Shown here: one piece after another, positions 1 to 64,000 of the stretch
How positions within the stretch are numbered: the first letter of the stretch is position 1
Layout: the number at the start of each line of letters is the position of its first letter
Assembly (NCBI GenBank): GCA_021927905.1
Contig: BLLK01000045.1
Span: 1,984,001-2,048,000 of the forward strand
Source of the DNA: Chaetoceros tenuissimus
Taxonomy: Eukaryota; Bacillariophyta; Thalassiosirophyceae; Chaetocerotales; Chaetocerotaceae
DNA length: 64,000 nt
Reading direction: 5' to 3'
Made by a program: the position numbers and the translations under genes
The notes under the pieces: model-generated
What the model was told of the DNA's origin: nothing
Database searches by the model: none
What the model saw: the letters and a program-made list of their open reading frames with translations, nothing else

Positions 1-1343
1 TGAGTTGCCTGCCTAGAAGCAAGCTCATTGAACTCAATACTATACGATTCCACCAAGTGAAACTTTGCTCTTCTCCAGAAAATTGCACATCCATCGACTT
101 TTCCAGCAAGTCCCATCGAAGCTCTTGTCTTTTGTTTATAAACACCTTCGAAACCAACTTCACTCAAAGCATTGTAAATATGCGACTCATAATAGTCAGC
201 TTGCACTTCTTGCAGACAGATTACATCTGGACATGCGTCAATTATTTCCCGAAATATGTTTTGAAAGCGATAGTCCCACGACAACGCCCAAAAATCACAG
301 TATGGATACTGTTGTTGCGTTGCATAAATCTCAGCAAGAATGTTGTATGTGACAACCCGGAATCTTTCTCCTCCTCTAGGTCCACTCGTTTTTGCCGTTA
401 TGAGGTTTCTCTTTGGCGGATCAGGCGATCTACTCAAGACAATATCAGTCTTGATGACCCTGTGCATGAGCAATTCCCCGGTTTCGATAGAATATGCACT
501 CGCTTCAAGTTTTAGCTTTCTCCCAACATCAGCTTCATTAGGGATATACATCTGATCTCTACTAATTTCAATCCATTCTTCCTCTTGGTTGTTGCCATCA
601 TATTGAGACGCTCCATAATCTGTGTAACCGGATGATTGCCTCGAAATAGATTTATTTGGAGTCATCAAAGAAGTGTAAGGGTTGACGAAAGTATTTGAAT
701 TGTTGGAATTGTTTGAGTTAGCACCAGCACTGTTCACACTCGCTTCATCATTATCATCAGAAGACGATCTCTTGGTCATTGGAGTGATGACACCACCTGG
801 AGTGCCGTACCCATTCATCTTTGCCTGTGGGGCATCCTTGTTTTTCACGGTGTATTGTGTCTTCCAAGCCTTGCAAAAGCAATTCGAGTTACAAAAAGTA
901 GACTTGTAGAGTGAACTCTGCGTCGAGACACATTGAAGAGAACATCCAGATCCTCCAAGTGCATGCATAGACCAATCGTGCGGAGAAAAAGATTTCCGAC
1001 GAGGGCAATCATCATAAGCACAGAATTCAACTTCAGGTCCTCGGAACCATCTGTATGAAAATTCATGTTGTGGTGGTGGTTCTTTGCACACTTTGTTATG
1101 ACCGACTTTGTCTAAATCTCCATATCTGTCATCTATTTTCTTTCCATACATGTAGGCATGCGACTGAAGAGCACATCCCTATCATAACATGAAAGAAGAA
1201 GGATGAGATTTGGTAAGAAAATTTCTCAGCTTAAAGGAAAAAGATACGTTTAACATATATTTGTTATTGCTTCACATTCTTACCTCTACTGGACGATCTA
1301 CTCGGAGAGACAAATGCCATGTGTAGTAATTTTCTTTATTCAT
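1..1343 (-). CDS. CCR4: CCR4-type mRNA poly(A) deadenylase (3' part outside window)
   Basis: Catalytic subunit of the CCR4-NOT complex, which shortens poly(A) tails in the cytoplasm. Two exons fit: 1284-1343 (20 codons from ATG, reading MNKENYYTWHLSLRVDRPVE) and 1-1178, separated by a 105-nt intron with a GTAAGA donor and TTATGATAG acceptor, phase 0. The C-terminal part visible here is the start of an endonuclease/exonuclease/phosphatase domain: RVVTYNILAEIYA, CDFWALSWDYR, PDVICLQEV (catalytic Glu) and KVDGCAIFW. These are the hallmarks of CNOT6/CCR4 rather than nocturnin. Upstream there is no leucine-rich repeat. Instead a Cys-rich stretch (C-S-L-Q-C ... F-C-N-S-N-C-F-C-K-A-W) follows an H-E-F-S-Y-R-W-F segment, like the MYND-like N-terminus of plant CCR4a/b that binds CAF1. 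The remaining catalytic residues and the stop lie beyond the left edge. Confidence 0.9.
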
Positions 1344-2293
1344 GGTTGAAACAGCGAAACTTTACACAGACAGTGTCAGTCAGAATGATACCCCTCTTTT
1401 CTTCCAGTTGTAATACCCCTTCTCTCACCGAATGAAAATGGTGCCGCGAGTCTCTTGCCTAATATGCAAAAACGACAATTTCCAGACAAGCAAATGGACT
1501 CGATTCAAATGAAAACGAGATATAGTCAGTGATCCTCCCTAGTATGAAATGAATATTTCAAGAAGAAATGACTATGACTCGAAACAAATGATGGAATTCG
1601 TTAAGCACAGTGAGAATTTCTGTGTTTTTTGCACCTGATAAATTCTGTTTTAGTGATGCCCCAACTTAGTTCACTACACACAAAATTTGTCAGTCCCCTC
1701 CACTACCTATCTATTCAATTGAAAATGAACTATGTGTACAATAGAACGTGATAAGTGCGTATTTTGAGTATAAATCTAGGAGGGTCAGATACAACAGCAA
1801 CTTAAACTCACTCTGTTGTTGTCGTTATTCTGCTTCGTGCTAAGTGCTTCCTGTTCTGGTAGAGGGGTGAGAAAAGTATTTGCATCGCCCCCAAGTTGAT
1901 TTTTTTTAAAAACCACAAGGTTGAAATATTACAGTAGTACCTATGTATTGTAGTCATTAAAATTCATTTTGTTGCTTAGATCTATCTATAAGAAACATAT
2001 TATAATTTACTCTTCCTACATTAGCTCTAGCAAAACAGTGTCAAAGGTAGATAGATAAACTTTGTTTGAAAAGTTTTTTATAAATGTATAACTTTTCTGC
2101 ACAAGACTCCAACAACATACACGGTGACTTCTTATTTAAATAAGAAAGAGATACGAAAGCTTATTATGCATGGATTTTATCATCACAATTCAAATACAAT
2201 CAGGTCAAAAAGCAATGTGTAACATAGTCTGGGAGCCTGTTACTTTAATTGTTTGTTTATATAGCAATTTTACTCCTATTCTATCAGCATATT
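1344..2293. other. Intergenic, CCR4 5' side to tRNA-Cys
   Basis: I see no coding frame with support and no RNA gene here. It is AT-rich, with a T8 run near 1900. It should hold the CCR4 promoter (leftward) and the upstream region of the permuted tRNA; no specific element could be recognised. Confidence 0.5.
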
Positions 2294-2371
2294 TCGAATG
2301 GTCACTGGTTCGATCCCGGTTGTGCGCTTCTTGCGCGCATATAGCTCAGTGGTAGAGCGTTCGATTGCAGA
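2294..2371 (+). tRNA. Circularly permuted tRNA-Cys(GCA): 3' half precedes 5' half
   Basis: The two halves of one tRNA lie in inverted order. 3' half: 2294-2328, holding the 3' strand of the anticodon stem TCGAA (2294-2298), variable loop TGGTC, T arm ACTGG-TTCGATC-CCGGT (2304-2320), acceptor strand TGTGCGC (2321-2327) and discriminator T (2328). A 6-nt linker (2329-2334) follows. 5' half: 2335-2371, holding acceptor strand GCGCATA (2335-2341), T8-A9, D arm GCTC-AGTGGTA-GAGC (2344-2358), G26, stem TTCGA (2360-2364) and loop TTGCAGA with U33 and anticodon GCA (2367-2369). Joined as 5' half + 3' half, all arms close: acceptor 7/7 (one G-T), D 4/4, anticodon 5/5, T 5/5 (one G-T). U73 is the expected discriminator of tRNA-Cys. 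The A box (2342-2352) and B box (2307-2317) are both present but in reversed order. No ordinary partner half is seen on either outer side. The exact joining point (37/38, 38/39 or 39/40) cannot be fixed from sequence. Confidence 0.88.
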
Positions 2372-2374
2372 TAA

Positions 2375-2379
2375 TTTTT
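2375..2379 (+). terminator. T5 run, likely Pol III terminator of the permuted tRNA
   Basis: Five T residues lie just downstream of the 5' half of the permuted tRNA-Cys, where a Pol III transcript covering 3' half, linker and 5' half would end. The position is seen directly; the function is inferred. Confidence 0.5.
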
Positions 2380-2782
2380 GCTTCAAAAGTATTTATTTAA
2401 AAATACGGTTTTACATTTTCAATCCTTTCAACTGTTGCATTGGAGTTATGATATTTTGCCATGTTAATCTAGATAATCAGAAAACAAACAAGTTGCGATT
2501 TCTGATGAAGAAACAAGTTCTTGTTCTTTTGTGCTTTTCTTTTGTTTCTATTAGTTTGAGGCCAATAATAGGTAACGAGCCCGTCCATTTCTCTGAGCTT
2601 AGAGGTCACAGGTCACCTTCAAATTTCTTTCACTTTGATTCCCTTCTTTGAACCAAAACCCAGTTCAATTGCAACACCTATCTTCAATTGTTCTGCTACG
2701 AGACAATCAATTACAGCTAGTGGATCTAATTACAAGGTTGTCTTTGGAGAGAGGGTTTGGATTTTTGGTCATATATCAAACG
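2380..2782. other. Leader region of the cap methyltransferase gene
   Basis: The reading frame of the downstream methyltransferase stays open upstream to about 2648 but has no ATG before 2783, so this is read as 5' UTR/promoter. Nothing else was recognised. Confidence 0.5.
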
Positions 2783-5065
2783 ATGACTTATCCAAGTTCA
2801 AATCCAGTGAACAAACATGATCTTGTCAGCACAGTAGATGTATCTGTATCGAGACTCTTGCCATCTTTGGAACCTAAAACTTTACCCAATGAAGCAGCTA
2901 CAATTGTAGCATCTCCACCAAGCTCAAGCAAATATACCAAATGCATATCGACTATATATACGTACTCAGATTCGCCATCTACACCACGCCCACTATATCC
3001 AAAATTACCAATCTTTGGCTTTTGCACACTGTCTAGTATTGGCTTATCATCACCTTCCTTTATGGAACCTAGTATCGAAGGAATGACAACCTGTAGAGTG
3101 GCTGTGAAAAGAGCTGATGGGGATCATAAGCGACATTTGAAAGAAAAAGATATCATAAACTGTCAAAAATTTTCATATCTTTGCAAACAACTTCGAGATC
3201 ACGAATCCAGTGCTTACTTTTTATGTGCAAAGACACAACGGGCAGGATTTATCGTCGCAATGGATGATACTGTGGATGGAGGAGACTATGCAGCATATTG
3301 TTTAGTGACAGATGTGTCTGATTTAGAAAGAATATTGTGTAGTAGTAGCGAAGAAGCTAATGGTAGCTCAAGTCCTCAATTTGTCCCAACAACTCCACCA
3401 TATGTACCAAGCACACCACCCTATGAAGCTAATAATGATGTCACTGAGGCAAATAATACAGACAGTACCGGGCTATGGCAACCGCCTTCAGCCAACGATG
3501 ACACGAATAATTTATGGCAACCTTCTACACCAGAACATGATGCTAGTGGTGGAGATACTTTCACTAATACTTTTGCAATGAGTGATTACACTAGTAACAA
3601 CGACGATGGAAATAATAATGGTGATCAGAAATTCAATAATGACGATCCACCCAAAGAAGACGATGAAGAAAATCATTTTCATGGCGACTCTGGCGCTAGA
3701 GCAGCTGATAATTTTTATTCAAACTTGACACGTTCAATGGGTACAAGGGCAGATTCTTCTCTTTATCACATGAGAAATTTTAATGGATGGGTAAAAGCTA
3801 CACAAATTGCGGAATTAGATCCCTTAACTATCAATTCAAATAGCAATTCCAATAAGAGAAAAGCAACAAGGCATCCTCTGCGTATAGTGGACTTAGCATG
3901 CGGGAAAGGTGGAGATATTGGAAAATGGGTTCTTCATAAGAGAGGTATTGCCAATTATGTAGGGGTTGATGTAGCAAGGGGATCACTGGTAGATGCTGCT
4001 ATACGAGCAAGAAAAATGAAAAGACAACTTGGGGATAAGTGTGTTTTCACATGTGCAGATTTAGGTGCCGATGTTCCAGGTAGACTGAAAACCAAGAGCT
4101 CTACCAAAATGCAAAAACTTTCTTCTTGGTCATTGAAAAATGATGATCCATCGCAAGATCCAAAGTTCTCATTTGTAAGAGGAGGAGGTATATCAGAAAC
4201 CGATAAATTTGATGTGGTTAGTATCCAGTTTGCTATCCATTATATGATGTCCAGTGTGACTAGGGCTAGACGATTTTTTCATACTGTTTCAGAATTGCTT
4301 GAGATTGGAGGAAATTTGATAGCAACAACTATTGACTCAAGAGTCGTGATGCAGCATATGATGAATACTGGTTACAACTTCCACTTCGACGAAGAGAGTG
4401 AGAAGGATGGTCTTACAGTTTCGGTTGGAAATGGTGCTTGTCAATTGAAGTTCACGAGAAATATCGTCGAGAAAATATTCACACGTAGCAACTATGAGTC
4501 CGAAAATGGGTTGAATCCCGATTATTTTGGGCTTGAATATACTTTCACACTAGTGGAAGGTGAAGACCACGCGGCAGGAGTTGGTCAAGCGGTGGATTTA
4601 CCTGAATGGCTGACGCCATTGCCAGTATTGACAGCACTTGCAAAAGAAGCAGGACTAGAACTAGAATACGCATCTAACTTCCATGAATTTTTTAATGAAC
4701 GAACAGATCACTATGCTCACCATGCTGCTCATGGAGCATTGTACAATATGAACGTTCTGAATAGAAGTGGAACAATATCAGATCAAGAATGGGAAATAAG
4801 TAGAATGTACATGGCTGTGAAATTTCGAAAAAAGAGCGAGTCCAAGATAGTAATTTCACAAGATGACACTGAAGAGGAGGATAGTGATGGAGAATCCGAG
4901 TCTGTCGTATCAAATCCAGTACCAACATCAAAATCCCCTCAGCATGACCAGTCGAAATTTTTCCTTGCAATGAAGAAAGCTAGGCAGATTTGCGGCTCTG
5001 AATGGCAAAATATGAATGCAGATGAGCGAAATGCTAAAACAAAGGAAATTCTTTCAAAGCTGTAA
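2783..5065 (+). CDS. mRNA cap guanine-N7 methyltransferase with long N-terminal extension
   Basis: Transfers a methyl group from S-adenosylmethionine to N7 of the cap guanosine of nuclear pre-mRNA (RNMT/Abd1 family). The SAM-binding motif I, VDLACGKGGD, is near residue 370 and is followed by Y-V-G-V-D-V-A and V-S-I-Q-F-A-I-H-Y. The cap-pocket region F-G-L-E-Y-T-F-T-L and the ending Y-A-S-N-F-H-E-F-F are also typical. About 300 residues precede the catalytic domain: a Ser/Pro-rich start, a short basic region (KRADGDHKRHLKEKD), a 'T-P-P-Y-V-P-S-T-P-P-Y' repeat and an Asn/Asp-rich linker. Family members are usually about 430-480 aa, so this one (about 760 aa) is long. The tail after the catalytic domain is acidic. 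ATG 2783 is the first Met in frame; the open frame upstream begins only with TTG. A single exon is sufficient. Confidence 0.9.
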   Translation: MTYPSSNPVNKHDLVSTVDVSVSRLLPSLEPKTLPNEAATIVASPPSSSKYTKCISTIYTYSDSPSTPRPLYPKLPIFGFCTLSSIGLSSPSFMEPSIEGMTTCRVAVKRADGDHKRHLKEKDIINCQKFSYLCKQLRDHESSAYFLCAKTQRAGFIVAMDDTVDGGDYAAYCLVTDVSDLERILCSSSEEANGSSSPQFVPTTPPYVPSTPPYEANNDVTEANNTDSTGLWQPPSANDDTNNLWQPSTPEHDASGGDTFTNTFAMSDYTSNNDDGNNNGDQKFNNDDPPKEDDEENHFHGDSGARAADNFYSNLTRSMGTRADSSLYHMRNFNGWVKATQIAELDPLTINSNSNSNKRKATRHPLRIVDLACGKGGDIGKWVLHKRGIANYVGVDVARGSLVDAAIRARKMKRQLGDKCVFTCADLGADVPGRLKTKSSTKMQKLSSWSLKNDDPSQDPKFSFVRGGGISETDKFDVVSIQFAIHYMMSSVTRARRFFHTVSELLEIGGNLIATTIDSRVVMQHMMNTGYNFHFDEESEKDGLTVSVGNGACQLKFTRNIVEKIFTRSNYESENGLNPDYFGLEYTFTLVEGEDHAAGVGQAVDLPEWLTPLPVLTALAKEAGLELEYASNFHEFFNERTDHYAHHAAHGALYNMNVLNRSGTISDQEWEISRMYMAVKFRKKSESKIVISQDDTEEEDSDGESESVVSNPVPTSKSPQHDQSKFFLAMKKARQICGSEWQNMNADERNAKTKEILSKL

Positions 5066-5373
5066 ATGAAAATAGGAATGAATTCATATTCAATTTGAAT
5101 ACACGTAGGAATCGTAAGACTATATTGTTAAAATATTACAATTACTCTACTTTGGAACAAATGGATTGGCCTATAGATATTCTTCATACATTTTTGCGCA
5201 TGTTGCTTTTTTAATATGGCTTGAAAGAAAATCTATACTTCACGAGTTCGGAGTTGACCATAGTTGGTTTCTCGACACGAACTTAAAACAACTAACTCAC
5301 TTCATAGATATTAATATGGCACGGAAACCTAGTAATACAGACAAAGCATGATTGGAAAAAAAGGGAAAATGGA
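5066..5373. other. Convergent intergenic region
   Basis: Lies between two converging genes. I see nothing beyond AT-rich 3'-flank sequence; a 61-codon frame here has no support. Confidence 0.5.
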
Positions 5374-6330
5374 TTATTCAGGGATCGTGACCTCATCACA
5401 GGTCGAGTCTTCTAGTATGGAAGAAGGAAGAGTATTATCGACATCCGAGTCAAAGCTCAATGATTTCTCTCTTCTCAAAAAATCATCTGTAGCATCTTGA
5501 ATTTCAGAGTTTTTGAGATGAGTATGATGTTGTATCTGATGCGATTGCTGTCGGCTCCTCCTTCGTCGAACTCGGCCTCGACGGGGACGTCTACCTCTAC
5601 GTTGTGGCTGTTGTACCAATGTTGGTAGCGATCCAACCGACAAACTTCCTATAGAGCCCTGCCCCATTGGATGGAGGTTTTCTGGACTAATATGGGTCAA
5701 AGGAGCTGCATGCTCTTCTTCAGTAGACACGAGTCTACTTTCAAGAGATTGGGGCCTTGACTGTATATTTCGTGATCCTGATACTTTCTCCGGAGTCATG
5801 TATGAATTGTGAGCAGCTTGAGACAAAGATGGATCAATAACAGAGTTATGTACATAATGATGAATGACTTGGACTGGTACAGGGATGTGGAGAGGAGAAT
5901 GCAATAGCGGTGTCTGATAGCATTGAGCATCATGGTAGTTCATGATGTACTGGCTTGGATGATATGAATGTGATGCATGATAAGAATATGATGGATATGG
6001 AAAAGGAGAACACATGTTGTGATTGTGATTGTCACTATACTGGCTTTGATAAGTTGCCTTACGTCGAGGAGGTGGAGATTGGATGTGCATAGTAGATATA
6101 CTAGTGCGATCAGGTGTAACAATTTCAGGCTTAGATCCATGAGCCAATTCGAACTCTTTTGCTTCTTTGGGTGAATTGGCCTTTTGACTCGTTGTTTGGT
6201 CTCCCATGATTTCTGTGCTTGCTTCTTCTGCTGCTGTTTGAGCAGATGATGATGAGCTTACAATTGGTGATGTCTTCCCACTTTCTAATTCATATGGCAC
6301 CGTTGCCATGTCTAGATCATCTGTGGCCAT
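5374..6330 (-). CDS. Hypothetical protein with His/Tyr-rich middle and Arg/Gly-rich basic patch
   Basis: Not recognised. About 318 aa from ATG 6330 (MATDDLDMATVPYELESG); an in-frame stop lies a little upstream. Low-complexity Ser/Ala/Glu N-terminus, then a Tyr/His/Ser/Pro-rich region (residues ~90-150, many Y-H and H-P pairs), a short S-G-S-L-S-V-G-S-L segment, and a very basic R-R-G-R-R-P-R-R-G-R patch near residue 250. The patch looks like an RGG-type nucleic-acid binding or nuclear localisation region. The C-terminus is acidic. The composition suggests a largely disordered protein, possibly RNA-associated; this is inference from composition only. Confidence 0.6.
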   Translation of the reverse strand: MATDDLDMATVPYELESGKTSPIVSSSSSAQTAAEEASTEIMGDQTTSQKANSPKEAKEFELAHGSKPEIVTPDRTSISTMHIQSPPPRRKATYQSQYSDNHNHNMCSPFPYPSYSYHASHSYHPSQYIMNYHDAQCYQTPLLHSPLHIPVPVQVIHHYVHNSVIDPSLSQAAHNSYMTPEKVSGSRNIQSRPQSLESRLVSTEEEHAAPLTHISPENLHPMGQGSIGSLSVGSLPTLVQQPQRRGRRPRRGRVRRRRSRQQSHQIQHHTHLKNSEIQDATDDFLRREKSLSFDSDVDNTLPSSILEDSTCDEVTIPE

Positions 6331-7279
6331 TCTTGCTATGAGTTGTTCCAAAAAGTTGATTCCAACTTGATGGCAAACTCATTCGCCAAACTTTTTGAAA
6401 AGAATAAAGGCGCACTCTTGTTTATAAGTTTCGACTTCTTTCCCTGGGAAGATGAAACCGATCGTACTTCCTAATCAGAAGAGTGGATTAGTTCTTTCAA
6501 GTAGGAGTAGAAAGCCTCTTTGGGAATCGGGTATGAGATCGTTTAAATACATAGATGGATGTCGCAGCGAAACACAAGCTTCTTCCACTGTTCCCATACC
6601 ACATCCCAAGTGCCGTAAGCGTTGAAAGATTTTTATTTCTACGAAGAATGAAGAATCTCACAAAATTGTCATGCTCTATGGGACTAAAACAACCTTATCA
6701 AAAATTACTCAGATATTTTTGAAGTTAAATTAAAGTGATTTGCTCATATATCTTATTCATTTCACGGGAAAGGAATAAAAGATTGCATACATTTTCTGAA
6801 AACGGAAAACCTTCCGCCATTCGTTAGTTATATGTTTTACGTACAGTAGGCAACCATTATGTTTTTGAATTCTATCATTTCTGATATCTCTCCAAATCCA
6901 TATCTTCATTACCGATTATCTGGATAATCTTTTTTATAATTAATAATCAATAATCTTCTTACATTAAAAACATAGTCACAGTCACCACAGAATGTCTCAT
7001 TTAGATATTTTCTGAAGATTTGAGGGATGATCAACTATTTTGTCATTGTGGATGATGGAGGATTACACATGAGGTGCATTACCTAAGTAAGTATGATTAA
7101 GTCATTATTTCAATCTGCAACACTACCGTGACTCCTCTTCTAAAAGCTCAAACTCTAAATAGATGGACATATTTTAGAAAGTTTTTATAAAGTAAGGTAC
7201 ATCAGACTCACCTCTTCGATTAGTAGCTGATCAGCTGCACCCCCTATGTCCTGCGTCTTGCTCTGAGCTTGTTCTCAGA
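6331..7279. other. Divergent intergenic region
   Basis: About 950 bp between two divergent genes. It is AT-rich with several ATAAT-type tracts around 6935-6960. No coding frame, RNA gene or long repeat was seen; it should hold both promoters. Confidence 0.5.
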
Positions 7280-8353
7280 ATGATTTTCTACAAGATATCA
7301 ACAGCGATTTTGCTCATTGCAATTCTAATACAATGGTGTGTTCTATCCTTTCTCATTGCAAAAGTACAACATTTGGATAGCAGTGTCCTGCACGAGAAAG
7401 GAGAGAAACTAGATATTTCATATAGGTGCAAAAATGAATATGAACTATCAAAAAGTGGCAGTGCACTTGAAGGGAAAGCAACTACCATTCAACAAAACTA
7501 CGAAGGTGTTGCGGCTACGTTAATGATCAATTCTCCAAAGTGGTTCCAAAGACGATATACATCAATGATTGAAAACGCCCTTTCTAATACACCATCTTCT
7601 TGGGCAGTGCAAATATTTTACACACCCTCTGGACAATCGCAATTTGGTCTCAACATTAATCCAGGGATAGCAAGACTTGCATCAACCCATAGTAGACTTG
7701 TCTTAACAGAAGTACCCGCTGATATGGTGAAAAAATTTGGCATGAAAAAAAAGAAATTATACTGGACATCGGAATTCTTATGGCAATCCATGTTGGGAGA
7801 AAATGTACTCGTCTTTAGTGGTAATGGATGCATATGCTCCAACTCCAAAATATCACTTTTAGATGGAACTGCTTCAGAAATAATTAATGGATTTCATTTT
7901 ATTGGACCACCAACAAGAAATCGTGGTGGTGAAGGGGGAGATGGAAGTCTAAGCTTTCGAAAAAAGAGTGCAATGCTAGATGTGATTCGCAACATTCAAT
8001 ATGACGGAGATGCTGCTGAGGATTTCTATTTCATTAAAGGAATGAAAGAATTAAATAAGAAAAACGGTGGATTGTACAAGATTGCAACAAAGGAAGATAC
8101 GGATGCGTTAGGAGGTATTAATGTCACTGATTTTAAGGAAGAAGATGGTCCTCCATTTCTAATCTCAGGGACGCTTCCAAATCTTGACCATACCATGAGA
8201 AATGTAATTCTAGAGCTATGTCCCGATATCAAACGAATCTTTCCCGCATTGCACAATCCCTCGTGTTTTGGAGCCCATCCCGACGCAGATGGATGTGCAA
8301 AAAGCATTTGTGCACTGCAAGATGTTTCTGTGAGAGGTAATCACGGGTGTTAA
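7280..8353 (+). CDS. Type II membrane protein, DUF5672-like (glycosyltransferase-type) lumenal domain
   Basis: 357 aa, one exon. Residues ~7-27 are a hydrophobic signal anchor (TAILLIAILIQWCVLSFLIA), giving a cytosolic N-terminus and a lumenal body. The body has W-A-V-Q-I-F-Y-T, L-T-E-V-P, Y-W-T-S-E-F-L-W, then V-L-V-F-S-G-N-G, F-H-F-I-G-P-P, G-D-G-S-L-S-F-R-K-K-S-A-M-L and A-E-D-F-Y-F-I. This order of strand-like blocks is what DUF5672 proteins show. They are related to nucleotide-sugar glycosyltransferases, but their substrate is mostly unknown. The canonical family D-x-D is not obvious. Probably Golgi/ER glycan synthesis. It converges on the next gene with only 57 bp between the stops. Confidence 0.65.
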   Translation: MIFYKISTAILLIAILIQWCVLSFLIAKVQHLDSSVLHEKGEKLDISYRCKNEYELSKSGSALEGKATTIQQNYEGVAATLMINSPKWFQRRYTSMIENALSNTPSSWAVQIFYTPSGQSQFGLNINPGIARLASTHSRLVLTEVPADMVKKFGMKKKKLYWTSEFLWQSMLGENVLVFSGNGCICSNSKISLLDGTASEIINGFHFIGPPTRNRGGEGGDGSLSFRKKSAMLDVIRNIQYDGDAAEDFYFIKGMKELNKKNGGLYKIATKEDTDALGGINVTDFKEEDGPPFLISGTLPNLDHTMRNVILELCPDIKRIFPALHNPSCFGAHPDADGCAKSICALQDVSVRGNHGC

Positions 8354-8410
8354 TAAACACTATGAAATGTTTTGACAAATAGAATACTTATGAAAAAGAG
8401 CAACTCAAAA

Positions 8411-9568
8411 TCACTTTCTAGAATACATTACTTCGCAACAATAGTCAGAACCGCATATATCAGCCATTGTGATTCCATGTCTCAAGTTCACACAATTTGT
8501 CCGTGGTAGCGTCCACTGATCCTTTTCTCTGTCAATTATTTCATTCATTACATCAACACTATCTGTCAGTAATTGTTCCTCATTGCTATTGTCAGATGTC
8601 ATGAAGTACTTGAGCATGTCTCTTGCTATGTTCGATGAAGGACCTGGAAATATAATTGATGTAACTAATTTGGTATCATCACTTCCATCACTGACTTGCA
8701 TATTCCTTGAATCTAGAATAAAATTTTTAATCTTTCCAGTTGTAATACCATGTATAAGAGATGCCTGTAAATGAACTTCGAAATGATCTAAGTCAAGAAA
8801 ACCAAACGCTTCTTTTGTAAATAACATACACCATGCAAACACCATATTCTTCGTTTCTTCCATTTGGAACGATTTATAATGATCGACAATGGAAACTTGA
8901 GTATTGTTGCATCGTTGTCCAGTTTCACTAGAAAGAAATGATAATACATCCGTCTCATCAAATATTTCAACATTTATATTCCTATCCTTCTTCAAAATAG
9001 ATCTACGATGAAGAATCTTTTGTATTTGTCGCCCCTTTTCGTTCCCTGGAATAAGAAACTTTGAATCATTTGATCGCCATGGCCAAGATGGATATAAAAA
9101 TTGATCCAAATCACTCTTTTGAATTGATGTTGTGGATATTATGCGCGAGCCTGCTGGAAGCATGACTTTTGTTCTTTTATTTATACCAAGTAAAATTCCA
9201 AGGGCCTTTGCTAATCCAGATTTATTACTACTTGGATCTTCACTTGCATTTGATGCATAAATGTAGAGTAGAGCAACGAATCCTACAAGAAACAGAATCA
9301 TCGTCATCTGATTACCCATTTGTTGTTTGTTCATTTCCTTATGCTGCTTCATGATTGCATCTTTAAATATTTTGTCATCATCTTCTTCGATAAGTGACTG
9401 CTTGTATTGTTTTACAAAATCCTGGTTCTTATTTTTTGTAGCAATAGCCTCATCATCTTTGATATGTTGAGCTTGTGGTCGTCTTCGTAGGTTACTGCTA
9501 CTAGACATTGTCAGAGATTCTTCAGTTTGATCGTTGCTCTCTACACCACCAGATTCAATATCGATCAT
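8411..9568 (-). CDS. Hypothetical type II membrane protein
   Basis: Not recognised. 385 aa, one exon. The N-terminal ~90 residues are polar and charged. One membrane segment follows at residues ~91-107 (MILFLVGFVALLYIYA), then a ~275-residue domain predicted to face the lumen. It contains four or more Cys, including a C-terminal cluster (T-N-C-V ... I-C-G-S-D-Y-C-C) suggestive of disulfides. A Y-P-S-W-P-W-R motif follows the membrane-proximal region. Secretory-pathway location is inferred from topology; no enzymatic motif was seen. Confidence 0.65.
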   Translation of the reverse strand: MIDIESGGVESNDQTEESLTMSSSSNLRRRPQAQHIKDDEAIATKNKNQDFVKQYKQSLIEEDDDKIFKDAIMKQHKEMNKQQMGNQMTMILFLVGFVALLYIYASNASEDPSSNKSGLAKALGILLGINKRTKVMLPAGSRIISTTSIQKSDLDQFLYPSWPWRSNDSKFLIPGNEKGRQIQKILHRRSILKKDRNINVEIFDETDVLSFLSSETGQRCNNTQVSIVDHYKSFQMEETKNMVFAWCMLFTKEAFGFLDLDHFEVHLQASLIHGITTGKIKNFILDSRNMQVSDGSDDTKLVTSIIFPGPSSNIARDMLKYFMTSDNSNEEQLLTDSVDVMNEIIDREKDQWTLPRTNCVNLRHGITMADICGSDYCCEVMYSRK

Positions 9569-9845
9569 AAAGATTCTGAATGGCTTTTACTTTCAGTGGA
9601 CTATGAGAATTGTGTGTAAAGAGTATCAGGTACATCTCCTCCAGTAGTGATTGCCTCAGCTCATTATTGGAGAGGATGAGATGGATGTGTGTGATGTCAA
9701 CGAGTGAGAAGATTCGATGAAAGATTCATCAATATATTATAGGCTTACTACGTACGAAGTGTCTTTCGTGGTGGAAACCCTTTTTCAATTTCCAATTCCA
9801 GTCGTTCACCAGAATAGTTTTCTTTATTTACCGCTTGATTTACCC

Positions 9846-10841
9846 ATGAGTGCAGCAGTCGAAAATCCACCAATATCCGTCAAAGAAAGACTTGAAAGAT
9901 GGGAACCAACACGAATCAGTTTATCCTCTTTGGGGGCCAAGCTTTCTTCTGCTTCAAAAAGAAGAAAGGCTAGACTCCAGAAGGAGAGAATGCTTTTACA
10001 AGAAAAAAGAATTCTAAATCAAGAAAAAGCAAACTCGGCAAGAATCGAGAAGGAGGAAGAATTAGAAAGAGTCGCAAAGCTGCTTGTCGATAAGCAACAA
10101 GCGGCTGAGGATAAGAGAACAAATGCCCTTAGGTCCCTTTCTTTGACACTAAAGAAAACAAATGAAGAAAAAGCCTTGAGAACTCGTTGCTTTTCAGACA
10201 GCGAGGAAAGGGAAAAGAAAAAAAACCTCCAGTCTCTTGAAGAAAAACTTTCCAGCGCTGCCCTCAATGCAGAACTCAATCTCAAAGATGTTAAAGAAAA
10301 AGCCCAATTATCAAACGATGCAAAAAAGGAGAAGTTGGAAGCATTTCAGAAAAAGACAGAGTTTTTAGAGTTGGAGAAGAAGAATCGCCTAGCGAACAAA
10401 TTGCAAGCTTCTCAGTTACGACTTTCAAAGGGGAAAGAAGGAAAGAATTTCAACAAGACAACCATCACCGAGAAACTCGAGGCTGTTAAAATTTTCAAGG
10501 AGGAAGAAATAGAGAAAAGAAAGGAATCCAAAGAACTCCTTGAAGAAAAATTGAAAGATTCCAATGAAAGAAGGCTCTCTATTCTTTCAAAAAGAGTGGA
10601 AAAGGCTCGTCGAACTCCAAAGCTCGACCTATCACCACCTTTGGTTGTTTCGCACATCGTTACTCCTACCAAAGAGAAAGGTGATGAAAGAGAACTTGTC
10701 GATATCCCATTGACAAACGAGAAAAATGTTGTAGAGAAAAAGGTGATTGTCGAAGAACCAAAACAGTTTGCATCAACAATCGAATTGGTACTACACTGGG
10801 TCTTTTCTAAACTCCGTGCATTTTTGCCGTTCTGGAAATAG
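9846..10841 (+). CDS. Coiled-coil protein with amphipathic C-terminal segment
   Basis: Not recognised as a named family. From ATG 9846 (MSAAVENPPISVKERLERWE) it is about 331 aa. The frame is also open from an ATG at 9717, but those 43 residues look like translated leader. Residues ~15-250 are almost uninterrupted Lys/Glu-rich heptad sequence (K-E-R-L-E-R-W, E-E-K-L-S-S-A, L-E-E-K-L-K), resembling stathmin-like or other long-helix cytoskeletal proteins in style only. The tail is acidic/basic and ends with V-L-H-W-V-F-S-K-L-R-A-F-L-P-F-W-K, a short hydrophobic helix that could touch a membrane. Confidence 0.6.
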   Translation: MSAAVENPPISVKERLERWEPTRISLSSLGAKLSSASKRRKARLQKERMLLQEKRILNQEKANSARIEKEEELERVAKLLVDKQQAAEDKRTNALRSLSLTLKKTNEEKALRTRCFSDSEEREKKKNLQSLEEKLSSAALNAELNLKDVKEKAQLSNDAKKEKLEAFQKKTEFLELEKKNRLANKLQASQLRLSKGKEGKNFNKTTITEKLEAVKIFKEEEIEKRKESKELLEEKLKDSNERRLSILSKRVEKARRTPKLDLSPPLVVSHIVTPTKEKGDERELVDIPLTNEKNVVEKKVIVEEPKQFASTIELVLHWVFSKLRAFLPFWK

Positions 10842-10872
10842 GTTTATTTTTAACATAAAACTGTTGTATTTA

Positions 10873-11388
10873 TTACAAATCTTCTTCGTCCTCTTCATCC
10901 TCATCAAGTGGTATAGCAAACTTCTGCTCAAAGAATGGTGATCCTAATCCTCCCTGTTGTTTTCTTGCAGCAGCTTGATTCATCATGTTGCTGAATTTGC
11001 TTCCACCTTCTTGTGGTATCCCAACTCCCATCTCTTCGAAAAAACCACCATCACTATTTGGAGGCATTGAACGAACATTTTGTTCTTGAATCTGTTGCAT
11101 GAAACGCTTTCCCTCTGGAGATTCCAATCTTTGTCGATTTCTTTCGTCAAATGCCTCACGAGCCTCTCGAAAGTCTTCATATTTTTGTTGTGCATCATCT
11201 CTATCATCTGAGTCACCAGATAGACTTGAAAGGAAGTCGTCATTTCCCCATTTACCACCTCCTACCGAAAGAGCAATCTGTGGTGCATGACAAGGATGAG
11301 GGTATAGAAATGAATTAGAAACACTAATTATGCTTGGTCCTAAAAGAAGAAAGGAGAGACACGTTTTTATTGAATTAGAGAACTTCAT
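10873..11388 (-). CDS. Small plastid-type preprotein, function unknown
   Basis: 171 aa. Residues 1-26 form a signal peptide (basic start, L-S-F-L-L-L-G core) ending N-S|F-L-Y-P, which fits the signal-peptide/transit-peptide junction with Phe at +1 used for import into complex plastids. The mature part has a helical E-D-F-R-E-A-R-E-A-F-D-E-R-N-R-Q-R stretch, a Gly/Met-rich middle, F-F-E-Q-K-F-A-I-P-L and a strongly acidic end (D-E-D-E-E-D-E-E-D-L). The family was not recognised. Plastid import is inferred from the presequence only. Confidence 0.65.
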   Translation of the reverse strand: MKFSNSIKTCLSFLLLGPSIISVSNSFLYPHPCHAPQIALSVGGGKWGNDDFLSSLSGDSDDRDDAQQKYEDFREAREAFDERNRQRLESPEGKRFMQQIQEQNVRSMPPNSDGGFFEEMGVGIPQEGGSKFSNMMNQAAARKQQGGLGSPFFEQKFAIPLDEDEEDEEDL

Positions 11389-11917
11389 GATGCATGTAAA
11401 GATCTTGATAAGAATAAACCTCGAACCTCTTTAATGCAAAAACTATGATTGAAAACACCTACAGTTTCAGTTATTCTACACAAGTTTTCTACATCATCGT
11501 CCTTCGTCGTCTACAATGCACTTCTTGCATTGATGTCTTCATACCAATTTAGCGCGAAGACACGAAAGAATGTTTTGTAAAATAGCGTTTGGTATCTTTT
11601 GTAGTATCCTCTCCCTTACTCATATCTCATCATGTCAAACTTGTAGATAAATGAATATAGTATTATATTAGATCTTAGGATTATTCCAGGCATTTTCAAA
11701 ATTCTCAAGCGCTCCCATTGATTCATTTTCGCATGATTCCTGACTAAGAAATAATTCATTCTTCTTAGCATCTACGTACCTTACAAAACATGTGTGTGAA
11801 TGGATTTTAGGTTGGGTTTTACTAGGTATTTTGGTTGACGGATTACGGACTGACATAATGGTATTCATATCTAGATATTTGGATGAAAGTCATTTCTTGC
11901 TTCCAAAACTATCAAAG
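11389..11917. other. Intergenic region upstream of plastid-type gene / downstream of APC11
   Basis: Holds the promoter of the leftward small preprotein gene. A minus-strand frame of 66 codons at 11668-11868 lies just downstream of APC11. It has no recognisable motif and APC11 already ends at its normal C-terminus, so it is not called. Confidence 0.45.
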
Positions 11918-12325
11918 CTAATTGTTTCCATCATCACGGGAAGTTTCTACACCCAAATCCCACTCTTGCCTACACATGGGACATGTTGGAGAGTTCCTTG
12001 TGGAAATCCAAGTGGTTATGCATTGCAAATGAAAATAATGTCGGCATTTCCCAACTACTACAGGACACTCATCACCTGGATATTTTGCACCAGGGGCAAC
12101 GCCTTCATATGCAGATTGACAAATACCACATACATCGTCATCATCATCTCCACAATTCCAGGTCCAATGTGCTACACCATGAAACTTCTTTATCCTCACT
12201 CTCAATTTTGGTCTATTTTTCAATTGGCTTTCAGTAGGCGTATGTAATGCGCTTGCTGACAGGTCAAAGGAGTCGCTCGTTGAAGCATCAATGATAGGAG
12301 TATCACTTGAACGTTTTCTAGACAT
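11918..12325 (-). CDS. APC11: Anaphase-promoting complex subunit 11 (RING-H2)
   Basis: Catalytic RING subunit of the anaphase-promoting complex/cyclosome, which recruits the E2 and ubiquitinates cyclins and securin. The core matches APC11 nearly block by block: L-R-V-R-I-K-K-F-H-G-V-A-H-W-T-W, C-G-I-C-Q-S-A-Y-E-G, K-Y-P-G-D-E-C-P, C-R-H-Y-F-H-L-Q-C-I-T-T-W and C-P-M-C-R-Q-E-W. All RING-H2 ligands and the extra APC11 Cys are present. An N-terminal extension of about 45 Ser/Thr-rich residues precedes the core, whereas family members usually start directly with it. ATG 12325 (MSRKRSSD) is preferred; the frame is open to 12400 with another possible start. 135 aa with this start. Confidence 0.93.
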   Translation of the reverse strand: MSRKRSSDTPIIDASTSDSFDLSASALHTPTESQLKNRPKLRVRIKKFHGVAHWTWNCGDDDDDVCGICQSAYEGVAPGAKYPGDECPVVVGKCRHYFHLQCITTWISTRNSPTCPMCRQEWDLGVETSRDDGNN

Positions 12326-12689
12326 TTCTCTATCTTTCTGATGTTGGAAAATCAAAAGCACCTCACCAATTAAATAGAGATCTTTGAAATACACCAGCAT
12401 GTAGCTCCTTCCTCTAGATCCATAGTAGTATTAGATCTTACGTACCATAGTAGAGATGGCACGCTGCAAATTTGAATACTATCTTTCTTTATCTTGCATT
12501 CCCTTTCCTATCTCTTTTGTGAAAAAACACTAATTTAGGTTGACATAGGGGTGCGCTGTCCTTGCTCACATTTCTAGATTTGCTGGATGAGAAAAAAAGT
12601 CCAGACTGCGTATGGCGTGTGTTTTCCCACAGCTTCGCACACAAAACAAGGAATCTTTTACATCTGTTGTAAAGTAGAAGCAGACAAAT
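12326..12689. other. Divergent intergenic region
   Basis: Promoter region shared by APC11 (leftward) and the rightward unknown gene. Nothing else was recognised. Confidence 0.5.
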
Positions 12690-13406
12690 ATGCAAATTTT
12701 CAGAGATCGAGTAAATTACGCTGATATTCCAGACAAAATTGAAATGAATAAAAAACGACAAAGAAAATCATTCCTACCTCGGCCTGTGAAAGAGAATAAG
12801 ATTCGAATTATAGATTTAGATCAAGGTAGCAGCAAAGTGAATCACTCACAGATCAGAGAAGGGAAATTATCGAATTTGAAATCTTTCAGTGATTCTTTCA
12901 TTGGATACATGAGTATTTTGCTAGACATGTTGAACAGAAGCAATTGTTTTATTCAAGCTTTTGCTGTTCATTTCATCTTTTATCAGATGATGCGACCTTG
13001 GCATAAGGACGGAGATGCATTCTACATTATAAATCTGTTCAAATACTACCCTACTATAACCGGCTGGTTATTTATTTTGAACAAAAGCAGGGCGTATCTT
13101 GAAAACAATTTGAACAGGAGGAAACAATTGAAAAAAGATGGTAGCTGTCAGACAATTGCTACTGTATCCTCTTCATTAAGTCTCGTGCATTCGAGCAACG
13201 AAACATTTTTAAATGTTCACCAATCTAGTACTGGTGCTTTGAACAAAGATGGACTTTCATCTAATTCTCATCACTTATCTAGCAGCAATGTTGTCGGCAC
13301 AAATATCAATCTCCAAACCAATAGTTTCGAAGAAAGTATATCAGACCAAAGCGAAGAAAGTAACGAATGGGGATATTTTGTTGACTACAAGGATCAGCAC
13401 TCATAA
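12690..13406 (+). CDS. Hypothetical protein
   Basis: Not recognised. 238 aa in one exon; ATG 12690 is first, and ATG 12744 (MNKKRQRKSFLPRP) is an alternative start. The N-terminus is basic and could be a nuclear localisation signal. The middle (residues ~75-150) is mildly hydrophobic and aromatic (F-I-Q-A-F-A-V-H-F-I-F-Y-Q-M-M, Y-P-T-I-T-G-W-L-F-I-L), possibly helical. The C-terminal third is Ser/Asn-rich and low complexity. No domain was seen. The continuous frame and position between genes support it as real, but only moderately. Confidence 0.5.
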   Translation: MQIFRDRVNYADIPDKIEMNKKRQRKSFLPRPVKENKIRIIDLDQGSSKVNHSQIREGKLSNLKSFSDSFIGYMSILLDMLNRSNCFIQAFAVHFIFYQMMRPWHKDGDAFYIINLFKYYPTITGWLFILNKSRAYLENNLNRRKQLKKDGSCQTIATVSSSLSLVHSSNETFLNVHQSSTGALNKDGLSSNSHHLSSSNVVGTNINLQTNSFEESISDQSEESNEWGYFVDYKDQHS

Positions 13407-13596
13407 AATCGAACCTATATATTTCTACGATATTCCTACGGCAATGGATCAGGCTTTTATATCCTTTCTCTTTTATGTCCTAAATGTATTCTTTTCTTCA
13501 GTGCACAACAAGTAATGTATTTCACTATGTCAGATGATATTGATTTATATCTCAATATTTGACTGTAAGCTATTTTAAAATTTCTATAATATGTAT

Positions 13597-14871
13597 TTAC
13601 CCATGATATTTTTCAATTTTGTGATCAAGTTGCGTGAAATTCTGCCCAAGTTCTTTTATCGCCTCTTCAAACGTTGGCAAAGTGGTTCTTGCTCCGTTTC
13701 CTAGTATCTTTTTACCTGCAACCCAGGAAGCAAACTTCAATCTAAATAAAGTATCACTGGATCCAACATATGACTGGCATAGCTTAGAGCCGCTGTAAAT
13801 GTATCCTCCGATAAAAGAGTCACCTGCTCCGGTTGTATCTACAACATCATCTTTATTTACTTTCGGAGGACCACAATAGGTTAATTTGTAGGTGACTTTC
13901 TCCTCACCAATTAAATTAGAATCTGATTTCTTCGATCGATGCATCACAAGGTGTGAGATGTAAATACATTCAGGACTTTCACTTTTGATTTTTACGGAAT
14001 GGATTCTTTTGATATCCATATCGGATAACTTCAAGATATCACAAGTCTCAATAGCTTCGATTTTTACATGAACTGAACCACGTTCACCCCTTGTAATAAT
14101 TACTTCTTTTGCAAAGTCATAGTTACTAGTGGTATTAAAACTCTGCAACCAGTAAGAAATCATAATGCATTTGAAATTGAATTCGTCTACTTCAATTACA
14201 TCTTCTTCACTTATTGTGAAAGGATCATATCCTATTCTTCTTTCAAGAATTGGCCTCATTAATGAATCCTCTGTAGTGAATATAGTATCCGCATAGTCTA
14301 TGATATCATCAAAAGCTTGAGTATACCTATCCCTCTCTACATCAACACTTATTCGAATATTCAAGTTCTTGGCAGTTTTTACAATTGATGCAGCTGCTTC
14401 GGTATGTCTGCTATCAGAGTGAATATGTTCAACATCCCTTAGTAATTCATCAAATTCAACAGCACTCAGAGCATAATTTCTATCCAGTGTCCCAACTGTT
14501 CCTGCGTCAAAGAAGCAAGTACGAGTATAGGGATGGTTCTTTGTGACAATGATTGTGCATACTGAACTTCGTCCTGTGGATCGTACAAGTAAAGGATTTG
14601 AGGTATCAACATTATAGCTGTTGAGCTCGTTAATTAAGAAATCACCAACACCATCTGTCGATATTTTTGATAATAGATTTATTTTCATTTTCACATTTGT
14701 CACAGTTGTGGGAGGTAGTAGACGCCCTAGTGTGCATGATGTATTTGCTCCATTGCCTCCCCCACATTCAAAAGTGCTACATGCTGATTTTGAGTCAGCT
14801 GTTGGATAATTTTCAACATAAAGCAATCTGTCCAAAGTTGCCGCCCCAATTACTAGGATCTTGGATGACAT
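13597..14871 (-). CDS. PfkB-family (ribokinase-like) carbohydrate kinase
   Basis: 424 aa. ATP-dependent sugar or nucleoside kinase of the ribokinase fold. N-terminal strand K-I-L-V-I-G-A-A-T-L-D, Gly-rich substrate segment E-C-G-G-G-N-G-A-N-T-S, and the PfkB signature D-T-T-G-A-G-D-S-F-I-G-G near residues 343-354, carrying the catalytic Asp and anion hole. E-V-I-I-T-R-G-E-R-G-S-V matches the nucleotide-binding strand. An insert around residues 270-330 makes it longer than the ~300-330 aa norm. The early D-x-x and C-G-G-G-N-G-A-N pattern recalls ketohexokinase-type members, but the substrate cannot be assigned. No targeting presequence is obvious, so it is probably cytosolic. Confidence 0.88.
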   Translation of the reverse strand: MSSKILVIGAATLDRLLYVENYPTADSKSACSTFECGGGNGANTSCTLGRLLPPTTVTNVKMKINLLSKISTDGVGDFLINELNSYNVDTSNPLLVRSTGRSSVCTIIVTKNHPYTRTCFFDAGTVGTLDRNYALSAVEFDELLRDVEHIHSDSRHTEAAASIVKTAKNLNIRISVDVERDRYTQAFDDIIDYADTIFTTEDSLMRPILERRIGYDPFTISEEDVIEVDEFNFKCIMISYWLQSFNTTSNYDFAKEVIITRGERGSVHVKIEAIETCDILKLSDMDIKRIHSVKIKSESPECIYISHLVMHRSKKSDSNLIGEEKVTYKLTYCGPPKVNKDDVVDTTGAGDSFIGGYIYSGSKLCQSYVGSSDTLFRLKFASWVAGKKILGNGARTTLPTFEEAIKELGQNFTQLDHKIEKYHG

Positions 14872-15279
14872 AGATAATGCTGTGCCATCTCTTTTTGATA
14901 CTTATGTATGTGTTATGGACTGTGGTACCTCGTCGTATTTGTGAAAAATGTTAGCTATCGCGATTGTGACGAAAGCAAGATGAAAGAATTTGGACTTTCT
15001 TGGTGCGTACTTACTATACTTCAACTTATACCCGCCATATACCCGCTACAAATATTCTCATAAATTGAAAATAATGAAAGAGAATGCATGCATAAACCAT
15101 TGTAATTGCATTATTTTATTTGTATCATTGTAATGTCAAATGTATAACGTAAAAATTATATAAAAATTAGGGATGCGGGAGAGACTATCGAGGCAACCAA
15201 AAAGTAATCAGAAAATAACGCAGCACTCTCAAAACTAACAAATCCCTTTCCATAAAATGGGAACTCAATCATGTGTGTT
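14872..15279. other. Intergenic region
   Basis: Between the PfkB gene promoter and the 3' end of the RING-H2 gene. AT-rich; no gene or clear motif seen. Confidence 0.5.
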
Positions 15280-15979
15280 TTATACGTCCTCGACCAAAAA
15301 TTCATTCCTGCACATTGGACATTCATCATGACTCTTTAGCAGCCATGGAATTATGCAATTGGTATGATAAATATGACTGCAATCGATATTCTTCGACATT
15401 GCTATAGGCTCCCCCTCAGCAAATTCTTCTGTGCAAATTGGGCAGGATTTACAAGGGTCTATGATGTAGTCACATTCTTCTCCTAAATTCAATTCCGCCA
15501 CTGTTGTTGAATTCGATTGAATTATAGCTTGGTCATCATCAGGAGACTTTGGTACTCCCTCTTCTTCGTCAGCTGAAAGTGTATCTATTTCAGGTTCCTT
15601 CATTACATCATACACTACTTTCTACAAGTTTCTGTGAGCAAAGTGTTGTATTGGTTATAGTTTGGAACAACAGTTGCCTTCTTACCTTTTGTATGATATT
15701 ATTCTCAATCATCTGCCTTCGTTTTCTTTCTTCCAATGGACTAACAGTTTTCTCTGGCAACTCCCCTACAATTCTTACCAAACCTGATCTATACTTTCTC
15801 ACAAGGAGAAATACAACGGAAACCAATGCGATAGAAGCAGCAATAGAAAATAATATTGTGGTGGTAGATGATTCATGTTGTGTATTCTTCACATCTTCAT
15901 CTTTGAGCAAAGATTCCAAAACGCTTGTTTGGATTTCAGCAGCGAATGGACTCTGTGTTGGAAAGATTTTTGAGCTCAT
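15280..15979 (-). CDS. Single-pass membrane RING-H2 protein (putative E3 ubiquitin ligase)
   Basis: Two exons: 15686-15979 and 15280-15621, joined across a 64-nt intron (GTAAGAAGG donor, CTTGTAG acceptor) in phase 0, giving 211 aa. The junction reads N-N-I-I-Q-K|K-V-V-Y-D-V. One membrane helix at residues ~41-60 (ILFSIAASIALVSVVFLLV) is followed by basic K-Y-R, then an acidic linker. A C-terminal RING-H2 follows: C-P-I-C-T-E-E-F, C-S-H-I-Y-H-T-N-C-I-I-P-W and C-P-M-C-R-N-E-F, with complete C3H2C3 ligands. The layout (TM then RING-H2) matches ATL/RNF membrane E3 ligases. The substrate is unknown. Confidence 0.85.
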
Positions 15980-16415
15980 TTTCCCAGCTAATCTTAAGTC
16001 CGTGATCCGTGATCTTGCTCTCCTAGGTAGCGAGTTGTAGTAAGTACCTGGTACGTGGTCAACAATTTATTAGAAGAAGTAAAAGAAAAATGTTTGTTTT
16101 GAAACTTCGCAAGCTTTTTGCGAACTTTCGTCGTAGATGCGTGAATGCCGGAACTTTTCATGAAAATATTAATTTAGCTGAAATAATGAAGGCCGAAACG
16201 GGAAAGTTTGGGAAGAGAAGGGGAGGTAAAGAGGGCGGGCCGATTACAAAAGCACGATTGCTTCTTCGATTCAGCATTGTAGTAATGTAGCGACACCACA
16301 GCAAAGAAGACTTGATTCCATCAAAATGCTCATCACCATCCAATTTGCAAAGGCACGAAGCTACAAGTTTCAAAAATGCCGATAATATGCCTAGTACCTA
16401 GTAGCCTTGATTAGC
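15980..16415. other. Intergenic region
   Basis: Promoter of the leftward RING-H2 gene and 3' flank of the next minus-strand gene. A 66-codon basic plus-strand frame at 16090-16290 has no homology I recognise and is not called. Confidence 0.5.
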
Positions 16416-17378
16416 TTAGTTTTTTCTTTTTCTATCATCAGAATCACTTTTTGCATCATCAAATTTCTCATCGTCTCCAAAGAAGTCTTGAACAAAACCA
16501 TTGTAAAAGTCATCACTATCTTCAGCTTCTTTCCCAACTAAAATGTCTTCACTTGTGTCTAAAAATTCAATAGTCACTGGAGTACTTGGATCAACACCAC
16601 CCTTTGGGATCGGTATATGTTTTGGAACATCGCTGTCAACCATTCTAAAGTGCCTTTCTTGCTCCCGTAAATTATCCTCTACTTTCTTTCTACGAATACA
16701 ATTCATGACAAAGTTTGAAATAGCATCCAAAGGCGGACTCTTTTCTTCATACTTTTTCCATGTTTTCTTTGGAATTCCTTTATAGACATCCACAAAATCC
16801 TTGCATAATTCGTCCGAAAGCAAGCTTCTTCCCTCTACCAAAGGTACTTCTGACAGATCTCTCAAAAGTTGCTTTCTATCTACAAACATTGCAGAACCAT
16901 ACATACTCACAGTAAGAGAAACGCCAACATCCATACAAAACTTGACAGTTCTGAAAATAATACCCGGCTTTCTCATGTTATCAGAAGGAGCATTATCAAA
17001 GGTATATCCACCACCAATCATATCACGTCTTTGCTTCTTTTTAACAATCAAATTGGAAATCAGTCTCGGACCTCTTCGTAGAAAGACAAATGTACAAAGT
17101 CCTAAAGCAAGCCCGTATGTCATCCCATTATTATTCATGTTTGTAATCATTGCCTTCTCCGAAGAATATTCTGGACCGTTGTACAATTCATCTAGTCTTT
17201 TGATACGATCTTCAGCAGTTTTGGAAGAGCTATCATCTTCGTATTCCGTCGGAGCGTCAGGTGTAGGAGCAAATTTGTTTCGAATAACTTTTAAAAATGT
17301 GTCGAAGATTACTTCTTCTTCTGATAGCCCCCTTCCGTTCGTATTACGTTTATCTTCTTCACCTCTTTTTTCCGGCAT
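16416..17378 (-). CDS. Hypothetical two-TM protein
   Basis: Not recognised. 320 aa, one exon. Two hydrophobic stretches lie at residues ~85-101 (MTYGLALGLCTFVFL) and ~143-163 (FCMDVGVSLTVSMYGSAMF), separated by a basic loop (V-K-K-K-Q-R-R-D). The N-terminal third and the tail are charged and acidic. A conserved-looking I-P-K-G-G-V-D-P-S-T-P motif sits near residue 265. The arrangement of two TM hairpins with a central basic loop could be an organelle inner-membrane protein; that is inference without family support. Confidence 0.6.
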   Translation of the reverse strand: MPEKRGEEDKRNTNGRGLSEEEVIFDTFLKVIRNKFAPTPDAPTEYEDDSSSKTAEDRIKRLDELYNGPEYSSEKAMITNMNNNGMTYGLALGLCTFVFLRRGPRLISNLIVKKKQRRDMIGGGYTFDNAPSDNMRKPGIIFRTVKFCMDVGVSLTVSMYGSAMFVDRKQLLRDLSEVPLVEGRSLLSDELCKDFVDVYKGIPKKTWKKYEEKSPPLDAISNFVMNCIRRKKVEDNLREQERHFRMVDSDVPKHIPIPKGGVDPSTPVTIEFLDTSEDILVGKEAEDSDDFYNGFVQDFFGDDEKFDDAKSDSDDRKRKN

Positions 17379-17754
17379 AATCTTCAGCCCTATTTTGCGT
17401 CTTCTATATATATTTGAACAAGTTTGCAGATCACTAACACAATTATGTGTAAGGTATGATGATGCGATGATGGTAAATACTATTACACATTAACATTGAT
17501 AACGTAAAGTAGTATGAGAGGATAGCTACATTGTACTAAATAGCTAGAGATAAAGATGAAATCTTGAAATCTTTCTTCTTCGCCGCTGTGCGTGTCACTT
17601 TTGTATCATCTCACTCTCACACACAACAAACAACGAAGCTGCCTTTGTTCTTCACTATTCCCATAAGTGAGATATTGCTTCTAATAACCTCTATTGTAGT
17701 TCATAGGCCACTTCTACATATAATAGAGATCGTTCAATTGAACAATTCGGTAGA
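17379..17754. other. Divergent promoter region
   Basis: Separates the leftward two-TM gene from the rightward DnaJ gene. No gene seen; it likely holds both promoters. Confidence 0.5.
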
Positions 17755-19242
17755 ATGAGGCTCTATAACTCAAGTTTGCTCGTTTTCCTATCATTGCAAA
17801 TTGGATCTTGCGACGCATTTGTTCAACCATATCATGGCAACTATTATTCACCATTGAAAATAACGCAACCATTCTTTGATGGAAGAAGTAGTCCCATCCA
17901 TTCAAACAGAGTATATTCTACCAAGCTTTATTCAGCCCCACCACTGCCAGATACATCAGATCCTTATATAATTCTAAATCTGAAACCAACCGCTGACAAA
18001 AAAGAGATCAAGCGAGCTTACAAACGGATGGCACTGAAATATCATCCTGATGTACGCACAAACTCGAAATCAACAGAGGAAGAAAAGAAGCAAGCAAATG
18101 ACGACTTTGCAAAAATTAATTCTGCGTATGCATTTTTGACTGGTAAAAGTGATGATCGACCAGAAGCTACTGAGAGTGAAAAGAAAAGTGGTTCAAGTGG
18201 CGGTGGATATACACCACCTCATCGAAGAACGTCATCTTATTCCAGTGGAGCATCAACAGATTGGAGAGATTATATGCCGAAATATGATGACGAAGCTTAT
18301 GATGCTGGTGGCGATAGTTTTGGAAGTATCTTTTCAGATCTTTTCTCGGAACTTGGTAAAGGATCTGCAGCGGGATATGCTGGATCAGGAGTGAGCATCC
18401 TAAATGATTTCATTTCATTCTTGGAAAAGGACTTTTCTTCTGTAGGCACAAGTAATGCAAAAACCAAGGAGGAAGATATTATTTTAGAATCATTGATGAA
18501 AATGGGAAGTTTGGAGGAGATAAAGGAAGAGTTCAAAGATGCAAAATTATTAGTGAAGCAATTGGAACAAAAAGAATTTGACTTGGATGTTGAACTCAAG
18601 GCTGTAGATAAAGAGAAGAGTAATATTGATGGTGGTAAAGGGAAAACATACATGGATGACATGCGACTTGAAGAGAAGAAACGAGAAATTGAAGCAAGGA
18701 AGGAAGTAGTTGCAGACTACTTAGACAGAGCTAGAATGAGACAATTAAAGTTGAGAAAAAGAATTGACGAGTTACGAGTAGAAAATGATTTGAACTCGGA
18801 ATACAAAAATAGGTCTCGAACTTCAAGCAGTACTAGCAGCAACAATTCATATGATGCATCTGGTTCGTATTCTTCAAGAACGGCGTCAAATTCTAGTTCT
18901 AATAGCAGTGATAAAGATGAAGATGCCTGGACAAGAGAGAGTTTTGGCTCAAGTCGTCGTAGGCGAGGCAGTGGTAGAACAAGGTCTAGACGCTCTAGTT
19001 CTCAATCAGAAAGAGAATCCACATCTCGGCCTCCAAAGCCTGAACCAGAAACATCGCGAAGGACATACAGTGAAAGAACTGCAGCAACTTCAACTTCAGC
19101 ATCAAGTTCGAATAATGAAAACATAGCTCCACATCGACGACTTACTTCCAGATATGATCAAGTTCAGGAAGATAAACGCCGTCTGAGAGAAATCAAAGTA
19201 GACGAGGAGATTGAGAAAATGAAGAGGGAATTAGGACTTTAG
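17755..19242 (+). CDS. Plastid-targeted DnaJ-domain protein
   Basis: 495 aa. Signal peptide at residues 1-21 ends C-D-A|F-V-Q-P, the diatom plastid junction, followed by a Ser/Tyr-rich transit region. The J domain spans residues ~65-125 with Y-I-I-L-N-L-K-P, K-R-A-Y-K-R-M-A-L-K-Y and the essential H-P-D. It should stimulate Hsp70 ATPase in the plastid. There is no Gly/Phe Zn-finger type I architecture. Instead comes a Gly/Ser linker, a Lys/Glu-rich coiled coil (~245-345) with L-E-E-I-K-E-E-F and L-R-K-R-I-D-E-L, then a long Ser/Arg-rich, probably disordered region and a short charged C-terminal helix. It is a type III (J-domain only) co-chaperone with unusual accessory parts. Confidence 0.85.
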   Translation: MRLYNSSLLVFLSLQIGSCDAFVQPYHGNYYSPLKITQPFFDGRSSPIHSNRVYSTKLYSAPPLPDTSDPYIILNLKPTADKKEIKRAYKRMALKYHPDVRTNSKSTEEEKKQANDDFAKINSAYAFLTGKSDDRPEATESEKKSGSSGGGYTPPHRRTSSYSSGASTDWRDYMPKYDDEAYDAGGDSFGSIFSDLFSELGKGSAAGYAGSGVSILNDFISFLEKDFSSVGTSNAKTKEEDIILESLMKMGSLEEIKEEFKDAKLLVKQLEQKEFDLDVELKAVDKEKSNIDGGKGKTYMDDMRLEEKKREIEARKEVVADYLDRARMRQLKLRKRIDELRVENDLNSEYKNRSRTSSSTSSNNSYDASGSYSSRTASNSSSNSSDKDEDAWTRESFGSSRRRRGSGRTRSRRSSSQSERESTSRPPKPEPETSRRTYSERTAATSTSASSSNNENIAPHRRLTSRYDQVQEDKRRLREIKVDEEIEKMKRELGL

Positions 19243-19630
19243 GACAATCTTATACATACCTAAAAAATAAAATTAAAAATAGAGTTGCGAAATAGACATT
19301 TGAATATCGAATGACAAAAAGTTCTTGTAGCTACATTTATTAACAAGGTCAAGCTGTCTCAATCTTTTCATCATTTCAGGAACTTACGTTTGATTGATTC
19401 CGGACCTTGTGATGTTTGTCTTCTTTGGAATTGTGAACATTTTCTATTAGAAATTTAGCCAATTGACAGTCGTATCAAGGTGTTATGTTGTCTTAGATGC
19501 GTACTGGAAACTGGAAAGAACATGGATCGGACCGTCAAAGTTCTTTTGTTGGAAGTTTGCACGTTTGTTGAACGTTGAACGTTGAACACACAACATATCT
19601 CATTCCAAATATCAATGAACATAAAAGATA
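19243..19630. other. Intergenic region
   Basis: Between two rightward genes. Contains a tandem 'gttgaacgttgaac' doublet near 19567-19587 and otherwise nothing recognised. Confidence 0.5.
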
Positions 19631-20909
19631 ATGGCCAAAGCAAAAGCTCATAGAGCTCTTGCATGCATTTTCTTAATATACATAGGAATTTTCGCTACCG
19701 AGTATAAATACTCTTCAAAATCATTGATAGGTACAAATGACATTCCAATCTCTACGTCATCTTCATCTCCACAGCGAGTGGAAGGAATAGACGTTGCATC
19801 TCCATCTACAGACCGAACTACAGTTCATGAAAAGAACATTAAAAGTTTATTCAGTGCATCTATCAACCGACACATAACATGTCCTCGACAAGGTGATACA
19901 TTAATTGAAGGAAAAGGTGGTCATGCTGTATTGGAAAAAATAAAAATGGGACTTGGACGATCTCAAAAATCATTGCAAAAAGCGGACATAGAAGGCAACA
20001 TTCCTCGTGTTCTTTGTTTGGTATACTGTGCGAACTCCCAAGAATTATCTAAATGCCAAAGCAATATCGGATACATGGGCACAAAAGTGCGATAAATATA
20101 TTGCTGGGTCCAACATCAACGACCCATCGACTGGCGAAATAGATTTGAAACACAATGGACCCGAGTCCTACAACAATATGTGGCAAAAAGTACAATCTAT
20201 TTGGAAATATGCTTATGAAAATTATTTGGATAAATATGATTTCTTTTACATTGCCGGAGATGATACCTATGTAGTCGTCGAGAATTTGAAAGCATACTTG
20301 ATGAGTGACGAAGTTGGTAGACTCCAAAACGGATATCAAGATTCGATTTACAAATGGTACAACAAAAGAAATCTTACTCCAGCTACTCACCATTTAAAGC
20401 CTAGACCACTTATCCTAGCTCAACCCATGATGGACTATGGATACGCTGTACCATTGGGAGGTAGTGGTTACGTATTGAATAAAGCAGCGTTGAAATTCTT
20501 TGGTGAACACGGACTTAATGATCATGCAACATTGAAGAATCTTTACAGAAATGACGATGTTTCATATCTGTACAATGTTACCGATTCTCGGGAAGACATT
20601 ATCATAGGCCAATTTTTTACTGATCGTGGTATGTATGTGTCGAATACATATGACGTGAAGAATGGTGGGAGACGATTTGCTGGATCTGCACAAAACTCAT
20701 TTGATTGGGATGGACTTGATCCGTCGATGCCCAGGTATCTGGAAAGCATGTTTGGGATTAAACTTTTGAAGGGAATGGACTCGGTGTCTGATCAGCAGAT
20801 TTCATTCCACTTGAAAGATGATTTGAAGACGTTGAAAAAGTTGAATTTGACTGTTGCAGATCTTATTTATAGGTATGATGCTTTCTTCTATGATCGTTGT
20901 GATGAATGA
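19631..20909 (+). CDS. GT31 core-1 beta-1,3-galactosyltransferase-like protein, frame interrupted
   Basis: Type II Golgi glycosyltransferase: residues ~8-24 form a signal anchor (ALACIFLIYIGIFATEY). The first frame ends at 20095 and the second begins about 20007, one base out of register. The family block P-R-V-L-C is in frame one, while T-P-K-N-Y-L-N-A-K-A-I-S-D-T-W-A-Q-K-C is in frame two. So the break sits at the TTT of 'tctttgtttgg' (20011-20020), where one base fewer would give continuity. Downstream are the metal/UDP-sugar motif I-A-G-D-D-T-Y-V-V, P-L-G-G-S-G-Y-V-L-N, S-R-E-D-I-I-I-G and F-D-W-D-G, as in C1GALT1 and related GT31 enzymes. A homopolymer sequencing error, a recent pseudogene or a true frameshift are all possible. 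Without the break about 425 aa. Confidence 0.8.
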
Positions 20910-21766
20910 TAATGAATTCCTTTTGTTACGTATGTATGATTAGAATGGCCTTGTAGTTATCTCAAATGAAATATGAGAAAACGAGAAAACCCATTTTCGC
21001 GCCCCAATGCTTTCGCAACCCGAATGTCGTTCATTGAAATAATTTGAGGATGAAACTAGTCAAAGACTAACAGAGTTCCCTACTGAAGACTTACCAGAGT
21101 TGGTGCACATAACACTGTAGAGAAATTCAGACTTGGTTATGTAACAAAGCCCGTGATCAGTTTTTCTTAGCATTGGTGCTCAACATCTACAAGTCCTGAA
21201 CGAGATCACACTTTAACACAGCTTAAAAACAAACGTGTGCTACCACGTAGGTGTGTTGTACATTCTTATACTCTAGATGACTTCAAATGGTGAAGGGCGA
21301 CTCAACCAATAGTAATCTGCAATCAAACCAAATTTATTCAATTATCAAGATCATTGTTTTTGTAATCCAGACGTACATTGAACACCAAAGCTCATTTTGA
21401 TAGAATTAAGGGCATAAATATTTTGCGCGTACGGGTACGTAACACAGGGCAGTTTTAAGTTTTAAATTTTAAAAGCTTTTTCCGCCCCGCTACGTACCTT
21501 ACACACGACCGTTTGATCGTACTGGGACCAAACAGAGTGACATTTTTGAACAAGATCTGTAATCCTTTTTTTGTTATTGGTATCCTTACTCGTACTTAAT
21601 GGACAACATGTCCCATTTCCTTCACATTTCTATCCCACCAGCTATCAGAGCATTAGTAATGAAACATATATTTATTCTACAAGTATCTGCGCGAAATCAG
21701 GAAAGGAAATGTATCAATTAGACTGGAGCCATTAGGTAATCTGTGGACATAAAAGACAGGTGTAGT
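20910..21766. other. Intergenic region
   Basis: About 850 bp. Includes a small AT palindrome-like tract (ttttaagttttaaattttaaaa near 21452-21475) and two gtacgta-type words near 21430 and 21490. No gene recognised. Confidence 0.5.
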
Positions 21767-22942
21767 ATGGAGGAAAGAGAAACATCTATTGAACTTTCTC
21801 ATTCTCTACGAGAATGGGGATACAATCTTTCTACCGAAAGAAATTTCACGTTTGCAAAGCAGGTAGTTGAGACAGCCTTGGATTGGTTTCGTTGGCGAGG
21901 AGAAGGACATTCACAATCTATGACCGCCTTGGGGTTGCGTTGTATTGATTTTCCTTCCAATATTGATCGTGCTTTTGAGCATTACTTACGAAAGGAAGAT
22001 ACATTGGAGCCAATTTACTGCTATACAGATGAAGTAGATATGAATGGAAGGAAACCGTGTTTTCGCTTGTATGATTCTCAAAAGCGGGACCATGTATTTA
22101 AGATGAAGCATGACTTTAAAAAGATATCTACTGAAGACTTGCATCCATTCCACCGCTTTGTTTTCCATGAAATGACAAAAGAAGATTTTCTTTTTCAGCG
22201 ATGGATAATTGAAGATTCTCAAACCGCTATTATAGCGCGTGAGACGGTGATGAAGGTATTATTTCTTTGTTATGCTTTGCAGCATCAAGAGTGTTATCAT
22301 TGTAAAAGCAAGGACAGTCTAAGATTCAGTGAAGAGTCTTCAATGTCATGGAATGATATGCTTTGCACTGAATGTTTTTCATTATATGAAGTAAAGACGC
22401 TGCGCGATACTCGATCGATCGACGAGAGTTATCTAAGCAACAAGTTTTCATGTGGCTCGTGGGAACAATATTGTCGCCTGAAGAATTCTGGATATTCAAA
22501 TATGTACTTAATATTCATACCTTGGCAGAGTGCTGAAGATACCTACCCAGTTTTTGTTACAAGAGTACATAGAGTACTACCGCAGATATGCCACGCTACG
22601 TTCAATCAGAATCTTCATGGAATTAGACTCAATACTGTAGTAAATGTCTTTCCAGTCATGAAGCAGAAGTGGTTCGATTTACCAAAGCCAAAGAGTTCCA
22701 TTGATGTTGGTAGCATTGGGAAAAAAGTGTTTATCGAAAGGTTTTCAAAGGACTCCTACGACTACTACCATTCTTTTTACTTTGGTGGCAGCGATGATAG
22801 TGAACCTGAAGTAGAATCTTGTAAAGATAATGATACACTTGCAGTTGTATCAGAGGAAGTGACACGTCCACGTAGCAATGACAGAGATGTTAGTGATGTG
22901 AGCAGATTGTTGCAACAGTGGAAAAGTAAATTGAGTGATTAA
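21767..22942 (+). CDS. Hypothetical protein with paired CxxC motifs
   Basis: Not recognised. 391 aa from ATG 21767 (MEERETSIELSHS); the frame before it opens with GTG only. Residues ~175-220 hold C-Y-H-C-K-S and, about 30 residues later, L-C-T-E-C-F, spaced like a four-Cys zinc ribbon. The N-terminal region is helical and Trp/Arg-rich (A-L-D-W-F-R-W-R-G-E-G-H). A second Cys/Trp patch (F-S-C-G-S-W-E-Q-Y-C) follows. The C-terminus is acidic with an amphipathic end (V-S-R-L-L-Q-Q-W-K-S-K-L). A zinc-binding nuclear or adaptor role is possible but unsupported. Confidence 0.55.
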   Translation: MEERETSIELSHSLREWGYNLSTERNFTFAKQVVETALDWFRWRGEGHSQSMTALGLRCIDFPSNIDRAFEHYLRKEDTLEPIYCYTDEVDMNGRKPCFRLYDSQKRDHVFKMKHDFKKISTEDLHPFHRFVFHEMTKEDFLFQRWIIEDSQTAIIARETVMKVLFLCYALQHQECYHCKSKDSLRFSEESSMSWNDMLCTECFSLYEVKTLRDTRSIDESYLSNKFSCGSWEQYCRLKNSGYSNMYLIFIPWQSAEDTYPVFVTRVHRVLPQICHATFNQNLHGIRLNTVVNVFPVMKQKWFDLPKPKSSIDVGSIGKKVFIERFSKDSYDYYHSFYFGGSDDSEPEVESCKDNDTLAVVSEEVTRPRSNDRDVSDVSRLLQQWKSKLSD

Positions 22943-23512
22943 AACTTGATAATATCCAATTTAATTGCTATCTATAGACTAATTTATAGTTGTTTGATGA
23001 TGGAGGTGTGTGCATACTTCAAATTCTACGGTGTAGGTAGTATCAGTGTCATAAAAGTAATCTTTTCATATGATTATGATTATTTCTCACCATTCTTTGC
23101 AATATCAATAAATCGCTTGAAAATTTATTTAAATGTATCTATCTTTTTGTTGTAGAATAGAAATGCATTATGGAAAAAATCATTGGTGAAAATGAAGTAC
23201 AGGAATGGAAAATTGAGAAAGCAATGACAAGTTCAACTTTGCTTTTTGGATTGATTCACACCCTTTTATTGAAGACACTAGATAAAGTACAAGAAAACTC
23301 TACTAATGAGATCCCCTTTTGTTCCTCTCGACGACTTTGCGTACGTAGATACTTGTACCGGCGGCTTGGGAACACTCTGGTCGGTGTCAAACAAAAACCA
23401 TGAACCATCAACCATGATCAACAAAAGAATGCAAAGTGCAAAGGTGTTTCCCCTCTCTTCCACAACAATCAATCAAAGCAGTACAATACAGGGACATTGT
23501 CAATGATAAAGC
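22943..23512. other. Intergenic region
   Basis: Between two rightward genes. Two overlapping frames of 66-77 codons (23170-23403, 23306-23506) lack motifs and are not called. Confidence 0.5.
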
Positions 23513-24955
23513 ATGGTGATGGAATTCTATCCATCCGTATCATCTACTATTTCATTCAAAATCGAGAGTAATGAAAAACGGAACTTTGTCAAATCCATTT
23601 TAGGGCTTGATGGCTGCATCTATGCAATCCCCTTTAATGCACCTCGCGTCGTGAAATTCGATCCTCGTACTAAATCGATAGAAGAAATAGGCCCGGACCT
23701 TACAAAGTATGAACAAAGATTTCATTATGAAGATGGCCTTTGCATGTATAAAGATGGAGTTATGGGAGATGATGGCTGTATCTTTTGTATTCCTTTTGGT
23801 GCAAGGTACTTTTTGAAAATTGACTCATTGCATTCTACAGTGGAAGTCATGAATATCAGTTTAGCTGGAAGCAGCGATATTGAAAATAGCTTCTGTACGT
23901 ATTCGTGTGGTGCTCTTGCTAAGGACGGTTGTATATACTATATGCCTAGTACCAATGCTGATTGCATTTTGAAATTTGATCCAAATGCTCATGTCATTGA
24001 AAATGTCAGGCCTTTGCTTCAAAGTCCAGTGCATGACATCGGACAGAGTAATATGTTTCAACAGACTTCTACTTTAGTGGCTGCTCCAAATGGTTATCTG
24101 TATGGATATTCAAACAGGTTTGATCATGTTGTTCAATTTGAACCATTTGCACAGAGTTTACATTCTATAAGCGCTCCTTTTCAACTAGAAAGCTTCCAAT
24201 GCCTAGGTGATGGAATTTTGATAAATGATTGCATTTATCAAATATTGATAGGAAGTCAGGAGACGGAAGGCAAATTATGCATTCTAAAAGTTGATACTAG
24301 AAACATGTCACTTGGCAAAATAGATTTGGACATTGTAGATCGATCTGGGTGGTTGGAACTGATTCAGTCACAACCATTTCATTCACCTTTCGTGGCCAAT
24401 GATGGATGTATTTGTTTGCAAATAGGAGCCCATCTTTTCCGGTATAATATCAATAGCCAGCAATGTGTCTTTGAATGGATAGATGCATTTGGAGAATGGT
24501 GCTCTGGAGTTCAAAGCGATGACGGTATCATCTATTGTCTGCCCTATTATGGTGACAAACTCCTTACAATCGATCCTTTCTCCGGTTTCATTCAAAATCT
24601 CATCGACTCGAGTGGTTTATCCCAGCAAGATCAAAATTGTATTCTAGAGAAGCCCATATTTGATGAAGCTGCGTTGGCTTTTGGATTTGAAAAGACGAGA
24701 CAAGTAATACAACGTTTTTTTCCTATTGCAGATCAAGTTTGTCCATTGACAAACTTGCACTCATTCATGATTGCTGCATCAACTAAACGATGCAGTTTGG
24801 ATATCATATACTTTCTATTGAGAAGAAATCCCTCCTCGCTATTTTGCCGTGATAATTATGCATGTTCCGATCGCACTTCTCCTATGATGCTTCAAAATGA
24901 CAGGAAAAGGAAAGCTGATGAATATCATCCTGATTCACTACAGAGATTTGTATGA
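23513..24955 (+). CDS. Diatom-type beta-propeller repeat protein with helical tail
   Basis: 480 aa. Residues ~20-370 contain about seven degenerate repeats of the form D-G-C-I-Y-x-x-P-x(4-8)-[VI]-x-K-F-D-P: L-D-G-C-I-Y-A-I-P ... V-V-K-F-D-P, D-D-G-C-I-F-C-I-P ... F-L-K-I-D-S, K-D-G-C-I-Y-Y-M-P ... I-L-K-F-D-P, then N-D-G-C-I-C and D-D-G-I-I-Y-C-L-P ... L-L-T-I-D-P. This spacing implies a single seven-bladed propeller. The tail (N-L-H-S-F-M-I-A-A-S ... L-D-I-I-Y-F-L-L-R-R-N-P-S) looks like one ankyrin-like helix pair and ends in a basic K-R-K segment. Large families of this layout occur in diatoms with unknown role, probably protein binding. Confidence 0.7.
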   Translation: MVMEFYPSVSSTISFKIESNEKRNFVKSILGLDGCIYAIPFNAPRVVKFDPRTKSIEEIGPDLTKYEQRFHYEDGLCMYKDGVMGDDGCIFCIPFGARYFLKIDSLHSTVEVMNISLAGSSDIENSFCTYSCGALAKDGCIYYMPSTNADCILKFDPNAHVIENVRPLLQSPVHDIGQSNMFQQTSTLVAAPNGYLYGYSNRFDHVVQFEPFAQSLHSISAPFQLESFQCLGDGILINDCIYQILIGSQETEGKLCILKVDTRNMSLGKIDLDIVDRSGWLELIQSQPFHSPFVANDGCICLQIGAHLFRYNINSQQCVFEWIDAFGEWCSGVQSDDGIIYCLPYYGDKLLTIDPFSGFIQNLIDSSGLSQQDQNCILEKPIFDEAALAFGFEKTRQVIQRFFPIADQVCPLTNLHSFMIAASTKRCSLDIIYFLLRRNPSSLFCRDNYACSDRTSPMMLQNDRKRKADEYHPDSLQRFV

Positions 24956-25101
24956 TTAGCTAGAATTGATAAAACTAGAATAAATGTAGAATTTCTTCGA
25001 CCTTACTTCTGAATGCATGGACCGCTGGATATAAAATCGTTTGCATTATTCAAGTATCGAACTAAAACTATTCTAATTTGCTATATAAATAACATTTTAA
25101 A

Positions 25102-26421
25102 TTATTGATCTTTCTCCCCATCGTATAATTCAGCAGAATGAGCTCTTCGTGTACCATCTCCATAGCCTTTACTGGTTTTTCCATTGCCGCCGTCTCTGAT
25201 GTCATCTTCAGCTCCCCCGTCATTCATTCCCTCAGCATACGCTTCCTCCTTCTTCAAGTCAAATTCTGGAGGAACTTCTTGCATTTGCACACTTGGTGCC
25301 CCTTGCAATTCCTGGAGTTGCTGCAGAAGCTCTACCCTCACAGCTTCTAAACTTGCTTCGGTATTCATATTTTCTCTTGGTTCCGGTGTTAGATGCAGTT
25401 CGTAATCAGGAGCGTAGTATTCAAAATAATCATTGAAAGGAATCTTATTTGGAATAGGTTGGTCCAACAAAACAGAAGTTTCATAAGCCCAGCAACGAGC
25501 TACATTTCGGATGGTATACCCTCCTCCGCCTAGTACAAGGGTTGGGACATGAAAACTCTTGACATACTTGACACACTCCGCATGTCCTTTAAGACTTAAG
25601 TTGAAGCAACCTAATCGATCTCCAGTCAAGGAATCTGCACCACACTGGAGCACAATAGCTCCAGGTCTAAAGATTTCCATAATTTTGTCCATGACAGGTT
25701 TGAAAATATCTTCATATGCCTTGTCGGTCATTCCACTAGTAAGTGGTGCATTCACACTGTATCCCGTTCCCTCCTTTGCACCTACATCCTTAATATGCCC
25801 TGTCCCTGGGAAGAAATCTCCATATTTATGAAGGCTGAAAGTCATGACTCTATCCGTACAATAAAACGCTTCCTCGACACCGTCACCGTGATGAATATCA
25901 ATATCAATATAAAGAACACGAGCGTGCACCTTGAGCAATTCGAGAATCGCAAGAACGATATCATTAATATAACAAAATCCACTAGCTTCTGACTTTTTAG
26001 CGTGATGCAATCCTCCAGTCCAATTAATTGCGATATCCGTCTCATTGTTGTTGAGTTTGATTGCACCATCAAGAGACGCACCGGTGTATAGTTGTGCGAA
26101 TTCCATGAGGCCGTCAAAGACTGGACAATCAGTCATATCTCCCGCATTGAATCTCTGCATCTGTTGCGTGAATTGCTTCAGATTGTCAGGATTGATACGA
26201 GATAGGAAATTTACATAGTCTTCAGAGTGGAATTTTGTAATTTCGCCTGGAGTAGCAGGGTGCGGTCTGTAACATTCCATCTGCTTGTACAGTCCATAGG
26301 AGAGGATGAGATGATGTGCAAGCTTAAGACGGTGTGGTTTCATTGGATGTGATGGTCCATAGTAGAAATGTCCTACTTCTGGGTGGTAGAAGTAGGAGAC
26401 GCGTTGTTTTGTAAGAGACAT
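25102..26421 (-). CDS. Class I histone deacetylase, HDAC3-like
   Basis: Zn-dependent deacetylase removing acetyl groups from histone lysines in co-repressor complexes. 439 aa, one exon. All catalytic features are present: the His pair in G-G-L-H-H-A-K-K (H139, H140), zinc ligands D175 and H177 in D-I-D-I-H-H-G-D-G and D263 in C-G-A-D-S-L, and the transition-state Tyr in G-G-G-G-Y-T (Y302). The segments [18 protein letters not shown] and [14 protein letters not shown] match HDAC3 better than HDAC1/2. The C-terminal ~70 residues are Glu/Gly/Asp-rich, with K-T-S-K-G-Y-G-D. The start [13 protein letters not shown] is at the usual place. Confidence 0.95.
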
Positions 26422-26877
26422 TGGTGTCTAAACTCGTAAATAAGATTGTGGCCAACCTATCTGTGTGAGATGAAAAATGAATAGGGATCAATGATTTAGT
26501 GTCTGTCCTTCTCAGCAAGCCTCTCTGTCCCCTCGCTCGCTTCCGCACAACTAAAGTATAAAGATATTGGATTAAAGCGGATGGACTTTAGGTTGTAATA
26601 GCTTGAAACCAAGCGCCTCTTCAATCTTCAATGGATTAAATTGATCACAAAACAAAAGGAGAGGTGGTTTTGCAAAAAAGGAAAAGTTTTTCACACCAAC
26701 TCCCTCTTCCCTTCTCATCTTTTTCTCTATTGCTCTGTAAAAATATTTTCATTTCCGATTTGGAAACTTGGAAAAGGAAAAGAAATACGTAATATTTCCA
26801 GTTTGCTTTAGATCGTCTATTTGTAGCTTTTAACTATGAATTTACATATATATATATATATATATTAACTGGAACTA
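26422..26877. other. HDAC promoter and 3' flank of the cyclophilin-like gene
   Basis: Contains the HDAC upstream region and, next to the neighbouring stop codon, an AT microsatellite annotated separately. No gene seen. Confidence 0.5.
26846..26865. repeat. (AT)10 microsatellite
   Basis: Twenty bases of uninterrupted AT repeat, 12 bp beyond the stop codon of the minus-strand cyclophilin-like gene, so probably in its 3' UTR. Confidence 0.9.
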
Positions 26878-29052
26878 TTAGCAAATTGGCTGAGTCCCTA
26901 CATTTTCGACGTATATTAGAACAGTCTGGTATTTGGCGTCATTCATCAACTGACGGTCAGTTGAAGCATTGGTATCTGATTCCGTTGAAGTAGTTGGGCA
27001 AGCCTTAATGACAAGATCTTCTTCTCCGTTTTCCCATTCTGGTAATCTGTACTCTTCACCTTGACTTAGCTTTGCGAGCTCGAAGGGCACCTCGTTCTCA
27101 TCACCATCGCTTTCAATTTTATCATTGTCTTGAGAAGAGGAAACCTCTATAAAAGTTTTCTCTCCGACAATGTTCATCATGAGATATATGGCCTTCTCAT
27201 CTTCTCCTTCTATTTGAACCATGACCACATAAGATTCAGTTCCACTTTTTTGCAAGTAGAACTCATTAGCTGTCATCATTTCTATGCGGGAGGAAGATTT
27301 GCTTGGCTCAAGAGAAATACGAGGAAACTTTCCACTATTCCAAGATTTGAAATTCAAGATATGGGAGGAAGAAGATGATGAAAAAATGTTGTTCATTTTG
27401 TTTGCAAGATATCTAGCATTTGCATTAGCGTCCACAGGAGGAGAGAGAAGTGAAACATCTTTTATCCTCATGGCAGTACTTCCATTCGAAATCTTGTTCA
27501 TGATGTCTGTAATTGCCTCTTGGCCCTTGTGGATGACTCCAAATTTAGTTCCTTTGCACGATGTTCTGCTTATGTACAAAGTGTTGCCTTGGTTACGGAA
27601 GCAAATGGACCATGTTCCTTGGTCTGGAACTCTGGTAGCATCGTTCTCTAGGAAACTTAGGTTTGCCAACCCAAGGTTTTCGAATGTCTCAATATCACGC
27701 CCTGCAGAGACAACCAATGTGTCTTCAGAAAGTGAAATCATTTCCTTTTCTTTCCAAAGACCATAAAAAATCTGCTCCAAGAAAGTAAAGGTGGAATGAG
27801 GCATGTATTCTAGTGATTGAAGTTCGATGATAATGGACGAAGATTCAGGTGGAGCATTTTCTAGTTCCAGCTGGACCTGATATGGTCCGACACCATACCT
27901 ATTGTAGGTGGTTCAAAGTTAGGATGAACTTTCAAAATAGAAATAGAATAACTCAAGTTCAACAACTTACTTCTCTTTTGTCTTTCTCTTTGATTCCAAG
28001 CTAACTCTTTTTTTCATAGCCACTATGATGTTCTCAAGTTCACCAGTGCTTTTCTCATATGACATTGCTTTGGACTCAATGTGTCTATTAATATGGTTAC
28101 TTGTGAACTGAACCTGATGATCGAAAGCAACATGGGAAAGAACATGGTCGTCGTCATCGTTTTCTTCACCTAAGTCGGCAGCTTCGTTCATCAAAGTTCC
28201 CACTAGACTATTTAAACCACTCACTTTGCCTTGCATTGAATGTATCGTTGACTGTGTCATGTGGCTATCTAGAGAAACTTGCTTCAAATCACTTGAAAAG
28301 TCAAGGGTTTCGAAATATCCAGTGTATACTGCAATGGCAGTCACAATAAGGAATAGGAAAGTCAAAGCATTTGCAGTGTTCACTCGGAAGGTCTCCAAGG
28401 TTGGAAAGAGGCCACTGTCGCTATAGGAAGCATCAGACTCTGACTTTCCTGCATTATTTTCAACATCACATTCACTAGATATTGGCGCGCTTCCTACTAC
28501 TGAGTTTGATTGAGGGGTTGAAGTATCACTCTTCTCGCTCTCACTGCATGATGTTGTTGAAGACGATAGAGGAATGGAGGCAAGTCTCTTTCCGTATTCA
28601 TGACTGTTCTTGAACTCTCGAAGGGAAAATAGATTTTTCTTTGTTGTCTCATTCTCATCATCAGATAGTTTCAATTTCTGTAAGCTGGAGGATGTGGTTA
28701 ACGACAACATGTTGATTCTATCTAGACCAAGCATGGAACTAGTTTTGTTTCGCAAAGAAGCTGGACTTTGTGAAGCACTTCCAGCAGGAGTTGGCCTTTT
28801 GAGGCCGAACTTGTTTGCAATATTCATGAATGAAGAGTTGTTTCGCTTCATCTTCGATGAAACATCTTGGTTAGCTGCTGCGGCAGTTAGATTATCGATG
28901 GAGTAACCTGAACCAACCGCATAAGAACTCAACGATGGTTTCAACCCTCCCAACGAAGAATTACGCCGGCGAAAATTTCTTCCGTTCTTTTCAGGTGCAT
29001 CCCAAGTTGCATTTCCTTGATTCTCATTATCAACGTACGTGGAACTTATCAT
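26878..29052 (-). CDS. Membrane-anchored protein with C-terminal cyclophilin-like domain
   Basis: Two exons, 27971-29052 and 26878-27898, with a 72-nt intron (GTAAGTT donor, ACAATAG acceptor, phase 2), giving 700 aa. The junction reads K-T-K-E-K|Y-G-V-G-P-Y. The N-terminal ~220 residues are Ser/Asn-rich and basic, probably cytosolic. One membrane helix lies at ~227-245 (ALTFLFLIVTAIAVYTGYF). A helical charged region follows, then from ~361 a beta-rich domain: G-P-Y-Q-V-Q-L-E-L-E, M-P-H-S-T-F-T-F-L-E-Q-I-F-Y-G-L-W, W-S-I-C-F-R-N-Q-G-N-T-L-Y-I and F-G-V-I-H-K-G-Q-E-A-I. The pattern resembles the cyclophilin fold (compare F-G-x-V-x-x-G), but the Arg/Phe/Trp isomerase residues are not evident, so activity is doubtful. 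The tail is acidic. Confidence 0.75.
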
Positions 29053-29711
29053 TGTTATCTAACTGAAGTGAGATCAATTATCTTTTGATGAAGTCTTTTC
29101 TGAAAAAGCAATAAGTATGCATCTAACAAATGAAAGCAAATTCACAAAAAAGAGGAACGAGGAAGGCGGAGGGCGTTGCATTTTGAGATGACCTTTCAAA
29201 AAGTGACATTTAGCTCTCATGCAGGCTTCCTTATCTTTTTGAAATGCTAAAATTGTGAAAAACCAGGAAAAACATTAGCTATTAGGCCTTTTAGGACAAA
29301 AGATTGTCCTTGTCTGCAGAATAAAGAATATCACAAGAAGGCACAGAAATGATAAAATTCGAAACTCGAACAATAAGGGCATGCATGCATGCATCATCAT
29401 GAAGCAACATAAAAATATAAGAAGTACTTCTTGGTACTACATCATTTCCGAATCAGAGGTTTCTTGTCTTTTATGAAAATGTAAACCGAACTTTCCATGA
29501 AAAGTGGAGTCAGTAGCAACGAGGGAACTTATTTGATCATGTCATACCGTAAGTATAAAATGTCTCATGACACAGATGAGAAGCTTTTGCATACGTGGTG
29601 GATTCATTCGATTCTTCATTCATTGAATATGAACTAAGACAGGCGACGACATCAAACATCAACCATTCATTTCTTCGTGTTTCGTTTTACACAATATATG
29701 AAACTTTCAAT
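29053..29711. other. Divergent intergenic region
   Basis: Promoters of the leftward cyclophilin-like and the rightward plastid gene. Holds a short (ATGC)n tract near 29380-29396. No gene seen. Confidence 0.5.
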
Positions 29712-30431
29712 ATGAAAATCTCTACTTATAAATTGGCCTTTCCTTTTCTCTTTGCGAGAGGGATTGAAGCATTTGGTGTGCACTCGTATCCCTCCATACA
29801 AAAGGTTGGCAAAGATCTCCTTCTTGGAGCTGCGCTATGCATATCCTTTCAAATATCTTGTCCACAAATTAGCTCTGCCGATGTTGATATATCAGCAGCT
29901 GCAAACCTAGAGACAATTTCGACAACTGCAGGAAGAGGAACTTTTCAAAATGGGTTGAGAGAACCGACTCCAGAAACGCCCCAGATTCTTCCCCCTTCGT
30001 TATCAGGAATGCAACAAAATGGAGTAGATGCTAAGAAACCTATTGTAGAAGGACTAATATATATGGAAGAGAAATATGATAGACCTGACTTTACTGATAT
30101 CATTGTGATCACTGTCAGATCGCTGAATGAACCCTCCGAAATATTGGCTGGAGCAAAATACCCTCTATCCAAAGCAAGGTTGCCATTCAACTTTAAGTTC
30201 TACGAAGCAAATATATTGAAAGGGAAAGCTGATTCATTCAGAGCTTTGAAAGACAAAGATTACATCGTTGAAGCTGTTGTATGTGGCGAGAACTCAAAAT
30301 CATTTCCATGTTCAGAAGATGAAAGTGTATTTTCTGCAAAGAGTATTAGTAAATTACTACCTATACCTGGAATTCAAGAGGGAGATATAAGAACCCCGGC
30401 ATCCTTACCGCTAAAGCGAATTGAACGATAA
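29712..30431 (+). CDS. Plastid, probably thylakoid-lumen, preprotein of unknown function
   Basis: 239 aa from ATG 29712 (MKISTYKLAFPFLFARG); the frame is open further upstream, but only this Met gives a clean signal peptide. The signal ends I-E-A|F-G-V (diatom plastid junction). A second hydrophobic segment (L-L-L-G-A-A-L-C-I-S-F) with a small-residue site (I-S-S-A|D) follows, as in lumenal transit peptides. The mature domain (~150 aa) has V-E-G-L-I-Y-M-E-E, F-T-D-I-I-V-I-T-V-R-S, L-P-F-N-F-K-F-Y-E and D-Y-I-V-E-A-V-V-C-G-E, a compact beta-sandwich-like pattern. The family was not recognised. Confidence 0.7.
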   Translation: MKISTYKLAFPFLFARGIEAFGVHSYPSIQKVGKDLLLGAALCISFQISCPQISSADVDISAAANLETISTTAGRGTFQNGLREPTPETPQILPPSLSGMQQNGVDAKKPIVEGLIYMEEKYDRPDFTDIIVITVRSLNEPSEILAGAKYPLSKARLPFNFKFYEANILKGKADSFRALKDKDYIVEAVVCGENSKSFPCSEDESVFSAKSISKLLPIPGIQEGDIRTPASLPLKRIER

Positions 30432-30464
30432 GAAGTACTATAAACAATCAACAATAAATCTTCT

Positions 30465-31745
30465 CTACTTTTGCCGATACATGCTTGGTGAATTTTTGAT
30501 ATGATCTCTCCACTCTGCATCGCTTTTATTATGGTCCCAAGGAATTCCCATTTTCCCTAATGAATAATCATTGTATGCTGCATTAATTTCTTCAGCTGTG
30601 TTCATAACCATGGAGCCTTTCGCTTGAAAGGGTTCTCTCAAGTTTTGCCCAACAAGTAGCATAAAATCAGCTCCGTCAGTTCCTGCCTCAACGTCAAGAT
30701 TTTCCCCATATGGTGAAAGATTTGCTGTGTAATGAGATTCAATCTCATATTTGTCATTTGACGATTCGGATGGAAGAAATGCAGACCCAGTTCTCATGTA
30801 TATAATGCCTGTATCATAGGATGGTGGCAATTTCATTTTCCAACTTGAATTTGCTTTCATTTGAACATGAAGTATTGACATTGGTGAAAATGTTTCAACA
30901 TCGGAGAGCGCATCTTTATATTGACCAACAAGTACAATAGTCTTTGTATCTTTTGTTTCCACTGTCGGGATTGAGACAACTCCTTCTTCTGCTGACTGTT
31001 TACCTTCTAAATTCAGCAATGATAGTCGGGGACTTTCCATCTTGGATCCCATTGGTAAATTCACCCAGAGTTGAAACAATTCTTGATTGCTAAAGATGCC
31101 ATCTTTGCCATGGTCAATATCCCACATTTCTTCATGAAGAAGTCCGGCTCCTGCCACTAACCACTGTGCTACATTGCCTTTGTGCCTCGATTCTGCACCA
31201 TATGTTTGTTTTATACTTAAAGAATCCCTATGAATCATTCCACCATTGATACAATACGTCAAAGTTATGAAGCCTCGATGCGGGTGAGCAGGAAATCCTT
31301 CTGGTAGAATCAGCTGCTTTTGGAAATACCTTATAGGATCAAAGGAAGCAAAAGAGTGTTTATGATGTACGAGCATGATAAAAGGTGAAGTGGACATTCC
31401 TTCAAAGAAATTGGGACACACTCTCCCACCAAATGAATCCTCTAATTTTGCAATAGTTGAATTGGGGAGCAGTTTTGAAAGAAGGAACAAAATCACACCA
31501 TTGAAAACTGGCCATACCGGTAAGCGCGCATATTTTTGTACTGAGGAAATTTTTCGATTTTGAAGCATTGGTTTCGAAACATCTACATCAGCCGAGTCTA
31601 AATCACTGGAAGTGAGCTGAATTTGCGATTTCGCAGTAGACGAAGAATGTATTGTACTGAAGGCATGTGAATAGAAATCTCTCTGAATGAAAAATACCCA
31701 AACCAAAATGAAATGTTGAACGAGTCGAAGATTACATCTAGCCAT
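30465..31745 (-). CDS. Pirin-family bicupin with plastid-type presequence
   Basis: 426 aa. Pirins are iron-binding cupins; some act as quercetin 2,3-dioxygenases, others as regulators. All four metal ligands are present: H154 and H156 in A-H-P-H-R-G-F, and H204 and E206 in G-L-L-H-E-E-M. Neighbouring blocks (I-H-R-D-S, A-Q-W-L-V-A-G-A-G, Q-L-W-V-N-L-P) are standard pirin. The C-terminal cupin ends L-R-E-P-F-Q-A-K-G-S-M-V-M-N-T, also typical. The N-terminus is a signal peptide (residues ~8-28) ending S-H-A|F-S, followed by Ser/Thr-rich sequence, pointing to the plastid. About 130 residues of presequence/linker precede the pirin core, whereas the pirin norm is ~290 aa with no presequence. The stop lies 33 bp from the convergent neighbour's stop. 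Confidence 0.88.
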   Translation of the reverse strand: MARCNLRLVQHFILVWVFFIQRDFYSHAFSTIHSSSTAKSQIQLTSSDLDSADVDVSKPMLQNRKISSVQKYARLPVWPVFNGVILFLLSKLLPNSTIAKLEDSFGGRVCPNFFEGMSTSPFIMLVHHKHSFASFDPIRYFQKQLILPEGFPAHPHRGFITLTYCINGGMIHRDSLSIKQTYGAESRHKGNVAQWLVAGAGLLHEEMWDIDHGKDGIFSNQELFQLWVNLPMGSKMESPRLSLLNLEGKQSAEEGVVSIPTVETKDTKTIVLVGQYKDALSDVETFSPMSILHVQMKANSSWKMKLPPSYDTGIIYMRTGSAFLPSESSNDKYEIESHYTANLSPYGENLDVEAGTDGADFMLLVGQNLREPFQAKGSMVMNTAEEINAAYNDYSLGKMGIPWDHNKSDAEWRDHIKNSPSMYRQK

Positions 31746-32299
31746 GTTGGTTCTCCCCTTGAATTGTTAGTTTTATTGTTTGGTAGATGCGAGAGTTGAT
31801 GATTCGATTCGATTCCCTTTAGATTTTACCACCACACCACCACCACCACCACCAAGGAAAAGGGAAAGAGAGGAGCTGGATAAGTTTGAAGTGGCTAGCT
31901 GCCAAGTCTATTTTATTGTTGTTGTTGTGTGTAGAGCCAAACAAATGCGTGATAATGAAACCCGTTGACTTTCGTCAGTTTTTGATTCATTAGAAGACAA
32001 TTAAGAATATGTTCCATGTGTTCTTTAGGGCGAAGGAGACAAAGTAGGTGAAGAGAGAGCTTAAAAAGTGAGTATGGTAGTACAGCGTCAATATTCATGA
32101 TAAAATTGTGAGGATAGAAGAACCGGTATTGGCGTTATTTTACCACAGGAAGAAAAAAGAGAAAAGAAACACTCCCACCACACAAAAAACTTTCTTTTCT
32201 GAATACTACTTTCGTTATTAGGAGAACAGATTTCACCATTTCAACAAATCAATCACTTCATTCATACATAGGAATCAATATAGACGACGTGGAAGAAAC
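31746..32299. other. Divergent intergenic region with ACC repeat
   Basis: Promoters of pirin (leftward) and the rightward MGQ protein. Contains the trinucleotide tract annotated next; no gene seen. Confidence 0.5.
31828..31854. repeat. (ACC)n trinucleotide tract
   Basis: Near-perfect ACC/CAC repeat (about nine units, one interruption), preceded by two to three 'gattc' units. Upstream of the pirin start; function, if any, unknown. Confidence 0.8.
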
Positions 32300-33274
32300 A
32301 TGGGACAAGCAGTATCAAGAAGAGTGATGCCTCACCTTTCGAAAGCCATCAATAAACATGAGCAAGTGATGGCGAAGGATGCACTTGACGACATTGCAAG
32401 GAAACAGGCACACGCAAGAGCAACAAACAACAAGTACACAGATCCAAGTGCTATGCAAGGTTTCAAGCGCGATCAATGGACAGATGTGGAATCTCTTCCT
32501 TCTGAAAGAGGGCAGGCTGATTTTCTATCTCAGCAGAGTTCGCAAGCTCCTCAAGAAATGCCTGATGATTTGATCAAGTTTCTAAATGATGCTGGTCCAC
32601 TTGAACGCAAAGTAGATAAAGAACTTACGTCTCCCAAGGTTTATGATTCTCTTCTAGAAGAGGAAGAAGTTAGAAAGCAGCAGCAAGATTCCAATCGCCA
32701 ACGGAGGAGAAGAATGATGCCAATGATGGGTGAGGGGGAAGGTAATACGGATGTTGATGCTGATTCCATATCTAAAGAGAAATTAGATGGAACCACAGTC
32801 TCCAGAACGACAAACTTTAGCACCGTGAAAAAGGAAGAAAAGGAAACTGAGATTCGTCTGGATGATGATCAGATGTTCCAGCTCTTGTCAAAGTTGCAGA
32901 CTGGGATGATCACACCAGATGCATATGTCGAGGAAAATAAAAATGAAGCCATGACAGTTGAACAGATTGAAGAAAATGTCAAGATTCTGCAAGATATGTT
33001 GGAAAATACTTCAATTCCAACCCTAATGCAGGATGATGATAAGTCATATGTAGGAGCATGGCACACAGAGGATAGGATTGAGAAGTTGAAGTTGATGGGA
33101 GTCAGAATGGCTGGAAACGAAGTTCAGCTCTCCTTCGAACAGAAAATATTAGGTTTGATGACAAAAGAATCAGTGGAGGATCTAAAACATGCTGCTAAAT
33201 CTCAGCAGCCCTCTCATCAACGCGAAAAAATGTCAACAGCTGAGTTTTTGCGACGAGCAAAACAAGATTCCTAG
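32300..33274 (+). CDS. Hypothetical protein with MGQ N-terminus
   Basis: Not recognised. 324 aa, one exon. It starts M-G-Q-A-V-S-R-R, a plausible N-myristoylation context (Gly2, Ser6), then a charged helical region. A motif [14 protein letters not shown] near residue 92 looks conserved. The middle is low-complexity and Arg-rich ([11 protein letters not shown]). The C-terminal half is helical ([33 protein letters not shown]). The basic start could also be mitochondrial. No domain assigned. Confidence 0.6.
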
Positions 33275-33289
33275 CTATTACTTTAATAT

Positions 33290-35331
33290 TTAGGTCCCTT
33301 TTTTCAACTTATCCTTCTCCTCCTGACTTATGTAGCTCCCTCCGTCAAGATGTCCTGTGAAGAAATAACCGGAGTGGTCGTCAAGAAGATATGATTTAAA
33401 CTTGTCATGGCCTTTCTTTAACCCCAGTCTTTCTACTCTTCTTGTAATCAAAGGAGACAAACGGTCTTCGACGAAGCCTCCACGTGCTACCATTCTGTAA
33501 TGTGGATTGAATATGTAATCCCTATAGTGTGAAGTTTCCACAATGTGTGTGTTGTCATACCAGTATAATGTTGGTGTAAGCGAAAGCTGGTGTTTTCCCT
33601 CTTCAGTCTCGAATGTATGGGATTTGCATTGAATATTATGTTGATACGCACTTGCGATAGATTCCAACGTTTTTCTCAATTTTCCAACAACCTCGATATC
33701 GTGAAGAGATGAACCATTAGGACCATACAAAGAAGAATCAAGTTTAAGCTCTTCGGGGTAGATGACCATATCAAGAAGTTCTTGCCCAAGACTTTTCCCA
33801 TACTTACTAATGAAGATATCTCTATAGCTCAAGTTGCTTCTCATTGATATCCCAACTAAAAAGTAGATAGTGAGATTACATCAACCATTGCAATTCAGAA
33901 ATAATTTATCTTTGAAGAGCATCTTACCATACTTAATGTCGCCATGTTCTTTGTTAATCATTGCTCTAACGACCTCCTCCATTGGAGTCCTTCTCATAAA
34001 TGTCCTGTCGTGTTGAATGACACACACATAGGGTGTTTTGACTTCATGGTATAGAGCATGACGCAAAGCAAATCCATACCCATGTCTGTCATCTAATTCT
34101 ACAACCCTAGCGTTGTGGAACGGAGAAGTTTCATTGTTTGCAGCATCGGCACAGAGCTTGTTCATACCAACTTTGAATAGTCTATAATTCTCTGCTTGGT
34201 CATTCGTCGCGATACCATTGCGTAACGACTGTTTGGCATTTGAATACTTTTTGCTGATCTTTTGGGTCTTTCCGCCTCTCCCTTGTACTGCATCACCTAA
34301 TATACGGCAACCATCACATACAACCACCTTTGGACATTTGAAAGCAAACGCATGTCCTCCTAGTACAAATGTTTCGAATGTTTTCTCCAACACTTCAGTG
34401 GACGGGTTAGATTTTATAGGCGATGTTGTGACAACAATGGTCAATAATTCTTCTAAAGGTCTGTTGTAATACAGCTGCTTAAAATCAATTTCATCATTTT
34501 CTTCTTTTTTCTCCTCTTCGTGGTTGATATTCGCTTTGTTGGTATGAACAAATTTGAGAACAATGCAACGATTTGATTCAGACGTATCGATCACTTCTTT
34601 GTCTATATCTTCAATTGAGTTTGTATATGCTGCTATTCTACTTCTCCAATTCCAAAAACTTTCACCTTTCTTGGTTACGAGGGTGTTTTTTTCCATGACG
34701 AAACTGTAATTATGATTTGGACTTTGAATATCCCAACTTTCAATCCTTCGTTCAATTGGTTTATCCATGAATTGCATAAGTGTTTTCCCACCATTGCTAC
34801 TGCTCAAAGCCAAATGTCCCACATAGCAAGAACATCTATCACTATTATCAGACAAGGACAAACAGATGATTCCATAAATGGCAAAGTTTCAAAAGCATTT
34901 GATGACAATCTTCCAGCTCTTTCTTCCTTTATAAATTTTGATGCATAACGCTCTTCGACGATAAGTTCTTGTGGGATGCCATATAAATCATTATTGTCAC
35001 CGGAATTAACTTGCCCCCTTACTTTCTCAATCAACACTTTCAGTTCTTGAGGACAATACACATCATCATTGTTTAGTAAATCATTTATGGAATATGTTTG
35101 CACTCGAAACCTTTTCTCAAATCCCTGATATAGCCACAGATCAGGATTGGAATCGAAAAAATTCATCAAGGTTTCACCTTCTGAATCTGAGATAAGGTCT
35201 GGTGTAACATCAAAGCCACTAGGTATTACTGGATCTGGCTGAGAAACTTGTAGGCAAACCTGAATATCGTCTGAGTTTGGAACAGTTTTTGGAAGCTTTA
35301 CTTTTTGCATAGCATCTATCAACTCGCTCAT
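33290..35331 (-). CDS. Fusion of AlkB-like (2OG-Fe(II) oxygenase fold) and glycosyltransferase-like domains
   Basis: Three exons fit: 34907-35331, 33928-34841 and 33290-33855 (634 aa). Intron 2 (33856-33927, GTAAGA...TTTTTAG) is clean; intron 1 (34842-34906, GTCATC...AATAG, 65 nt) has a weak donor but restores phase. The N-terminal part (~1-265) follows the AlkB order: P-D-L-I-S-D-S-E-G-E, F-E-K-R-F-R-V-Q-T-Y-S, P-Q-E-L-K-V-L-I-E-K-V-R, I-V-E-E-R-Y-A, V-G-H-L-A-L-S-S-S, F-V-M-E-K-N-T-L-V and R-C-I-V-L-K-F. The expected H-x-D appears as E-R-A, and the distal His in F-W-N-W-R-S-R-I is missing, so it looks catalytically dead. The C-terminal part (~285-634) looks GT-A-like: L-T-I-V-V-T-T-S-P, H-G-Y-G-F-A-L-R-H-A-L, Y-V-C-V-I-Q-H-D-R-T-F and A-R-G-G-F-V-E-D. 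ATG 35382 is an alternative start. Confidence 0.65.
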
Positions 35332-35800
35332 TTTGGGAAATATTGCGAGAGTAAACCCAGTTCTTGGACGAATTTGATGCAAGTGGCAAAATCAATCTTT
35401 GTAAATGTGATAAGAGAAAGACCCAAAACTGAAATAGTATACCTATCTTACTTCGATCCATTTACAGTTGATGAAACGAAGAAAAATGAATGGAGAGGAT
35501 GTGGAGCAGAAGTAGACAAAAACAAACATGGGACTAGCTGCATACCATACATAGCACGCTTATCAGCATACATAACGGTTAAAATCACGATGGGACTGCT
35601 CCTTTTCTTTGTTTTGACGCTTGGTTTTGATGATGATATTATATTTCTGTGTATTCATGCTCTTTTTTTTTCACTAGCATTTACAAAAGTATTGCCAGAA
35701 ACAGTAGTATTTGATAATTGTATACCTATTACATAAATAGGGCACGTAACTGTAGAGGTGGAAAAGAAGGGAGCTCAGAAAAGAAGGAAACGTATTCAAA
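35332..35800. other. Divergent intergenic region upstream of VPS13
   Basis: Promoters of the AlkB-GT gene (leftward) and VPS13 (rightward). A plus-strand frame at 35305-35736 is hydrophobic but overlaps the other gene's 5' end and has no support. Confidence 0.5.
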
Positions 35801-38800
35801 ATGGTGGCCAAAAAAATCATCATTCGTCTCATGGAAGAAGTTCTTGGAGAGTACATCATCAATATCTCTCCTGAAAACTTAAAAGTAGCTGTATTGAGAG
35901 GAAAAATCAAATTAGAGAATGTTCAACTGGACGGAGACTTGATTGGATCCCATGTTTTATCTGCAGTGGGGCTATCGGGGTTTGCAGTGTTGTCCTGTAC
36001 AGCTGAAAAGTTGAGAGCAAATATTCCATGGGGTAGACTCGAAAAAGACCCTACAACATTTGAATTGTCTGGTATACAATTGATATGTGTACCTCTATTG
36101 CCAAGTAATGCAACAAAAATATATGGAGCTGGAACTAAAATTGATCCAAAATGTTTTATAAGAACTAGGGTGAAAAGAGCTGCATTAGCTAGGTTTGAAA
36201 GAAATTTCTTCTCGTGGAGAATACCGGGAGAAGGACCGTCCAGAAGAAACAAAGATTCGGGGAATGATAATCGTGGGGGTAAAACAAGACGGAAAAGAAG
36301 AGATTCTGGGCAAAATTGGGACGAACAAAGCGTTGGAAATGCTTCAACTTTTACTACTGATACAAGGGATACATCAGTTGCAGGTAACAGTGTCATGAGT
36401 GACAATAACCAAGACATTTCTGATGCACAGAAAAACGCGTGGAGAGAGAAATTAATCAGCAAATTGTTTAGAAACATTGAAATATCTATAAATGATATAC
36501 ACGTACGATGTGAAGTTTCAGAAGGAGCATTGGTTAATGATGATCAAACGACAACTACAAAATCTGCCCCTGGAGTGGATACTAATGCTGATAAGCGTTC
36601 TTTTGCATTTGGCGTTCATAGTTCTTCAATGAAATTTAAATCGGCAAATAGTCAGTGGCAAACTGGAAAAAATGTTGATTGGAAGTCTGATGATAAAGAA
36701 GAAGATGCGCCTGAAAATAGATTCAAGGTTGTCGATATTAATAAGTTAGCCCTGTATTGGGATGATAGTCCCCCAGTTATGGTCTCCGAAAGTGAGATTT
36801 TGAAATTCAATAATCCTCAAATGTCCGAGCATAAAGTATATACAATAATAAGGTCTGCAATGACAAAGCTAAGAAGCCATCAAGATCCTGGGAGAATAAC
36901 TAGACAACTATTGGCAACTGGGGAACAACCTAATACAAAACATGCTCAGTCAGAATCTGCCCTGCCAAAATTACCACATTCATATATCTTAAATGAAAGT
37001 GATATGGAAGTTAGAATAAAGTTCACTTTATTTGATGATTCAAGATCAAATGTATGCTCAGCAGAAATAATGCCTTTACAAGTGAACCTTTCCTTTACAC
37101 CCTCTCAGTTAAGACAACGAAGATTGTTAGAATATACCATGATCGGACAGAGGCGATTGGATACAATGCTTCATCAAAGACCTACAAAACGCCCTACAGA
37201 GGATCCAAAATCTTGGTGGAAATATGCAATCTCTTGCGTTATGACATGCCAAACTAGAAGGCCCTGGAGGGATGTAAAAGCTATTATTTCGAAAAGATCG
37301 GAGTACATTGGGTTGATACAAAAAAAACATTTGAAAAAGAGACTAAATAGTCAAGATAGGCAACTTCTTTTACAATTAGAAGATACCTTGCCAATAGAAA
37401 CGCTGTTAGCTTTTCATCTTATAGCTCTTCGGAATGTTGTGAAGTATCGAGAAAGATCTTTATCACCAAAGAAATATAGGAAGGGTTACGATGATGATGC
37501 CAGTACAGTTGCTGATTCGCCATCCATTTCTAGTGAACATTCTAGAATAAGTCGACGAAGCTTCATTCGATCACCAAACATTCGTAAGCATCGTTCCAGG
37601 TCAAGAAAAAGGGGAGATGACGAAGTATCTGTTGTGAGTCAGCTTGAGAATTTATCGCTAAATGTCAACGAAGGTCAGGGGAGGCAAATAGGACTGCCCA
37701 GATCACCTGCTTCAAAAACAATATCAGCAAAAGTGCCAAAAGAAAGATTTTCACCACCCAAGGATAAGCAAAGTTACAGCTTTGAAGACAATGGGTCTGT
37801 TGCTCCCTCTGTTCAAAGCAACGGAGCTTCGATGTATTTTGATTTTGAAGACTTCAATGATTTCGAAGATAATGCAAACGATTCTGAGTCAACAGCTGAG
37901 AAATCTGCAATGGTGAAAATTATTTGCGCTAATAGTTTAGTAGCGTATGTATCACTTGTAGATAATCAAAATGGCTCTACCCTTCTCGACGGTGAGATTC
38001 AATTAAGTCTCTGGGCACAATTATCAGCAATTTCAGGAACGGCTCTTTTACTTGATATACGTAAATCTACTTGCTTTGGCTTTGCGAAAGGTGAAAAATT
38101 GGAATTTTTTGATTTCATAGAAGGTCAAAACCAAAAGGAAGAGGAAAAACTCGAAAAGGAAGATGGAGAGATCACTGTGGAGTCTGAAGTAACTTTGCCT
38201 CTTGAACTTCCAAGTAGCTTCGACGAAGATGGTATTAACCTCGAGGAATTCATCAAGACTCTAAGTCAAACCGATTTGTCTCTTCCCCCTCGTGGAGTAC
38301 CATGTCGAGTTCTTATCGGAATAAATGAGACAAAAACAGAAGTCCAAGTCGCATCCAACGGAGCTACTTTGATATACAATTCAGAATGTCTACGTGGGTT
38401 CATGAAGTCTATGTTTCCTAGCAAAAAAGAAGAGAATAGAAGCGTCTATTCTACACAACTCAGAAACTCTGCAACACAAACAGCACATGATGCACAAGTT
38501 GCTCTGATTTCACCTCGAGCTATGTCTATAAAGGTACGAATGGAACGACCCAAATTTCTGATACCAGTATCTCGCGATGAAACGGATGGCACTTTAATCG
38601 TGGATGGGAAAAGTTTACAAGTGCACATTACAAAGCCTGAGATGCGCGCAAATCTTAAGATGGGCTTTATAGCAAGCAGATTACATGCAAATTTCTACAC
38701 AAGTATGGATTGCAAAACATTCTTAGACTGTGCAAATCCAAAGCAAGATCCTCAAGAGAGTATATCAGTGGTGAAGCCATTTGATCTATCAATCGAGATG

Positions 38801-41800
38801 GATAGATCTGGCGAAGGTCCAGCTTTCAGAAAGGAAAAAAATGGAGTCCCTTATTTACAGAATCGTTTTGTGGCGATGACTTTTTCCACCATATCCATCA
38901 ACTTAATAGATGTTGATGTTCTTGCGATAGCAATCGGTCGTTGGTATGCATCTGAAATTCTTGCTCTGAAAGACAAAGGGAAAAGTTTTGAACAGAGTGA
39001 TGCTTCTTGTAGCCAGCAAGATATCGATGCTCATGTCGTGAAGGATGAGCTTATAGAGGATGAAACCACCTTAACTATGGACGGTATTGAGTTATTTTTG
39101 AATGGACACGAAATTGACACTGATGGAGGAAAGTCTACATATGCAGTTAATATGTCCAATGTCGATGCTCTTCTTTGTCACCGTGGTACCTTTGGCTCTT
39201 TCGATTTCGACATTGGACACGTTAGTGTGATACAGCAAAAGGTAACGCCTTCTTTGTTCAGTAAGACTGACATACCTCTATTAGTCTGTGCCCCGCCCAA
39301 AAGACTGGTTTCTACACAAAAGAATGCACTAAATTCAGCGCTGAATCTGAAGCTAACTAAAAGCTCAGAGTTACAGTCTAATGAGTTTGATATAACTTTT
39401 GGAAAATTGATTGTACGCATGACACCCTTTTCTCTTTCGGACTGTTCAAGAGCAGTAAGTCGAATAATTCAATCAACTAAAATTATTTCGCAGGAGATGG
39501 AGAGGAGAGTGCACTATGCTTTGAGAAGCGCAAGGACAACTGATTCAAGAGATCATAGTATCGTAGGAAATCCAACAGGTGCTACAAATGTAACTGGAGA
39601 TTTGACAGCCATTTCAAGCGTAACTTTGAATCGATACGAAAGAGACGAATCAATGTTTTTGATTAAATTGGCTGCGAAAGAATCTACGGTACAAATTTGC
39701 TTGGATCACGAAACGAACAATTTGAAGCCAAATATACAAATATCAGCAAGCATGTTACTCATGTTTCAGAGTACTGCAAATCTTGATAACTCTGGGGTCA
39801 GTGTCTCCCATGCAAGTTTTGATAATGTGTGGTTATCTCTTGTAGATGGTATAAATGTCGTGCCACGAAAATTAAAGAAATGCAAGCCTATTATTGAGCC
39901 ATTTGGACTTGAGGTGCGTGTCGGAAAGTCGAGGTCGAGTCTTGGAGCAGTTACTCAGCAAGAGTTTCGATTTGACTGTGAGTCCATGAATGTTACTTTG
40001 GAGAAATACAATATTGTTTACATGGCAACGATAGCAAAGATGTATGCAAATGCTGTGAAGACAGTGAGAAATTCTTTTCAACAAAAAGAGAAACGTGTTC
40101 CATTCCTAACTAGAGATAATCTAGTTACGACAAAGATACATGGCCAGATGCAACCTTGGAGTATTACCCTGATGCACAAGGAGTCCAATAATTCAAAAAG
40201 TATTCCTCTGATCCAAGCAATAGGTACTGTAGGTGGGAGAGTTGAAGGATTAGGTGGCTCTATCAATGGTGAAGCAAATATTGAATTGTCAATTTCATAC
40301 TACAGTGTAAATGTTGAAGACTGGTCATTAGTGACCGACTTGAAGACGAACATTTTCATTAATCAAAGTGAAGACAAAAGATTTGTAAGTTTTTTCATAT
40401 TATCTCCTTCGTTCAACAAATCTTAATTTCTCACTCTTTTTACTTCTCAGGATTTTGATGTTTCTTTGATAAATGTGATGACTATGAATATCACAAGTGA
40501 AATGCTTTATTTACTGGCAAAAGAGATACACAAAAAGGATACTGAAAAATTAGAAACTTCGGTTGAGAAAGTAAGAAAGCCGACATTGAAGATTATCAAC
40601 GATAGTGGTATCGATCTTTATATCGCTAGGATAGAGGACACAACTACAAGTTCCAATTTGATCGACGATTCAAATTCTCTCACAGACACAGTGAGTATGG
40701 AACCCACTGGAAATGTTCTAGTTAAGGATGGCTGCGATGAAATGTTGAAATTGTCCGAAGAAAATCTCAAACTTGCCATTATGCCAGTTTTGACTGATGA
40801 ACAAGAAAAAGTATTAGGTGAGCTCGAACCAGCACTGGATGTCCCAGTTACGAAGAAAGAGCAAGGTTCCGATGTGTTCAACTTTACTCCGAAACGGATG
40901 ACTACTCGAGATGAAAGAAATACATTAGATCCAGTTTTTGAATACTGTTTCCAGAATCAACGCCTACGTTCTGCTTTCAATGAGGCTTCGACCTTGGAAA
41001 ATGGTAGAGACTTACTATCGTGTCAGGTATGGAGTACAAGTGATCAAATTTACACTCAAGGTATTGGTAATCATTGGCTCTACCCATACCTTGAAGATGA
41101 TGTTCCAGAATGGTCTGATTCTACATTTTCAATGGCAATGGATAAAGACCGTTCTATTCTACCAGATAATAAGTGGGTTTGGTTGAATGATTGGGAGGTG
41201 GAAGTCTCTGGCGAACTAGGAAAAGAAATCGATGCTGACGGATGGGATTATGCCAATACTTTCTACAAGTTCGGTAAAGAAAGGCAATACTTTCGGGAAG
41301 GTAGTGTCTGCCGTCGTAGAAGGTGGTTCAGATGTCGTATGCTTAAAAAAATATTATCCGGAAAAACTACTGTCCCTATCCCAATCACTCTCACTTGGTC
41401 AAATGTGGACGACCAAAAAGTACTCCATATTTCAAGTAGATTTATGGTAGTAAATAATGTTGATATGCCATTATCATTTCTGGGATACAATCCATCGTGG
41501 CAGGATGACAGAGTGGTCTCGTCTATTAAGTATGGTGAAAAGTCCTCAATACCACTTGAATTTTCGTCCATAACTCACTTATCAATAGCAATTCAAGGAA
41601 AGACAGGATTTCACAAAACAGAAAGATTTATGATACTACCCACAGGCCACAATTCGATGAGATATATTCGTACTCGTATGTATCTCGACTCGATCAAGAC
41701 AACAGAAGAATTTCTATCTTCCAGATCATTGCACTTTCTTGTGACGATTCATCATGCAGACAATATAACAAGAATATCGATTGATCCAGTAGTGAAGGTG

Positions 41801-44800
41801 CAAAACTTACTACCATTTCCTTTACAATTTAAACTGCTTGAAGCTGCAAAGCAAGTTCAGGGTGACTCTAATGACTTTCTACAAAACGAGGACAATTTGA
41901 ACATTGTGGAAAGTAAAGTTGATATTGGGCTTGATGTCAGCAGTGTTAGTGTTGATCCTTCCTTGAATCCATATCTTTCAATTCGAGTTCCAGGCTACAC
42001 CTGGTCTCCTTTCCAAAGAATTGTCAACCGTTTACACAATGAGACATCTTGGAAACCTGACAAGTTCGACGCTAGTATAACTGCGCCGAATATTTTATCA
42101 ACAGAAGAACAGAGGATAGGATATACTTCATTAATTACATTGAAAAGTAAAGATGCTGGACAAGATTACCTCACAGTTCTCCTAGAAGTGGAACCTGGAC
42201 ACTGTCCAACTTTGAGAATATATGCTCAATATTGGATCTCGGACATTTCTGGATTCGGATTACGATTCTGTGATGGTTCTAAAGACCTTCTTGGAACTGT
42301 TCTTGTTGAATCTGATGATAGGCGATCATATAAGCGTTACAAAAGTAATCTGAATGTTACTGGACATGAATGGGCAGTGGGTAAAAATGGTATGTGCACC
42401 TACTACACTGATGAGAGAAAGGTATCCATCGCTGTTGATTTGTTCAAAGGAGATATTTCTGGGAAACCTTTACGAAGCATTCGTTCAGAATGGAGCTCTT
42501 TACTAGACATTTCAAACGTCATGCCAAAGACAACCTTCTTTGTAGACGAAGCAAATTCATCCAAACGGTATGAATTTTGCTACGAAGTAGAAAATGCACC
42601 TGAGCCTTTTGGCAGAACAAAAATTATGAAAATTTACTCAAGATTTCATCTCGTCAATTTATGCAAGTCTGCGCTTTACATCAAACAAAATCTGAACGAT
42701 GAGGACATGTCTTTCATACCTCCTGATGGGTCAATCCCTTTTCATTGGGAAGACTGTAAATCCACTTTCACCGTTCATATGTCAACTAATTGTGTCAATT
42801 GGAGTTTTGGCAAAGTCTCATTAGATAAGATCGGAATCACATCGTTGACCCTACAAGACTCTTCAGGGATAGTGACAGTACTACAGGTCGAAGTGCAATT
42901 AGCTTCTAAAAAGGATCAGGGTGGTGTTACTATTCTTGTTTGGAATTCCACTGATGCACATCCACTATATTGCCTTAAAAATTCATCTTCCAAAACAATC
43001 ATTTGTAGTCAACAGCGCCCAAATGATGAATCAGAAAAGGACTTGTCAAATATTGGAACAGACGAAGAGAACAATATTCTCACATCGACATTCGGGTGTG
43101 GTGGTAGTGCGCAAGTGAACAGCATTACAAGTATCGTGCAATCATGCCAATACAACCATTACAATGAAAAAACATCCGCTGACTTCACGGAATGGGTGTT
43201 GAGAAAAGGAGAAGAAAAACACTTCGGATTTGATGATCCACAAAAGTCACATATTCTTGAATGGACTGTGCAAAGCCGTGTGCCAATTAAAAAGGAGGTT
43301 ATTGATGTAGATAGTATTGGCAGCTTTTGTGTGATTGTTTTACCTGACGGAGAAGAAATAGGATGTGTTGTGAGAGTTCTGAGGTCAACGAAATTAATTG
43401 AATTTGTCGACTCGACGAGTTCATGTGACAAAGGAAGTGACCTTCTGGAAATCATGAAAAATAAAGTGTATGAAAACTCATTTTTAAGGCCAGAACAGAA
43501 CGAATACTTGAACAAGAAGGCTGCTTTTACTTTAACTTTCCAAATTCCTTCATTTGAGATAAGTGTGATTGATAATTACCTCAAGTCTCAAGCTGGACGA
43601 GAAATTCTCCTTCTGTCCTGTGAGAAGTTGTATTTTTACTTCGCACGTAATTATGATGGGAATGAGGAGATTGAATTGAAAATAAATGATTGCCAGATTG
43701 ACAATTTTCTACCACGTGCTCAACACCAGGTGCTAATGTCTTTCCGCCATGATGATGCAGAGCCGATCCTTCACTTATCTGGAGTTGGAAGGTCTAGTCC
43801 TGATGAAATAGGTACCGTTTATCGGTATATTGCTCTGAGATTACTTGATCTTAGGATTGCATTGGATAGAGAGTAAGTCTTTTTTTGTTTATCTTCTCAT
43901 AGAAATGATTCTTTCTCTAAACATTTCCTTTTGTAAGAACTGTGGAATACCTCGTGCAATATTTTAAGCCCCTTCGATCTCAAAATTACTTACTAAGCAA
44001 GGATCCAAGAGAGTATATTATACACCTTACAAATGTCATATCAGAAATGAACACTGCTGACGGTTTGCAATCAATGAATCAAACAGTCAACTCGAAGAGA
44101 GTTTACATCGAAGAGTTTCACTTACATCCAGCAATTGTCTCCTTAACTTTCACCCAGGATTGGTCATTTGATACTCCTTCCTCACAAGCTCCTGCATTTC
44201 TTCACTATGTTCGTGTTATACCCTCAATTTTAAACGCACAATTGATATTTACATCTTTTGTAGTTTCACATGTATTCGAAAGTCCAGTTGTGATCAGGGA
44301 CATCATCCGTTCGCATTATGTCTCTCAGATGACCCAACACGCTCTGACTCTGATCGGTAGTCTCGCAATCCTTACAGGACCTGCCGACTTTCTCGCTAAC
44401 ATCGGGACAGGCGTAAGAGACTTTTTCTATGAGCCTATTAATGGACTTGTGCATGGGTAAGAGGTTCAAGTTCTCACTTCAAATTTGAAAAATGTATTTT
44501 CTATCCTAACTTTTTAATGCCTTTTTAGTCCTGCACAATTTATAGAAGGACTGGAAAATGGTTCCATCAGCTTGGTCAGAGGAGTCTTTGTCGGTGTTGT
44601 TCGTGGAGCGGCGAATATGACTGGAGCTTTAAATGAGGGTCTTGTGAATCTCACCGATGATGAGTTTATAGAAGAGAGACTTGCCTATCAACAAAACATT
44701 AGAGAAATAACAAGAAATTCCAAGGATCTGTCAATCTCTGACATCCTTGCGTTTGCAGGTGCTAGTGTTGCTCATGGTTGGAGATCAGGAGCATTAGGTC

Positions 44801-46080
44801 TTTATGAAAAGCCTGTTCAGAATTTCAACAGGCACGGTGCTCCTGGATTCATCTCAGGAGTAAGACATGCATTGGTTGATGCATTTGTCAAGCCAATTAT
44901 AGGAATTGGAGATGGTGCAATCCTCGTTATGCAACATGTCACAAAGGGAGATGGCAACGACGAAATTGTTTTGAAGCAAAAACGAATGAGACGTGCCCTC
45001 CCAAGAAAAGTTAATGGGACATTGATATTACCTTATGATATTGACTCAGCTAATGCTCAAAGAATCATCACTGGAAATGGAAAGTCAGAAAATGCTTATT
45101 TAGGTCATGTACAAACGAAAACCTTCCTCATTATTGCTGGTGACAAATTCCTTCAATTTCTGTATTCTGATCGATCTAATAAAGAAGAGACGTATTACTG
45201 GCAAGAGATTAGTCACTTTTATAAGAAAGAAGAAGTACTTCTCTACCTAACTCTGTTCACGAGATACGGCATGAAAACGAAAATAATTGAATTGGATACA
45301 GCTGATCAACTTGAAAATCTTTTCAAACTATTGACAATTAAGGAAGGGATCATGGTAAGTCCCCACGACATGACTCAATTTCCAGGTTCGTAAACAAATT
45401 TCTCACATCATTTTTTAATAAAGTTGAATGCAAAGAATTCGATAGTGAAAGACACATCTAAAGATATTGCTTCAGTGATAGAGGACTTACCGTTGCCAGG
45501 TATGGAAACAAAACAGGCTGGCTATTTCTTTGGATCAATTAACGCAGAAGAAATGGTACCTGATGCTATTGGAGAAGATGAAATCCAAATTGTGGAGGAT
45601 TGTTACGAGCACTTTGGCGTAACTGGAAGTGATAGCAACTCTTTTTTGTCAGAGATCGACGAAGAAGCTTGGCTATTAATTCGAGCTTGGAAACTGAAGT
45701 TTTCTGGTATGCATTCAAAGGCATGTATACTTGCTGGTTTCATTAACAGTACCAACAGTGATATTCAAATAAAGAATGGTCTTCTCCACGAAGGGGGCTC
45801 TCCTTGTTGCATTATACCTTCTCAAGGCTTTGACGAACTCAATAATGTTTTGAAGCCAGGAAGTGCAGTCATTTTCTTTGCATGGCAACGCCCTCCCAGT
45901 TATGAACATGATGGTCGCATTTGGTTAGAAGTTCAGACAAATGTATTTGTTTGTAGCTTAATCAATAGGAAAGATGCAGAGACAAAAATAGAAATGATGG
46001 CAGGTAATGATCATGAGTGTGTAGTTTTGGAGAGAAGTATTGCAACCTGGTGGTCAAAGTTCTGGATTTTGATTAAATGA
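35801..46080 (+). CDS. VPS13: VPS13 bridge-like lipid transfer protein
   Basis: Rod-shaped protein moving phospholipids between membranes at organelle contact sites. Five exons: 35801-40384, 40451-43872, 43938-44456, 44529-45354 and 45424-46080. The introns are 65-72 nt with GTAAG donors and every phase checks, giving about 3335 aa. The N-terminus is the chorein domain (L-G-E-Y-I-I-N-I-S-P-E-N-L-K-V, G-K-I-K-L-E-N-V-Q-L). Residues ~1600-2600 contain the VPS13 adaptor-binding/SHR-BD region (I-V-N-N-V-D-M-P-L-S-F, V-Q-N-L-L-P-F-P-L-Q-F, R-F-H-L-V-N-L-C). The C-terminal part holds G-P-A-Q-F-I-E-G-L, V-R-G-V-F-V-G-V-V-R-G-A-A-N and a closing PH-like region. A ~70-residue basic/Ser-rich insert lies near residue 145, and further disordered inserts near 560-700. 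All introns fall after codon 1528. Length matches VPS13A/C-type proteins. Confidence 0.93.
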
Positions 46081-46584
46081 AAGAAATTGACCTAATAAGT
46101 ATTATTAGTGATACATTATTGTAAATTTTACCTTTCCACGTTTCAGCAAGATGATGATGATTGTGTATCAGCTTACACTACCGATGTTTCGAATGGCATC
46201 AACCTCAGAAAATGACGATATGACGATGCATTGCTCTTTGTGCATTGTTCATTTTCACGTGTCTGTGAGACAAAAAAGACACATGTGAAGCAAGTGCAAT
46301 GGTAACTGCCAGCTAAATTCGAAATAATTCATTATAAGTCATGACATAATCCTTTCTATCTTTGAAACAGACTTTTTCATTTACGAGGACGAGTATTTTT
46401 ATTTAAAGTCTTGGGGTTAACGGTTATGCTTCGAAACGTTATAAAGAGGCCTTTTACACGTCATCTAGTAGATCGCACCGTCATTGTATATGGTTCGCTG
46501 AACATGGTGAGGAAGATGAAAAGTAGTACGAGTATAAATGAACGAACTAAGAAGCAATATCAATATTTGGAAAGTGCAATACTA
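46081..46584. other. Intergenic region / leader of nuclease gene
   Basis: The nuclease frame remains open upstream to 46411 with ATGs at 46426 and 46504, but the MGNC start at 46585 is preferred. Nothing else seen. Confidence 0.45.
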
Positions 46585-47295
46585 ATGGGAAACTGCAATG
46601 GAAATTGTGTGGCACATGTTGTTGACAACATAGGCCCAGTTCTCCATTCAAAGCTTGATGGGATCCTTCCCGCGCCAACAAGCACAAATGGAGAATGCAA
46701 ATATACTTCTCTTGACACAGCTATTTATTCTAGCCTTCCAAAGGCATCAGAAAAGCATCGAGTTGTGAAGGTGTATGACGGTGATACAGCCACATTAGAA
46801 GGTGGTCAAAGAGTCCGACTTCTAGGAGTGGATACTCCAGAGATCAAACAAAATGAAGCATATGCGAAAGAAGCTAGAGATTTCCTTTCTGGCAAAATTC
46901 TTGATCAATATGTTCATTTATCATTCGAGGACAACAACAAAGAGGATAGATACGGAAGATTACTAGCATGGTTATTTGTAGAGACTGAAGGAGGATATCT
47001 CAATATGAATGAGGCTCTGGTCATCAACGGGCTCGCAAAAGTATATAATCCGAATGGTTCCAAATCAGCAAACCACAATAAAATGTTGGCAATGCAAAAG
47101 AGTGCTCGGCAGAGAAGTGCCGGAACATGGTCCAATTTTGTAGATAGCAATGTTTTCAAGACAAAGTTTGGAAAGACATATCATAAAAACCAACAATGTA
47201 CGCATTTATCACGAAGCAAACGATTGATGAAGACAACAGCATCTGAAGCCTTGGATATTGGTCTTAGCGGCTGCAGAACTTGCTATGGTTTGTAA
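46585..47295 (+). CDS. Staphylococcal-nuclease-like protein with acylation-type N-terminus
   Basis: 236 aa from ATG 46585. It starts M-G-N-C-N-G-N-C: Gly2 for N-myristoylation plus Cys4 and Cys8 for palmitoylation, as in the plasma-membrane Ca2+-dependent nucleases CAN1/CAN2 of plants. An in-frame upstream Met (46426) would give a longer basic N-terminus instead. The SNase domain (~55-190) has V-V-K-V-Y-D-G-D-T, R-V-R-L-L-G-V-D-T-P-E, E-D-R-Y-G-R-L-L-A-W and A-L-V-I-N-G-L-A-K-V-Y; catalytic Asp, Arg and Glu positions are conserved. The tail (K-T-Y-H-K-N-Q-Q-C-T-H-L ... G-C-R-T-C) resembles the Ada-like metal-binding Cys module found after some bacterial SNases. It likely degrades DNA/RNA in a Ca2+-dependent way. 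Confidence 0.88.
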   Translation: MGNCNGNCVAHVVDNIGPVLHSKLDGILPAPTSTNGECKYTSLDTAIYSSLPKASEKHRVVKVYDGDTATLEGGQRVRLLGVDTPEIKQNEAYAKEARDFLSGKILDQYVHLSFEDNNKEDRYGRLLAWLFVETEGGYLNMNEALVINGLAKVYNPNGSKSANHNKMLAMQKSARQRSAGTWSNFVDSNVFKTKFGKTYHKNQQCTHLSRSKRLMKTTASEALDIGLSGCRTCYGL

Positions 47296-47725
47296 ATTGC
47301 ACACTAAGTAATGTATGTAGAACTATGTAGAATAAAAACTTATATAGGGTAAGCATTCTAGTCAGTAAGGAAATCTAATATGTAAATATGAACGTTTTTC
47401 GTCAGGTCCACGGCCTTTTTTCGGTTGGAATGAATGGTTTCGATTCTTTCGCATTTTGAGTTCCCTCTTCATGCTGAGCTTTTCACAAACCTATCATCAC
47501 AATAAATACCTGGAAGATAATGGATAATAGATAAATCATTTTCAACACATTGAGGTTTCCGATCATGTCATGTTCTATTTGGCTTACTACATAGCTATAT
47601 ACTACCGAAGCAACGGAATCATCTCGGAGAGGGAAAAAGAACAAAGCAAACGCAAATGACGACTTGTACATCTCTGGAATATCTTAAGGACTTGAATACT
47701 AATTGATTCCTTCATATTTTTGATA
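47296..47725. other. Intergenic region
   Basis: Between two rightward genes; nothing recognised. A 62-codon minus frame at 47483-47671 is not supported. Confidence 0.5.
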
Positions 47726-49321
47726 ATGATGGCAATGACGGGTTATAGGCTTCTTCATTGCCTGTTGTGCATCACTGCTTTGACAAAGGTTGGAGCATTG
47801 AAGCATACATTTATCGCCAATCACGACGGTCGCTTTTTCGTGGGTCCGATTGGAGTTCCGTATGGTTTCCTAAAAGAAGGTATCTACTCCATGAGCGTAG
47901 CTAAATTCAGAATCTCTTCTCAGTCTCCACATTCAAAGAACAAAAAGAAAAATCAACAAATGACAGAGGACGATATCATGAAGGAAATGGAACATTTGCA
48001 TCCAGGATTTTTACTGAAAAGATTTGAGAACGAAGCGCAATTTGCACAATTTCAAGACGAGATTTTGGATGATCCTAGCAAGTGTGGATTTGCCTCTTTA
48101 TTAGATGATATTGACGAACATTCTTACGACAAAGATAATGGGGAATCTATCACAGATGATCACGTAGCAAAAGGACCGGGAGTGGTCGATGGAGGTGAAG
48201 ATGGTATCTTTCTGTCAATGAGATCGCCGAAACAATGGAAGCCAAATGAACCCTCTGTGCATCATCGATTTACGATTGACGAAGAAGGATATTACTTTCT
48301 GTTTTATCAAGTTTGCCTCATTGGTGGCGACAATAATCAGAAATTTCTCTTCAAACAGATCAAGTCTACCTTCAAGCTAGACTTTGAATACAAAAACTAT
48401 GATACCTTTGGCCGAATTTCATTTTTGTCTTCTGGAGAAATGCCTTTGCCGCACATGTTCTTGTACTTCACCATAAGCTACACTTGTCTACTCTTCCTTT
48501 GGGTGAGAAGAGTTCACGGCAATAGTGAAGATGGTAGAAGACCAGCGGTTTATGCAATTCATCATCTCATGAGTTCAGTTCTTCTTTTGAAGCTACTGAC
48601 TATTTTCTTTGAAAGTGTAAGATATCATTTCATCAGAGTGAACGGACATGCAGAACTATGGAGTTTTCTGTATTATCTCTTAAATTTCGCGAAAGGAACA
48701 TTCTTGTTTCTCGTTATACTCTTGATTGGAAGTGGCTGGTCTTTCTTCAAACCGTTCCTTACAAAGAAAGAGAGAAGAGTGATTTATGCTGTCTTTCTGT
48801 TACAAATTATTGACAACATTGCAATCCTTGCTTTAACACACGAGACTATGGGAGAGAAATTGTACAATGATTGGTCAGCAGTTCTCCACCTAGTAGACAT
48901 CATCAGCTGTTGCGCGATCCTAGTTCCAATTGTATGGCAAGTTAATTCAATTGAGCAAACAATAGAGGGTACTGAAAACGCAGAGAAAGAGGATGGGGAA
49001 ATAGACCAGGCTTCGTCGGATAGAGATACAAAGCAGCTGCAGTCGAAACTGGCACTCTTTCGATCTTTTTATCTGATTGTTGTGGCATACATTTATTTTA
49101 CACGCATAGTCGTGTACTTGTTCGCATCAACACTATCATATAATTCTACCTGGCTTCGTTACTTTGTTAGTGAACTTGGAACTCTCTGCTTCTATTTCAT
49201 GATTGGAGTCAAGTTTCTACCAACATTTGACAATGAGTATGAGCGAGTCAGTGGCAATGACATTGAGGGTTCAATGAAAAATCCAGAGCAAACTATTGAG
49301 CTCACTTCAACTTCCAAATAG
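47726..49321 (+). CDS. GPR107/GPR108-type seven-TM protein (lung 7-TM receptor family)
   Basis: 531 aa from ATG 47726; the open frame begins two codons earlier with TTG. A signal peptide (Y-R-L-L-H-C-L-L-C-I-T-A-L) is followed by a lumenal domain with F-E-x-x-x-Q, Y-Y-F-L-F-Y-Q-V-C and F-K-L-D-F-E-Y-K-N. Then P-L-P-H-M-F-L-Y-F-T leads into seven membrane segments, including H-H-L-M-S-S-V-L-L-L-K, G-T-F-L-F-L-V-I-L-L-I-G-S-G-W-S and V-I-Y-A-V-F-L-L-Q-I-I-D-N-I. The motif G-S-G-W-S-F-x-K-P-x-L is a signature of this family. Members work in Golgi/endosome trafficking and some (plant CAND) in G-protein signalling. A charged insert of ~40 residues separates TM5 and TM6. Confidence 0.88.
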   Translation: MMAMTGYRLLHCLLCITALTKVGALKHTFIANHDGRFFVGPIGVPYGFLKEGIYSMSVAKFRISSQSPHSKNKKKNQQMTEDDIMKEMEHLHPGFLLKRFENEAQFAQFQDEILDDPSKCGFASLLDDIDEHSYDKDNGESITDDHVAKGPGVVDGGEDGIFLSMRSPKQWKPNEPSVHHRFTIDEEGYYFLFYQVCLIGGDNNQKFLFKQIKSTFKLDFEYKNYDTFGRISFLSSGEMPLPHMFLYFTISYTCLLFLWVRRVHGNSEDGRRPAVYAIHHLMSSVLLLKLLTIFFESVRYHFIRVNGHAELWSFLYYLLNFAKGTFLFLVILLIGSGWSFFKPFLTKKERRVIYAVFLLQIIDNIAILALTHETMGEKLYNDWSAVLHLVDIISCCAILVPIVWQVNSIEQTIEGTENAEKEDGEIDQASSDRDTKQLQSKLALFRSFYLIVVAYIYFTRIVVYLFASTLSYNSTWLRYFVSELGTLCFYFMIGVKFLPTFDNEYERVSGNDIEGSMKNPEQTIELTSTSK

Positions 49322-49364
49322 ATTGATACTAAACTTCAAGTTTTATTAATCATTAAAAACTTGT

Positions 49365-50060
49365 CTATTGATGAGGAGAGCATAATTCCTTTGCCCAGTT
49401 AGATATTCCATTTGTAGATGCCAAAGCCCTATCGGCATCGGTTAACCATAAATTATCATCAACTTGCGTAGTATACCCACCACAAATGAAACTTCTACTC
49501 AATGCAAAGAAGAATTCAATCGAGAAAATAGGCACAAATAATATCAATAGCGCAATAAGTACGAGTCTGTTTTCTTTCTTGACTTCTGGCCTTTCTTTTA
49601 ATCCACTTGATGTCCTCGATTCTTTTTGCCGCATTTTTTGTGTGTACAATATATAATTTTCAGGCTTGGAAATGTCTTTCCAATTATCTGCATCAAATAC
49701 TATCGTACTAGTGTTGCCTATGGAATAGTCCGTTGTATTTTGTGATTGTAATTGATCTACTTCTATCCTATTCCCTTGCTCATCTTCATTTGGCCACAAC
49801 TTTATGTTTGATGATGAAGGTGTTCGACCATTCAGGTACGAAAACATAAATGACAAGAGAAATGCAATTATTGTTCCATTTATCAAGTCACTATTGCTCA
49901 AAATATTATCTGCTGGGCTGATAGTCATCATAAGATTTGATGGCGTTGCATAGTAACTTCCATCAAATATCAAGTGGTTTCTGTGCAACAATGACGACGT
50001 GCGTCCATGAGTCAGAGTGGACCGTGGAGCCAGAAATGATACCAGAGAGCAGTGTGTCAT
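49365..50060 (-). CDS. Hypothetical two-TM protein
   Basis: Not recognised. 231 aa, one exon, convergent with the GPR107-like gene (43 bp between stops). One hydrophobic segment lies at ~61-75 (L-I-N-G-T-I-I-A-F-L-L-S-F-M-F-S-Y-L) and one at ~168-188 (LVLIALLILFVPIFSIEFFF). The N-terminus is Ser/Thr/Arg-rich without acidic residues and could be an organellar transit peptide. The C-terminal end reads S-R-S-F-I-C-G-G-Y-T-T-Q ... N-W-A-K-E-L-C-S. Organelle membrane location is a weak inference. Confidence 0.6.
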   Translation of the reverse strand: MTHCSLVSFLAPRSTLTHGRTSSLLHRNHLIFDGSYYATPSNLMMTISPADNILSNSDLINGTIIAFLLSFMFSYLNGRTPSSSNIKLWPNEDEQGNRIEVDQLQSQNTTDYSIGNTSTIVFDADNWKDISKPENYILYTQKMRQKESRTSSGLKERPEVKKENRLVLIALLILFVPIFSIEFFFALSRSFICGGYTTQVDDNLWLTDADRALASTNGISNWAKELCSPHQ

Positions 50061-50403
50061 ACTATGTGGATCTTATGACTATCTATTGCAGAGATGCTAA
50101 TACAACAGTGGTATAGTTATATATCACATCAGAGCGTTTCATTTTCACGCATGTGATGATAGAGATGATCATCATTGTTGGTAGATGACGTGTTTCAATC
50201 CAAAAAGAAAGTAGGATCCGAAGGATGGGAGGAATAGGATCAAATTTCCTTTTACGTCTACCCTTCGACCGTCGACACACGCTTCAGGTGCGACGTCTCT
50301 TCTTCTTGATACCTTCACCCTTCACATCACAAAGAACTACTTTTGAATACAAGTGAAGTAATTCAAATTCAGATAGGAACCATTTTGTGATAAGCTGTCA
50401 ACC
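50061..50403. other. Divergent promoter region
   Basis: Separates the leftward two-TM gene and adenylate kinase. No gene seen. Confidence 0.5.
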
Positions 50404-51255
50404 ATGTTTTTGCATTGTACTACGAGGAAAGTCAGTATAAATCGTGTACTGACTCGAGGCTTACAGACAACATCCAATGCAGACCCAAACACCAGTAGTC
50501 GTTTAATAAACATATCCCTCATTGGAAGGCCAGCTTCAGGGAAGGGTACTTATGGATCACTTCTCGCAGAAAAACTGAAGATACCATTGGTTATTGTCGG
50601 TGATGTTCTACGTGACCATGTTGCGAAAGGAACAGAGATAGGAATTGCAATTGAAAATTGTCAGAAGGAGGGCAAACTTGCCGACGATGAACTGGTGACT
50701 GCAGCTCTACTTTCTCATTTAAAATCGTTGAATTTGAGGACTGCATACGAGTCTAATAATGTAGACAATGACATCCAATTTGGCTACATTTTGGATGGAT
50801 ACCCTCGATCTCTAGTGCAAGCAGAAACAATGTATGAATCTTCGAGCTTACCTTGGCCAAAAGAATTTGAAATAACATTTGCAGTTGATATCGATGTCCC
50901 AGACGAAATATGTATTGATAAGATGCTTGGTCGGAGGAAATGTACCATATGCAAAAAGGCATTCAATGTTGCAGATGTGAACACAAAGGATGGGTATGTA
51001 ATGCCGCCAAATTTGCCAAATCCGTACCCATGCACAGAGTGTGACATGGATAAAGACTGGGAGCGACGACTTGACGATACAGAGGATATCATGACTGCTA
51101 GACTCAAAGAGTTTCATAAAATATCATCCCCTGTAGTGGACTTTTTTGGGCAAAAAAATAAGCTTGTAAAGTTTCAGCCATTTAATGGTATTGCTGATAT
51201 GCCGTTAATGGAAGACCTAATTAGAAAGAGAGCTATGAAAGAAATAGTGAAGTGA
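50404..51255 (+). CDS. Adenylate kinase, Zn-ribbon LID, probably mitochondrial
   Basis: Balances ATP, ADP and AMP (2 ADP to ATP + AMP). 283 aa. The first ~33 residues are basic and Ser/Thr/Arg-rich without acids until A-D-P, a mitochondrial-type presequence. P-loop G-R-P-A-S-G-K-G-T at 41-49; AMP-site I-V-G-D-V-L-R-D and I-L-D-G-Y-P-R. The LID carries four cysteines, C180-x2-C183 and C210-x2-C213 (C-T-I-C ... C-T-E-C), forming the structural zinc site typical of Gram-positive and some algal enzymes. W-E-R-R-L-D-D-T-E-D supplies the LID arginines. The P-loop has R where G-P-P or G-A-P is usual. Divergently transcribed from 49365-50060. Confidence 0.92.
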   Translation: MFLHCTTRKVSINRVLTRGLQTTSNADPNTSSRLINISLIGRPASGKGTYGSLLAEKLKIPLVIVGDVLRDHVAKGTEIGIAIENCQKEGKLADDELVTAALLSHLKSLNLRTAYESNNVDNDIQFGYILDGYPRSLVQAETMYESSSLPWPKEFEITFAVDIDVPDEICIDKMLGRRKCTICKKAFNVADVNTKDGYVMPPNLPNPYPCTECDMDKDWERRLDDTEDIMTARLKEFHKISSPVVDFFGQKNKLVKFQPFNGIADMPLMEDLIRKRAMKEIVK

Positions 51256-51273
51256 CTGCTATAAAATGGTTGA

Positions 51274-52074
51274 CTATAGTATTAAATCTGGATTTTTTTC
51301 AGAGAGAATTTCATGTGTCCATTCACCTATTATATTCAAGGGATAATCGCAATCATCATTCTCTAGCTGGGACCGATAGTGTGCATAATGAGCATCTATT
51401 GTGAAAACAAAAATAATTTGAGATTGCCTAGATAAAAATTGCATAAACTACTTCCTGGAGATTTCAAGAAACTTACGCAAGCATTTGATAGATGCCCTAT
51501 CTCTGTCGTGATTATCATTATTTGGAGCAAAAGATTTGAAATCTGTACCCGCTATTCCAGAGTACTTTACCATTTCAGTCATTCGATCACTTTTTTGTAA
51601 ATATTCTTGATGTTGCGGTAGTAACGAATTCCACCTTTCCAAAGCATATCCTTCATGTGATTTAATAAAGTTTGCAAGTATAGATTCATCTTCTTCTAAT
51701 CTATCTTCTAAAATTCTCACGTATCCTTCTCGCTCCAAATCGCTGATTGCTTTCGAGACTATTGGACAACAAAACCAATACAATGTCGGAAAAGGAGTCA
51801 TGTCACCAAGAGCCTTTCTTTTCCTTCTTGCTCCTCCTCCATTCAGAGAATATGTTTTCAAAGCCAGAGGGGATCCAGTACCTCTCCTTGCCGAGACAGA
51901 GACAAGATTCTCTGGCACATATCCAAGTTGGTCCAATATCATTTCTCGATCACTATCTTGTACATTGGTTGGAAAAGTAAGCGGTGCATCAGTGCATGAC
52001 AATTTGGATGAAATATTTCGAGAAATTGGCTCAGAATTTTGCAAAACGAAAAGAGGCAACAATAGTTGGAGCAT
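51274..52074 (-). CDS. DUF501 family protein
   Basis: Two exons, 51477-52074 and 51274-51395, intron 81 nt (GTAAGT donor, CAATAG acceptor, phase 1), 239 aa. The junction rebuilds the family's closing block: I-K-C-L|H-A-H-Y-A-H-Y. Other family blocks are L-G-Y-V-P-E-N-L-V-S-V-S-A-R, G-S-P-L-A-L-K-T-Y, P-F-P-T-L-Y-W-F-C-C-P, I-S-D-L-E-R-E-G-Y-V and K-S-H-E-G-Y-A-L-E-R-W. DUF501 is well known in bacteria next to enolase and exopolyphosphatase genes, with no established activity. The eukaryotic copy starts with a hydrophobic M-L-Q-L-L-L-P-L-F-V-L, a possible signal peptide. The conserved C-C-P, H-E-G-Y and H-A-H-Y-A-H residues could form a metal site; that is inference. Confidence 0.87.
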
Positions 52075-52396
52075 TTTGTTTTTAATCTACTCTGTTCAAT
52101 ACAGTATGCAAGATAGTACGGAATACAGCGCCTGTTAATCTATTGTTGTTATCTTTGAAGTTGTCGGAAATGGGTGGTGGTGAAGAGAAACTTTAGTCCC
52201 ATCTTAAACGGTTTTACGGATAACGGCCACAACTCTTCTCATTTATGAGCGTATCTTTTTTCAGGAATCGAATCTTGAATCCTCATTCTTGACATCAGGG
52301 TTCGGGATGAACACAACTCAAAGTTGCTTTTACACTGCACTATTTTTGCATAATACAAAAGTGACAAATTATATAAAAAAGATAAGACACATCAAA
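52075..52396. other. Divergent promoter region
   Basis: Between the DUF501 gene and the ankyrin gene. The ankyrin frame is open upstream to 52289, but ATG 52397 is preferred. Nothing else seen. Confidence 0.5.
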
Positions 52397-53690
52397 ATGG
52401 ACTCAGCACTCACTGTAAGCTCATTGCATGCTCTCATTCAAGCGAAGAAGTGGAAAGACGTAGAAGATCTTCTGTCAAAGGATCAATCTCTGGCATTTGA
52501 GATTGGGAGTTCTTTTCAAACCCTTCCATTGGTGACTGCTCTGATGAACAGTCCACCTCTCTGGCTAGTAGAGAGTCTTATCGAGGCTAATCCAGCAGCT
52601 GTTGGGTCAAAGAATGAACTTGGTCTGCTCCCTATCCGAGTCGCTATCCGTAGTAAATGTAGCACGGATGTAATTAAAGCATTGATTCGTGAAAATCCTA
52701 GCTCAGTCAAATGTTTCGGAGTATCAGGGAAAACTTGCCTTCATCTTGCTTGTCCTTACAATGGTGATTTGGAACTTGTCGAAGCTTTGTTGAAGGAGTG
52801 GCCTGAGGCAGCTCAGTGGCGAGATCGGGACGGCTGTAAGTTTCGTTTTTACAATCGTAATTTTAGTTTGTGATTTTTGTTTCTTATATTATCTTTCACA
52901 TTTTAGGGCACCCATTGCATCTCGCATGTATTTTAGCGATAATCGTACCCCAGTGCAGCTGCCATGCCAGACGTAAGTAATTTTCGATTTGTACTTGTAA
53001 GATCTATGTCTTGTCCAAGCTTAAACATAGAAAATGTTCACTCACGCATCTCCAGACACCTGAGCACAAGCTTCCTCTACATCTTGCTGTTGACCACGGG
53101 GCGAATGTTTCTATAGTACATGAGCTTTACACTTCTTTCCCGGACGCAGTCAAGTGTCATACGAACAGCCATGGTAAGTCCAGTTTCCCTTGTTCAAGAT
53201 ACTGTAACAGGTGCCCTAAAAGCCTGAAATTTGATCTAATTTCTGTACATATTATGTCATAGGAATGATACCTCTGCATTTTGCTGTGAATCACAAGAAA
53301 GCAGATATTGATACTGTTCAATTTTTGTTGGAAAAATATAAAGCTGGTGCTGAGGTAAGATTAGTTCTTTCAAATCCATCTCTAATGAAATAGTAATTTT
53401 GACATACCCACTTCAAATCATAGGCTAGAACAAGAGGATGCAAATCACTCCCTTTGCACCTCGCGGCACGTTACGGTTGTCCAATGGATGTAATCCAAGT
53501 TTTGGTAGATGCTTATCCTCAGTCACTCAGAGAAAGAAATCTTCATGGCGAGACTCCATTTCATAACACATACACAGGAGAGAAACCGAACAAAGCATCA
53601 ACAAAAGAAGAACCAGTAATGAATCCACAATCATTCCAAAAGGATCTTCAGCATTTAAATTTGCATAGACGATCTAAGACAACCTTTTAA
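52397..53690 (+). pseudogene. Ankyrin-repeat gene with a frame conflict in exon 2
   Basis: Exons by GT/AG signals: 52397-52835, 52907-52972, 53056-53173, 53263-53354 and 53424-53690. Exons 1, 3, 4 and 5 carry ankyrin blocks in consistent phase (G-K-T-C-L-H-L-A-C, H-K-L-P-L-H-L-A-V-D-H-G-A-N, M-I-P-L-H-F-A-V-N-H, K-S-L-P-L-H-L-A-A-R-Y-G). Exon 2 begins well (W-H-P-L-H-L-A-C) and its end makes sense only in another frame (Y-P-S-A-A-A-M-P-D|T-P-E-H-K). It has 66 nt where 2 mod 3 is needed and seems to lack the ~15-20 residues that should separate those blocks. A 14-nt microexon (52959-52972) would restore a frame but lose the repeat. Either the gene is broken or the assembly has a small deletion. 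The last exon ends with a low-complexity tail. Role: protein-protein binding. Confidence 0.65.
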
Positions 53691-53848
53691 GAATCATATC
53701 AAATAGACTAGTAGACATGTTAGGCATGATATGACTGAAAAGTAGGAAGTGAAACACAACAAATAAGTAGGAACATCGCATAATATTAAATGATTCTTTA
53801 CATATTCTATAGAAAATTCTGTTCAGATGAATGTTTATTTTTATTACC

Positions 53849-56362
53849 TCAAATATCTTGATATAGGTGAATCTTTCCATCAGCCCCTGCTGAAAATAGC
53901 CACGGCTGAGTTGGATGGAAAATAGATGCGATTACTCCAAGCTTGTTCACTACTGAATGTCCTCTTAGAACTTTCACTGGAACAACAAGAGGATTTCTCA
54001 TCAAATCGGAGTAAACCATACTATGGAATACATGAACAGTTCCATCGTCAGAAGAACTTGCCATTAGTGGATAGCGAGGGTGGAAGTTGACGCTACGAAG
54101 CGCTTTCTCGTGGTATCGCAAAGTTTTGTATGGCGTAGCAGACAAATCCAAATCAAACCAAACCATCTTGCGATCGAGACTACCAACAATGATGTGATCA
54201 CCAGAAGGATGAATATCCAACGACGAGATCCATTTGCATCCTGAGAGTAATCTCCTCACCATGGTTTGTTTTACAAGATGGTACACTCGAATATGTTCCT
54301 TAGTAGCGACAAATAAGAAAGGTTTGCTTGGATGGAAACACGCCCTTTGAACCTCCCCACCTTTATTCTTACTAAAAGGCTGCTGAGAAGCAGCTTTATT
54401 GAGCTGATGAATAAGTACAGCAGCCGAAAGAGCCTTTGGACTAACTGTAACGAAATAATCACCCTTTTTGTGCCATTTCGCAGACACAACATCTTTACTC
54501 GTATGAAGTGCAACAATTGGTCCACATCTACCTCCAAATGCACTGATTGGGTCAGAGTCGGATGAATTGTCAAATCCTTTCCAGATGACAGCTTTCTTAG
54601 CTTTCGCGTTTTTAACATTGCTGCCATCTCCAGAACATGCTGCTGCGGAAGATAGCAACGCTTCTGTTAGCTCAGCATCGTCAGTCCCTCCTGTTCCAGT
54701 TGCTATAACTACAGCACATTTACCAACCGCAGCCAGCATACAGTGATGAGAGCGATTTGGATTCCATTCAAGCGAGACAACGGCCTTAGGACCTGCGTTT
54801 GTCGACTCTGCTTCGTCATCATTATCTTCACCTGTACTGACCAACTTCGAAAGATTCCATGATCTTAGCAGGCGACCAGTTTGCACTTCCCAGATTCTTA
54901 CAAAACCGTCACTTGCACCACTGGCCAAGAATTGTCCATCTGGAGATACAGTCAAACAGCGTATCATAGGAGCTTCGTCACTGTCGTATGGAGTATCGAA
55001 TTCAATACATTTACTAGTTGGGAACGGTCTTAAATCACTTGCCTTAGGCAAAGATGGAACTAAACTTTCTGGATCAATATTAAGGCGTCTCTTCATTACA
55101 CGTGGACATAAATATAAATCAAGACATCTCTCAAAGCGCTCTCTAACTGCATGTTCATAAGCTCCAACACTTCTCAAGTTCTTGAACTTCTTTGGGATCA
55201 ATAAACCATGAGGACGATCCTTAACATCCATGTCTTCCCATTCTTTGAGATCTTCTTCAGTTGGTAGATATTCATCTGGAGGATTGTATGATGTTGCATG
55301 TGTTGGTGGTGGAAGCTTAGGCGCAGCGATGTGCATTGGTCCTTTACGGAAATGGAGTTCATCTTCTTCATCTCCTTTCCACATCATAAATGGTTTATCA
55401 TCCTCTCCCTCTTTCTTCTCCCTTCTCACATCATTCATATCTCTGATCTTTCCTGTGAGATAGTCCATGGTGATTGCTCCGCTTTCAAGTTTCTTCAGCA
55501 TTTGACGAACCTTTGCCTTCTCATACTTGGAAGGTTGAAAACGTGCTTTTGGTTCATACCTATCACCATTGATACCGAAGTCCATTTGGTCAACACCGGA
55601 GAAGTAGTTGATATGATCAGGATATGCCTCGAATTCAGGATGAGCAAATGCTCCAGCTTGAACACGGCGGATGATCTCAAGTTGACGTTCAGTCAACTGC
55701 ACATCCTTATCGTTCAATGCATCATGTACGATGTACTTTTTATTCTCCAAATCATCTTGATTCTGAAGAGCTTGATCAAGAAGATCTCCTCCAGCCCCCT
55801 TCGAAGATTGCTTCACAACTTTCTTACCATGAGCGTCATATCCAATATGATCATATTCATCGTACCAGTGAAGAGGTACACGTCCAATCCTGTTTCCTTC
55901 TCCTTCAGCATCTTCATCATCACTCGAGAAATCGTCAGTGTGCATTAGTTTGGAAACTTCTGGATCATTAATAACTCCATCTTCATCGTCTTTGGTGACA
56001 ACCTTTCCATCTTTGTCTCTTTTACCTTTGGTCTGAGAAAAGCTTCTTGGAATATTTTCAAAGTCATCAATGATCTCTAGCTCGTCACCACTATCATCTT
56101 CATCTTCTTCTCGTGCAGCTTTGATCTGCCTTTCAAGAACCTCGTCTTCATCATCGTCTGAACCTTGGTCCTCGAATTCCTCCTCGTCTTCAGACTCCTC
56201 TTCTTCGTCAGAATCAGATTGAGCATCAGAATCATATTCTTCTTCATCTATCTCATATTCTTCAGCACCTGAGTCATAGACACTCTCAGAACTATCATCA
56301 TCTCCCTCCTCCTCGATGACTGGCTCTGGATCCTTTTGCTTTTTACTACCTTTACGAGCCAT
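53849..56362 (-). CDS. BOP1: Ribosome biogenesis protein BOP1/Erb1
   Basis: Nucleolar WD-repeat protein of the PeBoW complex (PES1-BOP1-WDR12), needed for 27S pre-rRNA processing and the 60S subunit. 837 aa, one exon. Residues ~1-130 are highly acidic, typical of the family. The BOP1NT domain (~160-425) contains P-L-H-W-Y-D-E-Y-D-H-I-G-Y-D, I-R-R-V-Q-A-G-A-F-A-H-P, F-E-A-Y-P-D-H-I-N-Y-F, F-Q-P-S-K-Y-E-K and H-A-V-R-E-R-F-E-R-C-L-D-L-Y-L-C-P-R. A C-terminal WD40 propeller follows (V-S-P-D-G-Q-F-L-A-S-G-A-S-D-G-F-V-R-I-W, L-D-I-H-P-S-G-D-H, F-H-P-T-Q-P-W-L-F-S-A-G-A-D-G). The start M-A-R-K-G-S-K-K-Q-K is basic. Length is normal (yeast Erb1 is 807 aa). Confidence 0.95.
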   Translation of the reverse strand: MARKGSKKQKDPEPVIEEEGDDDSSESVYDSGAEEYEIDEEEYDSDAQSDSDEEEESEDEEEFEDQGSDDDEDEVLERQIKAAREEDEDDSGDELEIIDDFENIPRSFSQTKGKRDKDGKVVTKDDEDGVINDPEVSKLMHTDDFSSDDEDAEGEGNRIGRVPLHWYDEYDHIGYDAHGKKVVKQSSKGAGGDLLDQALQNQDDLENKKYIVHDALNDKDVQLTERQLEIIRRVQAGAFAHPEFEAYPDHINYFSGVDQMDFGINGDRYEPKARFQPSKYEKAKVRQMLKKLESGAITMDYLTGKIRDMNDVRREKKEGEDDKPFMMWKGDEEDELHFRKGPMHIAAPKLPPPTHATSYNPPDEYLPTEEDLKEWEDMDVKDRPHGLLIPKKFKNLRSVGAYEHAVRERFERCLDLYLCPRVMKRRLNIDPESLVPSLPKASDLRPFPTSKCIEFDTPYDSDEAPMIRCLTVSPDGQFLASGASDGFVRIWEVQTGRLLRSWNLSKLVSTGEDNDDEAESTNAGPKAVVSLEWNPNRSHHCMLAAVGKCAVVIATGTGGTDDAELTEALLSSAAACSGDGSNVKNAKAKKAVIWKGFDNSSDSDPISAFGGRCGPIVALHTSKDVVSAKWHKKGDYFVTVSPKALSAAVLIHQLNKAASQQPFSKNKGGEVQRACFHPSKPFLFVATKEHIRVYHLVKQTMVRRLLSGCKWISSLDIHPSGDHIIVGSLDRKMVWFDLDLSATPYKTLRYHEKALRSVNFHPRYPLMASSSDDGTVHVFHSMVYSDLMRNPLVVPVKVLRGHSVVNKLGVIASIFHPTQPWLFSAGADGKIHLYQDI

Positions 56363-56595
56363 GATTCTGTACTTTTACGAGTGTAAAAAGTAAGGATTGA
56401 TGGAGTGAAAGTGATCTGAATAGAACTCTCCTTGAAAAATGAAAGAAAATTTGGAATGAATGGCTTCAGAGCCTATGTAAAAAAGTAAGGGAGGGAAAAG
56501 AAAGGAAAATAGATATAAGTATCGCGGTTAAATAGCGTTTCCCAGTCCCATCTTCTTCTCTTCAATGAAAGCCTTTCACTTTTTTTTCTTTATTT

Positions 56596-58545
56596 CTATT
56601 CTAGTTTAAGCATTAGTTTTTGTATCTTTTCTTCCAATACACTGAGATTATCGTGAAGAATTCTACCATACTCAGCTCTACCCTCTTGTAAAGATCTTAT
56701 CTCTTTTTGCATTGGCTCCTTGTTTGATTCAAGACTTTCATTCATATTCTTGAGGAAAGCAATGTTCTCTGAAACCTTTGCCGACTTTTGTTGTATGGTG
56801 TTGTACCTTTGTTGCAACTGATGAAGATCTTGCTTAAGAGCAGAAATTAGTGTTGATGCTGACTGTATTTTGGGAGCATTCAAGTCGTGATCTCTTTTTA
56901 TTTGCATCAAGATGCTTTCGAAATAAAGCCGCTGTTGTTCTAACTGATCTTTCAAGAGACTATTATATTCACCAGCAAACCGTTCCAATTTTCGATGGAT
57001 AATTTCACCTTCCTCGTTATCAGTCAAGCTTGGGAGCAGAGACCTTTCTCCACTCGTTGTATTGGTCGGGTCTGATATTTCAACGATTTTGCCATCAGTG
57101 TTTTGTATTAGTCTATGTACATAACCTTGTCCAGCAAAATCCCATACGTGTTGAGTCGATGTATCTACCGCATATGCATGAAGGGTCTCATCATAATGTT
57201 GTTTCGCATGGCCATGTGAGTTGGCATTGAAATCTAAAGTATCTTTTGAGGAGCCTGGTCTACATTCATGTGAACCGCTATTAATTTCCATGATGGAATT
57301 TCTTTGTGCAATCATTTCACCGTATGCATATTTATCTTCTATAGAAGCTCCTTGCTGACATGAATGCGAAGAAGATGAAGGCAACTCAACATCATTTGAT
57401 AAATCAAGTCCAGCACAACTAGCAATCCCGCATATGAGACAAAGATAAATGTTTTCTGTAGAACCACAAACATGACATTTAGTGAGAGAGTCATTCAGTC
57501 CAGCATGATCATATCTACAAACTGGACATCCATTCGATTTCCATTGTAGTAAGCACTGCATATGAAAGGTATGATTGCACACTGTCGTAAATATTGCTTC
57601 ATCTTCAAATGCATTATCGGAACTACTAGGTTTAGAAGGAGAGGAATCTAACGATGATCTCTTGCTTGAATGAGCAGATGACACCCCGACATTTAATTGT
57701 TCAAGACACACTGGACAATTTGGAATTTCATTTGGCATAGACTGAAAAGATAACGAACGAGTCCGTGATGGAGACGACCGTTTGATGCCAATCGGCATCT
57801 TTGAGTCAAGTGAAGGATTTATCATGCACGCAAGAGGATCATCTGAATGCCCACCATGATTACTATCACTCTCGATCTTTGCAACATGATATATTGACGC
57901 AGTAATATCTTTCTCAAAGCTATTGAAAGCTTTTCCATGTAGACTTTCCACAAATGAATTCGCGGCTTTGATTGAATTAAGTGAAAATAACACCATGTAA
58001 GATGAACTACCACACTCATGATCAGAGTCACTCATATCATCTTCTTCAGAAAGTATTGCAGCAGCATCCCGCAGAAAAGAAGATCCATTTGATTTTATCC
58101 TTTCAGCCAATTTCCTATCAGTCAGATTGTTACTGCTGCTGTTGACACTCCGTATAGGAGTTGTCGGCTTGGATGAAATTTTCACATCGTCTTCTTCTGC
58201 GAATGATGATGTATCCTCATCATCTTCAATAAGAACACGCACATGTAAGATTTGAGACTTGTAGCCTCTAGCAAAATTTAGTACACCTTCTGGAACTTGA
58301 GTTGGTGGTACATTGCAAATGGCAACGATGTTGCATCCATTGATGTGATCTTTTGGATCAACATCACTACATGTATGAATATAACCGCGATAAGAATTTC
58401 CGTGAGTTGGATTTCCTGTTTTCACTTTTCGCCTCGTAAGACTCTTCATTACTATTTGTAAAGCTATATCACTGTGATCAACATGGAGAATGATGTTTAG
58501 AGAGCGAGTTTGTGAGGTATTTTGAAATAATGTAACATGCAACAT
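56596..58545 (-). CDS. BRAP: BRCA1-associated protein (BRAP/BRAP2) homologue, RING E3 ligase
   Basis: In animals BRAP (IMP) is a Ras-responsive E3 that dampens MAPK signalling and retains nuclear-import cargo in the cytoplasm. 649 aa from ATG 58545; the open frame before it starts with TTG. Domain order is complete: BRAP2 N-terminal RRM-like domain (~70-225; V-A-I-C-N-V-P-P, Y-M-V-L-F-S-L-N-S, A-N-S-F-V-E-S-L-H-G-K-A-F-N-S), RING (~276-340; C-P-V-C-L-E-Q-L, C-N-H-T-F-H-M-Q-C, C-P-V-C-R), ZnF-UBP (~355-475; C-H-V-C-G, C-L-I-C-G, H-Y-D-E-T-L-H-A-Y, V-W-D-F-A-G-Q-G-Y-V-H-R-L) and C-terminal coiled coil (~515-649). The RING holds a ~25-residue Ser-rich insert, and the UBP finger an insert of ~60 residues. 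Confidence 0.92.
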   Translation of the reverse strand: MLHVTLFQNTSQTRSLNIILHVDHSDIALQIVMKSLTRRKVKTGNPTHGNSYRGYIHTCSDVDPKDHINGCNIVAICNVPPTQVPEGVLNFARGYKSQILHVRVLIEDDEDTSSFAEEDDVKISSKPTTPIRSVNSSSNNLTDRKLAERIKSNGSSFLRDAAAILSEEDDMSDSDHECGSSSYMVLFSLNSIKAANSFVESLHGKAFNSFEKDITASIYHVAKIESDSNHGGHSDDPLACMINPSLDSKMPIGIKRSSPSRTRSLSFQSMPNEIPNCPVCLEQLNVGVSSAHSSKRSSLDSSPSKPSSSDNAFEDEAIFTTVCNHTFHMQCLLQWKSNGCPVCRYDHAGLNDSLTKCHVCGSTENIYLCLICGIASCAGLDLSNDVELPSSSSHSCQQGASIEDKYAYGEMIAQRNSIMEINSGSHECRPGSSKDTLDFNANSHGHAKQHYDETLHAYAVDTSTQHVWDFAGQGYVHRLIQNTDGKIVEISDPTNTTSGERSLLPSLTDNEEGEIIHRKLERFAGEYNSLLKDQLEQQRLYFESILMQIKRDHDLNAPKIQSASTLISALKQDLHQLQQRYNTIQQKSAKVSENIAFLKNMNESLESNKEPMQKEIRSLQEGRAEYGRILHDNLSVLEEKIQKLMLKLE

Positions 58546-58888
58546 AGTTTGGATGCTTTTACTCAATCAAATTGACGTGCACCAAGAAGGATGATTTAGC
58601 ATAAACCGACACTGTTTAAATTTTGACTCCAATTGACTGTTTCTGATACTCTACGTAGCACTAAAATAATCTCATTTGAACCTTTCCCACTCTTCCTTTC
58701 CATCTCGGATCGTGCGTCGCTAAAAATTACACGTTTGGGACGTTGCAGAACAGGAAAAAACCAGTCGGCAATCTCGAATTAATTATTGAAGAAGGGAAAC
58801 AATCTCCTCTTAGTCCTTCAGCTTTACAGCTCAACCTCATTGGGTCCACAAAAAGCAATACGTCGCAAAGATTTGATTATACAAAAAG
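58546..58888. other. Divergent promoter region
   Basis: Between BRAP and the SHOCT-tailed gene. A 65-codon frame at 58743-58940 runs into the next gene in another frame and is not called. Confidence 0.5.
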
Positions 58889-59647
58889 ATGGGCACAGTC
58901 AATATTGGTTTTGAAGGTCAAACTGGCCGCTCTACAATGAAAATTGACAGGGCTATGCCAAATGCGCTACAGAACAACATGTCGACTCATGAATGGCAGC
59001 TCTTCTGCGATAACTTTGACAGAGAATGTGATAAGGTGATGGAATTTCGTCGTGCAGTGTTTAAACGTCTTGGATGTGTAGCACAGCTTCCATTTCTTGT
59101 CATGATTCTACTTGTAATTGTTTCGGTAGCAGACACCCCTGCATTAGACGTGGTAAAGCCTGGAAACCCAGGATTTTTTGCTATTGTTGCACTATTTCCA
59201 ATTGCTGCATTTGGTGGTGTATTTTGGTTTATCAAATCAGCTCAGAATGATGCAGTAAGACTAAGGCAGGGTTTTGAGAGTGTCTGCCAATCTGAATCCG
59301 CAAAGAGATCTGATTTGACCTTTACTTTGAAAGATTATCAGCAATTGGGAGTAAGTGGAGGAGGAAATGTAAAAGGATTCAATATGATTTACATTGAGTG
59401 CACTGGGTCTTCTCTAGAAGTTCCACATGGAGATCCTAGCAGCCTTCCGCCTGGACCTTTTGGAAATAATAATTTATTTGCAAACATGGCTGGTCAAACA
59501 GCTCCACCAGTTGCTCAACCAATGTACAGTTCCAGTGGAGGAGGTGGATCAGCTGCACAAAGGCTTGCAGAATTGGACAAGATCAAGATTTACATGACAG
59601 AAGAGGAGTACAACCAAAAACGTAGTGACATTATTTCGTCGGTGTAA
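58889..59647 (+). CDS. Two-TM protein with C-terminal SHOCT-like motif
   Basis: 252 aa, one exon. Charged N-terminal helix with F-C-D-N-F-D-R-E-C-D-K. Two membrane segments at ~68-83 (L-P-F-L-V-M-I-L-L-V-I-V-S-V) and ~93-115 (FFAIVALFPIAAFGGVFWFI), a Gly/Ser-rich linker, and a closing A-A-Q-R-L-A-E-L-D-K-I-K ... M-T-E-E-E-Y-N-Q-K-R. That ending fits the short C-terminal SHOCT motif (L-x-E-L-x-x-x-x-x-x-T-E-E-E-[FY]-x-x-K-[KR]), an oligomerisation or regulatory helix pair at the end of many membrane proteins. The body was not recognised. It likely sits in an endomembrane. Confidence 0.7.
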   Translation: MGTVNIGFEGQTGRSTMKIDRAMPNALQNNMSTHEWQLFCDNFDRECDKVMEFRRAVFKRLGCVAQLPFLVMILLVIVSVADTPALDVVKPGNPGFFAIVALFPIAAFGGVFWFIKSAQNDAVRLRQGFESVCQSESAKRSDLTFTLKDYQQLGVSGGGNVKGFNMIYIECTGSSLEVPHGDPSSLPPGPFGNNNLFANMAGQTAPPVAQPMYSSSGGGGSAAQRLAELDKIKIYMTEEEYNQKRSDIISSV

Positions 59648-60064
59648 GAACATTATTTGAATTTGTTTGAGGAATGAATCGAATGAATCGTTGCTGGAAT
59701 TCGCGTACATATCCATCCTTTTTAGAATCTATGACAAGCTAAAGTTGAATCTTAGATTGTCAGAAAAAATAGATAATAGAAATAATCTATCCATCATCAT
59801 GATGAAAGTTGCTTGACTTTACATACTTATTTTCTACCTATTTCTCTCGTCATTGGATTACTATGACGTCATTAGCATGAATTGACATGGTATTGACATG
59901 GTATCATTGTGTTTGTGCTAAAGATATAAGAAGATATTTTGGAAACTGGATAACTTACGTTAATATATTTGCTCAACTCTGATATTGCTATTCCTATTCA
60001 GCATTTACTTACTCTCAGCACACTCACTAAAGTTTCCTGTGCTCATCATTGCATATTCTTTACC
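59648..60064. other. Intergenic region
   Basis: Between two rightward genes. Contains direct repeats 'ttgacatggtat' near 59882-59904. No gene seen. Confidence 0.5.
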
Positions 60065-60691
60065 ATGTCTTCAAAACTGCTCCCATCACTTCTCAGATGC
60101 AATCAAGCTATTCTTCAACAAAAGATCGATCTGTTATCTGTAATAGAATCAAAGTTTGGTTTTGACGAGCTTTCTCAATTGTTTCAAAGAAAGTGTAATA
60201 TTGTACAAGCTTCAATTGGCCAGCACTATCGACACAGCCTTGATCACTCAGAGCTTGCCATTTTAGTAGCATCAACTCATCTTGGCTATTCAGGAAATTT
60301 TGAAAATACTGATGTAGTGGCTTTACGATATGATCAACGAGTTCGAGGTGGGACGTTGGAGAAGGACGTGGTGGAAGCCCGCAAACGTATAGTATCCATG
60401 ATTGACGTTTTGAATGAGATGAAATCCAGTCATGAAGCTGACTCAAACCTAGGAAGTATCACGAAGCAGTCTTTGAATGCAGCATTCATGCTATCAGGTG
60501 ATAGTGAAGACGGTGAAATGGAATCACAAAGTACAATTGGTAGAGAGTTAGGATTTGTTGCACATCACGCAATTCATCACAACGCAATGGTTAGGATTAT
60601 TGCTATTAATAGTCTTGGACTCGAAGAGCACGAACTGCCAGAAGATTTTGGAAAAGCACCAAGCACTATACGGTTTGAAAATAGCAACTAG
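60065..60691 (+). CDS. DinB-like four-helix-bundle protein
   Basis: 208 aa from ATG 60065 (MSSKLLPSLLRCNQAILQQ). DinB/YfiT-fold proteins bind a divalent metal through three histidines, and many act as thiol-dependent transferases. Histidines at the expected places are seen in I-G-Q-H-Y-R-H-S-L-D-H near residue 45 and in F-V-A-H-H-A-I-H-H-N-A-M near residue 170. R-Y-D-Q-R-V-R-G-G-T between them is a block shared by eukaryotic/bacterial DinB-like proteins annotated only as hypothetical. No targeting peptide is clear. Convergent with the next gene (30 bp). Confidence 0.75.
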   Translation: MSSKLLPSLLRCNQAILQQKIDLLSVIESKFGFDELSQLFQRKCNIVQASIGQHYRHSLDHSELAILVASTHLGYSGNFENTDVVALRYDQRVRGGTLEKDVVEARKRIVSMIDVLNEMKSSHEADSNLGSITKQSLNAAFMLSGDSEDGEMESQSTIGRELGFVAHHAIHHNAMVRIIAINSLGLEEHELPEDFGKAPSTIRFENSN

Positions 60692-60721
60692 GATATAATC
60701 TACACATTCAATTAAGCAATT

Positions 60722-62074
60722 TTAATTGTCTTCGTTATTGATTGCCTCTTTTTCGACTTGAGGGTAGTTGTATGCGAACTCTTTCATCAGTTTTGGACTT
60801 GCTATAGAATTTGCGAACTCAATATCAGCCTTGGTCATGCCATCTAATCTATGTTTGGAACTACCATATCTTGCAATAGCTGATAGGAGACCATTGGAGT
60901 TGTTGTGAACTCCACCCTTTTTTGCTGGTTCACTTTGTAAATGAATTCCTTTTTTCGTATTGATCAATTCACCACCTGCACATTCGCAGACACTAGTAAT
61001 AACTTCTTCTAAATGAAAAAGGAGATCCTCGAACCGAATCATTAGTCTAGGAAATTCTTCGATGTTGTAGTAATCTGTGTACCATTCGTCCCACAAGTGA
61101 ATTAGACTGTCGTATTCTTTGTTAAATCCTGGATAGCGAATATGAACAGGAATAGACTTTGTCTGTCTCGTAATTCCACGCATACCAAATTCATGTTCAT
61201 CTGGTACCAGATTCGGACAATGCTCTTTCACATGATACCAATTAGCTTCATACTTGTGTCTACACATACTTCCCATCCAATGAAATGGGTCCTTGATGAT
61301 TACAACAGGCAAGACATGTGTCTGTTCTACACCAATAGCACCCATTTGTGCTGTATGAGTCCCTCTCCAGCTAACAGGATTGTGTTTTCCCCACGGAACT
61401 TGATACAACATACCTGTTTTCATGCGGATAGGTTGCGGTTTCCCTTTATTCAACATTTGTGGTATTTTTTGCAGGAACCCTTTCTTTGGTTCAGGTCTTC
61501 CTGGAATTTTACATGTAAAAGGCATCATATCAGCTACAAGATTTGTACCTGTGTTGAAAAATCCACTAGGAGCAATATATGCATCATCATGTGGCACATC
61601 ACGTCGAAATCTCTCACATTGATCAAGACCTACGATGCGAGGTTTGTCTCCATAGAGAGCAGTCACCTCAGACCATGTCGGTATTTGATCAACTACTTCC
61701 TGAGTTATTTCTGTTCCCGATTCTCTGAGAATTTTCACGATACGCTCTTTGTCTTGATCAATCTTAACTTCACCGGTTGTATCTTTATTCTTATCATCCT
61801 TCTTTCCCTTTCCCTTCGGAACATTGCCAAGGTTGAATTTTGATGCATGTGAATTCAGATTATCAAGAAGCTTATGCGGCTTTGCATTCAATTTATCGAG
61901 AAACTTTTGTTCCTTGCTTTGATATATTTTTGTGAATTTTTCTCTAAAGTCATGTTGTATATCTTCTTTTGTATTATCTTCGAGGAAACTATAAAGTGCA
62001 AAGTTCATCAGTGCTGACATGATAACAATGGCCGCAAAAATGCAAACGAGCCTATCGAAACCTGTCCCAGTCAT
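60722..62074 (-). CDS. Golgi-type sulfotransferase-like protein
   Basis: 450 aa, type II topology: membrane anchor at ~9-28 (LVCIFAAIVIMSALMNFALY), then a Lys-rich stem. The catalytic-like domain has S-G-F-F-N-T-G-T-N-L-V-A-D-M, a PAPS 5'-phosphosulfate-loop-like segment with Thr/Asn in place of the usual Lys. I-I-K-D-P-F-H-W-M-G-S-M-C matches the R-D-P-x-x-x-x-x-S 3'-phosphate block. L-W-D-E-W-Y-T-D-Y-Y and R-F-E-D-L-L-F-H are typical downstream motifs. The likely substrate is a secreted polysaccharide or glycoprotein. The nonstandard PAPS loop makes activity uncertain. Confidence 0.75.
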   Translation of the reverse strand: MTGTGFDRLVCIFAAIVIMSALMNFALYSFLEDNTKEDIQHDFREKFTKIYQSKEQKFLDKLNAKPHKLLDNLNSHASKFNLGNVPKGKGKKDDKNKDTTGEVKIDQDKERIVKILRESGTEITQEVVDQIPTWSEVTALYGDKPRIVGLDQCERFRRDVPHDDAYIAPSGFFNTGTNLVADMMPFTCKIPGRPEPKKGFLQKIPQMLNKGKPQPIRMKTGMLYQVPWGKHNPVSWRGTHTAQMGAIGVEQTHVLPVVIIKDPFHWMGSMCRHKYEANWYHVKEHCPNLVPDEHEFGMRGITRQTKSIPVHIRYPGFNKEYDSLIHLWDEWYTDYYNIEEFPRLMIRFEDLLFHLEEVITSVCECAGGELINTKKGIHLQSEPAKKGGVHNNSNGLLSAIARYGSSKHRLDGMTKADIEFANSIASPKLMKEFAYNYPQVEKEAINNEDN

Positions 62075-62569
62075 GTTTGATTAATGATCTTGCTTTCCTC
62101 TCTGTAGCTATAAATACAATGCTTGGACACTATGAATGTTGAATTGGAACCTTTTATTGAGATAACACTCCAATAAGTAAACATCAAAGAACAAAAATAC
62201 TCGTATGTTTTGATTCACTACTGTGTGCTCTTCTGCTCGCCGCGTCGGTGGTCATTTTTGGCGAGAAGTTATAGTGTGTAGACAACGGCTCTTGATCTTT
62301 TGAGGATCAAATACCAGTTATTCTACTTTACCAAATACAAAGGAAAAGTCAGTATCACAAGTACGTACATGGAAAAGTACGAAATTTTTTAGTTTTTTGT
62401 TTTTCCAATAGAATTTGGAATGTATCTAGTTGTTCTTTGATGTGTATGTTATTACTGCACTCGAAACATATTCATATTTGGTGTTGGTAGATAATTCGAG
62501 CAGGATACGGAGACTTGTCAAGCATCTTTAGATTTTTAGATTTAATAGTAAACAGCTCAAACATGAAAA
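62075..62569. other. Divergent intergenic region
   Basis: Promoters of the sulfotransferase-like and the last gene. AT-rich, with T-rich tracts around 62385-62406. No gene seen. Confidence 0.5.
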
Positions 62570-64000
62570 ATGAGCAGTCGACACAAACATAATGATTTGC
62601 CTTGGTATTTAAAAGACTTTATAGAAAACGAGAACATAGAATCCACTGAAGGAAATCGCGGTAAAAATGTAAATACTATAGAGTTGAACTGCAATGAGAG
62701 CACGGGTTCTAAAGATGAATGTAGTTCGCAAGAGAAGTATGTGTGTCAAGATGAAACCAACTGTTTTAGAAATAATGAACAAAGACAAGAGAAGGAGACT
62801 ATGGAAGCTTCTTCAACACTAGCAATGCCCGTTCAAGAAGACATCAACATTGATATCAATAGTATATTTTATGTATATGATAGAAGATCTTATGATGCAA
62901 ATGAGAAATCCGGATTTGAATTCAAACGATTTACTGGGTCAATAGATGAACTTGAAAAGAAATCGAGTAGAAGGAATCACCTGAAACCAGACAAGGAAAC
63001 TAGAACTATGGGATTATATGCATTTAGAACTTTTCGTATTGAATGGACATCTATCTTTCTAATTCTTCTATGGGTATTGTTTCTTACGACTCCTTTGCTT
63101 CGACGTGATGCAGAACGAAAGAAAGATTCAAAAGTAGTTGTTCATGATGGTGATGGGGAGCAATCAAACAATACAGTTCTCTCCCTTTACTCATCTGAAG
63201 AAGAGAATGGTAATCAAGAATCCTCAGAAATTGATAGAAGCAGTTCAAAAGATTCCGCTGAAACTCCTTACTTGGAAAAGTCACTGTCTAGTAAAATAGA
63301 AGATCAGATTGGGAACAATAGAGAGGAAGAGGAAGTAACTGTTTCAAAATACTCTAAATCGTCAAAATTAGCAGGTCGAAATGTTTCTCAAGATGCTAGC
63401 AAAAATGCTTCCAATTTTGGCAATCACGTCGAAATGGTGGCAGAAGCAATATCAAAATCTTGTGGTCTCGATAGAAAGGATTCCCTACAAATTGCAGTTT
63501 CACAGGTACTGTCAGATCACAGGCACAAAGCTCAAATTGAAATAGACCGTACAAGAGCAAAGGTACAAAAGAAGGAAGAAGTGGCACAGAAAGGTGAGTC
63601 TTTTGGTGAAGATGGGTGTCCCTACGAATCATATTGCATATATCAACTCTAACTGTCCTTTAGCTATTGCGGACTTGAAGCGATTGATGACATCAATAAT
63701 GTTTGGAAGAATCCTTGCTTTATCTGTTACATTGCAGGTGTTGCTATCTAACTTTAATGACATTAGAGTTCTTTCTATACATTATCTACCCGCACAAAGT
63801 AATGAGATCTGGAGTACTCTCTGGGGCATTGTCGTGGAAAAGGTAAGCTGACTACAGCACTAGGTATATTGGCTATGCAAACTCGCATTTTAATTCTTTT
63901 TCTCACGATATGTTTTTAGATTTGTGGATGCAAGAGCGTCGGAAATTCATCACTCGCACTTCTTTTCTCAGAAAGATTGCCTTACATTTTACTGTCAATA
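62570..64000 (+). CDS. Hypothetical membrane protein, continues beyond window
   Basis: Not recognised; the 3' part is outside. Exons: 62570-63593, 63664-63842 and 63920-beyond 64000, introns 70 and 77 nt (GTGAGT...CCTTTAG and GTAAGC...TTTTTAG), phases consistent. The N-terminal ~165 residues are acidic/Ser-rich and cytosolic in look. One membrane helix lies at ~163-177 (TSIFLILLWVLFLTTPLL), then a charged coiled-coil-rich region (~180-345). Exon 2 is more hydrophobic (M-F-G-R-I-L-A-L-S-V-T-L-Q-V-L-L-S). Exon 3 begins I-C-G-C-K-S-V-G-N-S-S-L-A-L-L-F. A competing out-of-frame ATG at 62563 stops after nine codons. Confidence 0.65.

Follow-up and report, generated by a model that had tools for sequence, protein, structure and literature searches.

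Three dispersed copies of a circularly permuted tRNA-Cys(GCA) gene in the nuclear genome of the diatom Chaetoceros tenuissimus

The locus analysed here raises the following question: is a tRNA-Cys whose 3' half stands before its 5' half a gene used by the cell, or only the likeness of one? The window, i.e., the whole stretch of DNA that was analysed, is 64,000 nucleotides long (G000:C32:1984001-2048000, GC content 37-41%) and comes from Chaetoceros tenuissimus; its copy of the gene is named C32. The region 2293-2379 of the window is a tRNA-Cys(GCA) gene with its halves in reversed order. It is very probably one of three functional permuted nuclear genes (type II, junction 37/38), which together are the sole source found of cytosolic tRNA-Cys(GCA). 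The permuted tRNA-Cys proposed in an earlier note is supported by (i) the cloverleaf; (ii) a held-out covariance model; (iii) two more permuted copies; (iv) the lack of a linear nuclear copy in the searches made; and further by (v) a TATA box, a terminator and a pairing between the leader and the anticodon loop. In the absence of RNA data, transcription, the circle, ligation, trimming of the linker and ends, CCA addition and charging are all inferred.

The features of the locus are collected in Table 1. The segments read directly are TTCGAATGGTC-ACTGG-TTCGATC-CCGGT-TGTGCGC-T for the 3' half and GCGCATA-TA-GCTC-AGTGGTA-GAGC-G-TTCGA-TTGCAG for the 5' half. Two reversed halves of a tRNA-Cys separated by 6 nt, with a T5 tract 3' of the 5' half, had been described in the earlier note, and direct reading bears this out. 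The halves and the linker had been rightly recognised; the junction was placed 1 nt off (2294-2328 and 2335-2371, vs. 2293-2328 and 2335-2370 here). With the former border, A38 belongs to the 5' half (2371); the eukaryotic cut at 37/38 gives U38. Animal, plant and yeast examples of tRNA-Cys have A38. The restored nucleotide 38 would be U here, a difference that counts against the present reading. Whether residue 38 is U or A is undecidable from the sequence alone.

Table 1. Position of the elements of the permuted tRNA-Cys gene in the window, and location of the intron-containing tRNA-Tyr genes
Feature	Position	Strand	Remarks
TATA-like box TATATA	2258..2263	+	35 nt upstream of nt 38
Leader, would act as intron 3' end	2282..2292	+	RNAfold MFE; pairing over the three copies
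3' half, nt 38-73, with U73 discriminator and B box, no CCA encoded	2293..2328	+	identical in C20 and C48
Linker TCTTGC, 6 nt, joins tRNA 3' end to 5' end, would be excised at the acceptor ends	2329..2334	+	direct reading
5' half, nt 1-37, with anticodon GCA (2367-2369) and A box	2335..2370	+	identical in C20 and C48
Trailer ATAA, would act as intron 5' end	2371..2374	+	direct reading
T5 run, Pol III terminator	2375..2379	+	TTTTT also in the other two copies
tRNA-Tyr(GTA) with intron	L043 (G000:C13:949600-949900), L044, L046, L049

Once the halves are put back in order, they make a class I tRNA whose four stems close as had been claimed: 7 bp in the acceptor and 5 bp in the T stem (one G-U each), 5 bp in the anticodon stem and 4 bp in the D stem. 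U33, the anticodon GCA and U73, also announced beforehand, are read directly; G37 is present as well, and the U73 discriminator is a mark of Cys. ARAGORN names the rejoined halves tRNA-Cys(gca), with either U38 or A38 and with all stems closed. A type II permuted gene must give a canonical cloverleaf with the invariant tRNA residues when rejoined at 37/38, and this is the case here. On the unrearranged window ARAGORN finds 0 tRNAs, the other two copies are likewise uncalled, and all Rfam families stay below their cut-offs in the window. Such silence is expected, since the halves are reversed.

The covariance model R3 for permuted tRNAs rests on 11 tRNAs of this genome, none of them Cys. An earlier model (R1) included Cys sequences, so its scores are circular. 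R3 gives 69.4 bits to the gene of the window (E 2.4e-20), whereas nothing else in the window exceeds 8.8 bits; the three permuted Cys copies obtain 69.4, 69.4 and 65.4 bits. A chance likeness was rejected on the distance between 69.4 and 8.8 bits and on the recurrence of the arrangement at two more places of the assembly. The R3 score demonstrates that tRNA halves stand in permuted order. Alone it is no proof of permutation, because an ordinary tandem pair also scores: R3 gives 57.1 bits to positions 6906-6990 of the viral contig L118, which span two linear tRNAs (6869-6941 and 6954-7026). The Cys copies are not the inner halves of tandem genes, since BLAST finds a single 3' half and a single 5' half per locus.

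No second permuted isoacceptor was found in a partial search made only around A-box matches. There were 59 such matches, of which 20 were examined: 12 have an ARAGORN tRNA and 8 do not, one of the latter (L052) only because of the edge of its stretch. Six A-box matches in nuclear contigs without an RF00005 match lay outside this search. When 29 loci, almost none of which has a tRNA call by ARAGORN, were scored with the permuted model, the best value (30.1 bits) was that of a partial tRNA-Thr copy, against 75.3-79.3 bits for the Cys copies.

The assembly searched consists of 68 contigs with 41,027,912 bases in total. The largest one encountered is 4,456,483 bases long; C67 has 36,047 and C68 has 116,465. 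In PMC8613185, the genome of strain NIES-3715 is given as 41.0 Mb with 38.9% GC, a largest scaffold of 4.46 Mb, a mitochondrion of 36,047 bp and a plastid of 116,464 bp. Three permuted copies of tRNA-Cys are present, on three contigs (C20, C32 and C48), all with the 3' half first. The 72-nt rejoined tRNA has six BLAST matches in the genome, all of them half matches (1-36 or 37-72) with 100% identity, at three places; with E up to 10 nothing appears beyond these places (a first look took just 3 candidates). The 5'-half pattern with up to 3 mismatches gives 4 matches, i.e., three identical nuclear ones (C20, C32, C48) and a mitochondrial one, and the 3'-half pattern gives 3, at the same nuclear places.

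All 72 mature nucleotides are identical in the three copies; linkers and flanks differ. The linker is TCTTGC (6 nt) in C32 and C48 and CATCGAGT (8 nt) in C20. C32 and C48 are thus probably the closer pair, as the linker is common to both. Beyond the gene itself, the alignment of the 3-kb loci extends no further than 5-8 nt on its 5' side and 10-13 nt on its 3' side: C20-C32 over 95 nt (91.6%), C20-C48 over 98 nt (90.8%) and C32-C48 over 98 nt (96.9%). The remaining matches between loci are no longer than 27 nt (E >= 0.09). In each copy the 3' half lies upstream of the 5' half on one strand with a short spacer, as is required of a type II permuted gene. An assembly rearrangement, which would have refuted the proposal, is very unlikely with three loci whose flanks are unrelated, and an artefact of this kind was rejected on the same ground.

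An ordinary tRNA-Cys(GCA) elsewhere had been set as part of the other refuting result. No nuclear one was found within the limits of the searches: the linear tRNA-Cys genes found are mitochondrial and plastid only. Among the 15 places that one genome search yielded, the mitochondrial tRNA-Cys is the sole Cys. With a generic Cys pattern (TGGTARNGCNNNNGAYTGCA) there are 30 matches in the genome, of which 4 are exact, i.e., the three permuted copies and the plastid tRNA-Cys. The TGCA end is present in 16 of the 26 one-mismatch matches (1 mitochondrial Cys and 15 nuclear); all 15 nuclear ones were checked, and neither ARAGORN nor a linear Cys model recognises a tRNA in any of them. An A-box search with a short D loop gave 14 matches, and those identified include no new Cys (C44:176050 and C67:24641 left out). 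The RF00005 search scored just 63 of 2031 candidates, so its result is no proof of absence.

These searches bear on the possibility that the permuted genes are used but redundant, a linear nuclear tRNA-Cys having been missed because it is divergent, unassembled, N-masked or interrupted by a long intron. The assembly may be incomplete and the reach of pattern searches is limited; the genome searches were run without a Cys covariance model, and a strongly divergent linear nuclear tRNA-Cys is not excluded. Against this, the genome searches and the 15 further candidates gave no linear nuclear Cys, and the same generic pattern did catch the plastid Cys exactly and the mitochondrial one with a single mismatch. 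Redundancy is thus considered quite unlikely, and the three permuted genes are kept as the only nuclear source found. As all copies are permuted and no nuclear copy in normal order was found, the cell probably must circularise and re-cut an RNA for protein synthesis.

The flanks of the three copies share several elements. TATAW starts at -35 (C32), -35 (C48) and -36 (C20) relative to nt 38. Random places of the window have a TATAW starting between -38 and -34 in 1.1% of cases (P 0.011); with dinucleotide shuffles of the own upstream 60 nt of each copy the values for TATAW are 0.040, 0.072 and 0.088. Any TATAW within 60 nt upstream occurs at 8 of 22 linear nuclear tRNA loci (four SeC-called, which may be repeats). 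The box of the window is likely a Pol III upstream promoter element. On the other side, TTTTT begins 2 nt past the common GCAGAT in 3/3 copies, and none of the three linkers has a T-run of 4. The copies thus possess what is expected of a type II permuted gene in this respect, i.e., a TATA-like element upstream, a T-stretch downstream and no terminator in the linker.

The leader can pair with the anticodon loop. In the window, U33-G34-C35 has a possible partner in G2287-C2288-A2289, as has GATA (2370-2373) in TATC (2282-2285); both helices are present in the RNAfold MFE structure of the precursor. All three leaders end with CANAT before T38, the bulge being A-T-T38, with N facing U32, A facing U33 and C facing G34. 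The places opposite U32-C35 that are paired number 3 in C20, 3 in C32 and 4 in C48, i.e., 10/12. With registers drawn at random from the flanks upstream of these loci this is reached in 0.22% of trials (0.0022), and with C20 and C48 only (7/8 paired) the value is 0.58%. It should be noted that the register was taken from the known 37/38 splice motif and applied after the sequences had been seen. Moreover, the pairing is incomplete in two copies (3/4 places in C20, a U-U mismatch beside the bulge in C32). In the RNAfold precursors the leader and trailer form a helix in 3/3 copies, the exact 4-bp helix with a 3-nt bulge being found in C48 only. The bulge-helix(-bulge) formed by leader and trailer at the junction, a further property of type II permuted genes, is thus present, in a relaxed form in C20 and C32.

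These common elements are also relevant to the idea that the loci are pseudogenes, i.e., unused remnants of a tandem tRNA-Cys pair that has lost its outer halves. Among the origins proposed for permuted tRNAs in PMC3978253 is a tandem duplication that then loses its outer halves, so dead remnants are possible. Remnants would have to account for three dispersed copies that keep every mature nucleotide identical between unrelated flanks, and for the leader pairing, TATA and T5 common to all; in addition, the searches revealed no further nuclear gene that could supply this essential tRNA. Such an origin without function is very unlikely here, and functional genes remain the preferred reading.

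A second alternative is a Y RNA of the YrlA type, i.e., a stable tRNA mimic that binds Ro60 and is not matured to a tRNA. YrlA is a tRNA-mimicking Y RNA bound by Ro60; it has no anticodon arm to be joined and carries a Ro60-binding stem. Like the Cys copies, bacterial YrlA (RF02553) has a T arm, an acceptor-like hairpin and a D arm in permuted order; the missing anticodon arm and the Ro60-binding stem are what distinguish it. In an open-threshold scan the Rfam model matches 3/3 copies with 31.2-37.2 bits. These scores are far under the gathering score of 69, so the family criterion fails, and a 10-position stretch of the YrlA outer stem has no counterpart in the Cys copies. The TROVE/Ro60 domain has 0 matches in the genome in an exon-by-exon search, which a divergent gene could escape; among 14 control genomes Deinobacterium alone was positive.

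Modules with the same order of arms exist elsewhere. The Cys-specific permuted pattern has 0 matches in the viral and prokaryote collections. A looser permuted pattern matches at least 120 viral stretches, and in the 80 stretches listed the 7-bp acceptor match is found in 7 of 81 matches. Eight viral contigs contain modules made of a T arm, an acceptor hairpin and a D arm, some with tRNA arrays. The viral modules in permuted order obtain 47.6-63.3 bits with the permuted-tRNA model, and the two tested with YrlA (L101 and L102) obtain 37.2 and 44.7 bits, under the cut-off. They may be Y-RNA-like tRNA mimics of phages that escape detection at the cut-off of Rfam. The Cys copies resemble these two modules in YrlA score and arm order, which speaks for a Y RNA. 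Neither the YrlA model nor the permuted-tRNA model alone separates the two readings, since the viral modules score with both. A Y RNA would have no need of U33-GCA-G37 and U73, nor would it be the sole nuclear tRNA-Cys found. The tRNA is favoured because no other nuclear tRNA-Cys was found; the Y RNA, disfavoured also by its sub-cut-off scores and by the absence of a TROVE domain in the search made, has a very low probability.

The most likely course from gene to tRNA, which is inferred, is as follows. Pol III would start some 10 nt before the 3' half, aided by the TATA-like box, and stop in the T5. The linear precursor would be closed by its anticodon stem; pairing of the leader to the anticodon loop would create the bulge-helix motif typical of splice sites at 37/38, where the tRNA splicing endonuclease is predicted to cut after G37 and before nt 38. 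A ligase (of the RtcB type, perhaps also Trl1) could then join 37 to 38 into a circular pre-tRNA, from which RNase P and tRNase Z would take off the 6-8 nt linker before CCA is added.

Part of this machinery can be recognised in the genome. The splicing-endonuclease domain PF01974 occurs at one place (C48:1112401-1112616, E 5.2e-14), in an open frame whose PDB matches are tRNA-splicing endonucleases (best E 1.2e-6). No second place passed in the genome search, a point against the present reading, as yeast has two catalytic subunits of this enzyme. RtcB has two matches at C32:462167-463562 (best E 5.6e-104). The four nuclear tRNA-Tyr(GTA) copies examined have a 13-nt intron at 37/38, in two intron versions. 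With introns allowed, ARAGORN names these four unspliced genes Asp; the one tested after splicing is tRNA-Tyr. An ordinary substrate of the splicing enzymes thus exists in the nucleus, given this intron at 37/38. As a separate observation, some 7.4 kb separate the PF01974 domain from the permuted tRNA-Cys copy of C48, probably by coincidence.

Circularisation could also be due to a self-splicing permuted group I intron instead of the tRNA splicing enzymes. Permuted intron-exon designs do circularise RNA in the laboratory. With cmscan, however, no group I intron was detected in the window (gathering scores) or in the three 3-kb loci (E up to 0.5). This route is extremely improbable, and the splicing enzymes are retained as the inferred agents of circularisation.

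The reports of permuted tRNA genes consulted concern red algae, green algae, nucleomorphs derived from green algae, and a single archaeon (PMC3978253 and PMC12633428). The list of known cases given by the earlier note stands with two additions: permuted tRNA genes occur in the trebouxiophyte Auxenochlorella as well (PMC12633428), and Cys(GCA) itself is known in permuted form from three prasinophytes (PMC3978253). PMC3978253 lists 34 permuted tRNA genes, including these type II Cys(GCA) genes. The prasinophytes concerned (Ostreococcus lucimarinus, O. tauri and Micromonas pusilla) share with the diatom the isoacceptor, the junction 37/38, the nuclear location and the lack of an extra intron; their linkers are longer (26, 38 and 12 nt vs. 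6-8 nt). Some green algal permuted genes have an AT-rich region upstream, comparable to the diatom TATA. In the same review, a further set of permuted genes is described with the 3' half first, in most cases a TATA-like box in the 50 bp upstream, a downstream T-stretch and no encoded CCA, as in the diatom; their products are charged. That set comprises junction types I-IV and several isoacceptors, whereas the diatom has one isoacceptor of type II in three identical copies. The permuted tRNA-Ser of the Bigelowiella nucleomorph is likewise type II with very short linkers (5 nt). The chlorarachniophytes Bigelowiella and Amorphochlora differ in that theirs is a tRNA-Ser in a nucleomorph of green algal origin.

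No report of a permuted tRNA in a diatom or another stramenopile (Thalassiosira and Chaetoceros included) was recognised in the accessible parts of the open-licence literature. PMC4090602, PMC8450103, PMC2926784, PMC4929541, PMC8024477, PMC13353863 and PMC11528492 use the wording of permutation in other senses or for other groups, as far as their available text goes. The type II permuted tRNA is thus a known kind; the major lineage is new, as far as searched, and what is notable is the existence of three copies with no linear back-up found. Rather than having arisen independently, the permuted Cys gene may have come from a prasinophyte-like green alga by endosymbiotic or lateral transfer and have fully replaced the linear gene of the host, so that cytosolic cysteine decoding hangs on a circular RNA. 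This scenario is speculative and unlikely.

If confirmed, the present results mean that the permuted arrangement reaches a diatom nuclear genome, and in a strict form, i.e., three dispersed copies without any linear back-up found. The need for a circularising route then becomes directly testable in a culturable alga. Moreover, as Cys(GCA) is permuted both in prasinophytes and in a diatom, one may ask whether a single tRNA has met with the same accident repeatedly or whether the permutation was passed on. Other tRNAs «missing» from diatom annotations may hide in permuted form, since ARAGORN reports none at the three copies.

Other tRNA-like elements were met in the course of the analysis. Six dispersed ones, of which four are tRNA-SeC for ARAGORN and two are uncalled, have a common 3' hairpin (TTGTTCAAGCCTGGACATGCTTGAACAACC or near) directly after the tRNA-like part; they are possibly a tRNA-derived repeat. 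Four loci and further matches to TAGCTTAGTCGGTAGAGC are tRNA-Lys-like with an upstream stretch in common, and look like a SINE-type repeat. Finally, an open frame (2648-5065) lies on the same strand just downstream of the permuted tRNA; going by a sequence motif, its product looks like an mRNA cap (guanine-N7) methyltransferase.
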